Positions 1-64,000 of a stretch of 64,000 nt of DNA are shown here, one piece after another (position 1 is the stretch's first letter; each line of letters opens with the position of its first letter). The position numbers and the translations under genes are program-made. This DNA comes from Natronosalvus amylolyticus. Lineage in GTDB: Archaea > Halobacteriota > Halobacteria > Halobacteriales > Natrialbaceae. The stretch is from positions 3,162,001-3,226,000 of the forward strand of contig NZ_CP101156.1 in assembly GCF_024298845.1 (NCBI RefSeq). Reading direction: 5' to 3'. Under the pieces are notes generated by a model. The model saw only the letters and a list, made by a program, of their open reading frames with translations. It was not told where the DNA came from and did not search any database.

Positions 1-1094
1 ATAGCGGGTATGTCGATTTACCCGCTATCGAATTCTCGACGCGTGAACTAACGGGTGCGTTAGGGGATTCGATTACGGTATTGCCACTGGTCGTCGCCCT
101 CGCTGCGACGACCTCCGTCTCGCTGGCCCACGTCTTTCTGGCGTTCGGCATCTTTCAGATCGTCTGGGGACTGTTCTATGGGATGCCGATGTCGCTCGAG
201 CCGATGAAGGCGCTGGTTGGCCTTGCAATCGTCGGCGCGCTCTCCCACCCGGAACTGATCGCCGCCGGATTGCTCACTGGCGGGGTCTTGCTGCTCGTTG
301 GGTGGTTCGGGCTCGTTGGTCGACTCGAGCGAGTCGTCGGTGAACCGGTCGTCCGCGGGATTCAACTGGCGGTGGCGTTACTGTTGCTCCAGGCTGCGTT
401 CGGGCTGTCTCTCGAGTCGCTGCCCGTTGCACTCGGCGGCGTAACGCTCGTCGCACTGCTGTGGATTGGCGGGTTCCGAAACGGAAGTTCGCTCGTCGTT
501 CTCGGCGTTGGCGGTGCGGTGGCCGTTAGCGTCGCCGGTTTTCCGGCCCTGCGTCTCCCGGAGGCAAGCTTCTTTCCGGCCGGAAATCCCGCGCTTACCG
601 TCGGTGCACTCGAGGCGACCGTTGCCCAGCTCGGGATGACGATCGGGAACGCCGCAATCGCAACGGCGCTCCTCGCTGGAGACCTCTACGACCGGCAGCT
701 CTCGTCGGATCGGCTCTCTCGCAGTATGGGTGTTACCTGCCTGGCGGCAGTACCTCTCGGTGGCGTTCCGATGTGTCACGGCAGCGGTGGACTGGCAGGC
801 AAGTACGCGTTCGGGGCGAAGACCGCTGGAGCGAACGTCATCCTCGGCGTCGGCTATCTCGCACTGTCGCTGCTGGCTATCGGAGCTCTCCTGGCGGCGT
901 TTCCGCTGGCATTACTGGGCGTGTTGTTGGCCATCGTCGGTGTCGAACTTGGTCGTGCCGCAGTGACGCCGCTTTCGACGTATCGCGACGGAGCAATCGC
1001 CGTGACCGTCGGGTTGCTCGGTCTCTTCGTGAACGTTGGGTTGGCGTTCGTCGCCGGCGTCGTGCTCTGGCAACTGGTCGTTCGGTTCCGGTAA
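1..1094 (+). CDS. MOT1-type molybdate/sulfate transporter, 5' partial
   Basis: The frame is open from the left edge (first full codon at base 3) without a start codon, so a short N-terminus lies outside the window. The product is almost wholly hydrophobic, with about ten membrane segments. Two signatures of the MOT1 (putative sulfate/molybdate transporter) family are visible: ELTGALGDSITVLPLVVAL at bases 45-101 and PMCHGSGGLAGKYAFGAKT at about 768-824. The family moves oxyanions across the cytoplasmic membrane; which oxyanion cannot be told from sequence. The first ATG-like start inside the window (TTG at 81) falls in the middle of the first signature and is not the real start. Confidence 0.85.
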   Translation, partial: SGYVDLPAIEFSTRELTGALGDSITVLPLVVALAATTSVSLAHVFLAFGIFQIVWGLFYGMPMSLEPMKALVGLAIVGALSHPELIAAGLLTGGVLLLVGWFGLVGRLERVVGEPVVRGIQLAVALLLLQAAFGLSLESLPVALGGVTLVALLWIGGFRNGSSLVVLGVGGAVAVSVAGFPALRLPEASFFPAGNPALTVGALEATVAQLGMTIGNAAIATALLAGDLYDRQLSSDRLSRSMGVTCLAAVPLGGVPMCHGSGGLAGKYAFGAKTAGANVILGVGYLALSLLAIGALLAAFPLALLGVLLAIVGVELGRAAVTPLSTYRDGAIAVTVGLLGLFVNVGLAFVAGVVLWQLVVRFR

Positions 1095-1149
1095 CCGGGC
1101 CGTGGTCGGGCCATGTCGATTTTTCACCCTCGAGGACGAACGCCAACCG

Positions 1150-1284
1150 ATGACTGACACGCTGGCGTGGCGCGACCTGTTCGAGCGAGGCGAGGCGGTC
1201 GGCGTCGACCTCGAGACGATTCGAACGACGAGGGCACGACTCCGTGCCGAAGCGACCGAAGGAGGTGAGCGAGACGATGCCTGA
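1150..1284 (+). CDS. Small acidic protein upstream of a PIN protein, antitoxin-like
   Basis: A 44-residue ORF starts at ATG 1150 (MTDTLAWRDLFERGEAVGVD...). It ends 8 nt inside the likely start of the following PIN-domain gene, an arrangement typical of translationally coupled toxin-antitoxin pairs. It has no recognisable DNA-binding fold at this length, though it is mostly helical and charged. A longer in-frame start at 1036 would overlap the transporter and is disfavoured. The antitoxin role is inferred only from size and position; it could equally be a partner of a non-toxin PIN protein. Confidence 0.5.
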   Translation: MTDTLAWRDLFERGEAVGVDLETIRTTRARLRAEATEGGERDDA

Positions 1285-1750
1285 CCGGCCGAATCCGGCT
1301 CGAGTGGTCGCCGATACGGACGTCCTGGCGGCGGACCTGTTCGTCGACGGCGATGCCAGAGCAGCCCTCGACCACGTCCGGCGTCACGAGTGGGTCGAAC
1401 TCGTCGCCAGCGACGAACTGCTCACAGCAACCGAGACGCTCGTCACGTCGCTCGCAGATAGCGATCTCGCGGCGGCTCACCGCGAGCGTCTCGAGCCCGA
1501 CCGCGTTCGCGTCGAACAGCCGCCCGAGGATCATCCAGCGCTGGCGTCTGCCTACCGCGGAAACGCGGCACACCTGCTCACGTACGAGGAGGGGTTGCGT
1601 TCGGCCAAGGCCGGACTGACACTCCAACCGCGGGTGTCGGTCAGCATCCGGTCTCCGGATGCCTTCGCCACGCTGTTCGACCCGGAAAGCCTGTACGAAG
1701 CCGTCGTCGGTGGGACCTATCCCGGTCCTGATCGAGACCCACTCGAGTGA
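1277..1750 (+). CDS. PIN-domain protein, VapC-like
   Basis: A 157-residue protein if started at ATG 1277; a GTG at 1244 would add 11 residues. The N-terminal VVADTDVLAADL resembles the first acidic motif of PIN nucleases. It is followed by a conserved acidic helix (ASDELLTATE) and a DHPALASAYRGNAAHLLTYEEG stretch where PIN proteins carry the later acidic cluster. PIN domains are metal-dependent ribonucleases of VapC toxins and RNA-processing factors. It overlaps the small upstream ORF by 8 nt. It is longer than a typical VapC (about 130 residues), and the toxin role is not proven. Confidence 0.65.
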   Translation: MPDRPNPARVVADTDVLAADLFVDGDARAALDHVRRHEWVELVASDELLTATETLVTSLADSDLAAAHRERLEPDRVRVEQPPEDHPALASAYRGNAAHLLTYEEGLRSAKAGLTLQPRVSVSIRSPDAFATLFDPESLYEAVVGGTYPGPDRDPLE

Positions 1751-1790
1751 CATACTTTACCGAAACCGACCCGCTCGAGTGACATACTTT
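1742..1790 (+). repeat. 17-bp perfect direct repeat across the PIN stop codon
   Basis: CTCGAGTGACATACTTT occurs at 1742-1758 and again at 1774-1790, a 32-bp period. The first copy contains the last codons and TGA stop of the PIN gene. The second is followed by a run of T (1788-1793), in the gap between two convergent genes, so it may assist termination. Confidence 0.8.
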
Positions 1791-1809
1791 TTTGAAACAG
1801 CGCCCTCCC

Positions 1810-3144
1810 TCAATCCGATGCCTCGAGCGCTTCGGCGGTCGTCTCCGTTGGGACCACGTACCGATCCGGAAGCTCTGGAATCGGCTCGCGGCCGACGGTG
1901 AAAAACCGCTCGGTGCGCGTGAGCTCTTCGGCGGCGGGACTCGGCTTCTTGATTTCTTCGAACTCGACGGCGACGCCCTCGTCTTCCGGGGCGATGCGGA
2001 CCGCCGAGAGCTGATAGCTCGGATAGAACACCGGTGGAAGGAGGCCAATGATGCCGTCGCGCCGGTGGAGTCGTCGCAGCCAGGTGCCGCTGTTCACGAG
2101 GATACCGCCCTCGAGTTCCTGGATCATCGGTCGGTGGGTGTGGCCGAAACAGAAGATGGTGGTCTCCGGGTTCGCATCGAACACCTCGCGAGCGGCATCC
2201 TCGTAGGGAGCTTCGGGGTCGACCGTCAGGTCGGTCTCGAAGACGCCGAATCGGTTGACTGTCTTCTTGATGTCGCGGCGGATGAAGTGCAGCGGAATGC
2301 CGACCAGGACGAGCAGTCCGGCCACCGCGACGTTCGTGGCGAGCACGAACCAGGCGACGGTGCCCGCTCGACCGAACTGTCCGAGGAACTCGGTTGCCGC
2401 TTCGACTGGCGTCGACCAGATGCCGACCAGGTCGAGACCCGCTAGTATCGCGAGCAGGACGCTGATGTTGAACAACAGCAAAAACGGGACCAGCGAGTAT
2501 CGGAGCAGTGGGTTCATCTCCCGGTAGAAGTACTTCGAGAACAGCCAGACCGGCATCCGTTCGGTTGGGGTGACCGCCTGGACGTTTTTCAGCCAGTTGT
2601 ACCGGCCGCGGTCTGAGAGCTTCCCTGCCCGACTCGTCACGAGCGTGTTGTAGTAGTAGCCGAGTGGGGTCGCGTGTGGGTTGCCCCAGTCTTCGATTCG
2701 GTTGTTGTCGTCGCGCTGGTGTCCGTGTTCGAAGTGAATCGCCTGCTCGCCAACCTCCCGGCTGATCGACTGCTCGGGAACCAGGTCGACGTTGTACTCG
2801 GCAAAGCGCTCGACGTACTCGTCGTAGGCGGCCAGTTCGTGGTCGTGATTGCCGGGCAAGAGCGTAATGGAGACGTTCTCGCCGGTCGCACGGAACTGCT
2901 CGAACAGTTCCTGGTAGGTTTCCTCGAGTACGTCGAACTTCTCGATGCCCGAAACCGTCGTGAACTCCCAGAGTCCGAACGCGTCGCCGTTGATAATCAA
3001 TTCGGCGTCTTCGTCCGTTTTTTCCAGTCGTTCGAGGAAGTCGAGGAGCTCGGGGAGAAAATCGACGTGCTCGAGTTGTTCGTCACCGCCGATGTGCAGG
3101 TCGCTGATCACGTAGTAGACCCGATCATCGGTGTGGGTTGCCAT
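1810..3144 (-). CDS. Calcineurin-like metallophosphoesterase with two membrane segments
   Basis: The 444-residue product carries the metallophosphoesterase ligand set in order: ISDLHIGG near residue 15, NGDAFGLW near 55, GNHDHE near 95, HGHQRD near 140 and GHTHRP near 335. Two hydrophobic stretches around residues 215-240 and 255-285 interrupt the catalytic fold, suggesting membrane anchoring between the two halves of the domain. The family includes UDP-2,3-diacylglucosamine hydrolases, but archaea lack lipid A, so the substrate is unknown. The ATG at 3144 (MATHTDDRV...) was chosen over an in-frame start 27 nt upstream because the family motif follows closely. It is convergent with the PIN gene. 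Confidence 0.85.
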   Translation of the reverse strand: MATHTDDRVYYVISDLHIGGDEQLEHVDFLPELLDFLERLEKTDEDAELIINGDAFGLWEFTTVSGIEKFDVLEETYQELFEQFRATGENVSITLLPGNHDHELAAYDEYVERFAEYNVDLVPEQSISREVGEQAIHFEHGHQRDDNNRIEDWGNPHATPLGYYYNTLVTSRAGKLSDRGRYNWLKNVQAVTPTERMPVWLFSKYFYREMNPLLRYSLVPFLLLFNISVLLAILAGLDLVGIWSTPVEAATEFLGQFGRAGTVAWFVLATNVAVAGLLVLVGIPLHFIRRDIKKTVNRFGVFETDLTVDPEAPYEDAAREVFDANPETTIFCFGHTHRPMIQELEGGILVNSGTWLRRLHRRDGIIGLLPPVFYPSYQLSAVRIAPEDEGVAVEFEEIKKPSPAAEELTRTERFFTVGREPIPELPDRYVVPTETTAEALEASD

Positions 3145-3210
3145 CGTTCCCACGAAGTCCTCGAGCATCAAAAGGTGTTTTCTTCTTTCGCCTGTTGGGA
3201 AACTGTTGTC

Positions 3211-4056
3211 TTACCGCCAGGGAACGACACCTGGGGTCGTCACCCAGTGTCCGAGCCGACGTCTGAGTGAGCTGGGTAACAGCCTCGAGAGTACGGGTAT
3301 TACGCGGTTTCGGTAGCCGGGGACGAAGACGATATCACCGCGTTTGGCTGCCCGGTATCCCGACGCGGCGACCTGTTGCGGTGTGAACATAAACCGGCGC
3401 TCGAGCCACGTCGAACCCCGCCCACAGCGGTCGTGGATACTCGTCGAAACCGGCCCCGGACAGAGCGCGGTGACGGTGACGCCCGTCTCGCGACACTCCG
3501 CAGCGATCGATTCCGTAAACGAGAGCAGGTACGCTTTGCTCGCGTGGTATCCCGCCATCGTCGGCCCCGGACGCACGGCTGCCGTGGACGCTACCGTAAG
3601 CACCATCCCGTCGTCTCGCTCGAGCATCGCCGGAAGATACAGTCGCGTCAACGCCATCGGTGCCTCGACGTTGATTCGAAGCTGGTCGCGTTCGGCCTCG
3701 AGATCGCTTTCGGCGAACGGCCCGTAGGTGGCGATAGCGGCGTTGTTCACCAGTGCGTCAATGTGGCCCACAGCGTCCGATATCCGGTCGTGGAGGGCCT
3801 GTGGTGCCTCTGGATCCGAGAGATCGGCAGCTATTGCCGTCGCCGCACACCCGAACCGATCGCGGAGTCGGGTGGCCGCCCCCTCGAGTCGGTCGCGATC
3901 TCGAGCCGTGAGCACCAGATCGTAGCCGTCGGCGGCGAACTCGGCTGCCAGTGCGTAGCCGATGCCACGACTGCCGCCGGTGACGAGGGCCCTCCGAGGC
4001 CGTGCGGTAGCGTCTCTATCGGTCGCCTCGCTCGAGGCCGATGCTCGATTCGTCAT
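3211..4056 (-). CDS. Short-chain dehydrogenase/reductase (SDR)
   Basis: This 281-residue Rossmann-fold protein has the SDR cofactor motif TGGSRGIG near residue 28, NNAA near 107, a catalytic Ser region (VASTAAV) and YHASK near 177 (Tyr and Lys of the active site). After the PGPVST motif there is a C-terminal extension of about 60 residues ending in a basic, hydrophobic tail (RVIPVLSRLLPSSLRRRLGH) that may contact membrane, as in DltE-like or steroid-type SDRs. The start is ATG 4056; the longer in-frame upstream extension is low-complexity and overlaps the neighbouring plus-strand gene. The substrate cannot be predicted. Confidence 0.85.
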   Translation of the reverse strand: MTNRASASSEATDRDATARPRRALVTGGSRGIGYALAAEFAADGYDLVLTARDRDRLEGAATRLRDRFGCAATAIAADLSDPEAPQALHDRISDAVGHIDALVNNAAIATYGPFAESDLEAERDQLRINVEAPMALTRLYLPAMLERDDGMVLTVASTAAVRPGPTMAGYHASKAYLLSFTESIAAECRETGVTVTALCPGPVSTSIHDRCGRGSTWLERRFMFTPQQVAASGYRAAKRGDIVFVPGYRNRVIPVLSRLLPSSLRRRLGHWVTTPGVVPWR

Positions 4057-4197
4057 AGGTTCAGTTGTGGCCTCGAGGAGAAAAATGGCTACCCCGGCTT
4101 CCAGACGGTGTGTTCGATCTCGGCCTCGTTCGGATACCCCTGGCACCGGGGTGGATATTTTATTCTCGAGGCCGTAGATTCGAGTGGTGATTCCAGT

Positions 4198-4410
4198 ATG
4201 GAGACGAACGTTGGCGGTCTCGACCGTACGGGACGTATCGCTATCGGCATCCTGTTGATTGCAGCGGGTGCCCTCGCCCTCGCGGGGTACTGGGGAATCG
4301 GGCTCGGGGTCGGCGTGATCGCCGTCCTGGTCGGTGCTATCCTGCTGGTCACGGGTACCACGAGAAAATGTCCGGTCAACCAGGCCGTCGGTATCGACAC
4401 GTCCGAGTGA
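4198..4410 (+). CDS. YgaP-like DUF2892 small membrane protein
   Basis: The 70-residue product begins METNVGGLDRTGRIAIGI and has two closely spaced hydrophobic helices followed by a KCPVNQAVGIDT tail. This matches the DUF2892/YgaP transmembrane domain (N-x-G..DR-x-x-R start, two helices, CP-x-N end). It is often fused or adjacent to rhodanese domains, but none is present here. It is divergent from the SDR gene, with 141 bp between start codons. Confidence 0.8.
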   Translation: METNVGGLDRTGRIAIGILLIAAGALALAGYWGIGLGVGVIAVLVGAILLVTGTTRKCPVNQAVGIDTSE

Positions 4411-4513
4411 GAGCGATTCCTGGGTTTCATCAGACACCCGTGGGAGCCCGTTACCGGAGGGTATGTTGCCGATACTCCCTCGAGTGGCCAACGGACTGAT
4501 TCACGAGTCGAAG

Positions 4514-5098
4514 CTAGCTGTCGTCCGTCGTCTCTTCCGTTCGATCGGCGTACCAGTCGGCAAACGCTGCTAGCGCCCGTCCGCGGTGGGAGATGGCGTT
4601 TTTTTCCGCGGCAGTCATCTCCGCGAGCGTCTGGCCGTTGTACGCAAATATCGGGTCGTAACCGAAACCGCCCTCGCCTCGTGGCTCGACGAGGGTGCCG
4701 GCCACCGACCCCTCGAACGTTTCGACGCCGTCTTCGTCCGCGTAGGCCAGTACCGTTCGGAAGTGCGCCCGTCGGTTCTCCTCCGCACTGGCGAGCTCCC
4801 AGACCCGTTCGACGCCGACAGTTCCCTCGACGTAAGCCGAGTACGGACCGGGAAAGCCGCCCAGCGCGTCGACGAACAGCCCCGTGTCGTCGACGAGAAC
4901 GCCGTCTATCTCGTCATCCGTGGCGGCGATAGCGTCGTAGCTCTCTCGAGCCCCGCGTTTCGCGATCTCCTCGAGGTCGTCGTGTTGAATCTCGGTGTAG
5001 TCGTAGCCCACCTGTTCGACGGTGGCGAGTCCATCGAGGTACGCCTGTGCCTCCTCGACCTTTCCCTCGTTTCCCGTGACGAACCGAAGCGTGTGCAT
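4514..5098 (-). CDS. XTP/dITP diphosphatase (RdgB/HAM1 family)
   Basis: This 194-residue enzyme hydrolyses non-canonical purine nucleoside triphosphates (ITP, dITP, XTP) to monophosphates, cleansing the nucleotide pool. The motifs are complete: FVTGNEGKVEEA at the N-terminus, VDDTGLFVDALGGFPGPYSA in the middle, GFGYDPIF, and AISHRGRAL near the C-terminus. ATG 5098 places the FVTGN motif at residues 5-9, as in other family members. It stands alone on the minus strand. Confidence 0.93.
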   Translation of the reverse strand: MHTLRFVTGNEGKVEEAQAYLDGLATVEQVGYDYTEIQHDDLEEIAKRGARESYDAIAATDDEIDGVLVDDTGLFVDALGGFPGPYSAYVEGTVGVERVWELASAEENRRAHFRTVLAYADEDGVETFEGSVAGTLVEPRGEGGFGYDPIFAYNGQTLAEMTAAEKNAISHRGRALAAFADWYADRTEETTDDS

Positions 5099-5171
5099 AC
5101 CGGAACCGGGGTGGGGGAGCCCCAAAGCGCCGTCGATACCGGTTCGTCGTGGGTTCCAGACGCCGCGACAG

Positions 5172-5348
5172 CTACTCTACTGCGGCCGCTGCAACGGTGT
5201 GTCCTAACAAGGCAATCGAGCCGAGTGCAATGGCGAGGCCGACGATCAGTATCGGGCCAAATCCCTCGAGAAAGATACCGACGACGACCGTCGTCAGGCC
5301 GACGGCCATGCCGATCACCGGGAGCGTGAAGCCGAGGTCGGGGTCCAT
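5172..5348 (-). CDS. Small hydrophobic haloarchaeal membrane protein
   Basis: A 58-residue protein starting at ATG 5348 (MDPDLGFTLPVIGMAVG). It consists of two predicted membrane helices rich in Gly, Val and Ile, separated by a short FLEGFGP turn. I do not recognise a function. Its upstream region faces the FAH-family gene with only about 90 bp between them. Confidence 0.6.
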   Translation of the reverse strand: MDPDLGFTLPVIGMAVGLTTVVVGIFLEGFGPILIVGLAIALGSIALLGHTVAAAAVE

Positions 5349-5441
5349 AGCGACGCCAACGGCGACCGACACTATTGGTACGCACTCGCTTCGGATGAGT
5401 AATCGGCGATGAACGGGGCTAGCAACTACGCTGGAATGGAA

Positions 5442-6194
5442 CTACCGACTCGAGACGACCGTATTCCGCAGGGTTCCGACGCCGTCGTAGGTGATCTCGA
5501 CGGTATCGCCTCGCTCGAGCAAGCCAGGATTAGCCGGGCTGCCGAAGGCGATGACGTCGCCGGGACGGAGCGTAAAGCGTTCGGAGAGGAAGGCGATAAC
5601 CTCGTACGGGTCGAACAACATCAGTTCGGTGTTGGCCTCCTGTCGGCGCTCGCCGGCGACGTCGGTCCACATCTCGAGGCCGGTCGGATCGACCTCGGTC
5701 TCGAGCCACGGTCCCAGCGGGCCCGACCCGTCGAACGCCTTTCGGGCCGTTCGGCCCTGCTGGTCGAGGGCGTCGACGTCGTTAATGATCGTGTATCCTC
5801 GGACGAAACCGGAAGCTGCTTCGGGCTCGATGTCTCGACAGCGTCGGTCGATGACGGCCGCCAGTTCACCCGCGTACGTCAGCTCGTCAGTGAACTCGGG
5901 AGACGGAATCGGTTGGCCGTGCCCGATGAGGGAGGCCGGGGGCTTGATGAAGAAATCCGGTTCCTCGGGGCGTTCGTAATCCATCTGCTCGAGGGTCTCG
6001 GCGAAGTTCCGGCCGACACAGTACAGCGCCGACGGCTCGCACGGCGGGAGCAATCGTCCGTCACGGCCGACCTCGTAGGTGCCGTCGTCCGCGTGGAGGA
6101 CGGCCCCGCGATAGTCGTCTTCGGGCGCGGCGTCGCCAACCGTGAGGCGTCCGGATACGGGTCCTGCCGGCGTCAGTAATCTCGCGAGTCGCAT
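5442..6194 (-). CDS. Fumarylacetoacetate hydrolase (FAH) family protein
   Basis: This 250-residue protein has the FAH fold: GRNFAETLEQM near residue 61, FFIKPPASLIGHGQPI near 81, LTYAGELAAVIDRR near 106, GYTIINDVDALDQQ near 130, and a C-terminal RPGDVIAFGSPANPG. Relatives include 2-hydroxyhepta-2,4-diene-1,7-dioate isomerases and acylpyruvate hydrolases that cut or isomerise beta-diketo acids using a divalent metal. In most members the metal-binding segment reads E-x-E; here it reads A-G-E, so one ligand appears to be lost. The start ATG 6194 is unambiguous. The specific substrate is unknown. Confidence 0.85.
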   Translation of the reverse strand: MRLARLLTPAGPVSGRLTVGDAAPEDDYRGAVLHADDGTYEVGRDGRLLPPCEPSALYCVGRNFAETLEQMDYERPEEPDFFIKPPASLIGHGQPIPSPEFTDELTYAGELAAVIDRRCRDIEPEAASGFVRGYTIINDVDALDQQGRTARKAFDGSGPLGPWLETEVDPTGLEMWTDVAGERRQEANTELMLFDPYEVIAFLSERFTLRPGDVIAFGSPANPGLLERGDTVEITYDGVGTLRNTVVSSR

Positions 6195-6318
6195 ACGGAA
6201 CCACTCGAGGCGAGCGACGTATGTCTGCTGATCGGCGTCGCTGGTGCCCCCTATTCGTTCGTAATTGAATGGTATTAACTGTCACAGCTTATTTCTCACT
6301 TCCCGATGTACTCCATCT

Positions 6319-9300
6319 ATGGCAGTTGAGGACGGTCCACCGACGGCTGGCGATGCGGGTGCTCACCTCGAGGCGACCGGCCGGGATCGACAACCGGTCG
6401 AGCCGTACGCCGACCTGGCGCGCGCTCTCGAGTCCCGTCTCGAAGGTGAGGTCGCTTTCGACGAGTACGCGCAGGTGTTGTACGCCACTGACGGGAGCAT
6501 CTATCAGGCTCGACCTGCGGGTGTCGTCCACCCAAGAGATATCGCGGATGTCCGGGAAGCGGTTCGGACGGCGGCCGAATTCGACACGCCGATTCTCCCC
6601 CGCGGGGCCGGGTCGTCGCTCGCAGGTCAGGCCGTCGGCCCGGGCTGTGTCGTCCTCGATTTCACGACGCGCATGGACGATATCCTCGAGGTCGATCCCG
6701 ACTCTCGCCGGGCGATCGTCCAGCCTGGCGTCGTCCAGGATCACCTGGACGCTCGCCTCGAGTCGCACGGTCTCAAGTTCGCACCCGACCCGGCTTCGGC
6801 AAACCGGGCGACCATCGGTGGCGGTATCGGGAACAATTCGACGGGTGCGCACTCCGTTCGGTACGGGATAACGGACGCCTACGTCGAGTCGTGTCGGGTT
6901 GTCCTCGCCGACGGGTCACTTATCCGAACGCGGGAGATCGTCCTCGACAGCCCCGAGTGGGACGAAATCGTCTCGAAAGACGACCGTGAAGCCCACATCT
7001 ACCGGACCGTTCGAAGTGCGGTCGAGGACAACGCGGATGAAATCGAGACGCGGTACCCCGACTTACAGCGCTCGGTGAGTGGGTACAATCTCCAGAAAGT
7101 ACTGTACGAGACCGACGACGGCGAGCGAGCGATCAACCTCTCGAAACTCCTCGTTGGCGCCGAAGGGACGCTGGGTATCGTCGTCGAAGCGACGCTCTCG
7201 TTGGTGACCGTACCCGAGGAAACGGCGCTCGTCGTCTACGCGTACGACGACCTCATTGACGCGCTGGCTGCCGTTCCACGCGCCCTCGAACACGACGTGA
7301 GCGCCGTCGAACTGATGGACGACGAGGTGTTCCGCCTCGCCCGCGGATCGGATGGGTATGCGACCTACGCCGAACCCATCCCCGAGGCGGCGGCGGCCGC
7401 ACTCATGCTCGAGTTCGATTCGGAACTGGTCGGAGACGATACCGGAGACGGCTCTCGAAGCGAACAGGCACAGCGGACGGCCTTCGAGGCAGCTATCGCC
7501 GAGACGACTGCGGACCTCCTCGAGGACGGCGACGCGTTTGAAGTCATCGAGGCCTACACCGAGGACGCCCAGGGAGACCTCTGGAAGCTTCGAAAAGCGG
7601 CGATTCCGCTGTTGATGAGTATGGACGGCGACCCCAAACCGTACCCGTTCATCGAAGACGCCTCCGTACCGCCGGCCGAACTCGCGACCTACGTCGGGCG
7701 CTTTCAGGAGATTCTCGAAAATCACGACACGACGGCTGCATATTTCGCTCACGCCGGAGCGGGGACCCTCCATATCCGCCCCATCCTCAACCTCAAGGAG
7801 GGGCCGTCGGTGGAGACGATGCGTGCCATCACCGACGACGTAACCGACCTCGTGCTCGAGCACGGGGGCGCGTTCTCGGGCGAACACGGGGACGGCATGG
7901 CCCGAACCGCGTTCACCCCCAAGATGTACGGCCCGGACCTGTGGCACGCGTTCAAAACCGTGAAGACGGCCTTCGACCCCGAGTGGCTGTGCAATCCGGG
8001 GAACGTCGTCTTCCGAGACGATAGCGACGACGTGGGGCCGGACGGTGACCGAGGCGTCGGGGCCGACGTCCGGGAGAACCTGCGGTACGGTCCCGCTTAT
8101 CGCTCGCTCGAGCCACGAACGACGCTCTCGTTCGAGGACGACGGCGGCTTCTCCCACCTCGTCGAGTTGTGTAACGGCTGTGGCACCTGCCGGCAGACGG
8201 GGGGTGACGTGATGTGCCCGACCTATCGGGCCTCCGGCGAGGAAATCCAGACGACACGCGGCCGGGCGAACTTGCTTCGGGCGGCGATTTCCGGCGAGCT
8301 CCCGCCCGAGGAACTGCACTCCGAACGCTTCCAGCGCGAGGTGCTCGACCTGTGTGTCGGCTGTAAAGGCTGTGCCAGCGACTGCCCGACCGGCGTCGAT
8401 CTGGCGAAACTCAAAGCCGAAGTCAAACACCAGTATCACACCGACGAGGGCGCGAGCCTCCGAACGAAACTCTTCGCGAACGTCGACCGACTGGCCACAC
8501 TGGGGAGTGCGACAGCCCCGTTCGCGAACCGCTTGCCCGACCTGCCGGGAGCTCGAGCCGCGATGGAACGCACCCTCGGCATCGCTCCCGAGCGCGAGTT
8601 GCCGACGTTCGAACGCGAGGATTTCCACGACTGGTGGGACGCACGCGGCGGCGCTCGCGTCGACGAATCGACCGCCGACGCCGCGGTCGTTCTCTTTCCC
8701 GACACGTTCACGACCTACAGCGACCTCGGTCCCGGAAAGGCAGCCGTCTCGCTGCTCGAGGCCGCCAACGTCCACGTGAGCGTTCCCACAGACCTCGAGC
8801 CAAGTGGCCGGGCCGCCTACTCGACGGGACTGCTCGAGGCCGCCCGTGAGCGGGCAAAACACAACGTCAGAACGCTGGCTCCGCGCGTCGAGGCCGGCCG
8901 GTCGGTCCTCTTCGTCGAACCGTCCGACGCCGTCATGTTCCAGGACGAGTACCGGGACCTGCTCGGGGGCGGAGACGACGTCGATTCGGACGCGCTCGCG
9001 GCTGTCTCGAACGGCGCGTTCGGTGTCCTCGAGTATCTCGACCGGACCGGATTGGATCGGTCGCTCGAGTTCGAGGTCGACGCCACCGCCCAGTCGCTCA
9101 CCTATCACGGCCACTGTAACCAGAAAGCCCAGGGGACTGACCACCACGCGGTTGGCGTCCTCAGACGGGCGGGCTACGCCGTCGATCCGCTGGATTCAAC
9201 CTGTTGTGGCATGGCCGGGAGCTTTGGCTACGAGGCCGAACACTACGACCTGTCGATGGCAATCGGCTCGCTGCTCGGCGACCAGGTCGAGGCCAGTTCG

Positions 9301-9414
9301 GGCGAGCAGGTGACCGCACCCGGCACCTCCTGTCGGAGCCAGCTTTCACAGGTACTCGAGACCGAACGCCCGCCCCATCCGGTGGAACTGCTCGAGCGAG
9401 CGCGCCTCGAGTGA
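6319..9414 (+). CDS. FAD-linked oxidase/4Fe-4S fusion (GlcD-GlpC type 2-hydroxyacid dehydrogenase)
   Basis: A 1031-residue fusion. Residues of about 60-230 form the FAD-binding PCMH-type domain (PRGAGSSLAGQAVGPG, GGGIGNNSTGAHS). About 240-570 form the FAD-oxidase C-terminal domain ending in GGAFSGEHGDGMARTAF. Next comes a two-cluster ferredoxin module (CNGCGTCRQTGGDVMCPTY near 617 and CVGCKGCASDCPTGVDL near 678). Last is a CCG-type module (HGHCNQKAQG near 930, DSTCCGMAGSFGYE near 960). Such fusions oxidise D-2-hydroxy acids (lactate, 2-hydroxyglutarate, glycolate) and pass electrons to the respiratory chain at the membrane face. ATG 6319 was chosen because 18 upstream in-frame residues lack conservation features and a TATA-like CTTATTTC lies about 30 nt before it. 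Confidence 0.9.
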   Translation: MAVEDGPPTAGDAGAHLEATGRDRQPVEPYADLARALESRLEGEVAFDEYAQVLYATDGSIYQARPAGVVHPRDIADVREAVRTAAEFDTPILPRGAGSSLAGQAVGPGCVVLDFTTRMDDILEVDPDSRRAIVQPGVVQDHLDARLESHGLKFAPDPASANRATIGGGIGNNSTGAHSVRYGITDAYVESCRVVLADGSLIRTREIVLDSPEWDEIVSKDDREAHIYRTVRSAVEDNADEIETRYPDLQRSVSGYNLQKVLYETDDGERAINLSKLLVGAEGTLGIVVEATLSLVTVPEETALVVYAYDDLIDALAAVPRALEHDVSAVELMDDEVFRLARGSDGYATYAEPIPEAAAAALMLEFDSELVGDDTGDGSRSEQAQRTAFEAAIAETTADLLEDGDAFEVIEAYTEDAQGDLWKLRKAAIPLLMSMDGDPKPYPFIEDASVPPAELATYVGRFQEILENHDTTAAYFAHAGAGTLHIRPILNLKEGPSVETMRAITDDVTDLVLEHGGAFSGEHGDGMARTAFTPKMYGPDLWHAFKTVKTAFDPEWLCNPGNVVFRDDSDDVGPDGDRGVGADVRENLRYGPAYRSLEPRTTLSFEDDGGFSHLVELCNGCGTCRQTGGDVMCPTYRASGEEIQTTRGRANLLRAAISGELPPEELHSERFQREVLDLCVGCKGCASDCPTGVDLAKLKAEVKHQYHTDEGASLRTKLFANVDRLATLGSATAPFANRLPDLPGARAAMERTLGIAPERELPTFEREDFHDWWDARGGARVDESTADAAVVLFPDTFTTYSDLGPGKAAVSLLEAANVHVSVPTDLEPSGRAAYSTGLLEAARERAKHNVRTLAPRVEAGRSVLFVEPSDAVMFQDEYRDLLGGGDDVDSDALAAVSNGAFGVLEYLDRTGLDRSLEFEVDATAQSLTYHGHCNQKAQGTDHHAVGVLRRAGYAVDPLDSTCCGMAGSFGYEAEHYDLSMAIGSLLGDQVEASSGEQVTAPGTSCRSQLSQVLETERPPHPVELLERARLE

Positions 9415-9447
9415 GATGGTCGCATGACGCGAACCTTCCCGCCGGTT

Positions 9448-9963
9448 TCACTCCTTCGCAACGTCCTTGAGGACGGCGCGGACGAACGCCCCCTTCTTCG
9501 CCGTATAGGTCGCCCGATCGTCGGGATATCTCGCCGTGAGCGTACGTTTTCGATCGGCGTACGCCTGGGCGAGTGCCGGGTCCGCCCGTAGCGCGTCCCT
9601 GAACGCGAGTTGATTTTCGACGACGGCACTCTCACGCGTCGCTAACGAGAGGTAGTGCGTGCGGTTCGAGGCCGGTCCTTTCGCGAGAAAGTGCCGACCC
9701 TCGATGTCGTCGGGGCGGTGTTCGTAGCCGGAAGACTCGAGGGCCGCCACCAGGTCGTCCGCTTCCTCGAGGTCAGGGACGATTCCAAGGATGTCGATGA
9801 TCGGTTTCGCCGGAAGTCCCTCGACGGCGGTACTGCCGACGTGTTCGAACGCGAGAACTCGGTCGCCGACAACCGCCTCGAGTCGCTCGATCTCAGCCGC
9901 GTAGCACTCGCTCCAGACGTCTCGGTGTGGTTCCAGTTCGACGGTGCCGCGTGCCAGGCCGAC
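9448..9963 (-). CDS. GrpB family (UPF0157) protein without a standard start codon
   Basis: The reading frame downstream of 9963 encodes a complete GrpB/UPF0157 nucleotidyltransferase-like fold: VGLARGTVELEPHRDVWS at the start, FEHVGSTAVEGLPAKPIIDI, then a middle part and a C-terminal KKGAFVRAVLKDVAKE. No ATG, GTG or TTG exists in frame between an upstream TGA (near 10112) and an internal GTG at 9750 that would delete the conserved first half. The likely start is therefore a GTC/CTG/ATC-type codon near 9955-9990, or the start was mutated. I set the boundary at the V of VGLARG, where relatives usually begin. Confidence 0.7.
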   Translation of the reverse strand, partial: VGLARGTVELEPHRDVWSECYAAEIERLEAVVGDRVLAFEHVGSTAVEGLPAKPIIDILGIVPDLEEADDLVAALESSGYEHRPDDIEGRHFLAKGPASNRTHYLSLATRESAVVENQLAFRDALRADPALAQAYADRKRTLTARYPDDRATYTAKKGAFVRAVLKDVAKE

Positions 9964-10136
9964 GGCGGGTGTCTCGGGCGAGATAGTGACACGTCGAGGG
10001 GATGGTGAAAAGCGTTTTCGACATCGGTTGCGACCGGCGGTATCGGTTGCGACCGGGGGGAGGGTGTTCCTGATAGCAATCCTCGAGCGAATCGGGTACA
10101 GTAGCCCTTATCACCCCTTAGTCCTCAGGTTCCGAT

Positions 10137-11009
10137 ATGTCCATGCAGGTTGGAGCGCACGTCTCCATCTCCGGATCGCGCGTCTCCTCCGACGAGGAGA
10201 CCCCACCGTACGACGACATTCGTAACGCCGTCTCCCGACAACTCGCCTTCGGGGGCAACTGCGGACAGATTTTCACCACCTCGCCGCAGGTCTGGGCCGA
10301 ACCCGAGATCAGCGACGAGGCCGCCGCCGGGTTCCGCGAGGAAACCGACACCCAACTCGAGGGGCCGTGGGTGATTCACTCGGCGTATCTGGTCAACCTC
10401 TGTACGCCCAAAGACGACCTGCGGGCGAAATCGATGGCCTCGATGCAGGCGGAACTCGACGCCGCCGAGGCACTGGGCGTTCCGTACGTCAACGTCCACC
10501 TCGGGGCCCACACCGGCGCCGGCGTCGAGGGCGGCCTCGACAACGCCGCGAGCGTTATCGACGATCTCGAGGTTCCCGACGACGTAACCATCCTGATCGA
10601 ATCCGACGCCGGCAGCGGAACCAAACTCGGCGGCGAGTTCGAACACCTGGCGGGTATCATCGAACGTACCGACGAGGACATCGGTATCTGTATCGACACC
10701 GCCCACACGCTCGTCGCTGGCAACGACCTGACGACGCCCGAAGCCGTCGACGAGACCGTCGAGCGCTTCGACGACGTCGTCGGCCTCGAGTACCTCGAGT
10801 ACATCCACCTCAACGACTCGAAACACGATGTCGGAACGCACAAAGACGAACACGCGCTCATCGGCGAGGGCTACATCGGGGAAGACGGCATCGCCGCAAT
10901 TATCAACCACCCTGAACTTCGTGACCTGCCGTACGCCCTCGAGACGCCGACTGAAAACGGTAAAGGGTTCGCCTGGAACATCGCGAAAGTCAAAGAACTG
11001 CGCGAATAG
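10137..11009 (+). CDS. nfo: Endonuclease IV (AP endonuclease)
   Basis: This 290-residue TIM-barrel enzyme incises DNA 5' to abasic sites and starts base-excision repair. The zinc ligands are visible along the barrel: GAHVSISG at the N-terminus, [46 protein letters not shown] and [15 protein letters not shown] 10137 ([10 protein letters not shown]) is preceded by a TATA-like CCTTATCAC at about 10105-10113, which fits a leaderless transcript; ATG 10143 is an alternative. Confidence 0.94.
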
Positions 11010-11258
11010 CTCGCTGAGGGTCTCCGGTTTCCTCGAGTGGTCTCGAGTCGATAGCTGTCGAACGGACGCTGTTTTACTATGGTAGCTGTATCAAATTAGT
11101 ACCCCTTTAATAAAGTTGACTATTGAATGTATAACTTATGCTCCTGAATCAATATTCAATTACTTTCTATCTTGTAGTAAAACCACGGAGACGAACCGGT
11201 CCGACATCCGTCGGGCCACAGCGGTTTTGTCACTGGAGTGAGACCCCTCGCTCGAGCG
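11010..11258. other. AT-rich intergenic region
   Basis: About 120 bp near 11075-11190 is far richer in A/T than the surroundings, with an interrupted inverted pair ATTGAAT/ATTCAAT near 11133 and 11154. No gene or RNA is recognisable. It may hold the promoter of the following gene or be a remnant of inserted DNA. Confidence 0.5.
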
Positions 11259-12191
11259 ATGAGACCCACCGACGACACCGGAACGTGGGGCTGTGGCTGC
11301 ACCTCGAGTGGGTGCCCGGTCGACCACGACGCTGAAAGGCCTTCCCGTCGAGCGGTCGCGAACCGCGTGGGTGTCGATTCGGACGTGGCGAACACGGGTG
11401 CAGTGACCGAGACGGGTGGTGAGGCGACGATTCACGTTCGGTGTTATCCACAGGCCGGACCTGGGCCTGTGGGCCCGTTTGGCTGGGCACCCGTCCACCG
11501 ACACGCCGCCGGGGCCGTTCGTGGAGCACTCGAGACACTGGCCGAAGAAACCGAATCCCGGACCGACCTCGAGGCGGTCAACTGGCGACTCGAAGCCGGG
11601 GGGCCGGTCGCGCTGGATATGTCCGAGCGAGAGGGAACGCTCGACGGTGTCACTTCGGCGTTCCACGACATACTCGAGGATCGAGAGGTGTTGACGGGGT
11701 CGTGTTGTCACCTGCTGTTGGCCTGGCAGCCGTTCAACCAGCAACTGGGGTACGGCGGTACGCCATCGTCACATCGGCGCGTGGGTGCGGGTGACGCCTT
11801 GACCGTCGCCAATATCGGTGCCACCGAAACGTGGGACAACCGGCTGGTGACGGCGAACATGGCGATCCACGAGGTCGTTCACACGTTTCTCTCACGAGAC
11901 AGCGTCGAGTCGGTCGTCGACAGTCGCTGTGATCACGACCTCGGCAGCGTCCGGGAGGTCGAGCCGGGCGTGCGTGAGGTCTCGCCGATGGCGACGGCCT
12001 ACGCGGGCGCTGGCACGGACGGCAACGACACCCAGTTCTCCGGAACTGGCTGTGGGGACCACGAAAACTTCTATCACCACGATGGCACCGATGACGTCGA
12101 ACGGTGGCTTCACACGCACGACCTGAGCGAGGGGACCCTCGAGGCGGCCAGCCAGTATCTCGCCGTCGCACTGGGCAATACCGACCCATAG
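11259..12191 (+). CDS. Cysteine-rich putative zincin metalloprotease (HEVVH)
   Basis: The 310-residue product contains AIHEVVHTFLS near residue 208, a zincin-type HExxH signature with the Glu and both His in place. It is followed by SRCDHDLGSVRE, which could supply a third ligand. At least nine cysteines are spread through it (GCGCTSSGC near the N-terminus, TGSCCHLL, SRC, GTGC), unusual for a haloarchaeal protein. The middle segment (VRCYPQAGPGPVGPFGWAPVH) and the C-terminal GCGDHENFYHHDG are not known to me from characterised proteases. No clear signal peptide follows ATG 11259; GTG 11238 would add seven residues. The function is inferred from the motif only. Confidence 0.6.
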   Translation: MRPTDDTGTWGCGCTSSGCPVDHDAERPSRRAVANRVGVDSDVANTGAVTETGGEATIHVRCYPQAGPGPVGPFGWAPVHRHAAGAVRGALETLAEETESRTDLEAVNWRLEAGGPVALDMSEREGTLDGVTSAFHDILEDREVLTGSCCHLLLAWQPFNQQLGYGGTPSSHRRVGAGDALTVANIGATETWDNRLVTANMAIHEVVHTFLSRDSVESVVDSRCDHDLGSVREVEPGVREVSPMATAYAGAGTDGNDTQFSGTGCGDHENFYHHDGTDDVERWLHTHDLSEGTLEAASQYLAVALGNTDP

Positions 12192-12213
12192 TCGGTGCGG
12201 CGTCGGTTGTCCG

Positions 12214-12258
12214 TGGCCACCAAATCGCGCCGTAGCCACCAAATCGCCCCATAGCCGC
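12214..12258 (+). repeat. 19-bp tandem repeat, two copies plus fragment
   Basis: GCCACCAAATCGC is repeated with a 19-bp period at about 12216 and 12235, and a third partial unit (TAGCCGC) follows near 12253. It lies directly behind the zincin-like gene and before the inverted-repeat element. Confidence 0.7.
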
Positions 12259-12301
12259 TATTGTACTCTTCGTCCTCTCTCGCTGAACTCGAGTGACCCA
12301 G

Positions 12302-12387
12302 CTATAGTAGCCAGTGAAAGTCATTGCACACCCTATCGCAAGCGGGCGTCGCGTTAGGTGTGTAAATCGTTTCACTGGCTACTATAG
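12302..12387. mobile_element. 86-bp miniature inverted-repeat element, copy A
   Basis: Perfect 18-bp terminal inverted repeats (CTATAGTAGCCAGTGAAA at 12302-12319 and its complement at 12370-12387) enclose about 50 bp. A second inner pairing (CACACC/GGTGTG) would allow a long interrupted hairpin. A same-length copy occurs at 40709-40794 and a single right end at 17528-17545. It encodes no transposase, so it fits a non-autonomous MITE or a structured-RNA repeat. No parent element is in the window. Confidence 0.8.
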
Positions 12388-12462
12388 TGGCTTTCCAAAC
12401 CTGAACGGATGGGTGAAACCGGTTGCTGCTGTTCGGTTTCACTCATCGGTCGACGTTTGGGA

Positions 12463-12560
12463 GGGAACTAGTGTTTCGTCAAGCCTGAAGCGATGCGTCG
12501 AACCGATTTCCATAATTCGAACCGACGTATCGATCAACGCTTGACGGAACACTAGTCTCG
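12463..12560. mobile_element. MITE-like inverted repeat flanked by CTAG
   Basis: ACTAGTGTTTCGTCAAGC at 12467-12484 is matched by its complement at 12539-12556 with one mismatch, enclosing about 54 bp. Both ends carry CTAG next to a TGTTTCGTCAAGC-type terminus, which looks like a 4-bp CTAG target duplication, as reported for some IS5-type elements of haloarchaea. There is no ORF of note inside, so it is a probable non-autonomous element, distinct in sequence from the neighbouring 86-bp one. Confidence 0.7.
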
Positions 12561-12600
12561 AGACGCATCGTTTTTTACCACTCCCCCGGAACGCCAATTC

Positions 12601-13437
12601 GTGCGAGCGTTTTCCGAAGCCTACCTTCGACGGACTCGAGCGGGGATGTGGGCAGATTCCCGCGACGCGCTGGCGGACCTCGAGTTAGCCAGCCGCGAGC
12701 ACATTCTCGACGTGGGCTGTGGCTCCGGCGAACTCACTCGCGTTCTCGCCGAGGAGTCTTCTGGAACCGTGATCGGGTGTGACGCCGACCGTTCGTTGCT
12801 CGAGTACACGCGGGGGTCGATCGACGACGTACCCGGAGCGTCGTCGAAGCAATCGGTTCCGGTCGTTCAGGGCGACGCGACGCGTCTCCCATTCGCGAGC
12901 GACAGCGTGGACCTGGTTACCTGCCAGGCGCTGTTGATCAATCTGCCGGACCCGGTGACGGCCGTCGAGGAGTTCGCCAGGGTCTCGAGCGATCTCGTCG
13001 CCGCCATCGAACCCGATAACGGCGCAGTTACCATCGATTCGACCGTCCCACAGGAAGCCACGCTCGAGCACCGGGCCCGGAAAGCGTATCTCGATGGTGT
13101 CGAAACGGACGTCACGCTCGGTGTGGGTGCCCGCGACGTGTTCGAAACGGCGGGGCTCGATGTGGTTTCGACCCATCGGTACGACCACGATCGAACTATC
13201 AGCCCGCCGTACGACGAACACGCCCTGACCGTCGCCCGACGAAAGGCGACGGGAGCGGGGCTGGCAGACGACCGTGCGACGATGCTTCAGAGCGACCTTA
13301 CGGGCGCCGAGTACGACGACCTGCGAAGCGAGTGGCGGGCGATGGGCCGTGACGTCATCGAAGCGATGCAGGACGGGCAGTACGAACGAACGGAGACGGT
13401 CCCATTTTACGTCACCGTTGGCCGGGTCCAGTCCTGA
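12601..13437 (+). CDS. Class I SAM-dependent methyltransferase
   Basis: A 278-residue protein with motif I ILDVGCGSGELTRVLAEE near residue 39, an acidic GCDADRS strand end, GDATRLPFASDSVDLVTCQALL (motifs II/III), and a C-terminal region rich in acidic residues. The fold is that of UbiE/COQ5-like small-molecule or protein methyltransferases; the acceptor is unknown. The GTG at 12601 is used as start because helix residues (RAFSEAYLRRTRAGMW) typical of this subgroup precede motif I. A TTTTTTAC box lies about 30 nt upstream. Confidence 0.85.
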   Translation: MRAFSEAYLRRTRAGMWADSRDALADLELASREHILDVGCGSGELTRVLAEESSGTVIGCDADRSLLEYTRGSIDDVPGASSKQSVPVVQGDATRLPFASDSVDLVTCQALLINLPDPVTAVEEFARVSSDLVAAIEPDNGAVTIDSTVPQEATLEHRARKAYLDGVETDVTLGVGARDVFETAGLDVVSTHRYDHDRTISPPYDEHALTVARRKATGAGLADDRATMLQSDLTGAEYDDLRSEWRAMGRDVIEAMQDGQYERTETVPFYVTVGRVQS

Positions 13438-13706
13438 CCTCGCTCCCTCGAGTGTGTGACTCGGGTTGCCATCGAGGGTGTGTTTCCACTGGGCCGGTTT
13501 CGTGGTGTGGCGAGTGCACGAATTATCTCGCCAGATAGTCCATTCTCGAAGACACGTCAGTGACGTGTTAGTGTTCGCCACGCCTATCCAGTGATACGTG
13601 AAACCGACACATGCGCCTCGAGAGTGGCTTTCAGGCCCACGCTACCTGTCCCCATGGTTCGTGTGTTCACACAAGACCTTTCACACTTCCGACCGTATTA
13701 TTTCGT

Positions 13707-14165
13707 ATGAACAAAGGACTTGTCGTCATCGAAGACACCGACCACCACCGATCGCTGCTCGAGACAGCCGGCGAACTCGCTGCCGGCGCGGGTGCCGAAC
13801 TCGTCTTGCTCTCGATGAAATCCACCGAAGACGTCGCTGCCGACCGGGATGCCATCGCACAGGTCAACCCAGACCGCCTGGGTACCTACGGCACCGACAC
13901 CGCCGAACAGCAGCTACGACACACCACCCACACGGTCGCTCGCGACGCACTTGCCGACACCGAAGTCGATTACCAGGTGGCCCCGAAAATCGTCGATTCG
14001 AAGACGGAAGCGACGGCGATTCTCGACAGCGCCGAGGAACACGGCTGTGACCACATCTTCATGGTCGGTCGCAAACGCTCGCCAACCGGGAAAGCCCTCT
14101 TCGGCGACCTCGCCCAGAGCGTCATGCTTGCGTTCGACGGTCAGGTTACCGTCGAACTCGAGTAA
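13707..14165 (+). CDS. Universal stress protein (UspA family)
   Basis: The 152-residue single UspA domain starts at ATG 13707 (MNKGLVVIEDTDHHRSLLETAGE). It ends with the family nucleotide-loop region HIFMVGRKRSPTGKALFGDLAQSVML (G-2x-G-9x-G-S/T type) and a final beta strand VTVELE. The ligand and role are undefined; such proteins are numerous in haloarchaea. The longer in-frame extension to 13611 is rejected because the TATA-like GTATTATTTC sits immediately before 13707. Confidence 0.88.
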   Translation: MNKGLVVIEDTDHHRSLLETAGELAAGAGAELVLLSMKSTEDVAADRDAIAQVNPDRLGTYGTDTAEQQLRHTTHTVARDALADTEVDYQVAPKIVDSKTEATAILDSAEEHGCDHIFMVGRKRSPTGKALFGDLAQSVMLAFDGQVTVELE

Positions 14166-14322
14166 TCGAACTTATAACGAATTTCGAGATATCGGGTCGT
14201 TTTTCGACGATTGCTCCTCGAGCCACAGCCGTGCACGGCGTGTCTCGTCGAGAATCGGTCTCAGGGTCTCGAGACAGGACGGTATCGACAGCCTCTTTCA
14301 CGCTCCCCGTCCGAGTGCGTGT

Positions 14323-16080
14323 ATGACCGAGTACTTCGAAGTCCACGAGCGCGATGGGGCCGCGCGACTGGGCGAACTTCGCCTCGAGACGCCGCGAACG
14401 ACGCCCGCCCTCGTCGGCGACTTGCTCGAGGACGGTGGCTCTCGCTGGTCGGCCGACCGCGAGTTGCCGACCGGTGACGAATCGGCCCTGACGGTGCTCC
14501 CACACCGCGGGTTTCCCGGTGGCACCGCCGACCCCGTCCGAGAGAGCTTCGCCGTCGACTATCCGGACGTCGCGTTCCCCAGCGTTGCCGTCGTCTCGAG
14601 TGCGGGCCCGATCGATCACGGCACCGACGCGTACGTCGTCTCGGACGTCCAGTCTATCGTCGGCCACGGGGCTGCACTCGTCGAAGCAGTCGTTCGCCTG
14701 CGAGAGACGATTCCGTCCGATACCGCCCTCATTTTCTCCGGTGTCGCGACCCCACGTAACGTCGCCCTCCTCGCGTACGCCGGCGTCGACGCGTTCGATG
14801 CGACCCGTGCCACGATCAAAGGCACTCAGGGGAAGTACCTCACAACCGAGAGCGAGTACTTCCTCGAGGACCTCGAGGAACTCCCCTGTTCGTGCCCGGC
14901 ATGCCAGGGCCCGCGAGGGGAGTTCACCCGCGCGGACTGTGCCGAGCACAATCGAAACGCCCTCGCCGCGGAACTGGCGGTCGTCCGACAGCGAATTCGG
15001 GACGGTCGACTCCGCGATTATATCGAAGGCCAGGCGCGTCACGACCAGTGGCTCACCGCCGCCATGCGCGAACTCGACTCCCAGTGGGGCTACCTCGAGG
15101 AACGAACGCCGATCCTTCGGGAGGGCGATCTGGACGCCGCAACCGAAGACACGCTTCGACGGGTGGAAATCCAGCGGTTTGCAGACCGGGTGACCAGCCG
15201 CTATCGCAACCGATTCGACGCCCCGCTGGTGCTCGTGCCCTGTTCGGCGCGAAAGCCCTACAGCGAATCCCAGAGTCACACCCAGTTCCACCGGGCCATC
15301 CAGTGGCGTGCTCACCTCGTCTCGATGACCTCGCCCATCGGCGTCGTGCCACAGGAACTCGAAACCACCTATCCCGCCCAGCACTACGATACCGTCGTGA
15401 CCGGGCGGTGGTCGGCCGACGAGAAAGACTTCGTCGCCCGAATTCTCGAGCGCTATCTCGAACGAAACGAGTATCCATACGTCGTCGCGCACGTTCCCGA
15501 CGAAGGCTACCGCGACATCGTCGAACGCGTCGAAGCCGAACTCGACCTGGACGTGACGTACACGGTCGACCGAGACGCACACCCAACCGACGACGGCTCC
15601 CTCGAGGCGCTCAACGAGGCACTAGCAGGGGAACCGGCCTATCAGAAACGCGAACGAGAGCACAACACCGTTCGCGCGATGGCCGATTACCTGCTCGGCG
15701 ACGGGGCTGGTGACGAGCTGTTCGAGACGTTCCAGACGACCAGTCGCTACCCGCGATTGCAGGTCAGAGACAGCGACGAAACCCAGTTCGCGACGATGGT
15801 GCCCCAGTACGGCACGCTCTCGTTCACCCTCGAGGGGGCAAAACGCTGGGTCGAGAGCGACGCGCCCACGAAACGCGTCGAAATCGACGGCTTCGTTCCC
15901 CAGGGCAGCGTCCTCGCCCCGGGTGTCGTCGACGCCGACGCGGACATTCGCGTTGGCGACGAAGTCGTCGTCGAGGGTCCTCGAGCGTTCGGTATCGCTC
16001 GAGCCGAGATGTTCGGCCGGGAAATGGTCGAGAGCACGCGCGGCGTGGCGTGTGAGATTCGCCACGTCGAAGAACTGTAG
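14323..16080 (+). CDS. arcS: Archaeosine synthase (ArcS, TGT-like)
   Basis: This 585-residue protein converts preQ0 at position 15 of tRNA towards archaeosine. It has a degenerate tRNA-guanine transglycosylase-like N-terminal half with a zinc-type CSCPAC near residue 189. The ArcS-specific core PCSARKPYSESQSHTQFHRA near 306-325 carries the PC-x3-KPY-x2-S-x2-H signature. The C-terminal PUA domain (VPQGSVLAPGVVDADADIRVGDEVVV) is for tRNA binding. ATG 14323 gives the usual length. The gene stands alone between uspA and an HdeD-like gene. Confidence 0.9.
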   Translation: MTEYFEVHERDGAARLGELRLETPRTTPALVGDLLEDGGSRWSADRELPTGDESALTVLPHRGFPGGTADPVRESFAVDYPDVAFPSVAVVSSAGPIDHGTDAYVVSDVQSIVGHGAALVEAVVRLRETIPSDTALIFSGVATPRNVALLAYAGVDAFDATRATIKGTQGKYLTTESEYFLEDLEELPCSCPACQGPRGEFTRADCAEHNRNALAAELAVVRQRIRDGRLRDYIEGQARHDQWLTAAMRELDSQWGYLEERTPILREGDLDAATEDTLRRVEIQRFADRVTSRYRNRFDAPLVLVPCSARKPYSESQSHTQFHRAIQWRAHLVSMTSPIGVVPQELETTYPAQHYDTVVTGRWSADEKDFVARILERYLERNEYPYVVAHVPDEGYRDIVERVEAELDLDVTYTVDRDAHPTDDGSLEALNEALAGEPAYQKREREHNTVRAMADYLLGDGAGDELFETFQTTSRYPRLQVRDSDETQFATMVPQYGTLSFTLEGAKRWVESDAPTKRVEIDGFVPQGSVLAPGVVDADADIRVGDEVVVEGPRAFGIARAEMFGREMVESTRGVACEIRHVEEL

Positions 16081-16309
16081 CACAGGCTCCGTAACCGTTG
16101 GTTCTGGCTCGAGGTGTTTTCTTCCGTTTCTTGCTCGAGGGACTGTCGGTTCACTCGTACCGTCGGGTTGGGTAATTCATATTTACACGGCAACCGCAAG
16201 CGTCACGTCACACTCGCCCGCAGTCGGCTCCTACCGTACTGGTCTGGAACTCGGACCGTCTGAAACGCCCGAATACGGCTTTATCTCCGTTGGGAGCGTT
16301 CCTCTACGT

Positions 16310-16933
16310 ATGGCAACAGTACCAACAGCACCGGTAGACGAATCGGTAACGAACGACGCTCTCGAGATGGGATGGCGAACACTCGCCGCCGCCGGGGCAA
16401 TTGTCGCGACGCTTGGCGCTCTTGCGATCATCTTCCCACTCGCGACGGGGCTTTCGCTCACGCTCGTCTTCGGGTTTCTCCTCGTCATCGCGGGCGTTGC
16501 CCACGGTGGTCACGCCGTAGCCGCCCGGTCCTGGCGCGGAATGCTCTGGCAGACCGCACTCGCGGCCGTCTCGATTATCGCGGGCGTCCTCGTACTGGCG
16601 AACCCGGCGATTGGGCTGGCGAGTCTGACAGTCCTGCTGGTCGCGTACCTCCTCGTCGACGGTGTCGCCGAACTTGCCGTCGCGACGCGGATGGCGAGTG
16701 GCCGTGGCCGACAGTCGATTGCGGTGAGCGGTATCCTCTCTTTGGCGCTCGGTAGTCTGCTCTGGGCCGGATTCCCCGGGAGCGCCGCGTGGGCACTCGG
16801 CGTCGTCGTGGGTGTTAGTCTGCTTGCGACCGGCGTCTCGATGTTGCTGGTAGCCTCCGGCGGTCGCGCGGTACTGACCGAGTTCGACGACGCTGACCTC
16901 GAGATGCCGGGCGAAGAACAGCGCGCTGGCTGA
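16310..16933 (+). CDS. HdeD-like DUF308 membrane protein
   Basis: The 207-residue protein begins MATVPTAPVDESVTNDALEMGWRTLAAAG and has six hydrophobic helices arranged as three repeats of the DUF308 pattern (for example IVATLGALAIIFPLATGLSLTL, IIAGVLVLANPAIGLASL). HdeD of enterobacteria is an acid-stress membrane protein; the function in archaea is unknown. The C-terminus is a short acidic cytoplasmic tail. ATG 16310 lies about 25 nt after a CTTTATCTC box. Confidence 0.85.
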   Translation: MATVPTAPVDESVTNDALEMGWRTLAAAGAIVATLGALAIIFPLATGLSLTLVFGFLLVIAGVAHGGHAVAARSWRGMLWQTALAAVSIIAGVLVLANPAIGLASLTVLLVAYLLVDGVAELAVATRMASGRGRQSIAVSGILSLALGSLLWAGFPGSAAWALGVVVGVSLLATGVSMLLVASGGRAVLTEFDDADLEMPGEEQRAG

Positions 16934-16995
16934 TCGCTGCAATCGTTTTTTCACTCACCAGAAAACACTTATCTGTCACTCAACACCTTCGAGCT

Positions 16996-17493
16996 ATGAA
17001 ACGACGAGGGGTGTTGGCCGGTTTCGGCTCTGCCTCGGTACTCGGGCTAACGGGCTGTCTCGGCGATCTCGAGGACGACGCTACCGGAGAGTCTTCGAAT
17101 CAGACCGACGACGGTTCGGGCAGCGATGCTGGCTCAGAGGACGACGGCGACCACCCGGAAATCGTCGACGTATCCTACGAAACCGGGGTCGAGACCCAAA
17201 AGGGAATCAGTGACGACCCGGCCGTTAGCTTCGAAGAAACGGCCGTTCATGCCACCGGGCGGTACTCGACGGGGAGTGCTTGTTACGACGACCAGTTCCA
17301 CACCCCGAGATACGACACCGAAAAAGACCAGTTGCAGATTTCCCTGACTCGAGAGCGAAACGACCGGGAAGAGTGCGAGGACCTCGAGGAGACGACCTCC
17401 TATCGCGTCATCGTCGAGTTCGATAACGGACTCCCCAGTAGTGTCCGTGTGAACGAAGACATGGGTGGCTTGACGGAAGTCGACCGCCCGTGA
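16996..17493 (+). CDS. Secreted lipoprotein of unknown function
   Basis: The 165-residue protein opens with MKRRGVLAGFGSASVLGLTG followed by CLGD. This is a lipobox-type signal with paired arginines, so lipid anchoring on the outer face after Tat- or Sec-type export is likely. A Ser/Asp/Gly-rich linker follows, then a domain of about 110 residues with two cysteines (SACYDDQF and EECEDLEE) that could pair. The function is not recognised; similar small halophilic lipoproteins are common. Confidence 0.8.
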   Translation: MKRRGVLAGFGSASVLGLTGCLGDLEDDATGESSNQTDDGSGSDAGSEDDGDHPEIVDVSYETGVETQKGISDDPAVSFEETAVHATGRYSTGSACYDDQFHTPRYDTEKDQLQISLTRERNDREECEDLEETTSYRVIVEFDNGLPSSVRVNEDMGGLTEVDRP

Positions 17494-17527
17494 GTGACCG
17501 CCCTCGGGGGCGATTTGTCGCCATTCG

Positions 17528-17545
17528 TTTCACTGGCTACTATAG
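17528..17545 (+). repeat. Solo terminal end of the 86-bp inverted-repeat element
   Basis: TTTCACTGGCTACTATAG here is identical to the right end of the elements at 12302-12387 and 40709-40794. No left end is visible upstream, so this is a truncated copy or an independent use of the same sequence. It lies between the lipoprotein gene and the isomerase gene. Confidence 0.8.
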
Positions 17546-17582
17546 CCACCGACGTTTTACGTCCTCCGGCTAATCTTCCAGT

Positions 17583-18317
17583 ATGCATACGGCTATCCAA
17601 CTGTATACGATTCGCGAACTCGAGCGACCGCTTCCCGAACTTCTCGAGGCTGTCGCCGACACGCCACTCGAGGGCGTCGAGTTCGCCGGTCTCGATGGGA
17701 CTGACCCGACCGATGTTGCTGCGACCCTCGAGGGAACCGGCCTCGAGGCCGTCGCCGCACACGCCCAGCGCGAGGAACTCGAGGCGGGCGCGGAGGAACT
17801 GACGCAATCGTACGCTACACTCGGCTGTGACCGAATCGTTCTGTCGTGGCTCGACCCCGAGGCGTTCGCCACCAGCGAAGCGGTCGAATCGACGGCCGAC
17901 CTCCTGGCGGAACTGGGTGAGCGCGTCGCCGACGGCGGCGGCTCGTTCGCCTACCACAATCACGACCAGGAGTTCACCACCCTCGAGTCCGGCCGCGACG
18001 CGTTAGACGTCCTGTGGGAACGCCTCGAGGGCGAACCCGTCGACATCCAGCTCGATGCGGGCTGGGCTGTCGCGGCTGGCCGTGACCCGGTTGCCCTGCT
18101 CGAGCGCTACGGTGACCGAATCGACCTTCTGCACCTGAAAGACGTCGACGGAGACGAACCGTGTGGGTTGGGTGAGGGTGACCTTCCCCTCGAAGCCTGC
18201 GTGGACGCGGCTCGAGCGGCCGACGTCGAGTGGCTGATCTACGAGTACGACGACCCCGAGGATCCAGCCCGTGCGCTGGAGCGTGACTCGGCCGTAATGG
18301 CGTCGTTGCTCGAGTAG
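17583..18317 (+). CDS. Sugar phosphate isomerase/epimerase family TIM barrel
   Basis: A 244-residue AP_endonuc_2/xylose isomerase-like barrel: QLYTIRELERP at the N-terminus, LEGVEFAGLDG, SFAYHNHDQEF near 122, IQLDAGWAVAAG near 155, RIDLLHLKDVDG near 180 and EYDDPEDPA near the end. The His and acidic residues expected to bind metal are present. Relatives act in inositol and sugar catabolism, but no dedicated pathway genes are next to it. The start ATG 17583 is unambiguous. Confidence 0.85.
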   Translation: MHTAIQLYTIRELERPLPELLEAVADTPLEGVEFAGLDGTDPTDVAATLEGTGLEAVAAHAQREELEAGAEELTQSYATLGCDRIVLSWLDPEAFATSEAVESTADLLAELGERVADGGGSFAYHNHDQEFTTLESGRDALDVLWERLEGEPVDIQLDAGWAVAAGRDPVALLERYGDRIDLLHLKDVDGDEPCGLGEGDLPLEACVDAARAADVEWLIYEYDDPEDPARALERDSAVMASLLE

Positions 18318-19396
18318 CTCTGAGCTGTTTTTGGCCGTGAATTCGCCGGACGCTACGACTATCCCTCGACTGTGTGGCACAGCCCACGCTACTACAATTT
18401 GATAGAGCATTATTTGGTTTATCTATATGGTGTTGGCCGGGATGTGCTCTCAGATAACCGCCATTTTCCGTTACCTTCGGTCCGGTTTATCAGGTGATTA
18501 CCGGGACCGATCCCGGGATTTCGAGCGATCGGGGCTACTTCCCATTCTGGTAGGGCGATCTGATTTCGACGCTGCAGTTGTTGTCGATTTCTCGAGCGGT
18601 CGGGCCTGGCACACCGTCGCGATTTCGCTTCGACAGCGCGTGTCTCTCTTCGAGGATAAGATGGCCGCGTTCGCCGACAGAGTTGTTTGGGACTCTCGCA
18701 GATCGGATGTCGTCAGGTTCCATCCGGGGTCCAATCGTCTGAGTGCTCTATTCTCTCTGAAACGTCGGCTCCGGGATGAAATCGGACAACTGCCATCGGC
18801 CTCGGTCTTACCCACGGGTGCAGCTTCGAGAATCCACCGGACTCTACCGCTCAATGCGGGTGTGCTGGTCTTAGACCGGGGATTGCTGGCGATGGGTTGG
18901 GATTCATTGCTCGAGTGACCTGTGGTCGGCATGTCCTCGCGTCCGATAGATGCCGCCTGGGTGAGAACGCGTCTCTCACAGTCATACTGGGAGGTGGTTT
19001 TCGGGATGGTACTCCCGGGGGTGGCACCTCGAGATGCCTCTTTTCGAATGCACCCTGTGTGTCCCACGCGCGGTCATTCAAACCTTATCGATCAATCAAC
19101 TCCATTGTTAATATCGGCTATCATTATCGTAGTATTGTGAAATGTCGACGGCAGCCTGTGTCTGGGGTCCTGCTGGATGAGGCCATTTTGCTGCTCGAGC
19201 CCCGAGTGACAACGAGAGGGGTGATATACTGGTACCTGCCGTTTGTGGGCGGTATACGCGCTCGAGGCACGCTGTAAGTCCTTCCCCGCCCAACAAGTGG
19301 TAAACTGTATGACGATATATCGAATTCAACACTCCGGTGCACAATCTCACCGGCCGACACGCTGGGTTTCTTTAGGCTGCCAGCCAACCGTCGAGT
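18318..19396. other. Gene-poor region of about 1.1 kb
   Basis: No ORF here looks like a halophilic protein. The longest plus-strand frame (18427-18918) and minus-strand frame (18498-19067) are both arginine/serine-rich and not acidic, and composition is less GC-rich than the flanks. A decayed gene or foreign remnant is possible. I see no tRNA or repeat. A TTTCTTTAGG box near 19367 probably serves the next gene. Confidence 0.5.
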
Positions 19397-19783
19397 ATGG
19401 AACCGATTTCACTGGGCGTGCCTGCGCCGGTCCTCGAGCGCCTCCCCGAGGACGGTGACGATGCAGCGGCCGACATGAAACAGGCGGTTGCCGGCTGGGA
19501 ACGGCGACTCAACGAAGCAATCGAGGAAGCAGACGATACGGCCGAAGCCGCTGGCTACGTGCTCGACGCGATCGAACACTTCGAGGACCGCCTCGAGACC
19601 TACGATGCCTTCGTCCCAGAGCTACGAGCCTGGGGGCAGTCGCCGATTTACGCCATCTCCTGGCGCATCCTCTATGCCGACCTGATCGCCCAGCTCTACG
19701 AACACGAGGAACTGGCCGAGCGACTCGACCGCGAACGGAACGCGCGGTTGGTCGACGACGGGATTCGACTCAGCGATCGATAA
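19397..19783 (+). CDS. Conserved-looking acidic helical protein, unknown
   Basis: A 128-residue, strongly acidic, largely helical protein (MEPISLGVPAPVLERLPEDG...). Its composition is typical of haloarchaeal cytoplasmic proteins, supporting a real gene. No enzyme motif or membrane segment is visible. It begins at ATG 19397, about 28 nt after a TTTAGG box. Confidence 0.7.
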   Translation: MEPISLGVPAPVLERLPEDGDDAAADMKQAVAGWERRLNEAIEEADDTAEAAGYVLDAIEHFEDRLETYDAFVPELRAWGQSPIYAISWRILYADLIAQLYEHEELAERLDRERNARLVDDGIRLSDR

Positions 19784-19891
19784 GCCGGATTCGGCTGTTC
19801 GGTCGTGGTTTTTGGCCCTCGAGGTACTCGAGTGGGCCCGCTATCCGCTCGTCGACGGTGGCGTAGCGGGCCGAATATATGGTACGACAGC

Positions 19892-20413
19892 ATGATGAGC
19901 ACAAAGATTTTGACTGTCCAGTTGTTATACGTGGGCGTGCAATCGAGGGAAGAACGACCAGTCGAGGGGACCGAACTCGATCTGACGACGCGAGTTCGAC
20001 GCCGGGTGCTTCCGACCCTTCATCGGATCAAAGAACCGCTCGGTGGCTTCGCTACCTGTACGCAACATCCGTCGGAGTACGTGGGTACGATCGATCGACG
20101 CCTTCGAGAGTTTCGTCCGGAACTCGAGGATATGTCGTTTTCCCCGGAGCCAGTCGCCTCACTGAAAGTCCACGAGGATGGTCGGTTTTCGGCGGGAAGC
20201 TGGGTCCGCAGGCAATCACCGCTCGCCGACTGGCAACTTCACGTCACGGTGTTTCAGGATGGGCGGGACGCTATCGAGGTGTTCGCCCATCGCGAATACT
20301 CCTGGCTGCGTCATCCGTACAAACACTATGTCGGCGACGGCTGGGACACGACGGGGGGCGTCGAGCGAATGCGATCGATTCTCTCCGATCACGGTGTCAC
20401 GTTCACCGTCTGA
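19892..20413 (+). CDS. Hypothetical protein of unknown function
   Basis: A 173-residue protein from ATG 19892 (MMSTKILTVQLLYVG). It contains a central YVGTIDRRLREFRPELEDM stretch and a C-terminal half rich in Trp, Tyr and His (WQLHVTVFQDGRDAIEVFAHRE, WLRHPYKHYVGDGWDTTGG) that looks like a compact alpha/beta domain. I do not recognise the family. An in-frame start at 19805 adds arginine-rich residues and is unlikely. The AT-rich AATATATGG at 19874 is close to the chosen ATG, so a start further in cannot be excluded. Confidence 0.55.
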   Translation: MMSTKILTVQLLYVGVQSREERPVEGTELDLTTRVRRRVLPTLHRIKEPLGGFATCTQHPSEYVGTIDRRLREFRPELEDMSFSPEPVASLKVHEDGRFSAGSWVRRQSPLADWQLHVTVFQDGRDAIEVFAHREYSWLRHPYKHYVGDGWDTTGGVERMRSILSDHGVTFTV

Positions 20414-20553
20414 TAACCGGGGGCGCCTGCAGTGGTCGTATGGGTAACTGCAGCGATCTCGAGTGAACGCGTCTATCGACCGCTGTCGGTTCCCGAGTGA
20501 AGCCGGTCGATCGACACTAACCTATTCAGTGACTGCGCTTGAATCTCCCACTT

Positions 20554-21660
20554 ATGACGCGAACGGAGTCCGTAGCCGCCTTTACCGACCTCTATCTCCC
20601 GACGGTCAACGGGGTGACGTACACGATTCAACTCTGGCGCGAACGCTGGCAACAGCGTCGGGGTTCGATGTCTATCGTCTACCCGAAAATGGAAGGCTAC
20701 GAGCCAGAGCAGGGCGAGTATCCACTTCGCAGTGTCCGTGCTCCCCTGTATCCACAGTATCGTCTCGGCCTTCCATCGGTTCCGGACGGCCTCGAGACGC
20801 CGGACCTGGTCCACGTCCACACGCCGTTTTCGGTCGGGTTTGCCGGCATTCGATACGCTCGAAAGCACTCGATTCCGGTTGTCGCCTCCTATCACACCTT
20901 GCTCGACGACCGGGCGAGCCAGCACGTTTCGGGAAACGTACTGGATGGGGTCAAACGAACCTGTCGACTCTACGAACGGACGTTTTTCGAGCGCGTCGAT
21001 CACGTGACTGCACCGACATCGTTTGCGCGCGACCATTTACTCGAGACGGTCGACGCCGACGTCGACGTCACGGTCGTTTCGAACGGTATCGACACGGACT
21101 TCTTCCGCCCGGTGGACCCGACGTCGTTCCGACGGCGACACGACCTTCCGAACGATCGGCCACTGCTTGGGTACACCGGTCGCCACGGCGAGGAAAAACG
21201 CCTCGAGGAAGCCATCGACGCCGTTGCCGGGACCGAAATGACGCTCGTCCTGGGTGGCGACGGCCCGGCAAAGGATCGCCTCGAGGAGCGAGCGGCCGAG
21301 CACGATGCCGACGTTCTGTTTCTGGGTTTTCTCGAGCGAGAGGAACTTCCGGCGTTCTATTCGGCACTCGACGTGTTCATCTTTCCGAGTCCCGTCGAAA
21401 CGCAGGGGCTGGTGGCGCTCGAGGCGACGGCCTGTGGGACCCCCGTGGTGGCCGTCGACGCGGGTGCACTGACGGATTCGGTAATTCACGGCGAGACCGG
21501 CTATCGCTATCAGCAGGGCTCGATCGGTGACTGCCAGTGGGCGATCACGCGCTGTCTCGAGGAGGCCGATCGACTGGCCGATCTGTGTCGACGACGGCGG
21601 CCGATGCTCTCGGTCGAACACTCGATCGAGCAGTTAGCGGCGATTTACGATGGGCTGTAG
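20554..21660 (+). CDS. GT4-family glycosyltransferase
   Basis: The 368-residue GT-B glycosyltransferase has an N-terminal TDLYLPTVNGVTYTIQLW, HVHTPFSVGFAGIRYAR near 90, a nucleotide-sugar domain with LGGDGPAKDRLEE, and the family signature ETQGLVALEATACGTPVVAV with DAGALTDSVIHGETGY. It is closest in pattern to lipid or trehalose-type alpha-mannosyl/glucosyl transferases. ATG 20554 is used because TDLYLP then falls at the usual distance. It converges with the GH13 operon with only 4 nt between stop codons, so it may belong functionally to the carbohydrate cluster. Confidence 0.9.
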   Translation: MTRTESVAAFTDLYLPTVNGVTYTIQLWRERWQQRRGSMSIVYPKMEGYEPEQGEYPLRSVRAPLYPQYRLGLPSVPDGLETPDLVHVHTPFSVGFAGIRYARKHSIPVVASYHTLLDDRASQHVSGNVLDGVKRTCRLYERTFFERVDHVTAPTSFARDHLLETVDADVDVTVVSNGIDTDFFRPVDPTSFRRRHDLPNDRPLLGYTGRHGEEKRLEEAIDAVAGTEMTLVLGGDGPAKDRLEERAAEHDADVLFLGFLEREELPAFYSALDVFIFPSPVETQGLVALEATACGTPVVAVDAGALTDSVIHGETGYRYQQGSIGDCQWAITRCLEEADRLADLCRRRRPMLSVEHSIEQLAAIYDGL

Positions 21661-21664
21661 CGTT

Positions 21665-24094
21665 TTATCGTGTTCGTGTAAAGACGACGACTTCGCTGTC
21701 CTCGAGCGTCAGCGGTCGCTCTGCGACGGCGTTTTCGTGTCCCGGCGAGGCGATCGTACACCGCCAGCCGCCGCGCGTCGTCTCCACGAGGTCGGTCGGC
21801 GTGACGGTCGCCGACTGTCCCTCCATGTTCGCGACGAACAGGACGTCTTCGCTCCCGTCCGGTGCCCGTCGCAAGCCGGCGTAGATGACCGAGCCGTCGA
21901 CCGGGTGGCGATACTCGAATCGTTCGTCGCCGCGAAGGTCGTGACGAAGCCACGGCCGTTCGTGACGGAACTGGCGGAGTTCGAGGTCGAAGGCGGTCTG
22001 GTCGCCGTCGAGGTCATCTCGCCAGTTCGAGAGGGTACAGTAGTCGGCGACGTCGCGCATCCACGCGAGGGCGAACTCCTCGAGGTCGGCTGTCGTGGGT
22101 TCGCCGTCGAAAAACGGTGGATTCAGCGCGGAGAGAATCGTCGCCATGGTCTCGAGGTCGTAGTCGGTGACCTCGCTCGCCGACGCCAGGGCGTGGACGA
22201 ACTCGTGAAGGTCGTCACGGTCGTCGATGCCCAGGGCTTTGAGCCGGGTGAAGTGTTCGGGATCGTCGTAGCGCTCGCTCGGGACGCGCCAATCGATAAA
22301 GTACGCCGCTTCGCCGACCACTTTGACGTTCCAGGTGTCGTCGGTATCTCGGATGAAGTCCCACGGGGCGCGTGTGGACGCGTTGAGGAAATCCATCGGC
22401 ACGCCCGGCAGCAGACAGTAAAACAGGGCGTTCGAGGCGGGGTTGTTGTAGGCGTGTTCGATGGTCTCGTGAAGGGTGTCCCCGAGGGCCGGATTTTCCT
22501 GGGTCGCGTTCCACTCTTCGCCGACTTCGACCTGTGCACCGCGCCGGAGCGTGTCGTGGTTTGCGGCCCCGGAGATCCACTGCCCACCCATGTCGGCGAG
22601 TTCCCGCACGCGCCACCATTTGGTCGCCCAGAAGGTGAGGATGGCGGGCGTGTTGTGTGCGAACGTCACGGGTCCCCACTGGAAGGAGTGTGGGTGCTCC
22701 TCGATGAGCGTCCGGTAGGTCGAGGCGAGCTCCCAGTCTTCGTCGGGCCACGGTCGGCCGTCTTCGAAGATCATCCAGGGACGGTATTCCGTCCCTGCGA
22801 TCTCCTGTGTGATGGCGTCCATCTCGGCGAGGAAGTCGTCGTCGTGCCACTCCGACTCGGTTTCGGGGTCCCAGTTCGTGAAGTCCTGGGCCCCGTCGAC
22901 GCGGATGCCGTCTGCCCCCCAGTTCATCTTGCGTCGCTGTAACTCGAGCAAGATTGCGCGCACGGTTGGCTCGGTGTAATCCAGTTCCTGGCCGTACATA
23001 CCCGGACCCTGGATATAATAGTCGTTGAGCAGTTCCAGTGCGCCCTCGTCGGCGTGGCCCAGCGCGATATCGAACACCACTTTCATCGGCTGGGGGAGGG
23101 TGTGAAGGGTGGCGATGAAGTCGACGAGTTCGTCGGGACGGCCCGTCTCGAGGATCGCGCTGTTGACCGCGCCGAAGCCGTAGACGACGATGTCGTATCC
23201 CCAGTTTCGCATCGAGGGCCGCCGGAGCGTTACCGTGTCGGTTCGAGCGGCCGCCTCGGGCCCGTCGGGCGCGGGCAATTCGTCGTCCCCGTCGAGTTCG
23301 AAGTGGGCCGGCTGGTGGTCGCTTTCCGTAATCGGGGCGATGGGCATCAACTGGACGCTGTCGTAGCCTGCGAGCGTTTGCTCGGTCGGCGTCAGGGTGT
23401 CATCCGCCTCGAGGGTTCGACCGAGGCTCTCGAACTGGCTCGTCAGGCCGGCGAGCGACCCGGCCGCAGAGGCCGTACCGGGATGTAACTCGAGGACGTT
23501 CGTCGCCGGATCGACCCGGGGCAGGCCGTCGTCGATGGTTGTTCCGACGGCCTCCTCGCACGTTCCGAGGGTCTCGAAGTACTCTCGGTCGTCGCGTTCG
23601 GCGTGTAACCGGTCGACGTCGTACAGTTCCGCCGGTGCGTATGCGCCGAAGGGAAGCGAGTACGCCAGTGGGTCACCGATCGTTTCCCAGCCGTTCTCGG
23701 TGGGGTACGTCAGGCGATAGAGCGTCCCGAGGCGGTCGCGGGTACCGGGCTGGGCGCCGGTCACGACCGCCCAGGTGTAGGCTCCCGCTCGTCGTGTCGA
23801 AACCAGTTCACGGCGGAACGTCGCCTCGGTTTCGTCGGCGGTCAGATCGACGGACTCGGTCGGGGTCAGCAACTCGAGATACACGTCTTCGGCTGCCACT
23901 CCGCGATCCAGGAGTTCGGGGGTCCAGAAGCCGAATTCGGCGTGGTCGCCGTGCCAGTGTGCGCCGAGTGCTGGGGCGAGTTCGGTTGCGGCGTCGAACG
24001 GGTCGTCGTGCGTTTCGAGCGTGTGGATGTAGGTTTCACAGCGTTCGTCGGTCGTTTCCTCGAGGAGCGTACAGGTCGAGTGTGGGGTATCCAT
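21665..24094 (-). CDS. GH13-like glucosylglycerol hydrolase family protein
   Basis: This 809-residue alpha-amylase superfamily protein has an N-terminal GAHWHGDHAEFGFWTPEL module. The (beta/alpha)8 barrel holds the nucleophile in GIRVDGAQDF near residue 400, an acidic catalytic candidate in IFEDGRPW near 443, and the transition-state Asp in ANHDTLRRG near 513. A C-terminal beta domain (YRHPVDGSVIYAGL) follows. The FWTPEL-type N-terminus resembles cyanobacterial glucosylglycerol hydrolase (GghA); I recall this assignment for haloarchaeal relatives but cannot verify it. It lies 83 bp downstream of malA on the same strand and is probably co-transcribed. ATG 24094 was chosen over 24160. Confidence 0.75.
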   Translation of the reverse strand: MDTPHSTCTLLEETTDERCETYIHTLETHDDPFDAATELAPALGAHWHGDHAEFGFWTPELLDRGVAAEDVYLELLTPTESVDLTADETEATFRRELVSTRRAGAYTWAVVTGAQPGTRDRLGTLYRLTYPTENGWETIGDPLAYSLPFGAYAPAELYDVDRLHAERDDREYFETLGTCEEAVGTTIDDGLPRVDPATNVLELHPGTASAAGSLAGLTSQFESLGRTLEADDTLTPTEQTLAGYDSVQLMPIAPITESDHQPAHFELDGDDELPAPDGPEAAARTDTVTLRRPSMRNWGYDIVVYGFGAVNSAILETGRPDELVDFIATLHTLPQPMKVVFDIALGHADEGALELLNDYYIQGPGMYGQELDYTEPTVRAILLELQRRKMNWGADGIRVDGAQDFTNWDPETESEWHDDDFLAEMDAITQEIAGTEYRPWMIFEDGRPWPDEDWELASTYRTLIEEHPHSFQWGPVTFAHNTPAILTFWATKWWRVRELADMGGQWISGAANHDTLRRGAQVEVGEEWNATQENPALGDTLHETIEHAYNNPASNALFYCLLPGVPMDFLNASTRAPWDFIRDTDDTWNVKVVGEAAYFIDWRVPSERYDDPEHFTRLKALGIDDRDDLHEFVHALASASEVTDYDLETMATILSALNPPFFDGEPTTADLEEFALAWMRDVADYCTLSNWRDDLDGDQTAFDLELRQFRHERPWLRHDLRGDERFEYRHPVDGSVIYAGLRRAPDGSEDVLFVANMEGQSATVTPTDLVETTRGGWRCTIASPGHENAVAERPLTLEDSEVVVFTRTR

Positions 24095-24177
24095 GTGGTA
24101 TGTAGTGGGGTTGTTTGGTGTGTCGTGATGGTTCGAACGGAGTCGGCTATCGGCGATCAATCAGGCCAGGGCCCCTC

Positions 24178-26073
24178 TCAGCTCTCACACTCGAGGACGA
24201 CACAGCTGTCGACCCGGACGGTGCCTTCGCTGGTTCCGACGTCGTCGCCGGTCAGGCGGTCCGTCGACGCGACTGACTCGCCCGGGAGCGTGACCGTCTG
24301 CGCTCTCTCGTCGAAGTTGAGGACGACGACGGATCGCTCTCCGTCGAGGTCGCGAGCGTAGGCGACGAGACGGTCGGCGTCGATATCTGCGGTTACCTCG
24401 AGCGAGACGGGTTCGAAGGAGCCGTGATAGCCGAGTTCGGGCCGTTCGTGCCGGAGGTCGATGAGCGAGCGATAGTACTCGAGGAGGGCGTCCTCACCGC
24501 CCGCCCAGTCGATCGGCGCTCTGCGTTCCCGCTCGCCGACCTCCTGGCCGGCGTACAGCAGGGGAATGCCGGGAAGGGTGAAAATCGCCCCTGCGGCGGC
24601 CTCGAGGGCGGCTCGCCCGCACTCTTCGAGATACCGAGTTTCGTCGTGGTTCTCGATGTACTGCAAGAACGCGGCGTGTGGGGGAAAGCCGACCGAGGCG
24701 CGTTCGGCCACGGCGTTCGTGACGGCGTCGGCCGGAAGGTTGCCGTGGCCGACCTCTCGGAGGGCGAAATACAGGGTTGTGTCGAAGTGGACGTCGAAAC
24801 AGCCCTCGTGAAAGTCGGCGATGTAGGGAATGGTTTCGTCGAGCAGGAGGAACGTCTCGTCGTGGGCTTTCACCCGGTCGTGAATCTCTTGCCAGAACGG
24901 GCGGGAGACGGCCCAGGCCATGTCACACCGAAAGCCATCGACGAGGGGTGCCCACTCGTCGACGACGTCGAGGAGGTGCCTGCGAACCTCGAGGTTCGCG
25001 TGGTTCAGATTGGCGATGTAGGGCCACTCGAAGTAGGTTGCCGGTTCGTTCGTCGCTTCGTCTTCCCACTCGTACCAGTCCCGGTAGGCCGGGTCGCCCT
25101 CGAGGGCACGTTTGTAATATTCGTGGTCCCGGGCTGAGTGGTTGAGCACTAGATCGAACAGGACGCGAATATCGTGGTCGTGACAGGCGTCGACGAACGC
25201 TTCGAACGCCGCCCGCGTGCCGAGGTCGTCGGCGATGGCGAAGAAATCCGTGATGTTGTAGCCGTGGGGGAAGCCGTCGTGTTGTAACACGGGCGTGAGC
25301 CAGATGCAGTCGACCCCCAGGGACTCGAGTTCCGGCAGTCGGTCGATAATGCCCTCGAACGTGGGGGTTTCGTCGTCGGTGAACGACCGGACGAAAACCT
25401 CGTAGAGCGTCATTTCTTTCCCCCACGCTGGCGGTTCGTATAGCCGGTCGACGACGGCTCCATCGTCGGTCGAGCGAATCGAAACGGCGTCGGCAACGCT
25501 GTGGGTCGACCCGACCGCGACGGCGTGGACCCGACTCCGCCCCCCGATGGCACCGAGCGGGACCGTTGCCCGGTGACCGTCGACGGCGATGTCTGCGTTC
25601 GTGAGCGGGTCGCGGTCGTCCGCGAGGAACTCGACCTCGAGGGCCTCGTCGGGAACCGACGCTTCCGGAGCGGCGTTCGCCGTTGCCTCGAGCACGAGTT
25701 CGCCGTCTTGCAGGTCGCCATCGAGGCGGACTCGTGGCCGGTTTTCCTCAGCATCCGCTTTCGAGTCTCCGTACGCTCCGGTGAACGCGTAGGGCGCGTC
25801 TCCCGGTTTGTCATCGGGTTGGCGCGTTTCGGGGAACACCCGTACCGTCACGTGATGTGTGCCGTCGGGTGCCTCGAGCGTGAGCGTGTAGGTTCCCGGC
25901 GCGTCAGGCGTAAAGTCCACGACGGATTCGCTCGAAAGTTCGGCGGTACTCTCCGGCGGTGCATCGCTGATCGTCCAGCGGTACCCTCTCGCTGGATCGG
26001 GGTCTCGTGGGGCGAAACTGGTGGTCGCCCCGACGGTGGTGAACTGTGGTGGTCCCGGATGGTGCCCAGTCAT
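24178..26073 (-). CDS. malA: Alpha-amylase / neopullulanase-type GH13 (MalA)
   Basis: The 631-residue protein has an N-terminal immunoglobulin-like region (YTLTLEAPDGTHHVTVRVFPE) and a second beta domain. A GH13 catalytic barrel follows: VDCIWLTPVLQHDGFPHGYN, DLVLNHSARDHEYY, GFRCDMAWAVSRPFW (nucleophile Asp near 381), LLLDETIPYIADF (acid/base Glu near 411) and IENHDETRYLEE (Asp near 476). A C-terminal beta sandwich closes it. No export signal is visible, so it probably acts on intracellular maltodextrins or cyclodextrins. The start codon lies one base from an 18-bp near-palindrome, a candidate operator. Confidence 0.85.
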   Translation of the reverse strand: MTGHHPGPPQFTTVGATTSFAPRDPDPARGYRWTISDAPPESTAELSSESVVDFTPDAPGTYTLTLEAPDGTHHVTVRVFPETRQPDDKPGDAPYAFTGAYGDSKADAEENRPRVRLDGDLQDGELVLEATANAAPEASVPDEALEVEFLADDRDPLTNADIAVDGHRATVPLGAIGGRSRVHAVAVGSTHSVADAVSIRSTDDGAVVDRLYEPPAWGKEMTLYEVFVRSFTDDETPTFEGIIDRLPELESLGVDCIWLTPVLQHDGFPHGYNITDFFAIADDLGTRAAFEAFVDACHDHDIRVLFDLVLNHSARDHEYYKRALEGDPAYRDWYEWEDEATNEPATYFEWPYIANLNHANLEVRRHLLDVVDEWAPLVDGFRCDMAWAVSRPFWQEIHDRVKAHDETFLLLDETIPYIADFHEGCFDVHFDTTLYFALREVGHGNLPADAVTNAVAERASVGFPPHAAFLQYIENHDETRYLEECGRAALEAAAGAIFTLPGIPLLYAGQEVGERERRAPIDWAGGEDALLEYYRSLIDLRHERPELGYHGSFEPVSLEVTADIDADRLVAYARDLDGERSVVVLNFDERAQTVTLPGESVASTDRLTGDDVGTSEGTVRVDSCVVLECES

Positions 26074-26091
26074 TTACAACAGGTGTTGTAT
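26074..26091. promoter_or_regulatory. Putative operator 1 upstream of malA
   Basis: TTACAACAGGTGTTGTAT contains perfect 7-bp arms (TACAACA/TGTTGTA) around GG, ending just before the malA start codon. An A/T-rich TATA-like stretch (about 26096-26112 on the minus strand) lies 25-35 nt from the start, so the site would cover the transcription start of a leaderless message. Confidence 0.65.
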
Positions 26092-26172
26092 CCAATTTAC
26101 TTTAATGTATAGGACCGTGTCTGGGTATGTTTCGTCAAACGTACCACTCGGACAACATCTCTGGCAAAATAT

Positions 26173-26190
26173 TTACAATGGGTGTTGTAA
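26173..26190. promoter_or_regulatory. Putative operator 2 upstream of the GH15 gene
   Basis: TTACAATGGGTGTTGTAA matches operator 1 at 15 of 18 positions and sits directly behind an AAAATATTTA TATA-like box on the plus strand, about 70-90 nt before the GH15 start. The pair are 99 bp apart centre to centre. Confidence 0.65.
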
Positions 26191-26260
26191 TTGAATGGCA
26201 TAACGACTCGGTACCCGGCGAGTACGGTGTTCCGGGTGGCCGAACGGGAGACCAATGGTC

Positions 26261-29200
26261 ATGCACACATCCATCAACGAGTACAAGACGGAACTGGCAA
26301 ACGAAGACCCCCATCCGGGCGAGCGACGGTCGACGAACGGCCTGTTTACCGGGGATGCCGGTCGACTGGTCTACGTCGACCGAAACGGTCCGATCAGGGA
26401 CTACTCGAGTTCGATGCTCGATAAAAACGGCATCGAGCGCTCTCGTCTCGGTATCAAATCCGCCGAAGGCGTCCACTGGTTCGACGAACTGGAGACAACC
26501 CGGCAGGCCTATCACGGGGAGACGACGCTGGTCGTCACTGAACACCGTGGTCCGTCGTTTTCGGTTCACCAGTACGACTACACGCTCGAGGGAGCCCACC
26601 TCACCCACGTCGAGTTCCGCGGTGACGTTCCCGAACGAGCGTCGTTGATCGCTGCGATGACGTTCGCCCCGGATCGACAGGATCGAAGCACGGGTCAGCT
26701 GAAACACGGCGATGTCGTCGAGGTGTTTCACGACGCCGAACACGATTACGTGACGGCCTCGACGGGCCTCGAGCGTGTCGTCGGTCAGTCTCGGGAGGAC
26801 TTCGCAGCGTTGCTCTCGGACGAACCGATGGCCTATCCTTCGGAAGACGATTCGAACGAGGCACTCTCTGACACCGTGGTCGTCACGGCTCCGCTCGACG
26901 ACGAGGGAGACCTCTCACACACGACGCTCGTCTCGCTGATCGCCGACCACGAGGAAACGTCGCGGTCGGACGCCCTTGCACACGTCAGAGGGTTTGCCGA
27001 TCACTACCCGACAGACACGCAGCTTCGAATCCACGCGACGTCGAACCGCGAGTTCGACGTCCCGTCTGTACCCCATCGTGACGTGATACGTCGGGATTTG
27101 CAGACGCTCTCGCTGTTGACTGGGCCGACGGGTGCCCGAATCAAAGGCCCTGAGTACGACCCCTATCACATGTACTCGGGTGGCTACGGCTACACCTGGT
27201 TTCGCGACGACGCGACGATCGCGACCAACCTGCTCGCTCTGGAGAACACGCTGGATATCGACCTCGGCGACGCCCACCAACGGAGTGCCGCGTTTTACGA
27301 GCGGACGCAGCTTCCCGACGGTACCTGGCCCCAGCGCGTGTGGGCGTACAACGGCTCGCTCGCTCCCGGCTGGGCCAACGACCGTATCACTGGCTCGGGG
27401 GCCGAATTCCAGGCCGATGCAACCGCAAGCGTCCTCGCATTTCTCGCGCGGTACCTTCGACTCGGCTCGCCCGAACCCGGACAGGACGTCACTCTCGAGA
27501 CAACGCTCGAACGCGCATTCGACGCCCTCGTCGACCTCCTCGGTGACGACGGCCTGCCCGTGACCTGTCAGAGCCTCTGGGAGGACGAGGTTGGCCGCTT
27601 CACCCAGACGGCTGCAACCTTCCTCGAGGCGTTCGCGGCCGTTGCTCGCGCACCGGTCGAGACGGAGCTGGCCGAGCGCGCCGAAGAGCAGGCGACCGCC
27701 CTGTACGAAGCCATCGACAGCCGGTGGCTCGAGGCGGGGTATTACGCGCGAGCGGCGGGTGACGATCGACACGACGTCGGGACGCTCGCACTCGTGAGCG
27801 CTCATCGAGCGTACGCCGCGGCGGTCGACCCGGTTGACGAGCAGCGCCTCGTACGACTGGTCGAACACGTCGACGTGACGGTCGAGGGACTCACACGCGA
27901 CCCCGACGGGAGCGCCGTCACCGGGCTCGCCAGATACGAAGGCGACCACTGGCGGCGCGGCGAGCAGGAAAGCGAGAAGGTGTGGCCGCTGGCGTCGACC
28001 TGGGTGGCGAACGCGAGTGCCGAACTCGGCGTCCTGTTAGCCGACGCGGACCACGAAGGTGCGGATGCGGCGTTCGCACGGGCGAGAACGCATCTCGAGA
28101 GCGTCCTTCCTGATGGCCCACTCACGGCCGCGGGCGGCTTCGTTCCCGAACAGTGTTTCGACGACGGCACGCCCGACAGTGCGACGCCGCTCGGGTGGGC
28201 CCACGGACTCCGGCTCTCGACGATTGCGACGTTGACCGCGGCCGACGCGCTCGAGACGGACGCGCCGTCGGCCTCGATATCGGGACCAGGTGCACACGCG
28301 ACCTGGACGACGGGAGAAACCTACGGTATCGGGACGGCGTGTGACCACGGCTCGGCCGACCCGTCGCGGGTCTGGTTCACTTTGACCGAGGGAGCGATGA
28401 GCGAACCCCGATTCCCGCGGGTCGACCTGATGAACCTGCGGACCGTCGACTTCCTCGTCGTGGATGCGGACGCGGATTCGACGTATACGGCTCGCACACA
28501 CAACGAATATCGGACCGACGACGCGGTCGATACGATTCAGCGACGGACCGAGATGGTCGGTACGGAAGGACCCGTGTACAGACAGCGTATTACCGAAACC
28601 GGTGGAGACCACGAGTGGGAACTCGTTGTGGAGTACGTCGCCGATCCGGAAGCCGAATCGATCGTGCTCGACGTTGGATTCACCGCTCGAGACGGCAATC
28701 GGTACGACGTGTACGTCGTTGGCGACGCGGCGTTGTCGGGCTACATGGACGGCACCGCCGCCAGCGTCCAGTCCGTCGAGGACGGGTACGCGCTCGTCGG
28801 TAGCGACCGCGGGACAGCCGATGATCCGGCCGTCGTCGACGAGAGCGGTGACTCCTATCAGGTCGCGGCTGCACTTGCCTCCAGACGGGGATTCGACTGG
28901 GCGACCGTCGAACAGGCCGGTTCGGAGCCTCTGGAGAATCTGTTTACCGACGGGGCGGCGACCGAAGGGAACGCGTCGATCGATTCGGGACACGCGGTCC
29001 TCGTCGGCCGACTCGGCAACGGGGTCGGCTCGCTCGCCGACGTCGTCGCGCTCGGATTCGCCGAGGCGGGCGATACCGACCGGGCTCTCGAACAGTCGAG
29101 TGACTCACTCGAGTCGAGCTACGTCGACGTTCGTGAGCGCTACCTCGAGGGCTGGCAAGCCTACCTCGACCGCTTCGAGGCCCCACGTTCGGTGGCCGAC

Positions 29201-30841
29201 AACCCGGCGCTACGCGACCAGTACCGAGCGGCGCTGATGGTGTTAAAAGCCGTCGAGGACAAGACCTTCGCCGGCGCAGGTATCGCCAGTCCCTGCGTTC
29301 CCTGGGGAGAGGCTGTCGATGCCACCGAACCGCAGGATTTCGGCTACAACTTCGCCTGGGCACGGGACCTCTATCAGGTGTTCAGCGCGCTACGCGCCGT
29401 CGGCGACGTCGAGAGCGCTATCGACTCACTGGAGTACATTTACAACTACCAACAGCGCGTCAACGGCTTCCTGCCACAGAACACGTACCTCGACGGTCGA
29501 ACCCGTTGGGGCGGCGAACAGCTCGACAACATTGCCTTCCCGTCGGTGATGGCGTACCAACTCGCCGACCACCACGGCGTCGAGTTCGACGAGGTCTCTT
29601 ACGACTACGGCAACGTCCACGGCTCCGTCGAGTACCTCCTTCGATCCGGTCCACACAGCGGCCAGGAGCGCTGGGAGGAGGAAGCGGGCTTTTCTCCGTC
29701 GACGATCGCGGCCGAAATCGCCGGCCTGGCCTGCGCTGCGCCGCTGGCCGATGAGGCGGGCGAACGAGCCCACGCGCTCACCTACCTCGCTCACGCTGAT
29801 GTGTGGCGACTCGGCGTCGACGACTGGTGTGCGACGACGACCGGGACGGCACGGCACGACCGAACGCCGTACTACGTCCGCGTCACTCGCGACGGCAACC
29901 CCGACAGCGGCACCTACCGCGAACTGGCGAACAACGGGCCGACACTCGACGAGCGCGACATCATCGACGCCGGCTTCCTCGAACTCGTCAGACTGGGGAT
30001 TCGGTCCCCGGACGAGACCGTTATTCGGAACTCGCTTGCGGTCGTCGACGAGGAGATTCGCGTCGAGACTCCACAGGGACCCGCCTGGTACCGCTACAAC
30101 GGTGACGGTTACGGCGAACTGGGCGAAACCGAACCCGAGGAGGGTGGCCCGTGGCAGGTCGATGCTAACGGTAGCGGTCGACTGTGGCCGATTTTCACCG
30201 GTGAGCGAGCCGAGTACGAACTGCTGACCGCCGATGGCGAGTCGCCCCAGCATCTCCTCGAGACGATGCAGCGATTCGCCAACGACGGGCGGATGATTCC
30301 CGAACAGGTCTGGGACCGCGGCTATCCGACGGACTACGGCTGGGCGTTCGGCGAGGGAACGGGCGCTGCAACCCCGCTGGCCTGGAGTATGGCCCAGTAC
30401 ATCCGACTCGCTCACGGCATCGACGCCGGTGAGCCGGTGGAAACGCCGTCGTTCATCCGCGAGCGCTACCGTGACGGGGCTCCAGCGGGGCCGTCTCTCG
30501 AAATAATCGATGTCAGGCGCTCGAGCGAGGGATCGAGTCGAGCAGTGAATGGGGACGACGTATCCGGGCTCGAGGCAAGCGAGAGTGACGGCCGGGGAAG
30601 CGAGGACCAGCGGGATGATGAGTCCCAGTCGGTTACCATCGCTGGTGAAACCGACGGTGACGAGGTGGTCGTCTGGACGCCTGACGGGTACGCCGCCACC
30701 GCAGTCGAAACTGGCGCGTTCGAGGTGACGGTCTCGCTCGAGGACGGCTCGACGGAGGCGCGCGTCGTAGCCGCGACCGAGGCCGAGACGTTGGCCGAAG
30801 TCGGGACGGCACTGGAATCGATCGATCTCGAGGCGTGGTAA
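26261..30841 (+). CDS. Tandem GH15 glucoamylase/glucodextranase fusion
   Basis: About 1526 residues with two complete GH15-type (alpha/alpha)6 modules in one chain. Module 1 (residues 1-680) has GYTWFRDDATIATNLL near 314, a general-acid candidate in SLWEDEVGRF near 439 and a base candidate in VPEQCFDDG near 631. Module 2 starts with a glucodextranase-like beta domain (GPGAHATWTTGETYGIGT near 675). It then has GYNFAWARDLYQVF near 1029, acid Glu in RWEEEAGFSPSTI near 1139 and base Glu in MIPEQVWDRGYPTDYGW near 1346. A Ser/Asp-rich linker and small beta domain close the chain. GH15 enzymes release glucose from non-reducing ends. No signal peptide is seen. The start is ATG 26261 (or 26255). The stop overlaps the start of the 4-alpha-glucanotransferase. 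Confidence 0.88.
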   Translation: MHTSINEYKTELANEDPHPGERRSTNGLFTGDAGRLVYVDRNGPIRDYSSSMLDKNGIERSRLGIKSAEGVHWFDELETTRQAYHGETTLVVTEHRGPSFSVHQYDYTLEGAHLTHVEFRGDVPERASLIAAMTFAPDRQDRSTGQLKHGDVVEVFHDAEHDYVTASTGLERVVGQSREDFAALLSDEPMAYPSEDDSNEALSDTVVVTAPLDDEGDLSHTTLVSLIADHEETSRSDALAHVRGFADHYPTDTQLRIHATSNREFDVPSVPHRDVIRRDLQTLSLLTGPTGARIKGPEYDPYHMYSGGYGYTWFRDDATIATNLLALENTLDIDLGDAHQRSAAFYERTQLPDGTWPQRVWAYNGSLAPGWANDRITGSGAEFQADATASVLAFLARYLRLGSPEPGQDVTLETTLERAFDALVDLLGDDGLPVTCQSLWEDEVGRFTQTAATFLEAFAAVARAPVETELAERAEEQATALYEAIDSRWLEAGYYARAAGDDRHDVGTLALVSAHRAYAAAVDPVDEQRLVRLVEHVDVTVEGLTRDPDGSAVTGLARYEGDHWRRGEQESEKVWPLASTWVANASAELGVLLADADHEGADAAFARARTHLESVLPDGPLTAAGGFVPEQCFDDGTPDSATPLGWAHGLRLSTIATLTAADALETDAPSASISGPGAHATWTTGETYGIGTACDHGSADPSRVWFTLTEGAMSEPRFPRVDLMNLRTVDFLVVDADADSTYTARTHNEYRTDDAVDTIQRRTEMVGTEGPVYRQRITETGGDHEWELVVEYVADPEAESIVLDVGFTARDGNRYDVYVVGDAALSGYMDGTAASVQSVEDGYALVGSDRGTADDPAVVDESGDSYQVAAALASRRGFDWATVEQAGSEPLENLFTDGAATEGNASIDSGHAVLVGRLGNGVGSLADVVALGFAEAGDTDRALEQSSDSLESSYVDVRERYLEGWQAYLDRFEAPRSVADNPALRDQYRAALMVLKAVEDKTFAGAGIASPCVPWGEAVDATEPQDFGYNFAWARDLYQVFSALRAVGDVESAIDSLEYIYNYQQRVNGFLPQNTYLDGRTRWGGEQLDNIAFPSVMAYQLADHHGVEFDEVSYDYGNVHGSVEYLLRSGPHSGQERWEEEAGFSPSTIAAEIAGLACAAPLADEAGERAHALTYLAHADVWRLGVDDWCATTTGTARHDRTPYYVRVTRDGNPDSGTYRELANNGPTLDERDIIDAGFLELVRLGIRSPDETVIRNSLAVVDEEIRVETPQGPAWYRYNGDGYGELGETEPEEGGPWQVDANGSGRLWPIFTGERAEYELLTADGESPQHLLETMQRFANDGRMIPEQVWDRGYPTDYGWAFGEGTGAATPLAWSMAQYIRLAHGIDAGEPVETPSFIRERYRDGAPAGPSLEIIDVRRSSEGSSRAVNGDDVSGLEASESDGRGSEDQRDDESQSVTIAGETDGDEVVVWTPDGYAATAVETGAFEVTVSLEDGSTEARVVAATEAETLAEVGTALESIDLEAW

Positions 30842-32346
30842 GAACCGTGTTCGAACGCTCGAGTGGGGTCTTCTGTCATCCCACGATGCTTCCGGGTCCC
30901 CACGGAATCGGTTCCTTTGGTGAGCCGACTCGAGGGTTCCTCGACCGGTTGGCCGACGCCGACCAGTCCTACTGGCAGATCTGTCCGCTGGGGCCGACCG
31001 CAGCCATTCACGGCAACTCGCCGTATCAATCGTCGTCGACTTTTGCCATCGAACCGCTGTTGATCGACCTCGAGGACCTCGTCTCACGCGACCTCCTCTC
31101 CGAACCGGCGACCGAACCGGACCCCGTGTACGACGCCGACCTCTCGGCAGAGACGGTCCACTACGAGGCCGTCAGGGAGTTCAAAACCCACCGATTCCGA
31201 CAGGCGTTCGACCGATTCGAAGACGGTGATTTCGATGCGCTCGAGCAGGCTTTCAGCGCGTTTCGTCGTCGGGCCCACTGGCTCGAGGACTACACGCTCT
31301 TTCGTGCACTCAGCGACGTCTACGACGACCGTTCGTGGCTCGAGTGGCCGGAGCCGATTCGACTGCGCGAGCCGTCGGCCCTCGAGCGCTGGCGCGAAGA
31401 TCTCGCCCGGGAACGGCGGTACTGTGCTTTCCTACAGTTTCTCGCGTACGAACAGTGGATGGACGTTCGGGAGTATGCCGCCGACCGTGGCATCGAGATA
31501 CTGGGTGACATGCCAATTTACGTCGCGCTCGACAGCGCCGACGTCTGGGCGAACCCGGCTTGTTTCGAACTGGGCGACGACGGACGACCCGAACGGGTAG
31601 CTGGCGTGCCGCCGGGTCCTGGCGACGACGGCCAGAAGTGGGGGAACCCCCTCTACGACTGGAGCCACCTCGAGTCGACCGGATTCGACTGGTGGGTCGA
31701 CCGGGTTTCCTGGCTCACCGAGCTCGTCGACGTCGTGCGACTCGACCACTTCCGGGCGTTCGAGAGCCACTGGTCGATTCCAGTCGAGAAACCGGCCCAC
31801 GAGGGCGAGTGGCGGCCGACACCCGGCTCGGCGCTGTTCGACACGATTCGCGAGGCGGTCGGCCGGGTCCCGTTCGTCGCCGAAGACCTCGGCTTCGTTA
31901 CCGACGAGGTGCAGACGCTCCGTCGCTCCATCGACGCGCCCGGCATGAAGGTGTTACAGTACGCAGACTGGTGTGTCGACGGTCACCTGTACCAACCCCA
32001 CACGTTCGAGCGCGATACCGTAGCCTATCCGTCGACCCACGACACGAACACCGTTCGGGGCTGGTACGACGGACTCGGTGCCGATCAACGCGATTGCCTG
32101 CACTACTATCTCGGCACCGACGGGTCGGCTATTCACTGGGAGTTGCTCGAGGCGGCCTGGGAAAGCGACTCGGTCCTCGCTATCGCCCCGATACAGGACC
32201 TCTACGGATTCGGGAGCGGGGCGCGGTTCAACACACCGGGCACGGCTGCGGGCAACTGGAACTGGCGGTGTACGCCCGAGCAACTCGAGGCGTTCCCGAC
32301 CGAACGTCTCCGTGAATTGACGGCTCGAACCGGTCGCGACCACTGA
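30835..32346 (+). CDS. malQ: 4-alpha-glucanotransferase (amylomaltase, GH77)
   Basis: This 503-residue disproportionating enzyme transfers alpha-1,4-glucan segments between maltodextrins. GH77 signatures are SSGVFCHPTMLPGPHGIGSFG at the start, GNSPYQSSSTFA, ILGDMPIYVALDSADVWANP, VRLDHFRAFESHW (nucleophile Asp near 305), VPFVAEDLGFVTDEV (acid/base Glu near 348) and YPSTHDTNTVRGWY (Asp near 401). The GTG at 30835 overlaps the GH15 stop by 7 nt, indicating translational coupling, so both enzymes are made together for maltodextrin breakdown. Confidence 0.93.
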   Translation: MVRTVFERSSGVFCHPTMLPGPHGIGSFGEPTRGFLDRLADADQSYWQICPLGPTAAIHGNSPYQSSSTFAIEPLLIDLEDLVSRDLLSEPATEPDPVYDADLSAETVHYEAVREFKTHRFRQAFDRFEDGDFDALEQAFSAFRRRAHWLEDYTLFRALSDVYDDRSWLEWPEPIRLREPSALERWREDLARERRYCAFLQFLAYEQWMDVREYAADRGIEILGDMPIYVALDSADVWANPACFELGDDGRPERVAGVPPGPGDDGQKWGNPLYDWSHLESTGFDWWVDRVSWLTELVDVVRLDHFRAFESHWSIPVEKPAHEGEWRPTPGSALFDTIREAVGRVPFVAEDLGFVTDEVQTLRRSIDAPGMKVLQYADWCVDGHLYQPHTFERDTVAYPSTHDTNTVRGWYDGLGADQRDCLHYYLGTDGSAIHWELLEAAWESDSVLAIAPIQDLYGFGSGARFNTPGTAAGNWNWRCTPEQLEAFPTERLRELTARTGRDH

Positions 32347-32437
32347 CCGGGAAGCGGCGACAACGAACGCTACCACTCCTCGAGGCCCGCACCAGTGATC
32401 CGATAACCTGTTAGGAAACTTTCTCGAACCCCGTGAG

Positions 32438-32448
32438 TACATATAGCT
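32438..32448 (+). promoter_or_regulatory. TATA-like box for the 32471 gene
   Basis: TACATATAGC lies 27 nt before ATG 32471, the spacing of leaderless haloarchaeal promoters. Confidence 0.55.
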
Positions 32449-32470
32449 TGCCTCGAGAGAGTCATCCGAC

Positions 32471-32821
32471 ATGGAATACACGGTTTCGCGGGAGGGAACC
32501 ACGCTCGTGACGCTCCACGAGGGGACGGATACGACCGCCTGTTCGGCGGCCGAAAAGAAACTCTCGGAGCAGTTGGCCGGGCTCGAGTCGCCGGTTTCTG
32601 TCGTGGAGTGGTCGGTCCTCGAGACGGAGGTGTACGAACACCCGGCGGCGCCGTTCGACCCCTATACGGTGGTCGCGACGTTCCGAATGACGGTCGCTGT
32701 CGACGCCGGCACGGAGAGCGAGGCGATCGACCGGGGGGTTGTGGTGATCGACCAGGTGCTCGAGGACGGCCCGCTCGAGTCGATCACCTACACCGATGAG
32801 GCCGCTGTAAGTACTGTTTGA
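32471..32821 (+). CDS. Small acidic haloarchaeal protein, unknown
   Basis: A 116-residue acidic alpha/beta protein (MEYTVSREGTTLVTLHEG) with a dodecin- or ACT-like alternation of strands and helices by eye: a strand, an acidic helix (TACSAAEKKLSEQLAGL), strands, and a final EAIDRGVVVIDQVLEDGPL helix. I do not recognise the function. It precedes the MoaD/SAMP-like gene by 59 bp, with separate promoters apparent. Confidence 0.65.
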   Translation: MEYTVSREGTTLVTLHEGTDTTACSAAEKKLSEQLAGLESPVSVVEWSVLETEVYEHPAAPFDPYTVVATFRMTVAVDAGTESEAIDRGVVVIDQVLEDGPLESITYTDEAAVSTV

Positions 32822-32880
32822 GGGAAGTTATCCCGAAACCGACCGCAGACCTTTATGCTATCGGGGGCCGACCACAGCGT

Positions 32881-33195
32881 ATGGAACTCGAGTGTCGCTT
32901 TTTCGCCACCTATCGGGAAGCTGTCGGGCAGAAAGAATTGATGCGGACCATCGACGAGGGGACGACCGTTGGCGACGTGCTGACTGCTCTCGAAGCCGAG
33001 TACGAGGGTCTCGAGGGGCAACTGCTGGAGGACGGGGCTATTCGGCCACAGCTAAGCGTCCTGAAAAACGGTCGTGACGTAACACACATGGCCGGCGTCG
33101 AGACGGCACTCGAGGACGGTGACCGATTGTCGGTGTTTCCGCCGGTGGCTGGCGGGTGCGGCCACCGTTGTCGTTCCCCGCAAACGCGGATTTAA
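32881..33195 (+). CDS. MoaD/ThiS-like small modifier (SAMP1 type) with C-terminal extension
   Basis: The 104-residue product has a beta-grasp ubiquitin-like fold: MELECRFFATYREAVGQKEL, TVGDVLTALEAEYEGLEGQL, LSVLKNGRDVTHM and a final SVFPPVAGG. SAMP and MoaD proteins normally stop at the diglycine, whose carboxylate is adenylated and thiolated or conjugated to lysines. Here the frame reads on after GG for 12 residues (CGHRCRSPQTRI). The codon after GG is TGC (33157-33159), one base away from TGA. The start ATG 32881 has a CTTTATG box 27 nt upstream. Without trimming, the protein could not be activated by UbaA/MoeB. Confidence 0.85.
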   Translation: MELECRFFATYREAVGQKELMRTIDEGTTVGDVLTALEAEYEGLEGQLLEDGAIRPQLSVLKNGRDVTHMAGVETALEDGDRLSVFPPVAGGCGHRCRSPQTRI

Positions 33196-33196
33196 G
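33189..33196 (+). promoter_or_regulatory. TATA-like box for the 33220 gene
   Basis: GATTTAAG overlaps the end of the MoaD/SAMP reading frame and lies 27 nt before ATG 33220, consistent with an independent leaderless promoter. Confidence 0.5.
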
Positions 33197-33219
33197 CCTC
33201 CGTCGACCCTACGACGGGT

Positions 33220-33477
33220 ATGGCACGTGTCGAGCGCTCGTTTCGCGGCATCTCCGAACGGCTGACCGTCCGGTATCTCGAGCGACTCGGCGGCGAGCTG
33301 ATCGAGGAGGGTGTCGTCGAGGGTGCGGAGTGGTCGGCATGCTTTTCGTCCGAAACGGTCGGGATCGGGCCGTCGCTGACGCTGACGGAGGTTACCATCG
33401 TTTTCGAGGGCGAGGACTCGACGCTCGAGGACCTGGTGCCGGCGTTCGCGAAGAAGGCGATGCGAGCGGGTGGGTAA
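33220..33477 (+). CDS. MoaD-related C-terminal domain (DUF1952) protein
   Basis: The 85-residue protein MARVERSFRGISERLTVRYLERLGG...FAKKAMRAGG matches the pattern of the stand-alone MoaD-related C-terminal domain (PF09189/DUF1952), found fused behind MoaD in some bacteria. Next to a MoaD/SAMP-like gene it probably works with that protein in molybdenum-cofactor or sulfur transfer. It also ends in GG, which is notable but may be coincidental. It is followed after 3 nt by the next gene, suggesting co-transcription. Confidence 0.75.
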   Translation: MARVERSFRGISERLTVRYLERLGGELIEEGVVEGAEWSACFSSETVGIGPSLTLTEVTIVFEGEDSTLEDLVPAFAKKAMRAGG

Positions 33478-33480
33478 GCC

Positions 33481-33846
33481 GTGAGCGAAGATCCCATCGA
33501 TGGGCAGGTACTGTTGTTGACGGGTGCGAAAGCGAGCATTACGCCCACCCAACTCCCGCCGTTGATCGAGCGCGTTCAGGAAGCGCTCGCTACGGAACTC
33601 GAAGCGCTTGCGACGCAATACGAATGCATCTACGAAACCGATGGCCGAGCGGTCTTTCTGGTCGAAGCGGGCTACTGGGAGGATCTCGGCGCGGAGCTTG
33701 CCCTCGAACGTCGGGAGTGGAACGCCGTTCGACGGGCCCACACCGAGCAGTTCACCCGTTTCGGTCGACGCTGTGATCGACTCGCCGAGTTCGAAGCCGC
33801 ACTCGAGATCCGTGATCCTGTCATCGTCGCTCGCCCGTACGAGTGA
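33481..33846 (+). CDS. Conserved-type haloarchaeal protein, unknown
   Basis: A 121-residue acidic protein starting at GTG 33481 (SEDPIDGQVLLLTGAKASITP). Helical segments with ERVQEALATELEALATQYECIYE are followed by FLVEAGYWEDLGAELALERREW and RRAHTEQFTRFGRRCDRL. No known motif. The 3-nt spacing to the DUF1952 gene suggests a shared operon and possibly a related role. Confidence 0.7.
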   Translation: MSEDPIDGQVLLLTGAKASITPTQLPPLIERVQEALATELEALATQYECIYETDGRAVFLVEAGYWEDLGAELALERREWNAVRRAHTEQFTRFGRRCDRLAEFEAALEIRDPVIVARPYE

Positions 33847-33849
33847 CCG

Positions 33850-33890
33850 GTGCTGAAAGTGAAGGTTGCCAGGGGTGTTGAAAGTGAAGG
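33850..33890 (+). repeat. 25-bp-period direct repeat upstream of the GH32 gene
   Basis: GTGCTGAAAGTGAAGG at 33850-33865 and GTGTTGAAAGTGAAGG at 33875-33890 differ by one base. They lie 50-90 bp before the GH32 start and directly before a GTTTTTAC TATA-like box, so they may be regulator half-sites. Confidence 0.65.
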
Positions 33891-33938
33891 CAGGTTGCCG
33901 AGAAACGTTTTTACTCGTCTCCGAGAGAGTTTTAGACC

Positions 33939-36341
33939 ATGACTGACGACCGGCAAAAGAGCTCCCGACCGCGCCACTCAATTGCGGGGCCTGATAGCGC
34001 CGCTGGAGCGGCTGACGAACCGCTCCGTCTGGCCTGTCTCTACCTCGAGACCCACGCACCAGCACAGCGGGCGGCGACGAACTGGGCGGCGGCGAGCGAC
34101 CTGTACTCGGTGTCGAAGGTTCCTCTCGCTGCTATCCGTGACGGCAGCGTTGATCTCGCCGAGTTCGACGTCTGCTGGTGGCATCGAAGTGAACCGCTGA
34201 CGATCAGTGACCGGGTGTATCGTTGCCGTACTGCGATACGGAAATTCATCGAGGGGGGCAAAGGCTTGCTGTTGACCGGGCGGGCGCTTTCGGTCGTTCC
34301 TGCGTGGGGTATCGACGCCGTCGCACCGGATGAGGCGGGCCACGAACTGGCCGACGAACCGGTCGGGTACCTGCGAAAAGCGCTCTATCGGGACCACCCG
34401 ATATTTTCGGGCCTCGACTCGCTTCGGGTCCGAACGGCTGCCGGCGGGCCACCGTTTTCGTACGCCCGCTATGCGTCCGTCCTCCCCGAGAGCGGCGACG
34501 TTCTGGGGTGTACGGTTCGTGGCGACCACGACGAACCGAAGGCGGCGTCGCTCCTCTCCTGGCAGGTCGGGGACGGCGTCGTGATCGGCGCGGGTACAGC
34601 GCTCGAGTGCATCCGTCCGGACTCCGTCGTCGACGGGGTCGCTCCCGAAAGCAGTCACTGCCTCGAGAACGCCACGCGACTGCTCGAGAACGCTCTCGGA
34701 TTCTGTGGCGACCGCAACCGGTGGACTGGTGCGGTTTCGGTTCCCGAGGGACGACCGTTCTCCAGCGAAGAATTGCGCCGAATGCGCGGCGCGCTCGCGG
34801 ACGACCCACACCGCCCGAGCTATCACCTCTCGCCGCCGGCGAACTGGCTCAACGACCCGAACGGAATGTTCGAGTGGAACGGCCAGTATCACGCCTTCTA
34901 TCAGTACAACCCGGGCGGTCCGTACCACCACGCGATTCATTGGGGTCACGCCGTCAGCGACGATCTGGTTCACTGGTGGGACGAACCCGTTGCGTTGACG
35001 CCGTCCCCGAACGGTCCCGATCGCGATGGCTGCTGGTCGGGGTGTGCCGTCGACGACGACGGAACGCCGCGACTGGTGTACACCGGCGGGAACGGACGCG
35101 ACCAACTCCCCTGTCTCGCGACTGCCGAAAGCGACGCCCTCACCGCGTGGGACAAACACGACGCGAACCCGGTGATAGAACGCGTACCCGACGAGCCGCC
35201 GATTCTCGAGACCGACCACTGGGCCGCCGAGTTCCGCGACCACTGCGTCTGGTTCGAAAACGGACAGTGGTACCACCTCATCGGCACCGGCGTCCAGGAC
35301 GTTGGCGGAGCCGTCCTCTGTTACGTCGGCACCGACCTCGAGGAGTGGACCTATCTGGGGCCGATGCTCATCGGCGACTGGGACGGTGCGGGTGAGGTCT
35401 GGGAGTGCCCCGAACTCCTCGATCTCGGGGACAAACGCCTGTTGCACGTCTCGAACTACGACGACGTCGTCTACTTCCTCGGTGAGTTCGACCTCGAGAC
35501 GGGCGCGTTCTACCCCGAGAGCGAGGGGTTGCTCGATTACGGCGACTACTACGCCCCGCAGTCGATGACCTGTTCGGACGGGCGAACCCTCACCTGGGGG
35601 TGGCTCCCCGAAGCGCGCAACGGCGAGGCCCAGTGGGACGCCGGCTGGTCCGGGACGCTTTCACTTCCGCGAGAAATTACGCTCGGCGACGACGACGAGA
35701 TTCGACAGCGCCCCGCGGCCGAACTCGAGGCCCTCCGAACGGAACGTCTCGTCGCCGAAAGCTACGACCTCGAGGCGTCCGACCGGACACCGATCGCGGT
35801 CCACACGGCGACCCTCGCCGCCGACGGCGCTGGGTCGGACGACGCGATCACGGAGGCGAGCGACGACAGGCCGTCGCAGGCGACGGCTGACAGCGCGACG
35901 CGAGCGATGGGCGGCCCCACGCGGCTCGAGGGCCGCTCCCTCGAGTTCACCCTCGAGGTCGATTTTACCGATTCGACGGCAGACGCGGTCGAAATCGGTG
36001 TCCTCGAGACCGAAGACAGGCGAGAACGAACCGGGGTTCGAATCGAACGCGAGGCTGTGGTCGTCGACCGAAGGGACACGAGTCTGGAACCGCGAACGGC
36101 CGACGAAAGCCAGCGCATGCCGCTCGAACTCGAGGACGGTTCCTGTTCGGTACACGGCTTTCTCGACGGGTCGGTCCTCGAGTTATTCGCCAACGAGCGC
36201 CGCTGTCTGACGAGTCGCGTCTACCCGACGCGGGAGGACGCGACGGGCGTCTCGCTGGCCGCCCACGGCGTCGATGACGGTCCGAGTGTCTCGGTAGATC
36301 TCGAGTGCTGGTCGCTGGAGTCTGCCTGGAACTTCGAGTAG
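33939..36341 (+). CDS. GH32 fructosidase with N-terminal amidotransferase-like domain
   Basis: The 800-residue protein hydrolyses fructosyl linkages (sucrose, levan or inulin) by family. Residues of about 25-250 look like a class I glutamine-amidotransferase/ThuA-like flavodoxin fold (FIEGGKGLLLTGRALSVVPAWG) of unknown role. The GH32 five-blade domain starts with YHLSPPANWLNDPNGMF near 300 (nucleophile Asp). It continues with WSGCAVDDDG, EFRDHCVWFENGQWY near 430 (normally FRDPKV), and EVWECPELLDL near 488 (acid/base Glu). A C-terminal beta sandwich with LEGRSLEFTLEVDF and FLDGSVLELFANERR follows. No signal peptide is visible. ATG 33939 is used; a TTTTTAC box lies 28 nt upstream. Confidence 0.9.
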   Translation: MTDDRQKSSRPRHSIAGPDSAAGAADEPLRLACLYLETHAPAQRAATNWAAASDLYSVSKVPLAAIRDGSVDLAEFDVCWWHRSEPLTISDRVYRCRTAIRKFIEGGKGLLLTGRALSVVPAWGIDAVAPDEAGHELADEPVGYLRKALYRDHPIFSGLDSLRVRTAAGGPPFSYARYASVLPESGDVLGCTVRGDHDEPKAASLLSWQVGDGVVIGAGTALECIRPDSVVDGVAPESSHCLENATRLLENALGFCGDRNRWTGAVSVPEGRPFSSEELRRMRGALADDPHRPSYHLSPPANWLNDPNGMFEWNGQYHAFYQYNPGGPYHHAIHWGHAVSDDLVHWWDEPVALTPSPNGPDRDGCWSGCAVDDDGTPRLVYTGGNGRDQLPCLATAESDALTAWDKHDANPVIERVPDEPPILETDHWAAEFRDHCVWFENGQWYHLIGTGVQDVGGAVLCYVGTDLEEWTYLGPMLIGDWDGAGEVWECPELLDLGDKRLLHVSNYDDVVYFLGEFDLETGAFYPESEGLLDYGDYYAPQSMTCSDGRTLTWGWLPEARNGEAQWDAGWSGTLSLPREITLGDDDEIRQRPAAELEALRTERLVAESYDLEASDRTPIAVHTATLAADGAGSDDAITEASDDRPSQATADSATRAMGGPTRLEGRSLEFTLEVDFTDSTADAVEIGVLETEDRRERTGVRIEREAVVVDRRDTSLEPRTADESQRMPLELEDGSCSVHGFLDGSVLELFANERRCLTSRVYPTREDATGVSLAAHGVDDGPSVSVDLECWSLESAWNFE

Positions 36342-36441
36342 GGTAGTTTCTCCTCCGGATTCTCACTCGAGGGCGTACAGGTTCGAATTGCCACAACTCG
36401 CCACAAATTGCACGCTTCGAGCAAACGCTTCACGGATCTGT

Positions 36442-38199
36442 TCAATGCAAGAACCGTTCCAACCGCTCGAGGTCCCAGCAGTTGATGGCGTCGTCGGGTT
36501 CGGCCCAGCCCCGTCGGGCGGTGTGAACGCCCCAGCGGATGTACTCGAGGCTCGTCGGTCGGTGGGCGTCGGTGTTGATCGCGATCGGTGCGCCTTCCTC
36601 GAGTGCCGCCTTGACGGCACTCCCCCACAGGTCTAGCCGTCGCGGGTTCGCGTTGACCTCGAGGGCAGTGCCGTGTTCGGCGGCAGCTTCGCCGAGGGTA
36701 CCCGCGTCGAGTGCTAGTCCCTCGCGGTCGTTGAGCAACCGACCGCTCGGGTGCCCGATCACGTCGACGGCGGGGTTCTCGATGGCGCGAAGCAGTCGGG
36801 CCTCGGCGGCGGTTGGGTCCTGATCGAGCGCGCTATGGGGGGAAGCGACGATGAGGTCGAGCGCGTCGATCACGTCGTCACCGAGGCCGATGTCGCCGTC
36901 GGCGTCGATGTTGGCCTCGATGCCGGCGAAGACGGTGAGGTCGCCCTCGAGAGTCGATGCAGCCGCTCGGATCGCGTCGACTTGCTCGAGGATTTCGTCG
37001 TCAGTCAGGCCCATGCCGCCGACGACCCCCGGCCCCTCGGCGTGGTCTGCCACCCCGAAGTAGTCGTAGCCGGCGTCGAGGGCCGCCTCGAGCATCTCCT
37101 CGATAGTGTTGTTCCCGTCGGACCACTCGGTGTGGGTGTGGAGGTCGCCACGGACGTCTTCGCGGGTGAGCAGGTCGGGTAACTCGCCGGCCGCTGCGGC
37201 GTCGATTTCGCCGCGGTCCTCGCGAAGCTCCGGTGGGATCCACGGGAGGCCGAGTGCGTCGTACATGCTCGCTTCGGTGTCGCCGGCGACGCGTTCGCCA
37301 ACCCGCTGGCCGGCATCCGGGTCGTCGATTTCGCTGACATCGAACGCGCCGTACTCGTTGAGTTTCAGCCCGCGCTCGATAGCGTAGTTGCGGAGCCGGA
37401 CGTTGTGGCCCTTGCTTCCGGTGAAATACTGCAGGGCGGCGCCGTACTCTTCAGGGACGACGACCCGGAGGTCGACGCGCATCTCACCGACGTTGATACT
37501 CGCTTTCGAGGGGCCGGACTCGATTTCGCTGTCGACGGAGTCCCAGCCGACGAACGCGTCGATCACGTCGGCTCCGGCGTCACTCGCCACGAGGACGTCA
37601 ACGTCGCCGATGGTGTCTTTCCAGCGTCGGATCGAGCCCGCAACTTCACAGCGGTCGACGGCGTCGATTCCTTCGAGAAACGCCAGCACGTCGTCGGCGA
37701 GCGGTCGGGCTTCGCCGAGCAACTGACGCTGTCCGATGGTGCGGGCGAACTCGAGATTTTCGAGGATGTTCTGCTCGGTTTTCGGGCCGAAGCCTTTGAT
37801 CGTCTGAATCTCGCCGTCTTCGGCCGCGGCCTCGAGTTCGTCAAGCGTCGTAATCTCGAGCTCGCGATACAGCGACCCGACCGTTTTCGGCCCAACTCCT
37901 TCGACGCGGGTCAGCGCAGCCATGTCGACTGGCAGGTCGGCGCGAAGCTCCTCGAGTTCCTCGATGGTGCCGGTTTCGACGTACTCGACGATTTTCGACC
38001 CGATGGCGTCGCCGACACCCTCGATGTTCTCGATGGCGTCTTCCTCTCCAGCTTCGACCTGACTGGCGATTGGGACGGGGTGAGCCCGGATGTTCTCGGC
38101 GGCCCGACGATAGGCACGCGGCTTGTACTCGACGTCGTCGGCCTCGAGCAAGTCGGCGAACTCCTCGAATCGAGCGGCGAGTTCGGCGTTCGTCGCCAT
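36442..38199 (-). CDS. polX: DNA polymerase X / 3'-5' exonuclease PolX
   Basis: The 585-residue repair enzyme has helix-hairpin-helix repeats (IENIEGVGDAIGSKI, LTRVEGVGPKTVGSL, IKGFGPKTEQNI), a polymerase-beta palm (VAGSIRRWKDTIGDVDVLV; second acid in MRVDLRVV), and a PHP phosphoesterase domain from about residue 335 (DLHTHTEWSDG, GVADHAEG, IGHPSGRLL, NTDAHRPTSLEY). It fills gaps in base-excision repair and trims 3' ends. ATG 38199 was chosen because the family start MATNAELAARFEEFADLLE follows; the longer in-frame ORF overlaps the next gene in the wrong style. Confidence 0.93.
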   Translation of the reverse strand: MATNAELAARFEEFADLLEADDVEYKPRAYRRAAENIRAHPVPIASQVEAGEEDAIENIEGVGDAIGSKIVEYVETGTIEELEELRADLPVDMAALTRVEGVGPKTVGSLYRELEITTLDELEAAAEDGEIQTIKGFGPKTEQNILENLEFARTIGQRQLLGEARPLADDVLAFLEGIDAVDRCEVAGSIRRWKDTIGDVDVLVASDAGADVIDAFVGWDSVDSEIESGPSKASINVGEMRVDLRVVVPEEYGAALQYFTGSKGHNVRLRNYAIERGLKLNEYGAFDVSEIDDPDAGQRVGERVAGDTEASMYDALGLPWIPPELREDRGEIDAAAAGELPDLLTREDVRGDLHTHTEWSDGNNTIEEMLEAALDAGYDYFGVADHAEGPGVVGGMGLTDDEILEQVDAIRAAASTLEGDLTVFAGIEANIDADGDIGLGDDVIDALDLIVASPHSALDQDPTAAEARLLRAIENPAVDVIGHPSGRLLNDREGLALDAGTLGEAAAEHGTALEVNANPRRLDLWGSAVKAALEEGAPIAINTDAHRPTSLEYIRWGVHTARRGWAEPDDAINCWDLERLERFLH

Positions 38200-38248
38200 T
38201 ACCGACCCCTCCGTCCTGCGGCGTTCGTCGGTTGCGTGCTGGCGCCGA

Positions 38249-38689
38249 TCATCGTCCCCTCCGTGCGCCGCTGTCAGTTCCTTTGCCAAGCGCCTTCTTG
38301 AGGAACGACATCCAGCGTTTCTTGTCGGCGGTCTGCTGGGCCTGTTGTTCGCGCTCGAGGTCGGTCGGCCCCAGGCTCTCGAGGGCGTTAAGGGCGCGGT
38401 CGATGCCGATGACGCTCGTCGCCAGCGCTTCGCCTTCCTCGCGGTCGATGTCTCCCTCCTCGATTCGTTCGACGCGCTGGACGCGCTCGCGTCGCAGGTT
38501 CCGTTTCGCTTGCTCGACGCGCTCGCGTTCGCCCGACGGGACGGTGTCTCGGCGCTTGATCTCGAAGACGAACTCCTGGAGGTCGATGGTCTCGCCCTGC
38601 ACCTCGATTTCGTCCGGGATGTCCGCACCGATAGTCGCGCCCTCGCGGCCGATGCGCTCGAGCAACTGTTTGCGCTCGTAGGCTTGCAC
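38249..38689 (-). CDS. DUF5788 family haloarchaeal protein
   Basis: A 146-residue, highly charged protein beginning at GTG 38689 (QAYERKQLLERIGREGATIG). It contains DIPDEIEVQGETIDLQEFVFEIKR and a long coiled-coil-like Arg/Glu helix. It matches my recollection of the haloarchaea-specific DUF5788 family of unknown function. A TTG at 38716 would add nine less conserved residues. It lies 49 bp upstream of polX on the same strand, so shared transcription is plausible. Confidence 0.75.
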   Translation of the reverse strand: MQAYERKQLLERIGREGATIGADIPDEIEVQGETIDLQEFVFEIKRRDTVPSGERERVEQAKRNLRRERVQRVERIEEGDIDREEGEALATSVIGIDRALNALESLGPTDLEREQQAQQTADKKRWMSFLKKALGKGTDSGARRGR

Positions 38690-38833
38690 GTCCGATAGTG
38701 GGGGGTCGGAGGGCAAAAACCCTGGTCACGTTATTCGACCCTCTCGAGCGCACCATTTCGGGCAGATATCTGGGGGTTTCGAGCGACGCGGAAAACCCCA
38801 AACCCCATAGCAACGCGTCACATACCTCCGGCA

Positions 38834-39799
38834 ATGGCAAGGTGTGACGTGTGTGGGAAAAGCGAGAGTATGCCGTACAACTGCCGGCACTGCGGCGGCA
38901 CGTACTGCGGCGAGCATCGCTTACCCGAGAATCACGACTGTACGGGTCTCCAGAACTGGAACGATCCGAAAGGGGTGTTCGACAGCGGATTTGACGATAG
39001 CGTACAGGGTGGCAAAACGGCCGAGAGCAAGAGCCTGAGCGACCGGATACCCATCGACACCGGTCCTGGCGGACCGCTCGCGTACTTCCGCGGGAACATG
39101 ACCTACACGTTCCTCGCGGTCATGTGGGCAACATTTCTGGCCCAACAATTGACAGCCTTTGTTCTCACTCCAACCGGCTCGCTATCAATGACGTTCGGGT
39201 CGTACACAATTTACCGTTCGATATTCGTTCTCTCACCCCAAAATCCAGAATTCGTCTGGACGTGGGTAACGTCGATCTTCTCTCACGGCGGGATTATGCA
39301 CATCGTGTTCAACAGTATCGTGATTTTCTTCTTCGGTCCGCTCGTGGAGCGGTACGTCGGCTCGAGGAAGTTTGCGGGCCTGTTCATCGTCAGCGGCGTC
39401 CTTGCTGGACTCAGTCAGATCAGTATCCGACTCCTCGAGGGCGGTATTACGGCCACGACTCCTGGCGTCCTCGGTGCTAGCGGGGCTGCACTCGCCATCA
39501 TGGGCGTACTGACGATTCTAAATCCGAACCTGAAAGTGTATCTCTACTTTATCCTCCCGGTTCCGATCTGGCTGCTCGCGGCGGGGACAGCCCTCATCAG
39601 CGTCGTGTTCATCGGAACAGGTAGTTCTGGCCTCGGCGGAGTCGCCCACGCAGCCCATCTAGTTGGGCTCCTCGTTGGTCTCGGTTACGGCGAGTACGTC
39701 AAACGGACGCAGAACGTGAACACCCCGAACCAGTTCCAGCTTGGGGGCGGTCCCGGCGGCCCAGGTGGCCCCGGTGGACCCGGGCGCGGACGCTTCTGA
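38834..39799 (+). CDS. Rhomboid intramembrane protease with AN1-type zinc finger
   Basis: The 321-residue protein starts with an AN1-like finger (CDVCGKSESMPYNCRHCGGT, then CGEHRLPENHDC) in the first 40 residues, followed by an acidic linker and a six-helix rhomboid core. The core has HGGIMHIVFNSIVIFFFGPLVE, GVLGASGAALAIMG (catalytic Ser near 216) and GLGGVAHAAHLVGLLVGL (catalytic His near 272). Rhomboids cleave membrane-spanning substrates. The C-terminus is a Gly/Pro tail (GGPGGPGGPGGPGRGRF). The zinc finger probably recruits partners on the cytoplasmic side. Confidence 0.9.
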   Translation: MARCDVCGKSESMPYNCRHCGGTYCGEHRLPENHDCTGLQNWNDPKGVFDSGFDDSVQGGKTAESKSLSDRIPIDTGPGGPLAYFRGNMTYTFLAVMWATFLAQQLTAFVLTPTGSLSMTFGSYTIYRSIFVLSPQNPEFVWTWVTSIFSHGGIMHIVFNSIVIFFFGPLVERYVGSRKFAGLFIVSGVLAGLSQISIRLLEGGITATTPGVLGASGAALAIMGVLTILNPNLKVYLYFILPVPIWLLAAGTALISVVFIGTGSSGLGGVAHAAHLVGLLVGLGYGEYVKRTQNVNTPNQFQLGGGPGGPGGPGGPGRGRF

Positions 39800-39840
39800 C
39801 CCCTCTCTGACTGCTGCACGTTTTCTAACTGAAACGAGCC

Positions 39841-40629
39841 ATGCCTTCGATATCCCACCCGGACCTCGTTCCCGACGCCTCGAGCACGCGCACCGAGATG
39901 GAATCACAACAGCGCGAAATCGCGGCGCTCGCGACGTTCGAAGACCGGTTTTCGTTCGACACCAGACGGATTACGAACCCGCTCGAGGCGGCTTCAACGG
40001 ACGGCAGACAGCCGATCGTCGCTGGCGTCGACCAGTCGTTTCTACTCGAGTCCGAGCCCGAACGGGCCCTGAGTGCCATCGTCGCGATGCGCAACGGCGA
40101 GGTACTCGAGCGTGTCCACGCCGTTACGCCCCTCGAGATTCCGTACATTCCGGGATTGCTCGCCTTTCGTGAGGGTGGCCCGATTCTCGAGGCGATGACG
40201 AACCTGTTGGTCGAACCCGACCTGTATCTGTTCGACGGGAGCGGCCGAATCCACTACCGACAGGCGGGTATCGCGACCCACATCGGGGTCGTCCTCGACG
40301 TACCAGCGATTGGGGTCGCAAAGAGCCTGCTCTGTGGCGACCCCGACAGGTCACTCGAGGGGTTGGCACCCGGCACCCGCGTTCCGATCGAGGCGAACGC
40401 TCGAGTGGATGCCCCCGAGGGAACGGTCCTCGGGTACGCTGTTCAGACCAGACAGTACGAGTCAGGAACGCGCTCGATCAACCCGCTTTACGTCAGCCCC
40501 GGCCACCGCCTCAGTCCGGAGACGGCTGCGGACCTCGCGTATGGCCTCGCGGCGGAGTACAAACTTCCGGAGCCGATTCGGCTGGCAGATCGCTACGCAG
40601 CGACGGCCAAGCGCGAGTACCAGGCGTGA
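39841..40629 (+). CDS. nfi: Endonuclease V
   Basis: A 262-residue enzyme that nicks DNA 3' to deaminated adenine (inosine). Family residues are visible: AGVDQSFLL (first Asp near 61), VTPLEIPYIPGLLAFREGGP (Glu near 99), YLFDGSGRIHYRQAGIATHIGVVLDVPAIGVAK (second Asp and conserved tract) and SPGHRLSPETA. ATG 39841 (MPSISHPDLVPD) is the natural start. Together with endonuclease IV and PolX in this window it covers three steps of DNA damage repair, although the genes are dispersed. Confidence 0.92.
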   Translation: MPSISHPDLVPDASSTRTEMESQQREIAALATFEDRFSFDTRRITNPLEAASTDGRQPIVAGVDQSFLLESEPERALSAIVAMRNGEVLERVHAVTPLEIPYIPGLLAFREGGPILEAMTNLLVEPDLYLFDGSGRIHYRQAGIATHIGVVLDVPAIGVAKSLLCGDPDRSLEGLAPGTRVPIEANARVDAPEGTVLGYAVQTRQYESGTRSINPLYVSPGHRLSPETAADLAYGLAAEYKLPEPIRLADRYAATAKREYQA

Positions 40630-40708
40630 TCACGGAAGTCAATAATCGGTTCCGTTCGATCCCAACTGGAGGGCTCGTTCGGTACCAACTGATCGGACTC
40701 GTTCGGTA

Positions 40709-40794
40709 CGATAGTAGCCATTGAAAGTCATTGCACATCCCATCGCAAGACAGCATCCCGATACGTATGTAAATCGTTTCACTGGCTACTATAG
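40709..40794. mobile_element. 86-bp miniature inverted-repeat element, copy B
   Basis: Same length and ends as the element at 12302-12387. The right end TTTCACTGGCTACTATAG (40777-40794) is identical; the left end has two or three substitutions. The outer thirds are conserved while about 16 bp in the centre differ. It lies between endonuclease V and an SDR gene. Confidence 0.8.
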
Positions 40795-40885
40795 CCGGGG
40801 TGGCCATCGCCGGTCGCTCGAGTCAGCTGTCTCGCCCCGCGGTAAACCGTCGATACTTAGGTCCCGTCGCTCGAAACGGTCTGTT

Positions 40886-41953
40886 ATGACGACGGATGCG
40901 GACGACGATACCGCGGCTGCCGGGCCCGAGGGCTCGTCTTCGGACGACGGTTCGACCCCCTCGAGTCCGGCCGAAACGGACGACTCGAGTGCCGACGCTA
41001 CAGCCGACCCGAGTGCCGACGCTACAGCCGACTCGGGTTCGGCTGAAGACGATGGCTCGAGGGCTGGCGAGGGAGCCTCGAGCGAGACAGCGAGGACCGA
41101 GACCGCGAACGCTGCCACCGACGACCGCTACACCCGCAAACAGTGCGTGTTAATTACCGGTTGCTCGTCAGGAATCGGCGAGGCGACCGCACGTGCCTTC
41201 CTCGAAGAGAACTGGCAGGTCGTCGCGACAGCGCGTGATACGGATGATATCACGGACCTCGAGGAAGCCGGCTGTCACGCGCTCGAACTGGACGTGACCG
41301 AACCGACACAGGTCGCTCGAGCAGTCGAACGGACAGTCGAAATCGGCGGCGCGATCGACTGTCTGGTCAACAACGCAGGCTACGCGCAACTCGGCCCGAC
41401 CGAGGACATCTCGACCGGAGAGTTACAACGGCAGTTCGACGTCAACGTCTACGGGCCACACCGACTCACACGCGCTGCGCTCCCGCACATGCGAGCGCAG
41501 GGAGACGGCCGAATCATCAATCTCTCGTCCGTTCTCGGCCGGATTTCGATAGCTGGCACGGGACCGTACTCGGGTTCGAAACACGCCCTCGAGGCCATGA
41601 GTGACGCGCTTCGGTCGGAAGTCGACGAGTTCGGTATCGACGTTGTCGTGGTCGAGCCGGGGCCGGTGAAATCGGCGTTTTCCGACCGGTGTGACGCGGA
41701 AGTTCCCAATGATCGAACGCCGGCCTACGAGTCGCTGTACGAGGTGTTCGAGGACACCCAGCTTATCGGCGGTGACGGGCCGTTGGCGTCGGACCCTGAA
41801 GACGTGGCAGCCGCAATCGTTCACGCTGGAACCTGCCCGGAACCGCCCGCGAGATACCCGGTCGGTCCGGTCGCCGAGTACGGCCTGTACGCACGGTATC
41901 TCCCGGACTGGCTCCGTGATGCAGGCTACCGGTTCGTCCGAAAACTGGTATAG
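40886..41953 (+). CDS. SDR family oxidoreductase with long acidic N-terminus
   Basis: The 355-residue protein begins with about 85 residues of Asp/Ser/Thr/Ala-rich disordered sequence containing two copies of SADATADP/S. It then carries an SDR core: VLITGCSSGIGEATARAF, NNAGYAQLGPTEDIS, INLSSVLGRIS, YSGSKHALEAMSDALRSE (Tyr/Lys) and VVEPGPVKSAF. The fold reduces or oxidises carbonyl or hydroxyl groups with NAD(P). The C-terminus ends in a hydrophobic YARYLPDWLRDAGYRFVRKLV segment. ATG 40886 avoids reading through the upstream inverted-repeat element. Confidence 0.85.
   Translation: MTTDADDDTAAAGPEGSSSDDGSTPSSPAETDDSSADATADPSADATADSGSAEDDGSRAGEGASSETARTETANAATDDRYTRKQCVLITGCSSGIGEATARAFLEENWQVVATARDTDDITDLEEAGCHALELDVTEPTQVARAVERTVEIGGAIDCLVNNAGYAQLGPTEDISTGELQRQFDVNVYGPHRLTRAALPHMRAQGDGRIINLSSVLGRISIAGTGPYSGSKHALEAMSDALRSEVDEFGIDVVVVEPGPVKSAFSDRCDAEVPNDRTPAYESLYEVFEDTQLIGGDGPLASDPEDVAAAIVHAGTCPEPPARYPVGPVAEYGLYARYLPDWLRDAGYRFVRKLV
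41011..41030 (+). repeat. 24-bp tandem repeat inside the SDR N-terminus
   Basis: GAGTGCCGACGCTACAGCCG is repeated with a 24-bp period in about 40987-41034, encoding the repeated acidic SADATADP/S units; the coordinates given mark the second copy. In-frame expansion is likely. Confidence 0.6.
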
Positions 41954-42001
41954 TAGCCGCCACGAAGACGCCGAACGTCCGTTCACACTCACTCAACACC
42001 C

Positions 42002-43381
42002 ATGTTCAGAAACCGCCGGGCACACGAAACCACACCTGCTCGAGAGACAGCGCTTGCGTGCCTCGAGGCCGGTATCGAAGCCGCGGTACCCGAGCGGGTC
42101 GTCCCCGAGACTGTCTCGCTCGAGGGGGTCGAAACGAACGATTCCGGCGACTCGGAGGGCCCTCCTCGGCTGTGCGTCTCCGATACGACGTACGATCTCA
42201 CCGATATCGAGCGCGTCCTCGTCCTCGGCGGCGGCAAAGCGTCGGGGGCCGTGACGACGGCACTCGAGCCGATTCTCGAACCGGCCCTCGAGACCGGTGT
42301 CCTCGATGGGATCGAAGGACTGGTCGTGGCGAACGCACCCGAGTCGACCGGGTACGTTCGCGTCGTCGTCGGCGATCACCCCACACCGAGCGAGCGGAAT
42401 CTCGAGGCGACCGCGGAACTGCTCGAACTCGCCGAGAAGGCTACCGACCGTGATCTCGTGCTCGCACCGATTACCGGTGGCGGGAGTGCACTGCTTACCG
42501 CGCCCGCTGCGGGACTCTCACTCGAGACGCTGGCAACGACGACCGACGAACTGCTCGCCTCCGGCGCGTCGATCGACGAGGTCAACGCGGTCCGCAGCCG
42601 CTGTTCGTCTATCAAAGGCGGCGGATTGGCTCGTGCGGCCACGCCCGCCGAGGTCGTCACGCTGGCGATCAGCGACGTCGTGGGCGACGATCCGTCGGTA
42701 ATCGCCAGCGGCCCGACTGTCACACCCCCGGGAACCCTCGAGTCGGCACTGGCCATCTGTCGTCGTGACGGTCTCGACGTTCCCAGCGCCGTCATCGACC
42801 ACCTCGAGGCGACTCCCGATACGGCAACCGACATGCCGGTCGGCTGGCACTGCCTGGCGACGACACGGACGGCCATCGACGCGGCCGAGCGGGTTGCCAC
42901 GGATCGTGACTATCGAACCCTCGTCCTCTCGAGTCGACTCGAGGGAGAGGCAGCCCACGTCGGCCGAATCCACGGGACGGTAGCGGCGTCGATGGCTCTC
43001 GATGGGAACCCACTCGAGCCACCGGCGGTGATCCTCTCAGGTGGCGAAGTGACGGTGACGCTCGGAGAAACTGACGGAGTCGGCGGCCCGAATCAGGAAC
43101 TCGCGCTGGCCGGCGCACTCGAGATGGCTGATATCGACGGGATGGGTTCTCGGGCTGCTCTCGCGTCGGTCGACACCGACGGCATCGACGGGCCGACGGA
43201 GGCCTGTGGCGCCATCGTGGACGGTACTCTGCTCGAGTCGGAGACGGTCAAGATTGCAGAACGGGCGCTCGAGAGCCACGACGTGACGCCGTTTCTGGAC
43301 CAGAGGGGGTCCCTACTCGAGACGGGGCCGACGGGGACGAACGTGAACGACCTTCGGGTACTCGTGGTCGAAGAACGGTGA
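42002..43381 (+). CDS. Glycerate 2-kinase (DUF4147/MOFRL)
   Basis: The 459-residue enzyme phosphorylates glycerate to 2-phosphoglycerate by family. The first domain has VLVLGGGKASGAVTTAL, GDHPTPSERNLEATAELLE, APITGGGSALLTAP and VRSRCSSIKGGGLARAA. The MOFRL C-terminal domain has LSGGEVTVTLG, GGPNQELALAGAL, ASVDTDGIDGPTEACGAIVDG and GPTGTNVNDLRVLV. In haloarchaea it sits at the end of semi-phosphorylative sugar pathways. It begins 48 nt after the SDR stop. Confidence 0.92.
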   Translation: MFRNRRAHETTPARETALACLEAGIEAAVPERVVPETVSLEGVETNDSGDSEGPPRLCVSDTTYDLTDIERVLVLGGGKASGAVTTALEPILEPALETGVLDGIEGLVVANAPESTGYVRVVVGDHPTPSERNLEATAELLELAEKATDRDLVLAPITGGGSALLTAPAAGLSLETLATTTDELLASGASIDEVNAVRSRCSSIKGGGLARAATPAEVVTLAISDVVGDDPSVIASGPTVTPPGTLESALAICRRDGLDVPSAVIDHLEATPDTATDMPVGWHCLATTRTAIDAAERVATDRDYRTLVLSSRLEGEAAHVGRIHGTVAASMALDGNPLEPPAVILSGGEVTVTLGETDGVGGPNQELALAGALEMADIDGMGSRAALASVDTDGIDGPTEACGAIVDGTLLESETVKIAERALESHDVTPFLDQRGSLLETGPTGTNVNDLRVLVVEER

Positions 43382-43429
43382 GTCCCACAGTGGGACGAAC
43401 TCGAGGCAGTTATCGTCTCCTCGCCATCG

Positions 43430-44584
43430 CTACCGCAGACACGCGGCGACGACCTCGAGCATTTTCTCCCCTTTTACCTCGTCAGCGAACAGCGGGACTC
43501 GCCTGACCGCAGTCCCCCGAAAGAGATCCTGCGATTCCATCAGGGCGTGCTGTTGGACGTCCCAGCGTCGTTGACAAAAGGCACACGACTCGAGGTCCGG
43601 CTGCAAGAACTCGCCTTCGACGTCTTCGGTCACGTCCGCGAGCGGTTCCATGACGCGGTTGACGACGACAGTTCCGACCGGTATCTCGAACTCCTCGAGT
43701 TGGGTGCGCAGTCGCTTGGACTCGAGGACGGACATCTCCTCGGGGACCATGACGATTCGAAAGTCAGTCCGGGCGGGATCCCGCAGGACGGCACGCAGAC
43801 GTTCGATTCGTTCGCGCATCAACTCCAGGTCTTGCATGTCTGCAGCCGGTTCGTCCGCTTCGGGGCCACCGAACATCCCTTTCATCCCCTCGATCATGCC
43901 GCCGATTCGCTGGCGGAACGTAATGATGCGCCCCATCATCGTATCCATGATTTCGGGGAGTTGCAACAGCCGGAGGGTGTGTCCGGTGGGAGCCGTATCG
44001 ACGACGACACGCTCGAATCGGTCGTCGTCCATGTACTCGAGCAGGGTCTGCATCGCGGCTGCCTCGTCAGCGCCGGGCATCGCGCCGCCGAAGAGGGCGT
44101 CCATCGGCGAATCGTCTCCCATGAACTGCCCCAGTCCGCCGAACGCGTCGGGGCCCCCCTCTGCCATGAACGCCGCCTGCCCTTCCTCGAGGGCGGCGTC
44201 GGGGTCTATTTCGGCAGCGAACAGCGGGATGTCTTCGCGAAGGCGCTCGGGACGAGTGTCGATTTCGGTCTCGAACGTATCAGAAAGTGAGTGGGCGGGA
44301 TCCGTCGAAACGACGAGGGTTTTCGTCCCGCGTTTCGCGCTGTCGAGGGCGGTGGCGGCCGCCATCGTCGTCTTCCCCACACCGCCTTTCCCACCGTAGA
44401 GGACGTACGATGGGCCGTCGATCGGTTCGTCGCTCGGCTCGACGTCGATCGTGGACCGCTCCTCGAGTGTGTCGGTTTCGAAACCATCGGCTGACTCGTC
44501 GACCGAGTCGGTCGGGGTCACTTCGATCGTGTTATCCTCGCTCTCGGTGTCGTCGTCGACCGGATCGACCTCGAGTCCGCTCAT
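43430..44584 (-). CDS. ArsA/Get3-type ATPase
   Basis: The 384-residue protein has an acidic N-terminal extension of about 60 residues and then a SIMIBI-class ATPase: YVLYGGKGGVGKTTMAAAT (deviant Walker A), STDPAHSLSDTF (switch I), VVVDTAPTGHTLRLL (switch II) and VVVNRVME. A SCAFCQRRW motif near 342 resembles the zinc-binding CxxC by which Get3 dimerises. Methionine-rich segments around residues 130-250 resemble tail-anchored-protein binding helices. No arsenic resistance genes are nearby, so membrane-protein targeting is likelier than arsenite efflux. ATG 44584 is preferred over GTG 44608. Confidence 0.87.
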   Translation of the reverse strand: MSGLEVDPVDDDTESEDNTIEVTPTDSVDESADGFETDTLEERSTIDVEPSDEPIDGPSYVLYGGKGGVGKTTMAAATALDSAKRGTKTLVVSTDPAHSLSDTFETEIDTRPERLREDIPLFAAEIDPDAALEEGQAAFMAEGGPDAFGGLGQFMGDDSPMDALFGGAMPGADEAAAMQTLLEYMDDDRFERVVVDTAPTGHTLRLLQLPEIMDTMMGRIITFRQRIGGMIEGMKGMFGGPEADEPAADMQDLELMRERIERLRAVLRDPARTDFRIVMVPEEMSVLESKRLRTQLEEFEIPVGTVVVNRVMEPLADVTEDVEGEFLQPDLESCAFCQRRWDVQQHALMESQDLFRGTAVRRVPLFADEVKGEKMLEVVAACLR

Positions 44585-44779
44585 ACTCCGGCTACTGTGT
44601 CCGGACACGAGTACTCGTCGATCCGAAAGCGACCGGTGCAGTCGGCCAAAGCCATCGCTCGTTCACGGACTGGCTGCAGGCTCGCAAATCCTTATATTGT
44701 TCTTCCTGTAAAAGGAGTTCAGACAAATATTCATATGGTGTGGAAAACAGTTATTAACGAGACGCTTGTTCACCTATAT

Positions 44780-44801
44780 GCCGAACGTTACAGCGTTCGG
44801 C
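44780..44801. other. Perfect 8-bp stem hairpin in the arsA-like/zinc-finger intergenic region
   Basis: GCCGAACG and its exact complement are separated by a 6-nt loop. There is no T-tract, so an intrinsic terminator is unlikely; it may be an operator or 5'-leader structure of the gene starting at 44876. The rest of the 44585-44875 gap shows an AT-rich part near 44690-44770 and nothing else. Confidence 0.55.
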
Positions 44802-44875
44802 CACACCAGCCTCACTGTGTGCCGACTGGCTGTGTGTACTACCAAACCATCCCTCGGTCTATCACCCCTTCGACA

Positions 44876-45178
44876 ATGCCAGTATTTCAATCCACGAATC
44901 ACGAAGCCGAAGCAGCAACACCAAAACGGACAGACGCCTTTCCAAACGACCACGTACCGGCTGAGGACGCCGATCAGGTGGTGACGCGTGGCATAACGGC
45001 ATCGGACCCAACCGCGACGAAATCCTCCACTTCGGGGAAACCGACTCGTGTTCCTGGTGCACACTCGAGGTCGACGACGTCGGCCGATACCGACTGCCCG
45101 GACTGTGGTGGGGCCACGATGAACGGTGCAGGGTTCTTCACCTGTCTGTCGTGTTCGTGGGTCGGCCCGCTCGAGTAA
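44876..45178 (+). CDS. Small C-terminal zinc-ribbon protein
   Basis: A 100-residue protein with a polar, disordered N-terminal two-thirds and a compact zinc ribbon at the end (DCPDCGGATMNGAGFFTCLSCSW: two CxxC pairs). Such proteins are frequent in haloarchaea and often act as RNA/DNA-binding or adaptor proteins. ATG 44876 is the natural start. The function is unknown. Confidence 0.75.
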   Translation: MPVFQSTNHEAEAATPKRTDAFPNDHVPAEDADQVVTRGITASDPTATKSSTSGKPTRVPGAHSRSTTSADTDCPDCGGATMNGAGFFTCLSCSWVGPLE

Positions 45179-45573
45179 CTGGCACTCGATCACGCATCGA
45201 TGTGGGTGTCGAACCTGGTTGGCGAAAGCATAGTTCGACGCCCACGCTTCTCGTGGTCCGGACACGTGAACTGGTACTGCCCGTAACCGTTCTCCAGGTA
45301 TCTCAAAAGATTGGTACACTTTCACTGTATCGAACAGATTGTCGACGCTCGCCCGAGAAGATCGGTAGTGTCTGTGCCTAAATGCGTTCTCTCGGCACTT
45401 CCAACGCCTCTATTGGCTGATGGGGTGGTTAGAATCCGAAGGAGGAAATGAACCAAAACCTTTCCCATAACTTATGAGGATATTGCGAGTAATGCTCGAG
45501 TCAGCAATCAGATCAATACGCTGAATTCACGGGAAACGCTTTTATACCTGTTTAACATAGAATGTAATGGATT
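45179..45573. other. Intergenic region without a recognisable gene
   Basis: About 395 bp between the zinc-ribbon gene and the small membrane protein gene. The last 100 bp is AT-rich and contains a TTTTATACC box (about 45539-45547) 27-35 nt before ATG 45574, probably a leaderless promoter. I find no RNA gene or repeat here. Confidence 0.5.
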
Positions 45574-45789
45574 ATGACTGGATATTACGACCTTGTTCTC
45601 GGACTCATCCCGGTCGCACTGGTAGGAATCACCGCGGCACTTTCGGTCGTCGGTATCTCGTTGCTCACTGCCATTCCGATAAGTGCGGGTGTCGCGATCG
45701 GGATTATGGGTCATGCAATGTTCGTTAACGGTCCAATCGATACCGCTGAAGAAACTCCAGTCACCCGCCAGCGACAGCAGACCGAGTAA
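45574..45789 (+). CDS. Small membrane protein, unknown
   Basis: A 71-residue protein, MTGYYDLVLGLIPVALVGITAAL..., with two hydrophobic helices and a polar tail (IDTAEETPVTRQRQQTE). Conserved Gly-Ile and Pro patterns suggest a haloarchaeal-specific membrane protein. A TATA-like box fits leaderless expression. It ends 38 nt before the ornithine cyclodeaminase homologue. Confidence 0.7.
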   Translation: MTGYYDLVLGLIPVALVGITAALSVVGISLLTAIPISAGVAIGIMGHAMFVNGPIDTAEETPVTRQRQQTE

Positions 45790-45827
45790 CAACTGTCTTT
45801 TTTATCTCTTCGTTCCCTGTTTTCCGT

Positions 45828-46832
45828 ATGGCAGACGTTCCGTTCTTTCCAACCCACGCACTCGAGGGGCTCGCTTCACCAGCCGACTACGTCGAAGCCG
45901 TCCGAGACGGCTATCGACAGCGCGGCGAGGGTGCGCCGGCCAAACCGCGAACGAAACTGTTCCAGTCCGACCCCGGCGGCCTCTTTACCAGTTACAGCGC
46001 GCTGCTCCCAGAAACGGGGGCGATGGGCGGCTACATGTACAGCGCGGGATTCGGTGGCCAGGACGCCTGGTTCATCACGCCACTGTTCGACAGCGAGAGC
46101 GGTGAGCCGCTGGCAATCCTCGACGGTGCGTCGATGAATCCGTTCAAAACCGGTGCCGCAGGTGCCGTCGCCGTCGACGAACTCGCCCGGGAAGACGCCA
46201 CCACGGTTGGAATCATTGGCACCGGTCCACAGGCTCGCGGGCAACTCCATACGACGGCAACCGTCCGCGACTTCGAGGACGTGCGCGTCTTCTCTCCGAC
46301 GGAAGCCAACCGGACGGCCTTTGCCGACGAGTTCGACGCTCAACTCGAGGCTTCGGTCCACGCGGTCGACTCCAGCGCGGCGGCCATCACCGGAGCCGAT
46401 GTCGTTATTACGGCCACGACGGCTACCGACCCCGTGTTCGACGGTTCGTTACTCGAGTCTGGAACGCACGTGACGGCTATGGGCCAGTACCACCCGAAAA
46501 AGCGCGAACTCGACATCGAGACCATCGAGCGCTCGACGTACGTGCCGGACCTCCGTGAGCGGGCCACGTTCGATGCAGGATCGTTCATCGCGGCACTCGA
46601 GGCCGGCCGCGTCGACGAGGGCCACATTCACGCCGAACTCGGCGACGTCGTCACCGGGAACGCACCGGGTCGGACGAGCGACGACGAGATTACCGTGTTC
46701 GACAGCGGCGGAACCGGTATCGAAACCGTCGCTGCTGCGGCGATGTTGTACGAACGGGCAACGGAGGCTGGTCACGGCACGACGATATCGATGTCTCCAG
46801 CCAGCGAGGCACTCACCGGGAGACTCGAGTGA
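45828..46832 (+). CDS. Ornithine cyclodeaminase/alanine dehydrogenase family protein
   Basis: The 334-residue mu-crystallin/OCD-like enzyme has an N-terminal substrate domain (PAKPRTKLFQSDPGGLFTSY, GGYMYSAGFGGQ), MNPFKTGAAGAVAVDEL, then a Rossmann domain VGIIGTGPQARGQLHTT and ADVVITATTATDPVFDG, VTAMGQYHPKKREL, and FDSGGTGIETVAAAAMLYERA. The family reductively forms or opens cyclic imino acids or acts on alanine with NAD(P). Exact substrate unknown. A TTTTTATC box sits about 25 nt before ATG 45828. Confidence 0.9.
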   Translation: MADVPFFPTHALEGLASPADYVEAVRDGYRQRGEGAPAKPRTKLFQSDPGGLFTSYSALLPETGAMGGYMYSAGFGGQDAWFITPLFDSESGEPLAILDGASMNPFKTGAAGAVAVDELAREDATTVGIIGTGPQARGQLHTTATVRDFEDVRVFSPTEANRTAFADEFDAQLEASVHAVDSSAAAITGADVVITATTATDPVFDGSLLESGTHVTAMGQYHPKKRELDIETIERSTYVPDLRERATFDAGSFIAALEAGRVDEGHIHAELGDVVTGNAPGRTSDDEITVFDSGGTGIETVAAAAMLYERATEAGHGTTISMSPASEALTGRLE

Positions 46833-46966
46833 GATTCCCGCACACAGGCAAACTCGAGTGAGGCTCCGATTCGTCGGGGCGAGTCGGCTAACAACTGCCT
46901 CATAAAAACGAAACAGGGAGTCTGATCGAGGGATAAAACAGGTCTGGAGTCACGTTCGTGGGTTGC

Positions 46967-48514
46967 TCAACCCTCGAGTTCGACATCGTGGATGACGACG
47001 TTGAAATAGTTGAGTTCCGGCGGGAGGTTCTCCGGACTGATTTCGATGGTTGGTTCGACCGTCTCGAGCGTCTCGTCGTAGGTGATCGATGCACTCTGTC
47101 CCAGCTGAATCGGTCCAGAAACGATTGAGCCGGTGAAATCGCCTTGTCCAGTACCGATACAGACGTCGGCCCATTCCGCGCTCGGCGAACAGTCGGCGCT
47201 CGAGAGGCCGTGATCCACGACAGCGGCGTTCGGTCCCTCGGCTGGATCGCTCCGTGGGGCGTAGACGGTTCCGGTGAAGGATGCTTGTCCGATGGCAAAT
47301 TTCATATCGGAGGTCCCGTACAGCTGGAACTGGCCGGGGTCACCGGAGTCTACGGTGACGCCGCCGCCTCCGTTAGCGATGCCGACGTCACCCGTCGTGT
47401 ACACTCTGGCGACGTTATCCGTTTCGTTAGCACCGACAACGTCAATCGATGCCCCCTGATGCAATGCAATGTTCCCTTCGACGAGAAGCGTGACGTCCCC
47501 GTCGCTCACATCGAGCGTCAGGTCGTCGGTTCGATCCAGGTCTTCCGTGATGTACGTTCCGTTGTCGATTTCAGAGCCCTCGAGCGGTTTGGCGTCTGGT
47601 CCTTCCGTTTCGAACAGGAACGCGATGTCGTTAGTGAGCGAACGCGGCGTCACCGATGCGTCACTGGTATTCCCGTCACACTCGGCGTCGATCGTTCCCG
47701 TCGCCGAGATGGGGCCATCAACCCCTCTATTCCCGTTGCAGATAACGTCACCCTGTGCCACGATTGCACTATCGTAGGTGCCGTCGACTTTGGGCTGTCC
47801 GAGAACGACTTTGACCGTTTGAGATTCGTCGTACACGGTGACTGCATCCGAACCGACCTCTCGTTCGAAGTGTGCCGCCCAGCCAGCGTAGTACTGACTC
47901 TGGATCGTGATTGTAACGATCTGGCCGTCGAGATTGGGCCCGTTCCGCGTCACCGAGTCGCTGCCGGTTTTCGAGAGACTGATCCGGTCGTTTGAAACCG
48001 AATCGATGCCACTCAGACGCGTTATCGGCAGGGTAAACGACCCGTCACGATATTCTGCCTGTGGACCCGACACCAGCCACGTTTCCTCACCGGTGCCCCG
48101 GAAGACCGCTCCACTTTCGTAGGCGACTGACGTCTCGCCCTCCTGGTAGACGATCGACTGCATTGGTTCGTCCACGAGCGGGTCCTCGAGACCTGATGCG
48201 GTAATCGTGAGGTGACCGGTCGTTTCGGCTTTCACATCGCCATCGAGATCACCGAGTCCGAGTTCGACCGTTCGGGAATCGTCCCTCGAGGCAGCGACCG
48301 TGTTCAATTCGGCGTTGAGTTGTGCGAACGATTGCTCGACGCGCTCGTCATTGGCCTGGTCCGACGTCGATCCCATCATATCGGTCCCGACGAGTAGGAT
48401 ACCGATACTGGCTGCGGCGACGAACCCGATCAGAAGCGTCAGGGCGAGCAACGGAACGAGGCCACGGCTGGCCGTCTCGGTTGCCCAGTCAGGTGTGATA
48501 CGCGGTCGCGTCAT
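46967..48514 (-). CDS. DUF7289-type secreted/pilin-like surface protein
   Basis: The 515-residue protein has one N-terminal membrane segment (RGLVPLLALTLLIGFVAAASIGILLVG) preceded by a short charged head (MTRPRITPDWATETAS). This is an archaeal type IV pilin-like or signal-anchor arrangement. A large beta-rich, Asp/Thr/Gly-rich extracellular domain follows with four cysteines. Its GAVFRGTGEETWLVSGP region parallels GGIFRGDGEGSVALEYP in the pilus-operon protein at 59173-59913, so both seem members of one family (DUF7289 by recollection). It stands alone here, far from the secretion genes. ATG 48514 is preferred over upstream in-frame starts. Confidence 0.75.
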   Translation of the reverse strand: MTRPRITPDWATETASRGLVPLLALTLLIGFVAAASIGILLVGTDMMGSTSDQANDERVEQSFAQLNAELNTVAASRDDSRTVELGLGDLDGDVKAETTGHLTITASGLEDPLVDEPMQSIVYQEGETSVAYESGAVFRGTGEETWLVSGPQAEYRDGSFTLPITRLSGIDSVSNDRISLSKTGSDSVTRNGPNLDGQIVTITIQSQYYAGWAAHFEREVGSDAVTVYDESQTVKVVLGQPKVDGTYDSAIVAQGDVICNGNRGVDGPISATGTIDAECDGNTSDASVTPRSLTNDIAFLFETEGPDAKPLEGSEIDNGTYITEDLDRTDDLTLDVSDGDVTLLVEGNIALHQGASIDVVGANETDNVARVYTTGDVGIANGGGGVTVDSGDPGQFQLYGTSDMKFAIGQASFTGTVYAPRSDPAEGPNAAVVDHGLSSADCSPSAEWADVCIGTGQGDFTGSIVSGPIQLGQSASITYDETLETVEPTIEISPENLPPELNYFNVVIHDVELEG

Positions 48515-48781
48515 TGGCTTCCTCGATTGTTTCCATGAATAGACCAGTGGCTCAGTCCGGTCCCTCTGTACCAACCCCCTGTTCGCCCCCACCACCCGTG
48601 ATGCGAACAGGTCATATACTGTACAGTGACTCTCAGGGGTTATGATGCTTTCCCTATTTTGCATGGGATGTATCAACCGATTCCCACGAGAAATATTCTG
48701 CTCGAAAGTGATAGCGGATTCACACACCACCTTTATTCTCGCACCAAAACACCTTTCAACCAATCTGTGAGTGTTTCCGAT

Positions 48782-49180
48782 ATGCGATTTACGCAGTCGG
48801 TGTATCGTGGCCGGAAACCAACCTGGCTTCTGCTCGCCGTGGGTATCGTCGGTGCTGGTATCGCACTGTTGATTCCGGGGGCTCGGGTTGCCCTTGCTGC
48901 CATCGTCGTCCTAATCGGTCCGCTGGCAATTTACGGTGGCTTACTCGCGTTTTTACGCGGCCGAATCGGTGTCACACGTGTTCGGCACGTCGCTCTCGGT
49001 CTGTGCTGTGGGGCCCTGACGCCGGTCGCCCTCGCCCTCGCGCTGGTGCTCGAGTGGACGCTCCCGCTAGCCATATTTGCCGTTTCGTGTAGCGTGCTGG
49101 CTGTGTTTTTCGCGATTGCTGGCTTTTCGAAGGAGCGAACACCAACTGGCAGACACGTCCCACCGCTCGAGGAGCAATAG
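48782..49180 (+). CDS. Four-helix membrane protein, unknown
   Basis: The 132-residue protein starts at ATG 48782 (MRFTQSVYRGRKPTWLLLAVG). It has about four membrane helices with a small basic loop (FLRGRIGVTRVRH) and a polar tail (SKERTPTGRHVPPLEEQ). No family is recognised. Longer in-frame starts to 48626 are less hydrophobic and unsupported. Confidence 0.65.
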   Translation: MRFTQSVYRGRKPTWLLLAVGIVGAGIALLIPGARVALAAIVVLIGPLAIYGGLLAFLRGRIGVTRVRHVALGLCCGALTPVALALALVLEWTLPLAIFAVSCSVLAVFFAIAGFSKERTPTGRHVPPLEEQ

Positions 49181-49221
49181 CTCCCGGGTCCGGGTTTGAA
49201 AAGCCACTACACCAGTCCCTA

Positions 49222-49707
49222 TTAGAAGCCGATGGCCTGTCGCGTCGATTCGATAGCCCACGTGTGGGCCTGATAGATAATCGCTGCTGCGATTACCAGT
49301 TCGCCGGCCGTGACCAGTACGGTCACCAGGTCTGCCTGTTTACTCGAGACGGTAACCCCGACCGGAAGCCCGAACTCCTTTTTCCAGACGGGGTAAAAGA
49401 GTGCGATGCCCCGTTTGCTGCCGGCGATGTCCAACACGTAGTGGGTGAGAATGCCCAGCCAGACCCACTCGAGGTTACTGAAAAAGTACGGGAAGAGCGC
49501 AAAGCCCGCGAGAATCGGCAGGTTGTGCAACGTTTTTCGATGTCGACCGAACGCGGTGTCGACGTCGGGGAACAATGCGCCGAGCGTGACAGGAGCTCCG
49601 ACGGCGATCATTGTTATAAACGTCGTTTCATCACCCGCGGGCTCGAGCAGATACGCCAGTCCGATACTCAACAACACGGCATTGAGGACGTGCCCCTTCT
49701 TGTTCAT
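49222..49707 (-). CDS. YdjM-like (DUF457) putative membrane-bound metal-dependent hydrolase
   Basis: The 161-residue protein has four to five membrane helices and histidine-rich loops, as in the YdjM/DUF457 family: LFPDVDTAFGRHRKTLHNLPILAGF and LTHYVLDIAGSKRGIALFYPVW. It is named a metal-dependent hydrolase by family convention, though activity is unproven. ATG 49707 (MNKKGHVLNAVLLS) was chosen over 49728 because family members begin with this MxxKxH pattern. Confidence 0.85.
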   Translation of the reverse strand: MNKKGHVLNAVLLSIGLAYLLEPAGDETTFITMIAVGAPVTLGALFPDVDTAFGRHRKTLHNLPILAGFALFPYFFSNLEWVWLGILTHYVLDIAGSKRGIALFYPVWKKEFGLPVGVTVSSKQADLVTVLVTAGELVIAAAIIYQAHTWAIESTRQAIGF

Positions 49708-49862
49708 CACCTCGGAGTGTATTCCCAAAGGAGAAAAACCTGTTTACGGGACCGTCGTCGATTCGAGAATGAGCGCCGAATCAGTTTGAAACTACAGAGT
49801 TTGTATTCTATTACTATCGAAATCGAACCAAAAGACTCGTTCGTCGAATTGCCGGGTGATCG

Positions 49863-50468
49863 TTATTCTCGCTCTCGAACCACCTCGAGCAGCGCCTCGA
49901 GCGCGCTGTCGACGGTTCTGGTCCGGACGGCGTGTCGGTCTCCCTCGAACCGGTGCTTGGAAACGGTCACGCTCGAGGTCCCGCTCGCCCACGGCCCGGC
50001 GTAAGCGATGCCGATATAGACGGTACCGACGGGAGTGTCGGCCGACCCACCGCCAGGACCCGCAACCCCGGTGATCGAGACGCCCCAGGTGACGTCTGCG
50101 GTGTCGCGAACGCCACGGGCCATCTCGCGGGCGACCGGTTCGGACACGGCACCGTGTTCGTCGAGCGCCTCTCGTGAGACGCCCAGTTCACGACACTTCG
50201 CGCGATAGGCGTAGACCGTCTGCCCGCTCTCGAAGTACGTACTCGAGCCCGGAACGGCGGTGATGCTCCCACCGAGCAGGCCGCCGGTGCAGGATTCGGC
50301 GACGGCCAGGGTTTCCTCCCGCTTCTCGAGTAGTCGGCCCACGGCGGCCGCGCGCTCGAGGTTCGGTTCGAACGCAAACGAGTCGACCACTCGAGAGTCG
50401 GCCTCGGTCGTCGTCTCCTTGTCGACCTGTCCATCGACGGGGTCGCCGTCGGTAGTCGTCTCGTCCAT
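49863..50468 (-). CDS. pncC: Nicotinamide-nucleotide amidohydrolase (CinA C-terminal type)
   Basis: The 201-residue protein consists of an acidic leader of about 45 residues and a CinA-C domain: LAVAESCTGGLLGGSITAVPG, STYFESGQTVYAYRAKCRELGV, GVSITGVAGPGGGSADTPVGTVYIGI. The enzyme deamidates nicotinamide mononucleotide to nicotinic acid mononucleotide in NAD recycling. The N-terminal COG1058/MoaB-like domain of full CinA is absent. ATG 50468 starts the acidic leader. Confidence 0.85.
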   Translation of the reverse strand: MDETTTDGDPVDGQVDKETTTEADSRVVDSFAFEPNLERAAAVGRLLEKREETLAVAESCTGGLLGGSITAVPGSSTYFESGQTVYAYRAKCRELGVSREALDEHGAVSEPVAREMARGVRDTADVTWGVSITGVAGPGGGSADTPVGTVYIGIAYAGPWASGTSSVTVSKHRFEGDRHAVRTRTVDSALEALLEVVRERE

Positions 50469-50560
50469 ACGGTAGGTAATGGCTACGGGCATCCTCAAGT
50501 GTGTGGTTCCCCTCGAACGCAGACGAAAGAATCAGGGTATCGCCCGGCACACGTCCGGGT

Positions 50561-51661
50561 ATGGACTACGAGACGCCACTGTTCTTTCACGTCATGGGCT
50601 ATGCCGCCGACGCTGACGGCGACGTGATCGACATGGTGAGTGGGAACCCGGACTGGGAACCGCCGAGTGCACTTCGGGCGGCGCTGCACGAGTACGCCGA
50701 TCTCGAACCGGACCAGTTCCAGTATCCGCCGAGTGCCGGCCTTCGGGAACTTCGCGGTGAGGTTGCAGCTCGTCGTGGTGTCGACCCGTCCCAGGTCGTC
50801 ATCACCAATGGGGCCGGTGAGGCCAACTACCTGGCGATGGCACGTGCACTCGAGCGGGACGTTGGCGACGAAATCGTCATGACCGATCCAGTCTACCCGT
50901 ACTATCCCGGCAAAACGACGATGCTCGGCGGGACCCAACGGTTTGTCGAAACCGCTCCGGATGGCTCGCTCGATCCGGACGACGTCCGGGACGTCGCCTC
51001 AGAGCGGACGGCTGCGATCATCGTCAACACGCCCAACAACCCGACCGGAGCGGTCTACCCCGAGTCGACGGTTCGTGCGCTCGTCGAGGTCGCTGAGGAC
51101 AACGATGCGCTGTTGATCGCCGACGAAGTGTACGACCACTTCGATCTCTCGGGGACGTTCACCAGCGCGTTGACGGTCGATTCGTCCAACCGAGTCGTCA
51201 CGAACGCGTTCTCGAAATCGATGGCGATCACGGGCTTTCGTGTCGGCTACGCCATCTTCCCGCCCGAACTCGTCGAGAACGCCAAGAGCCGACGCATGCT
51301 GGTGAACGTCGCCGGAAGCCGACCTAGCCAGTACGCCGTCGCACACGCACTCCGTGAAACCGGGCCCGACTACTACGAGGCCAACCGCGACCTGCTTCGC
51401 GAACGGGTGACGACGTTTACCAGCGCACTCGAGGCTGCGGGGGCGGAGTACACCCGTCCGGACGGCTCGTTTTACGTGATGGCTCGCTTTTCGGGCTATC
51501 CGGGAACGCTTGCAAACGTCGAACGACTCATCGACGAGGCCGGTGTCGCGGGGATGCCCGGTGAGGCCTTCGGGAGTGCCCGAACCGAGTGGATTCGCTT
51601 CGCACTTGTGACGCCGCGTGTCGAAACGGCAGCCAACCGGCTGGCGGCGTACTTCGAGTAG
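50561..51661 (+). CDS. PLP-dependent aminotransferase (class I/II)
   Basis: The 366-residue fold-type I aminotransferase has MVSGNPDWEPPSALR at the N-terminus, YPPSAGLRELRGEVAARRG, a cofactor-binding NGAGEANY, NTPNNPTGAVYPES, IADEVYDHF, and the Schiff-base lysine in NAFSKSMAITGFRVGY near residue 226. The terminal RIRF-like segment TEWIRFALVTP binds the substrate carboxylate. The amino acid specificity is not clear from sequence. ATG 50561 was used; the ORF could extend to 50501 with little support. Confidence 0.9.
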   Translation: MDYETPLFFHVMGYAADADGDVIDMVSGNPDWEPPSALRAALHEYADLEPDQFQYPPSAGLRELRGEVAARRGVDPSQVVITNGAGEANYLAMARALERDVGDEIVMTDPVYPYYPGKTTMLGGTQRFVETAPDGSLDPDDVRDVASERTAAIIVNTPNNPTGAVYPESTVRALVEVAEDNDALLIADEVYDHFDLSGTFTSALTVDSSNRVVTNAFSKSMAITGFRVGYAIFPPELVENAKSRRMLVNVAGSRPSQYAVAHALRETGPDYYEANRDLLRERVTTFTSALEAAGAEYTRPDGSFYVMARFSGYPGTLANVERLIDEAGVAGMPGEAFGSARTEWIRFALVTPRVETAANRLAAYFE

Positions 51662-51748
51662 CGTTTCTATTTTATTGCTCGAGTGGCGTGTTAGCCCACA
51701 TATCCGCTGTCCGCCCGACTTGCCAGCAGCTGGTTACTCTCGACACAC

Positions 51749-51757
51749 TTATTTATT
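51749..51757 (+). promoter_or_regulatory. TATA-like box of the CheW-like gene
   Basis: TTATTTATT lies 24-31 nt before ATG 51780 in an otherwise GC-rich stretch, consistent with a leaderless promoter. Confidence 0.55.
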
Positions 51758-51779
51758 TCCGACAAGGTCTGTAATATGA

Positions 51780-52235
51780 ATGTCTGCACCGGCTGAGTCA
51801 ACGGACGGTCCCCAGCGCACACGCGCCGTCACCTTCGAATTACAGGGCGAGCACTACTGTGTTGACTCGAGCCGCATCACTTCCGTACTCAGCATCGGGG
51901 ATTGTACCGCCGTCCTCGAGGCACCCGATCCCTGGTATGCCGGCGAGATATCCACCGATGATGGCAACATTCGGGTTCTCGACCTCTCTCGTGTGTTCGA
52001 ATCGGCAACACGAACGCTCGACCGCCCCGAAGTCCCGAAACTGATCGTCTTTGACGTGACCGATGACGACGGTGCACACTACGGGTGGCTCGTCGATGAC
52101 GTTGGCGTCAGTCGGCAGATTGATCCGCAACGACTCGAGCGAACCGCGGGTGGAATGTCGTTCATCAGCGGGACCGTGACGCTCGACGGCCACGAACACC
52201 TCTGGCTCGACGAAGCATCGATACACGAATCGTAG
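51780..52235 (+). CDS. CheW-domain chemotaxis coupling protein
   Basis: A 151-residue CheW-like SH3 double fold: TFELQGEHYCVDSSRITSVLSIG at the start, GEISTDDGNIRVLDLSRVFE in the middle (CheW-type RG/N-x-R-V-x-DL), LVDDVGVSRQIDPQRLERT, and a C-terminal beta hairpin with DEASIHES. CheW couples transducers to the CheA kinase. It faces two transducer genes on the opposite strand, suggesting they form a signalling module. It is divergent from typical CheW, so coupling to one specific transducer is possible. Confidence 0.75.
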   Translation: MSAPAESTDGPQRTRAVTFELQGEHYCVDSSRITSVLSIGDCTAVLEAPDPWYAGEISTDDGNIRVLDLSRVFESATRTLDRPEVPKLIVFDVTDDDGAHYGWLVDDVGVSRQIDPQRLERTAGGMSFISGTVTLDGHEHLWLDEASIHES

Positions 52236-52356
52236 GTCGCCAATCGGATACTTCGCGACCAGGACTCATTTGGAGAGCCAGCAATCAGTACTGTTCTCGC
52301 GGTAGGCTCGCCCGTCACGAACCCCGTTCCGGAGCACTGTACAGTCGGAACTGCCG

Positions 52357-54921
52357 TCAGTGCTCGTCGCCGAAACTGAACACGTCCTCAGCAGATTCTT
52401 CCGCTGCGTGGTTTTCCGCGTCTGCTTCGTCCGTTCCTTCGGCTGCGAAGTCCTCTTGGTCGCTCGAGGCATCGCTTTGTTCATCGGAGTCGTCCTGGTC
52501 GCTCGAGGCATTGCCATCGCTTTCGGCCGGTTTCGGTGGCGTTGAGTGGGCGGCTTCGGACTCGCTCTGTTCGAACGAATCGACCGCAGGTAGGGAGTCT
52601 TCGTCGTAACGCAGTTCGGTTTCGACGTCGGTGTCGAACCGATCGAGGGCTTCCGAAAGCTGTGCGGCCTGGGTGGCCAGGTCGCTCGCGCTCTGGGAGA
52701 CTTCGGTGAGTGCGGTGGTCTGTTCTTCGGCTGCTGCAGCGACGTTTTCGGCTTCCGCGGTCGTCTCCTCGGAAATCGTCGCCGCATCGTCGGCCATCGC
52801 CACGACCTCCTGGGTCGAGGCGGCCTGCTCTTCGGTAGCCGCGGAAATCTCTTGTACGCCAGTATTGGTTTCCTCGGCGTACTCGGCGATGTCGTCGAGG
52901 GCGTCGACCGCGTCCTGGACGGCTGCACGGTTCGCTTCGACACGTTCGCTCGTCCCGGTGACCGATTCGGCCGTTTCGGCCGTTCGCTGCTGAATAGCCT
53001 CGAGCAGTGCTTCGATGTCTTCGGCCGCGTCTTTGGTCTCCTCGGCGAGTTCTTTGACCTCGGCAGCGACGACCGAGAATCCGTCGTCTCCCGCATTGGA
53101 TCTCGAGGCTTCGATGTTGGCGTTGAGCGCCAGCATGTTCGTCTCTTTGGCAACCTCGCTGATGAACTCGATCAACTCGTCGATCTGCTCCATCTCAGAT
53201 TCGAGGCGTTCGATGTCCGCCACGGCGGCTTCGGACTCGGCCTCGATGGCATCCATCCCTTCGATGGCGTTCTGAGCGGCCTCGCGACCGCGCTTGCCGG
53301 ACCGTTCGGTGCGCTCGGCGATGTCGGCGACCTGGTTCGAAGAGGCCGCAATCTGTTCGGTCGTCGTCGAGAGGCCGCTCATCTCGTGGTTGACCGACTG
53401 CAAACTCTGGTTCTGTCGTTCGGCGCCGTCCGAAATTTCCTGGATGGACTCGGTCACCTGCTCGGAAGCCGATCGGACTTCTTCGCTCGAGGCGGTTACC
53501 TGTTCGCTGGCGGTGGCAACCTCGTTGGCGAAGGCTTTGACGTTGGCCGTCGTCTCCTCGAGTTCGCCGACCATCTCGTTGAACTCGGTTGCGATGTCTC
53601 GCATCGCTTCGTGACGCTCACTCGGCTCCATACGAGCGGTGAGGTCGCCGTCACCACACGCTTGCATGACGGTCCGGTACTCGTCGGCTTTCGACTCGAG
53701 GTGGCGGTTGATCGCCTCGGTTTCGGCCCGGGCGTGCTCGGCTTCGGCTCTGGCGTTTTCGGCTTCGGTAATCTTCGCTTGCAGCGAGTTGCGCATACTG
53801 TCGAAGCCAGCGTACAGTTGGCCGATACTGTCGATTCGAGCCGATTCGAGTTCGACGTCGAGGTTGCCTTCTTCCATGCGTTTCGCTTTCGAGGTGAGCC
53901 GATCGATCGCTCTCGACGTGTTCAACCCGAGTCCGGCACCGATCAGCACGACCAGTAACACGATACCCCCTGTGGCGTAGATACCGTACTGTTGGACGTT
54001 CTGGACGAATCCGTAGGCGTCATCGGATGGGGTGTGCACCAGCGCAATCCAGTTCGTTTCTGGGACGGGTGCGTAGCCGACGACGTAGCTCTCGCCCTCG
54101 CCGATACCGTATCCACTCCGCTCGGTCAGAACACCATGGGCACCGTCAATCTCCATTCCGTCTCCACGACCTGCCGAAAGGTCCTGTGCGTTCTGGAGTG
54201 GTCGGTCGTCTTCGTCGTAGGCAACCCACACTTCGTCAGTCGTCGGTTTGGATGGGCTGGAAAAGAGTACCGTCCCGCTTTCGTCGACGATCATCGATAC
54301 GCCGCTCTCTCCCCCTCGCATCTGCTGTTCGTAGTAGCCGAGCGGAACCGTGTATGCTAACACGTAGCCGTCCTCAAGATCGCCCTCGGACGTGACGTAG
54401 GCGATGCGTGGTTCGTCGTTACCGAGGTCCCCGCTCTGGTATGCCGCCGTCATCATCGTCCCATCGACGTCATCGAGTTCTTCGAACCATTCGCCTTCCA
54501 GCTCCGAGACCGGATCGAGATTTACGTCAGTTTTCGTACTCGCTTCGACTGACCCCGTCTCCACGTTGATGTAGTGTAACTGCGGGTACTGTCTGCCATC
54601 GCCGTGGCGTTCAGTCATCTCGTCGACGAGGTAATTCTGTACCTCGTCTGTATCTCCGCTTTCGATGGCGCTCGAGCGAGCCATCGCTTCGACAGCATCC
54701 TGATTATTTAGATTCCAGTTCCGCACGCTCTGGGCCTGTTGAACGGCCAGATTTCCGTGGTCGTCGTGGACGAGAGATTCGACTTCGCTTTGCACTTCGT
54801 CGGTCGCAACGACTCCAATGGCCCCGACGGCAAGTCCCAGGACCAAGAGCACAATCGCGAACTTCAATGCGTAGCTTCGTCGAATAACTCGAGGGACGAT
54901 TCTGCGTAACACACCAGCCAT
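52357..54921 (-). CDS. Methyl-accepting chemotaxis transducer 1
   Basis: This 854-residue transducer has TM1 near residues 19-40 ([19 protein letters not shown]) and an extracellular Cache-like sensor of about 265 residues. TM2 lies near 315-330 (GIVLLVVLIGAGLGL). A HAMP ([21 protein letters not shown]) follows, then a second HAMP-like segment ([28 protein letters not shown]) and a long MCP coiled coil. The tip is near 624 (AAEVKELAEETKDAAEDIEAL), with a C-terminal acidic tail ending FSFGDEH. Periplasmic ligands would alter CheA activity. ATG 54921 has a TTTATTATT box about 25 nt upstream. It has a paralogue next door. Confidence 0.93.
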   Translation of the reverse strand: MAGVLRRIVPRVIRRSYALKFAIVLLVLGLAVGAIGVVATDEVQSEVESLVHDDHGNLAVQQAQSVRNWNLNNQDAVEAMARSSAIESGDTDEVQNYLVDEMTERHGDGRQYPQLHYINVETGSVEASTKTDVNLDPVSELEGEWFEELDDVDGTMMTAAYQSGDLGNDEPRIAYVTSEGDLEDGYVLAYTVPLGYYEQQMRGGESGVSMIVDESGTVLFSSPSKPTTDEVWVAYDEDDRPLQNAQDLSAGRGDGMEIDGAHGVLTERSGYGIGEGESYVVGYAPVPETNWIALVHTPSDDAYGFVQNVQQYGIYATGGIVLLVVLIGAGLGLNTSRAIDRLTSKAKRMEEGNLDVELESARIDSIGQLYAGFDSMRNSLQAKITEAENARAEAEHARAETEAINRHLESKADEYRTVMQACGDGDLTARMEPSERHEAMRDIATEFNEMVGELEETTANVKAFANEVATASEQVTASSEEVRSASEQVTESIQEISDGAERQNQSLQSVNHEMSGLSTTTEQIAASSNQVADIAERTERSGKRGREAAQNAIEGMDAIEAESEAAVADIERLESEMEQIDELIEFISEVAKETNMLALNANIEASRSNAGDDGFSVVAAEVKELAEETKDAAEDIEALLEAIQQRTAETAESVTGTSERVEANRAAVQDAVDALDDIAEYAEETNTGVQEISAATEEQAASTQEVVAMADDAATISEETTAEAENVAAAAEEQTTALTEVSQSASDLATQAAQLSEALDRFDTDVETELRYDEDSLPAVDSFEQSESEAAHSTPPKPAESDGNASSDQDDSDEQSDASSDQEDFAAEGTDEADAENHAAEESAEDVFSFGDEH

Positions 54922-54940
54922 ATCACGTATAGGTCACCGG

Positions 54941-54951
54941 CCAATAATAAA
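54941..54951 (-). promoter_or_regulatory. TATA-like box of transducer gene 1
   Basis: GTTTATTATTG on the minus strand is about 25 nt before the start codon at 54921, fitting leaderless transcription. Confidence 0.5.
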
Positions 54952-55171
54952 CGTTTGCTGTGATATTTCTTCTTATGTTAATGTTTGTGGCCGTTGCTGG
55001 ACTGATGGCCTGGAGAAACAGTATCACCACTATTCACTATTCAGAGACACCTTCCCGAGAGAACGTTCACTCGTTGCCGGCTATTCGGGTTAGTACGCTT
55101 CCGCACGGTGGATCCTGTACGAAATCAAATCCCCGCTGGACGATTTCGTGCAGGATTCAGGTGACCGATCA

Positions 55172-57712
55172 CTAGTTTCCGTCGCCGAACGTGAACACGT
55201 CGTCTGCGTCGTCCGTTGTGCCGTCGTCGCTCGCCGTCTCTTCCGGCACCGCTTCGTCCTCGTCCGTTGGCGCTTCGTCAGTGCTATCGGTGCCCGCTGG
55301 GAGTGTTCCACCCTCTTCGGCGTGCATTGCCGATATCGCATCCTCAGCTGCGGGCAACTCACCCGATTCGAGTTCGGCATCGGTGTCGAACCGGTCGAGG
55401 GCTTCCGAAAGCTGTGCGGCCTGGGTGGCCAGGTCGCTCGCGCTCTGGGAGACTTCGGTGAGTGCGGTGGTCTGTTCTTCGGCTGCTGCAGCGACGTTTT
55501 CGGCTTCCGCGGTCGTCTCCTCGGAAATCGTCGCTGCTTCGTCGACCATCGATACGACCTCCTGTGTCGAGGCCGCCTGCTCTTCGCTGGCTGCGGAAAT
55601 TTCCTGCACACCAGTGTTCGTCTCTCCTGCATACTCGGCGATTTCGTCGAGCGCGTCGGCCGCCCGCTCGACCGACTCGGTGTGTTCGGAGACACGCTGA
55701 CTGGTTAGCTGGACTTCCGTCGCCGTTCGTTCGGTCTGTTCTTGAATCGTTCCCAGAATCGACTCGATGTCTTCGGCAGCGTGCTTGGTCTCTTCTGCGA
55801 GGTCTTTGACTTCGCCTGCGACCACCGAGAAGCCCTCGCCCGAATCGCCAGATCGGGCCGCTTCGATGTTGGCGTTGAGCGCCAGCATGTTCGTCTGCTC
55901 GGCGACCTCGGTAATGAACTCGATCAGTTCGTCGATCTGCTCCATCTCCGACTCGAGGCGTTCGATCTCCTCGACGGCGGCTTCGGACTCGGTTTCGATC
56001 TCGTTCATACCTCGGATTGCATCCTGAGCAGCTTCCCGACCCCGCTTTCCTGTGTCGGCGGTTCGCTCGGCGATGTCGGCGACCTGATTCGAAGAGGCCG
56101 CAATCTGCTCGATTGTTGTCGAGAGGCCGTTCATCTCGTGGTTGACCGACTGCAAACTCTGGTTCTGTCGTTCGGCGCCGTCCGAAATTTCCTGGATGGA
56201 CTCGGTCACCTGCTCGGAAGCCGATCGGACTTCTTCGCTCGAGGCGGTCACCTGTTCGCTGGCGGTTGCCACCTCGTTGGCGAAGGCCTTGACGTTGGCC
56301 GTCGTCTCCTCGAGTTCGCCGACCATCTCGTTGAACTCGGTTGCGATGTCTCGCATCGCCTCGTTTTCCGTGTCAGGGTCCATACGGGCGGTGAGGTCGC
56401 CGTCACCACACACTTGCATAACGTCGCGGTACTCGTCGGCTTTCGACTCGAGATGTCGGTTGATCGCCTCGGTTTCGGCCCTGGCTTGCTCGGCCTCTTG
56501 CCGTGCCTCTTCGGCGTTTTTAATCTGTTGTTTCAGCGAGTCTCGCATATTGGCGAACCCGCCATAGAGACGGCCGATACTGTCGACACGTTGGGTCTCG
56601 AACTCGACGTCCAGGTCTCCGGATTCCATCTGCTCGGCTTTCGAGGTCAGTCGGTCGATCGATTTCGAGGTGTTCCGACCGACGATTCCACCGATGAGCA
56701 TTACGAACAGAATGCCTCCAATCGAGGCGTAGATGCCGTACTGCTGGACGTCTTGTACGAACCCGTACGCTTCAGACTCGGGTGTCTGTACCGTTACCAG
56801 AAACGGGCTATCTTCGGTGACTCGTGCCGCTGAAATGATGTATCCCTCGTCGTGGAACTCCTCTTGTGTCGCTGCTTGGAGGGCTTCTCCCGGTTGCGAA
56901 CTGGTGAATATTTCACCCTCGAGTCCGACCGATGCGAGGTCGACATCGTCCTCATCGTAATCCATGAAGAACGCTCCGCCGCTGGGATCCATCACGACCG
57001 TGTCTCCTTCACCGTCCATCCCCTGCATAACGATGAACGAGACGCGGCCGTTGTCCTCGTTGTAGATCATCTCGTGGGAGTACGATTCCATCTCGAGCGA
57101 GAGAACGATGAACTCGTTTCGCCAGTCGTTAGCGATAACGTAGCTCAAAACCGGGGTGCCGTCGGCTGCTCGGTGAGGCACCACTGCCGGGCTACGAGCC
57201 ATGTTCGCGATCGGCTCTCCGAAGACGAGATCGTCTTCCTGGTAGGAATCCGAGTTAGATTCGTAGTTGTCTTCCACCTGGGCAAACTCTGCGGCCCACA
57301 GCAACTGGTGTTCCTGGGCAACGGCGCCAAGCGGTTGCTCGTGTATCGAGTCGTTCGTACTCTGACTGACGGTTCCCTCGTTTAGATCAACGAAGTGGAT
57401 GCTGTGTGCACCCTCAATGTCTGACCTGAGACCGACCAGTTCGACCTGGCCTTCAGCGGGCATTGCCGACTCGAGTGACTGCACCTCTTGAAGGTTGAGC
57501 TGGTTCCACTTATCGACGTTTCTGGCCTCCTGTTGGGCCAACTCCGCCGAATCCTCTTGCACCTGGGTTTGTACCTCTCCTGCAATTTCATTCGTTCCGA
57601 TATACCCCACTGCCCCCACAGACAGCCCAATCACCAGCAACACTATGGCGAACTTCAGCGCATAGCTTCGTCTGATGAAAGATGGGATAACTTTCCGAAC
57701 CGGGCCTAACAT
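55172..57712 (-). CDS. Methyl-accepting chemotaxis transducer 2
   Basis: The 846-residue paralogue of the neighbouring transducer shares its architecture: [21 protein letters not shown] then TM1, an extracellular sensor of about 275 residues with a different sequence, TM2 near 324, two HAMP-like segments, an MCP coiled coil with tip [21 protein letters not shown] near 636, and a C-terminal tail ending FTFGDGN. ATG 57712 was chosen because it makes the N-terminus line up residue by residue with transducer 1 and lies about 28 nt after a TTTAAG box; longer in-frame starts exist to 57775. Large parts of the signalling region are identical in DNA to gene 1. Confidence 0.92.
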
Positions 57713-57737
57713 ACGGTCGTAGACAGACCCACCGACG

Positions 57738-57745
57738 CTTAAATC
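57738..57745 (-). promoter_or_regulatory. TATA-like box of transducer gene 2
   Basis: A GATTTAAG sequence on the minus strand lies about 28 nt before ATG 57712, supporting that start and a leaderless message. Confidence 0.5.
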
Positions 57746-57846
57746 CTCACCCACCATTATCACGATTGAGAACAAAGTTACCAGTATCGAAGATTATTTA
57801 ACTGGAACGGGGGACGATATTACCGATCAGAACGACGAGTTACCAT

Positions 57847-59148
57847 ATGGCTGCCGATTCTCTCTCCACTTTCGCCGAACGAACACGCTCTCGACTCGAA
57901 GAGTTTCCACCTCAGTCGCTACCTGAGACGCGGGCTATCGTCGACTCGCTGCTCCGGGCACTCGAGTGGAACCCCTACGGTGACACCCGAACGAACGCCA
58001 CCGTTGCGGGCAGGTTCCTCGAATACGTGTGCCAGGTCGACGACGTACCGGGGGTAATCGTCGCGGTCGAAGCAGCGTCCGACACCCTCGAGAGCGAACG
58101 ACTCGACGCACTGAGGGGCGTCCTCACGGCGACTGGCATCGACCGGGCCATCTATACGAACGGTCGAGACGTGGTATTACTCGCTGGAACGGACTCGCTC
58201 GATCACTACTCCGGACCACTGTTGGCGGACACCACGCTCGAGTACCTCGAGGAACTGTATGCAAAACCGGCCATCGAAACCCATCTCACTCACCATTCTC
58301 GCCGTGACGTCGCCCGAAAACTCGCGGTTGAACGTGAACCGCTCGAGGCCGCGCTGACACGGGACCTTCTGGACGTAACGGGCGACTCCTACCATCGTGA
58401 AGTCTCCGCGGCCGTCACTCAACTGCTCGATCACTTGCTCGAGTCGTTTGCAGATACACAGCGAGCTGGCACTCATCTCGAATCCGGTGACGCGACTCCT
58501 TCGAGTGCGGCAACCAAAACGGACGGAACGGACGAGCGAACGGCAAGCGTCCAGGAGGATACACGGACGTCAGCGGAACCTTCAACGGACGCGGAGGGCC
58601 CGGAAGGGAGTGAGGTGCATACGGGCGATGGTTCTGAGCCCACCGGGACAGTATCGACGCTCGAGTTCGACGAGGAGGGGGAACCCGTTAGCACGACGGA
58701 CGCTACCGAACAGGTGACGGACCACACAACGGATGCGGAGGGTGAGGGACAGGAACCCGACTCCCTGGACGAACCGAAAGCTGAAGCGGCTGAGACGGAG
58801 TACGTTGCCAGGTTCTTCAGCGACCGGGGTTCAATCGGAGCCGTCGGGCACTCCGACTCAGGAGAGGCGCTTGCCCACGCAGCGGAGTTCCTGTTCGAAC
58901 GTGGCCTGTCGGGGATTCGATTACCGTGGTCGCCAGCCACTGACGACTCGAGTGAGTGCGACGACAACGAAGTCGAATTCGTGCTCGTCGGCTGCGACGA
59001 CGCCGGTCGACTGCCTAACCACCGAACGCTCTCGAACGGCACCCACATCAATACGGCAGGAGCCGTGACCGATCACGCCCGACGCCTCGAGGCGCTGAGC
59101 GCTCGCGCGGGCTATCGGGTGATGTTGACTGGGGATTGGCCTTCGTGA
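57847..59148 (+). CDS. Protein with degenerate HsdR-N/PD-(D/E)XK-like domain
   Basis: The 433-residue acidic protein resembles in its first 200 residues the N-terminal nuclease-like domain of type I restriction R subunits: helix TRAIVDSLLRALEWNPYGDTR, strand FLEYVCQVDDVPGVIVAVEA, strand YTNGRDVVLL. The lysine and acids normally present (D..E-x-K) are not intact (VAVEAAS), so catalysis is doubtful. A low-complexity acidic Thr/Glu/Ser linker covers residues 210-320. A C-terminal domain of about 110 residues (YVARFFSDRGSIGAVGHSDSGEALAHAAEFLFE) follows. It is divergent from transducer 2. Function unknown. Confidence 0.65.
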   Translation: MAADSLSTFAERTRSRLEEFPPQSLPETRAIVDSLLRALEWNPYGDTRTNATVAGRFLEYVCQVDDVPGVIVAVEAASDTLESERLDALRGVLTATGIDRAIYTNGRDVVLLAGTDSLDHYSGPLLADTTLEYLEELYAKPAIETHLTHHSRRDVARKLAVEREPLEAALTRDLLDVTGDSYHREVSAAVTQLLDHLLESFADTQRAGTHLESGDATPSSAATKTDGTDERTASVQEDTRTSAEPSTDAEGPEGSEVHTGDGSEPTGTVSTLEFDEEGEPVSTTDATEQVTDHTTDAEGEGQEPDSLDEPKAEAAETEYVARFFSDRGSIGAVGHSDSGEALAHAAEFLFERGLSGIRLPWSPATDDSSECDDNEVEFVLVGCDDAGRLPNHRTLSNGTHINTAGAVTDHARRLEALSARAGYRVMLTGDWPS

Positions 59149-59172
59149 CTGCGGGCATCGGTCGAAACGTCG

Positions 59173-59913
59173 TTAGAAGTCGATTTCGGCTTCGACGATG
59201 TGAATGGTGACGGTGCCGCCATCCAACGAGCAGTCACCGTCCTCGAACCGGTTCTCGAGGACCATCTCCCAGCCGGTTTCGTACTCGGAATCGCCGACGT
59301 CGATTTCGACACTGTCGACGTTGGTGTAGGTTTCTCGAGTCGCGTTCGTCTCGCTGATCGAAATCCGGCTGGTTTCGCTGCTCGCGAAGGTTCGTGCGTC
59401 GGGTTCGATCTCGAGGATCGTGATGACAGCCCGGTCGTCGGTACACCGTATCATCGGGTACTCGAGGGCGACACTTCCCTCGCCGTCGCCGCGGAAGATG
59501 CCGCCGCCCTCGTAGGCGATGGTATCGGAGCCACGGCTGGATTGGTAGACGAGGCCGCCGGTTGTCGTGGTTTCATCATACACGGTAGTCCCGTTCGTGT
59601 GTTCGACCGTAACCGTCAGTTCCGTCCCCTCGTAATCGGTCGAAATCGAGCCGTCCCGGAGGTTGAGTTCGCCGGAGCGGTCTTTGATCCCGTCGTATCT
59701 GATGATGTCGTTGAAGTTGTCACTCAGAGCGTCGAATCCCCGTTCGGCGTTCCTGAGTTGCTCGCCCTCCTGATAGCTGTTCATCGACTGGAGGCCGATC
59801 ACCGACACGATGGCGACGGAGCCGATGATGATCGTAAACACGAGAATAAAGGCCAGCACCTCCGAAACCCCGCGTTCGTGACGGCCCTCGGCTCGTGGCT
59901 CACTCGAGAACAT
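59173..59913 (-). CDS. DUF7289-type pilin-like protein
   Basis: The 246-residue protein has a charged N-terminus followed by RGVSEVLAFILVFTIIIGSVAIVSVIG, one membrane helix of the archaeal class III/IV pilin kind, and a beta-rich extracellular domain with two cysteines (RCTDDRAV, DGDCSLDGG). It is the last gene of the operon; its start overlaps the previous stop (TGATG), so translation is coupled. It probably forms part of an exported pilus or pseudopilus. It is a paralogue of the protein at 46967-48514. Confidence 0.8.
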   Translation of the reverse strand: MFSSEPRAEGRHERGVSEVLAFILVFTIIIGSVAIVSVIGLQSMNSYQEGEQLRNAERGFDALSDNFNDIIRYDGIKDRSGELNLRDGSISTDYEGTELTVTVEHTNGTTVYDETTTTGGLVYQSSRGSDTIAYEGGGIFRGDGEGSVALEYPMIRCTDDRAVITILEIEPDARTFASSETSRISISETNATRETYTNVDSVEIDVGDSEYETGWEMVLENRFEDGDCSLDGGTVTIHIVEAEIDF

Positions 59914-60386
59914 CAGGAACCACGCTCCAGCCTGATGTCGCCATCCTCGTGGACGATTTCGATAGCGCCCCCGTGGACTTCGCTGTCACCGTCGACGTCG
60001 ACTGTCACCGGGACGTAGACGTCGACATTTCCGGACTGGGTGGTGAGATGGAGACAACTGGTTCCATTCTCGAGGAGCGGTGCCTCATTACATGTTTCTC
60101 GTAACGTGACCGTGTAGCGCTCCGATGCCGCTCTTGCGGGATGGTTGACCGTCATGTTGACCGTCGTGTCGTCATCCGTCGCCATCGAATCGACCTTCGA
60201 GAGTTCGCCCGCGAGTCGCTCGCCGATGGTCTCGAGCGAGCGGTCGGCGCTTCGGTCGCGTTCTCCCTCGAGGAGTGCCCCTGCCGAGATGAGCAGGCCG
60301 GAGATCAAGACGGTAGTAATCGCGATGGTGAGGACGTGCGTGATGGCGATGGAAACGCCGCGGTCAGTTCGGTGCTTAGCTATCAT
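59913..60386 (-). CDS. DUF7266-type pilin-like membrane protein
   Basis: A 157-residue protein with MIAKHRTDRGVSIAITHVLTIAITTVLISGLLISAGALLEGE at the start (single membrane helix after a positive head) and a small extracellular domain with two cysteines (RETCNEAPLL, GTSCLHLT). It is coupled to both neighbours: 1 nt after the previous stop, and its own stop overlaps the next start. The DUF number is from memory of the common haloarchaeal gene order. Confidence 0.78.
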   Translation of the reverse strand: MIAKHRTDRGVSIAITHVLTIAITTVLISGLLISAGALLEGERDRSADRSLETIGERLAGELSKVDSMATDDDTTVNMTVNHPARAASERYTVTLRETCNEAPLLENGTSCLHLTTQSGNVDVYVPVTVDVDGDSEVHGGAIEIVHEDGDIRLERGS

Positions 60387-60387
60387 C

Positions 60388-60864
60388 TTACCCCTCTTCT
60401 TCCTCTTCTTCCTCTTCTTCCTCTTCTTCCTCTTCTTCAGGATGATCCGGGCAGTCTTCTAGGTTGATCTCGACAACTCTTTCGAACTCGAGGTCACTCG
60501 AGGCGTAACGCACGTTCACTGTCGTTACATTACCGACTGTCCCATCATGATCGAGTGACACGACACTCGCCGTCGACCCCGATTTACTGTGCTGGTACTG
60601 TTTCTCGAGCGCCTCGAGATCCGCTTCACTCACCGAACCGTTGTGGGCCAGCGCACAGACGCCGTCTTCGATCTCGAGCGCACTCCGGTCGGCGTCACTC
60701 ATCGCCTGTCCGGAGGCACTCGAGGAGAGCGTCTGCGTGTAGAGCACGCCGTTGAAGACGACCACTACGCCGAGGAGGATGAACGCGATCGTGACGGCGG
60801 CGATGAGCACCAGTTGGCCTCTATCGTGCCGAGCGTCGTTGCCTCGTTTGGCTTCGTCCCCCAT
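60388..60864 (-). CDS. DUF7261-type pilin-like membrane protein with poly-Glu tail
   Basis: The 158-residue protein has a head MGDEAKRGNDARHDRGQ, the membrane helix LVLIAAVTIAFILLGVVVVFNG, and an extracellular domain with two cysteines (DGVCALAHNG, LEDCPDHP). It ends in 15 consecutive glutamates plus glycine. The start ATG 60864 overlaps the preceding stop (TGATG); a GTG three nt upstream is also possible. The tail is encoded by five exact 9-bp units, so its length can change without loss of frame. Confidence 0.82.
   Translation of the reverse strand: MGDEAKRGNDARHDRGQLVLIAAVTIAFILLGVVVVFNGVLYTQTLSSSASGQAMSDADRSALEIEDGVCALAHNGSVSEADLEALEKQYQHSKSGSTASVVSLDHDGTVGNVTTVNVRYASSDLEFERVVEINLEDCPDHPEEEEEEEEEEEEEEEG
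60394..60438. repeat. Perfect 9-bp microsatellite, five copies (poly-Glu tail)
   Basis: CTCTTCTTC is repeated exactly five times (45 bp); on the minus strand it encodes 15 glutamates just before the stop codon of the DUF7261-type gene. Confidence 0.95.
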
Positions 60865-61514
60865 CACCAGACGGTCACCCTGATTTCGACGACGTTGTAC
60901 AGTCCATCACCCTCCTCGAGATTGGGAATGTACTCGCCTTCGTCGGTGATGTCTTTCAACTGCTGATCACTGTCCGGCGCGGTGATCGACTGATTTTCGT
61001 GTAACACGACCGTGTAACTCGCGGTGACCGCTGTGCTCGAGGGAGCCCCCTCGTCGACCAGACTGATCGACTCGCGCTCGCCATCTTCGTTCGCTAGGTA
61101 GTACAGTTCCACGTTGTAGTTCTGCCCGGCCTCGAGGTTCCCGTTCAAAATCTCCCCGAGCGTCGAGGCGTTCTGGCCGAGCTGTGAGCTATTCCCGAAG
61201 TCAGACGCGGTGTAGGCACCCTGGCCGCCGTCGGATTCGTTGTGGAACGACTGGAACTCGCCTTCTTCGACATCGACGAAACGAACGAGTTCGGACAGAT
61301 TGCCGTCCTGCTGGGCGACGATTAGCGCATCTTGCACCTGCTGTTGGACCTGTGCCTGTGCCGTTCGGTCGACCGCACCGCCCGACGACGGCGTGATGAC
61401 GACCGACTGGACGGCAAACAGGACGGCGATCAACAGGATGAACGCGGCGGTAAAGCCCTCGAGGGTAAACGCCTGCCCCCGTTCGTCTCGTGTGGGTGGT
61501 TCGTGTCGTCGCAT
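60864..61514 (-). CDS. DUF7288-type pilin-like membrane protein
   Basis: The 216-residue protein begins at ATG 61514 (MRRHEPPTRDERGQAFTLEG), followed by the membrane helix FTAAFILLIAVLFAVQSVVI and an extracellular Gln/Asn/Ser-rich domain (TAQAQVQQQVQDALIVAQQDGN, NSSQLGQNASTLGEILNGN). The pattern of RGQAFTLEG before the helix resembles TadE/pseudopilin-like proteins. It starts 2 nt after the previous stop and its own stop overlaps the next start. Confidence 0.8.
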   Translation of the reverse strand: MRRHEPPTRDERGQAFTLEGFTAAFILLIAVLFAVQSVVITPSSGGAVDRTAQAQVQQQVQDALIVAQQDGNLSELVRFVDVEEGEFQSFHNESDGGQGAYTASDFGNSSQLGQNASTLGEILNGNLEAGQNYNVELYYLANEDGERESISLVDEGAPSSTAVTASYTVVLHENQSITAPDSDQQLKDITDEGEYIPNLEEGDGLYNVVEIRVTVW

Positions 61515-61516
61515 GG

Positions 61517-62008
61517 TTACCACACCCGTACCGTTAGTCGACAGGCTGGGTCACACTCGAGGCCTAGTTCGGAGGGGTCATCGAGCGTGATTACCCGCGT
61601 CGCCGTTCCCGATGGCTGGTCCCGGTACTCCGATCCGAACGCGTACGAATGGTTACCATCGAACGATTCGATCGTGACGTTGACCCGATCTATCGGCGTT
61701 CCGTCCAGTGATTGGCGAATGCCGAATTCGTCTATCGAGGAATCGTTACGTTCGTCGAGCATCGTCGCGTTCAGTTCGTTGGCCGTGTCCGTCGAGTAGT
61801 TCGCCACGATGTCGGTCGCGATCCGGTCTGCCTGCGCTGAGTCGGGTGCCGTCGAGGCCGAAAACGGCGTTATCAACGTCGGGACGTACGAGAAAACGAA
61901 GGCGACCGCGAGCAGGAAAATACCGATGCCGACGGCGAAATCCTGGGTGGTCTGCCCTCTCGAGCCGAGCGAAACCGACACCGTCCGGGGTCTTCGTCCT
62001 CGATTCAT
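61517..62008 (-). CDS. DUF7287-type pilin-like membrane protein
   Basis: The 163-residue protein has MNRGRRPRTVSVSLGSRGQTTQDFAVGIGIFLLAVAFVFSYVP: a basic head, a RGQTTQDFAVG motif like TadE/pilin-type N-termini, and one helix. A small extracellular domain with two cysteines (LECDPACRLTV) follows. It starts one nucleotide after the stop of the platform protein. It probably assembles through the adjacent PilC/TadC platform. Confidence 0.8.
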   Translation of the reverse strand: MNRGRRPRTVSVSLGSRGQTTQDFAVGIGIFLLAVAFVFSYVPTLITPFSASTAPDSAQADRIATDIVANYSTDTANELNATMLDERNDSSIDEFGIRQSLDGTPIDRVNVTIESFDGNHSYAFGSEYRDQPSGTATRVITLDDPSELGLECDPACRLTVRVW

Positions 62009-62009
62009 C

Positions 62010-64000
62010 TCAGGCCACCAGTGCCCAGCTTACGAGCGCGATCGTCGTGAGGACGAGTACGTATTTCAGGCCACTCAACAGGTCCGCATCCCGGATATAC
62101 CCGCTGATGAACCCCGAGAGGATCGCCTGGAGCGTCACGGCGTGGAAGAACAGAAGCGAGAGCACGTTGATGTCGATATTCTCGCTGAAGTCTGCATCAG
62201 CCAACTGGCTCGCCGCCGCCCCGCCGGCATCGACGTCGGCACCCGTATCGAGGTCGGCCATCGTGCCGATAAACTGCGTCTGGAGGATGGCGATGACGGC
62301 GAGCAACGTCATGAACGTCATGATGATGATGACGACTTGCATCCGCGTCCGTGACTTCCGTTCGCGTTCGATGTCGTCGTGGTTCTCGCTCGAGCGAGCA
62401 GCCGTCCGTAACACGTCCGAAATCTGGTTCGAGGCCTCCTGTGCTTTCGTGACGAGTTTGACCGTCCGGGCCATCCGCGGGATGTGATACTTGTTGTTGA
62501 ACTCGACCAGAGCCTCGGAGAGGCTCATTCCGTAGTTGACTTTCGTGTGCATCATCTCGAGTTCGCGGGCGAGTTTGCCGGAGGTCGTCTCGGCGACGGA
62601 CTGAAACGACTCGAGAAGCGTGAGTCCGGTTTCGTTCGCACTGGCTAGCTTTCGAAGGTCCTCGGAGAGCGTTTTGACGACAGCGTTTCTGGTATGGACG
62701 TTCCACTCCCGAAATACCGAGAGGGGAATAGCGATCATATACAGGGGTACGTAAACGTAGATGAACGTCCCCCAGACGGGGTTCTGTTGCATTCCCGACC
62801 AGGAGGTCGGTGCCGAGCCGTTCACCATCGCCGTGGCGACGACCACGAGCGCGGCCGGGACGGTTAGTGCGAGCGTTAACAGCGGATTATCGCGGAAGAA
62901 GATGTGCGGCCGTCGCAACACCTCGATCGTCTCGTATGTCCCTTCTCGGTTTTTGATCCGGTCGAAGACTTTGTGCTTGCCCGTGTACTGTTCGACCAAC
63001 CCGAGATTGAGCAATCCCTGCTGGCGTGCGCTTTCGATCCGTTTATCGCTTTTATTCAACGTGAGATAGCCATCCCCTGGCTCGTCGTGTTTGACCGTCG
63101 AGACCAGAACGATAAACCCGACTCCAGTGAGCGGTATCAGTCCGTAGACGGCCAGATACAGGAGTTCGTCGGCAACCTCGGCGTCCGGAACCATCTGCAT
63201 AATGACCATAATAATGATCAAAAGCAAGGGGAAAAGCGAGAGCGTCATGTACATCTCGCCGAACAGCTCGAGGGTCTCGAGGGTGAGCTCCTGTTCCTGT
63301 TTGGCCGTCCGCATGTGCTTTTCTTTCTTGTCTTCGAGGAAGCTCTCCATGTCACCACCGCTGTTGACGATGGAGAGCATGTCAGTCAGAAACTGTGAGA
63401 GTTCGTCACTCGGCGTCTCGATGGCCTGGTTTCGGATCGCCGTTTTGTAGTCGACGTCGAAGTACTCCGTTTCCTGGACGATGCTCTGGAACTCCTTTGC
63501 GACTTCTCCGTAGGTGTCGTCGGCTTCGGCCATCGCCTCGAGAATCTCGAGTTGGTTCATCCCGCCGACGGAGAGCGCGTACATAAACGAGACGGAGTCG
63601 GTCAAGAGCATGTTGATCTCTCGTTTTCTGGCCGACGCCCTGGAGTATGGAATCGCGACCAGTGTGCCGAACCCGAACGCAAACCCGAGCGATCCAAAGA
63701 ATAGGCCTGTTGCCAGAACTAACGCGGGAATTCTGGTCAGTTCGATGAACTCGAGTACCGCCTGGCTCTGGACGGGGAACCCGAGGATGGTGTCGACCTG
63801 AATAACACCGGTTGCAAAGAGCCCGTAGCCAAGCATCAGGCCGATCAACCAGAGAAAGAGCCCGGTAATACAGCCGATACCGAGCGACCGGGACAGGTAC
63901 ATCTCGACCGTATCGGTCATTCGAGCCTGGGCCAGTTTCAACTCGATATCTTTGACGAACTGCCCGTCTTCGCTGAACAAGCGCTCGTACAGGGGGTAAA
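62010..64000 (-). CDS. Type II secretion/type IV pilus platform protein (PilC/TadC), 5' partial
   Basis: The frame is open to the right edge (YPLYERLFSEDGQFVKDIE... in the last codons), so the N-terminus is outside the window. At least 662 residues remain, with two T2SF domains each followed by paired membrane helices. The first domain is near MLLTDSVSFMYALSVGGMNQLEILEAMAE, the second near LRKLASANETGLTLLESFQSVAETTSGKLARE. Archaeal homologues form the inner platform for an ATPase that assembles pili; the ATPase gene is expected just beyond the right edge. It heads an operon of at least six genes with overlaps of a single base. Confidence 0.9.
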   Translation of the reverse strand, partial: YPLYERLFSEDGQFVKDIELKLAQARMTDTVEMYLSRSLGIGCITGLFLWLIGLMLGYGLFATGVIQVDTILGFPVQSQAVLEFIELTRIPALVLATGLFFGSLGFAFGFGTLVAIPYSRASARKREINMLLTDSVSFMYALSVGGMNQLEILEAMAEADDTYGEVAKEFQSIVQETEYFDVDYKTAIRNQAIETPSDELSQFLTDMLSIVNSGGDMESFLEDKKEKHMRTAKQEQELTLETLELFGEMYMTLSLFPLLLIIIMVIMQMVPDAEVADELLYLAVYGLIPLTGVGFIVLVSTVKHDEPGDGYLTLNKSDKRIESARQQGLLNLGLVEQYTGKHKVFDRIKNREGTYETIEVLRRPHIFFRDNPLLTLALTVPAALVVVATAMVNGSAPTSWSGMQQNPVWGTFIYVYVPLYMIAIPLSVFREWNVHTRNAVVKTLSEDLRKLASANETGLTLLESFQSVAETTSGKLARELEMMHTKVNYGMSLSEALVEFNNKYHIPRMARTVKLVTKAQEASNQISDVLRTAARSSENHDDIERERKSRTRMQVVIIIMTFMTLLAVIAILQTQFIGTMADLDTGADVDAGGAAASQLADADFSENIDINVLSLLFFHAVTLQAILSGFISGYIRDADLLSGLKYVLVLTTIALVSWALVA

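Follow-up and report, generated by a model that had tools for sequence, protein, structure and literature searches.

SAMP3, the ubiquitin-like modifier encoded in the window (the whole stretch of 64,000 nucleotides that was analysed), is probably made as a precursor whose diglycine is exposed by a JAMM metalloprotease; we infer the translation of the C-terminal tail, its removal, and the role of JAMM. The orthologs suggest that many haloarchaea, roughly two in five of the related species, make SAMP3 as a JAMM-trimmed precursor. To our knowledge, SAMPs are generally described with the reactive diglycine as their encoded end.

Ubiquitin-like precursors and their cleavage by JAMM after the diglycine are already known, including for the SAMPs of one other archaeon. 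No report of SAMP3 extensions or fusions in haloarchaea was found in the open-access literature, which does not by itself prove novelty. The recurrent precursor form of SAMP3, the signature in the first tail residue, and the natural fusion to a second diglycine protein appear to be undescribed there. If many haloarchaea make SAMP precursors, JAMM would have a maturation role besides deconjugation, and eukaryote-like proteolytic maturation of ubiquitin-like modifiers would be common across an archaeal group that can be grown in culture. The precursor reading is testable in Haloferax volcanii with its SAMP and jamm1 mutants.

The extended reading frame

The open reading frame spans positions 32,881 to 33,195 of the forward strand and starts with ATG at 32,881. 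The first 92 residues (32,881–33,156) form the SAMP3 body, a predicted beta-grasp ubiquitin-like domain that terminates in ...SVFPPVAGG. The profile of the ThiS family (PF02597) matched the body with 66.8 bits (E 2.5e-18), and the alignment reaches the last profile column at the diglycine. The diglycine is encoded by GGC GGG at 33,151–33,156 and is the expected site of cleavage and activation. The window protein has A90, G91, and G92, and its diglycine is not at the encoded C-terminus. The next codon (33,157–33,159) is TGC and not a stop, and it is followed by eleven codons and TAA at 33,193–33,195. The preliminary description had proposed that the frame passes PPVAGG into 12 additional residues by way of this TGC, which is confirmed. 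The tail (33,157–33,192, forward strand) is CGHRCRSPQTRI, and it is the proposed leaving peptide. The TAA stop lies within ATTTAAG (33,190–33,196, forward strand), a TATA-like box about 27 bases 5' of the next open reading frame and a putative promoter of a leaderless transcript.

The closest named relative is the gene of Natronosalvus hydrolyticus, with a body that is 93% identical. This sister gene reads GGG TGA where the window reads GGG TGC, so base 33,159 had rightly been singled out as the decisive position. The intergenic DNA near the stop shows several further differences between the window and the sister species. The body of the window gene compared with that of the sister gene gave dN 0.035, dS 0.42, and a ratio of 0.083; the stop may have been lost at any time since the split of the two, so that the ratio is no proof of selection on the extended form. 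The SAMP3 body itself is by these values under purifying selection, which speaks against a decayed gene. A single extension of this kind is short and any lost stop could give one; its recurrence with the diglycine kept, together with the bias in the first tail residue, exceeds chance.

Identification of the window protein as SAMP3

The host genome is haloarchaeal, has 4.2 Mb, and contains three ThiS-family genes of which one is of the SAMP3 type. The best solved relative of the window protein was 2m19 (126.8 bits), to which the fold search gave the title HVO_2177 of Haloferax volcanii, and the structures of SAMP1 reached about 43–47 bits. HVO_2177 is SAMP3 (PMC4500146). It carries Ala90 immediately before the diglycine, giving an AGG end (PMC7305310), as does the window protein, and it forms isopeptide conjugates via its terminal Gly (PMC7305310, PMC4500146). 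The SAMP1 ortholog of the host genome is a separate paralog with a VSGG end that scored 82.7 bits and is nearer to SAMP1. On the best match to HVO_2177, the Ala90 before the diglycine, and the separate SAMP1 gene, the window protein is identified by sequence as an ortholog of SAMP3. MoaD or SAMP1 identity, to which the model NF041918 had pointed, was considered and rejected because TIGR01682 scored 33 of 66 bits, which is below its cut-off, the SAMP1 ortholog is located elsewhere, and 2m19 is the best match. Of the earlier label "SAMP/MoaD-like", the SAMP family part is thus retained and sharpened to SAMP3, and the MoaD part is dropped.

The window protein and SAMP3 of H. volcanii share about 62–65% identity over 92 residues of equal length, and both exhibit the ...PPVAGG end. 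The SAMP3 orthologs examined from the genus Haloferax stop exactly at the diglycine, whereas the window protein continues for 12 residues. The NCBIfam model NF041918 ("SAMP1" equivalog) matches both SAMP1 and SAMP3 orthologs well over its cut-off and is therefore unspecific, for which reason SAMP3 genes probably carry SAMP1 annotation in databases. A third SAMP-like paralog (G000:C1:1080164-1080451, L206) has an SVYGG end and, at E 1e-18, was found in 22 of 116 haloarchaeal genomes.

Recurrence of extensions in haloarchaea

SAMP3 orthologs were collected from the class (110 genes), and the C-terminus of each was read in its own frame. All 110 orthologs keep the diglycine, and 43 continue past it. 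The orthologs comprise 67 genes with an immediate stop, 36 genes with tails of 1–19 residues, and seven in-frame fusions with the adjacent gene. Most tails have 1–6 residues, and their sequences are unrelated between genera. Natrialba hulunbeirensis, for example, a culturable species with an extended gene, has the tail GRPQP. In a named set of 80 SAMP3 loci that overlaps the 110, the diglycine is present in 80/80 and the gene is extended in 31. Parsimony on the SAMP3 gene tree, which is poorly resolved for such a short gene, gave at least 11 state changes. The extension is uniform in some genera (5/5 in g5, 5/5 in g47, and 4/4 in g46), and another genus has none (0/16). A conserved role for the tail or its two cysteines was rejected, as the tails of relatives are unrelated and the cysteines are not kept. 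In one SAMP3 gene (L051, G039), the tail GAGGGGAGGGAGSDSGSSL seems to have lengthened through slippage at GGT/GCT repeats directly after the diglycine.

Extensions were also found in the same class for SAMP1 (7/30) and for the third paralog (4/22). Among the unusual cases are a SAMP1-type gene that runs 37 residues beyond the diglycine (ERWAVTRAV...; L012, G005) and a third paralog whose body contains a long insert and whose tail is SGPRPCERRRSS (L019, G006).

The ThiS-family proteins of outgroups from other classes of the phylum terminate at the diglycine in 26 of 28 cases, and the remaining two have one additional residue. The frequency of extension thus differs between haloarchaeal SAMP3 (43/110) and the outgroup (2/28; p = 0.001).

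The first tail residue

The first tail residue was counted once per gene and genus, which gave 40 distinct tails, and A, G, S, T, and C were taken as small. A small residue stands first in 33 of the 40 tails against 40/112 (36%) at positions P2'–P6' (p = 3e-7), where the small class was defined after the tails had been seen and the tails of related genera are partly dependent. The codons after the stops of unextended genes encode small residues in 141/396 cases (p = 1e-8 against the first tail residue). If the stop codons in use changed by one substitution each, 19–33% small residues would be expected. When one count was taken per family, small residues made up 20/27 at the first position versus 8/26 at P2'. 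None of the 40 tails starts with D, E, K, or P. Against the precursor reading stand the few tails whose first residue is R, H, N, Q, V, or W; most of these have 1–2 residues and overlap with the next start codon. All seven fused genes among the 110 have G, S, T, or A directly after the diglycine.

The window tail starts with Cys-Gly, and Cys belongs to the small class. The ubiquitin precursor of Caldiarchaeum (CsUb) also has Cys-Gly after its diglycine; the change Cys79Gly makes its cleavage by the JAMM protease CsRpn11 faster, and both Cys79Glu and Gly80Trp block JAMM cleavage (PMC6043591). The bias in the first residue fits an endoprotease cut after the diglycine and this published steric requirement of JAMM.

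The adjacent diglycine protein and SAMP3 fusions

The gene that follows SAMP3 (33,220–33,477, forward strand) encodes a protein of 85 residues with a KAMRAGG end. It is a DUF1952-like protein with a predicted TBP-like fold, and a tblastn search against the 110 loci showed that some relatives have it in one continuous frame with SAMP3. The 85-residue protein of the window alone had no sequence match in Pfam or PDB, and a Pfam search of its own genome for DUF1952 also gave no match. One member of its family matches DUF1952 (PF09189, E 2.7e-5), and the link to DUF1952 is based on this relative and on the fold comparison of the fused protein. The family arCOG06308 was described as TBP-like, GG-ended, specific to haloarchaea, and located beside MoaD-like genes, and was proposed to be modifier-like (Makarova and Koonin, 2010; PMC2948915). 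The 85-residue protein is judged from its features and gene order, not from an accession, to correspond to arCOG06308. Two small uncharacterised proteins flank the pair on the same strand, at 32,471–32,821 and 33,481–33,846. Both had no family match, and tblastn located them beside other SAMP3 loci too (47/110 and 54/110, respectively).

The end of the 85-residue protein is strictly kept. In the named set, AGG is its end in 44/44 cases and KAMRAGG is nearly invariant, as if a free diglycine were essential. The terminus is exactly KAMRAGG in 63/63 complete copies, and SAMP3 is extended in 30/63 of those loci (p = 2e-11, with counts that ignore shared descent). Both genes share a common mutational setting, which suggests that loss of the stop is tolerated in SAMP3 but not in the neighbour. 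It is the DNA that maintains the free diglycine end of the neighbour, on which a ubiquitin-specific protease would not act.

The named species with fused genes include Halostella pelagica, Halorubrum alkaliphilum, Halobellus captivus, Halobaculum gomorrense, and Haloglomus halophilum. The model of the fused Halostella protein (mean pLDDT 85.5, pTM 0.51) exhibits two domains, the first of them a beta-grasp domain, which are joined by AGGS at residues 91–94 with low confidence. Its best match in the PDB is 1v8c, the two-domain MoaD-related protein of Thermus (169 columns, E 1.4e-14). The TM-score over the whole chain is only 0.44 (rmsd 17), which is due to the different orientation of the domains. 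The Thermus thermophilus protein consists of a ubiquitin-like domain and DUF1952, and its order of domains equals that of the fused haloarchaeal SAMP3 with the diglycine internal, whereas the window has separate genes. In the window, SAMP3 and its neighbour are two genes in the same frame, separated by TAA and 24 bases. Since they share the frame and the stop of the tail lies within the TATA-like box of the neighbour, the window arrangement is one codon short of a fusion. In-frame fusions were observed at loci L102, L103, L109, L110, L121, L130, and L133 and at L276, L279, L292, L296, L301, L305, L306, and L307, with linkers of a few to about 45 residues, several of which are rich in D, E, and P.

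It is conceivable, though doubtful, that SAMP3 with its diglycine and the GG-ended, TBP-like neighbour constitute a two-part precursor, adjacent or fused, and that JAMM would split the fused form into two proteins with a GG end each. The second product would then be a modifier or carrier outside the beta-grasp fold. The strictly GG-ended neighbour merits attention in this respect.

The proposed precursor model

Genes of the Prok-JAB family (PF14464) were found in 40/40 haloarchaeal genomes tested, and the genome of the window has two copies. The JAMM1 motif HSHPRGPPVPSQTD (HxHP-x5-PSxxD) is intact in this genome, which also has two E1 genes of the ThiF family. HvJAMM1 orthologs remove SAMPs from conjugates in haloarchaea. 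In vitro, HvJAMM1 cut a linear SAMP1-MoaE fusion precisely after the diglycine, and the cleavage of this fusion in vivo depended on both jamm1 and the diglycine (PMC4443979). JAMM presence was tried as a predictor of extension and rejected: JAMM genes were also found in 26/28 outgroup genomes, whose SAMPs nearly always end strictly at the diglycine. JAMM therefore permits extension without predicting it.

According to the proposed model, the tailed SAMP3 precursor would be translated, and a JAMM metalloprotease, with the HvJAMM1 ortholog as the most likely candidate, would recognise the ubiquitin-like body and the extended C-terminus. JAMM would cut after the diglycine and release the short tail. 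The exposed Gly would be adenylated by an E1 of the UbaA type and would then serve in conjugation or sulfur transfer. Selection on stops after the diglycine would be weak because the end is restored by JAMM; tails would arise repeatedly and drift, and at times the frame would join the neighbouring gene.

The precursors of eukaryotic ubiquitin, SUMO, and NEDD8 and the fusions of ubiquitin to ribosomal proteins likewise have residues or a whole protein after the diglycine and are matured by isopeptidases, which belong to protease families other than that in the JAMM model for SAMP3. The engineered SAMP1-MoaE fusion is also a SAMP with extra sequence that is cut by a haloarchaeal JAMM1 after the diglycine, but it involves a paralog and is not a natural haloarchaeal precursor. 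In Caldiarchaeum subterraneum, both the CsUb precursor and the CsSAMP precursors extend beyond the diglycine and are cleaved by JAMM, the latter by CsJAMM, and the tail of the CsUb precursor also starts with Cys-Gly (PMC6043591). CsUb is related to ubiquitin, is encoded in an E1/E2/E3 operon, and is not a SAMP3 ortholog, and its cleavage was seen, whereas the window case is read from genes.

Alternative explanations

The preliminary description had offered a JAMM-cleaved pro-form, a lost function, and a sequencing error. The pro-form is the best supported of these, given the 43 extended orthologs, the diglycine in every ortholog, the small first residue, and the intact JAMM1, and the cleavage itself would be the presumed step. 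A lost function, in which the extended SAMP3 is dead or its diglycine end is abandoned, is very improbable: adenylation of the terminal Gly would indeed require processing, but the dN/dS ratio is low, the diglycine is present in every extended ortholog, and the genome has no other gene of the SAMP3 type in its set of three ThiS-family genes. An error in sequencing or assembly, with a stop as the real codon at 33,157–33,159 and the gene ending at the diglycine, would be quite unlikely. The nearest relative has TGA there, one base apart, but the surrounding intergenic DNA also differs at several positions, and extensions are fixed across whole genera so that an error is not needed as an explanation.

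Removal of the tail might instead be the work of a carboxypeptidase, of general cytosolic proteolysis, or of some other activity that trims a disordered tail to the diglycine. This agrees with most tails having 1–6 residues and resembling unconstrained DNA past the first residue. We consider such trimming unlikely, since 7/110 orthologs carry as their tail a complete folded domain that an exopeptidase would not neatly remove, and the bias in the first tail residue is in line with an endoprotease cut after the diglycine. A protein that works uncleaved, with the diglycine as an internal linker as may hold for Thermus 1v8c, would agree with the match of the fused haloarchaeal form to both domains of 1v8c, which was crystallised as an intact chain. 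This possibility has a slim chance in view of the unrelated tails of 1–19 residues, which lack a common function, and the strict conservation of the diglycine, which suggests its continued use as an end. The AGG end of HVO_2177 and its isopeptide conjugates via the terminal Gly (PMC7305310, PMC4500146) also argue for a free diglycine.
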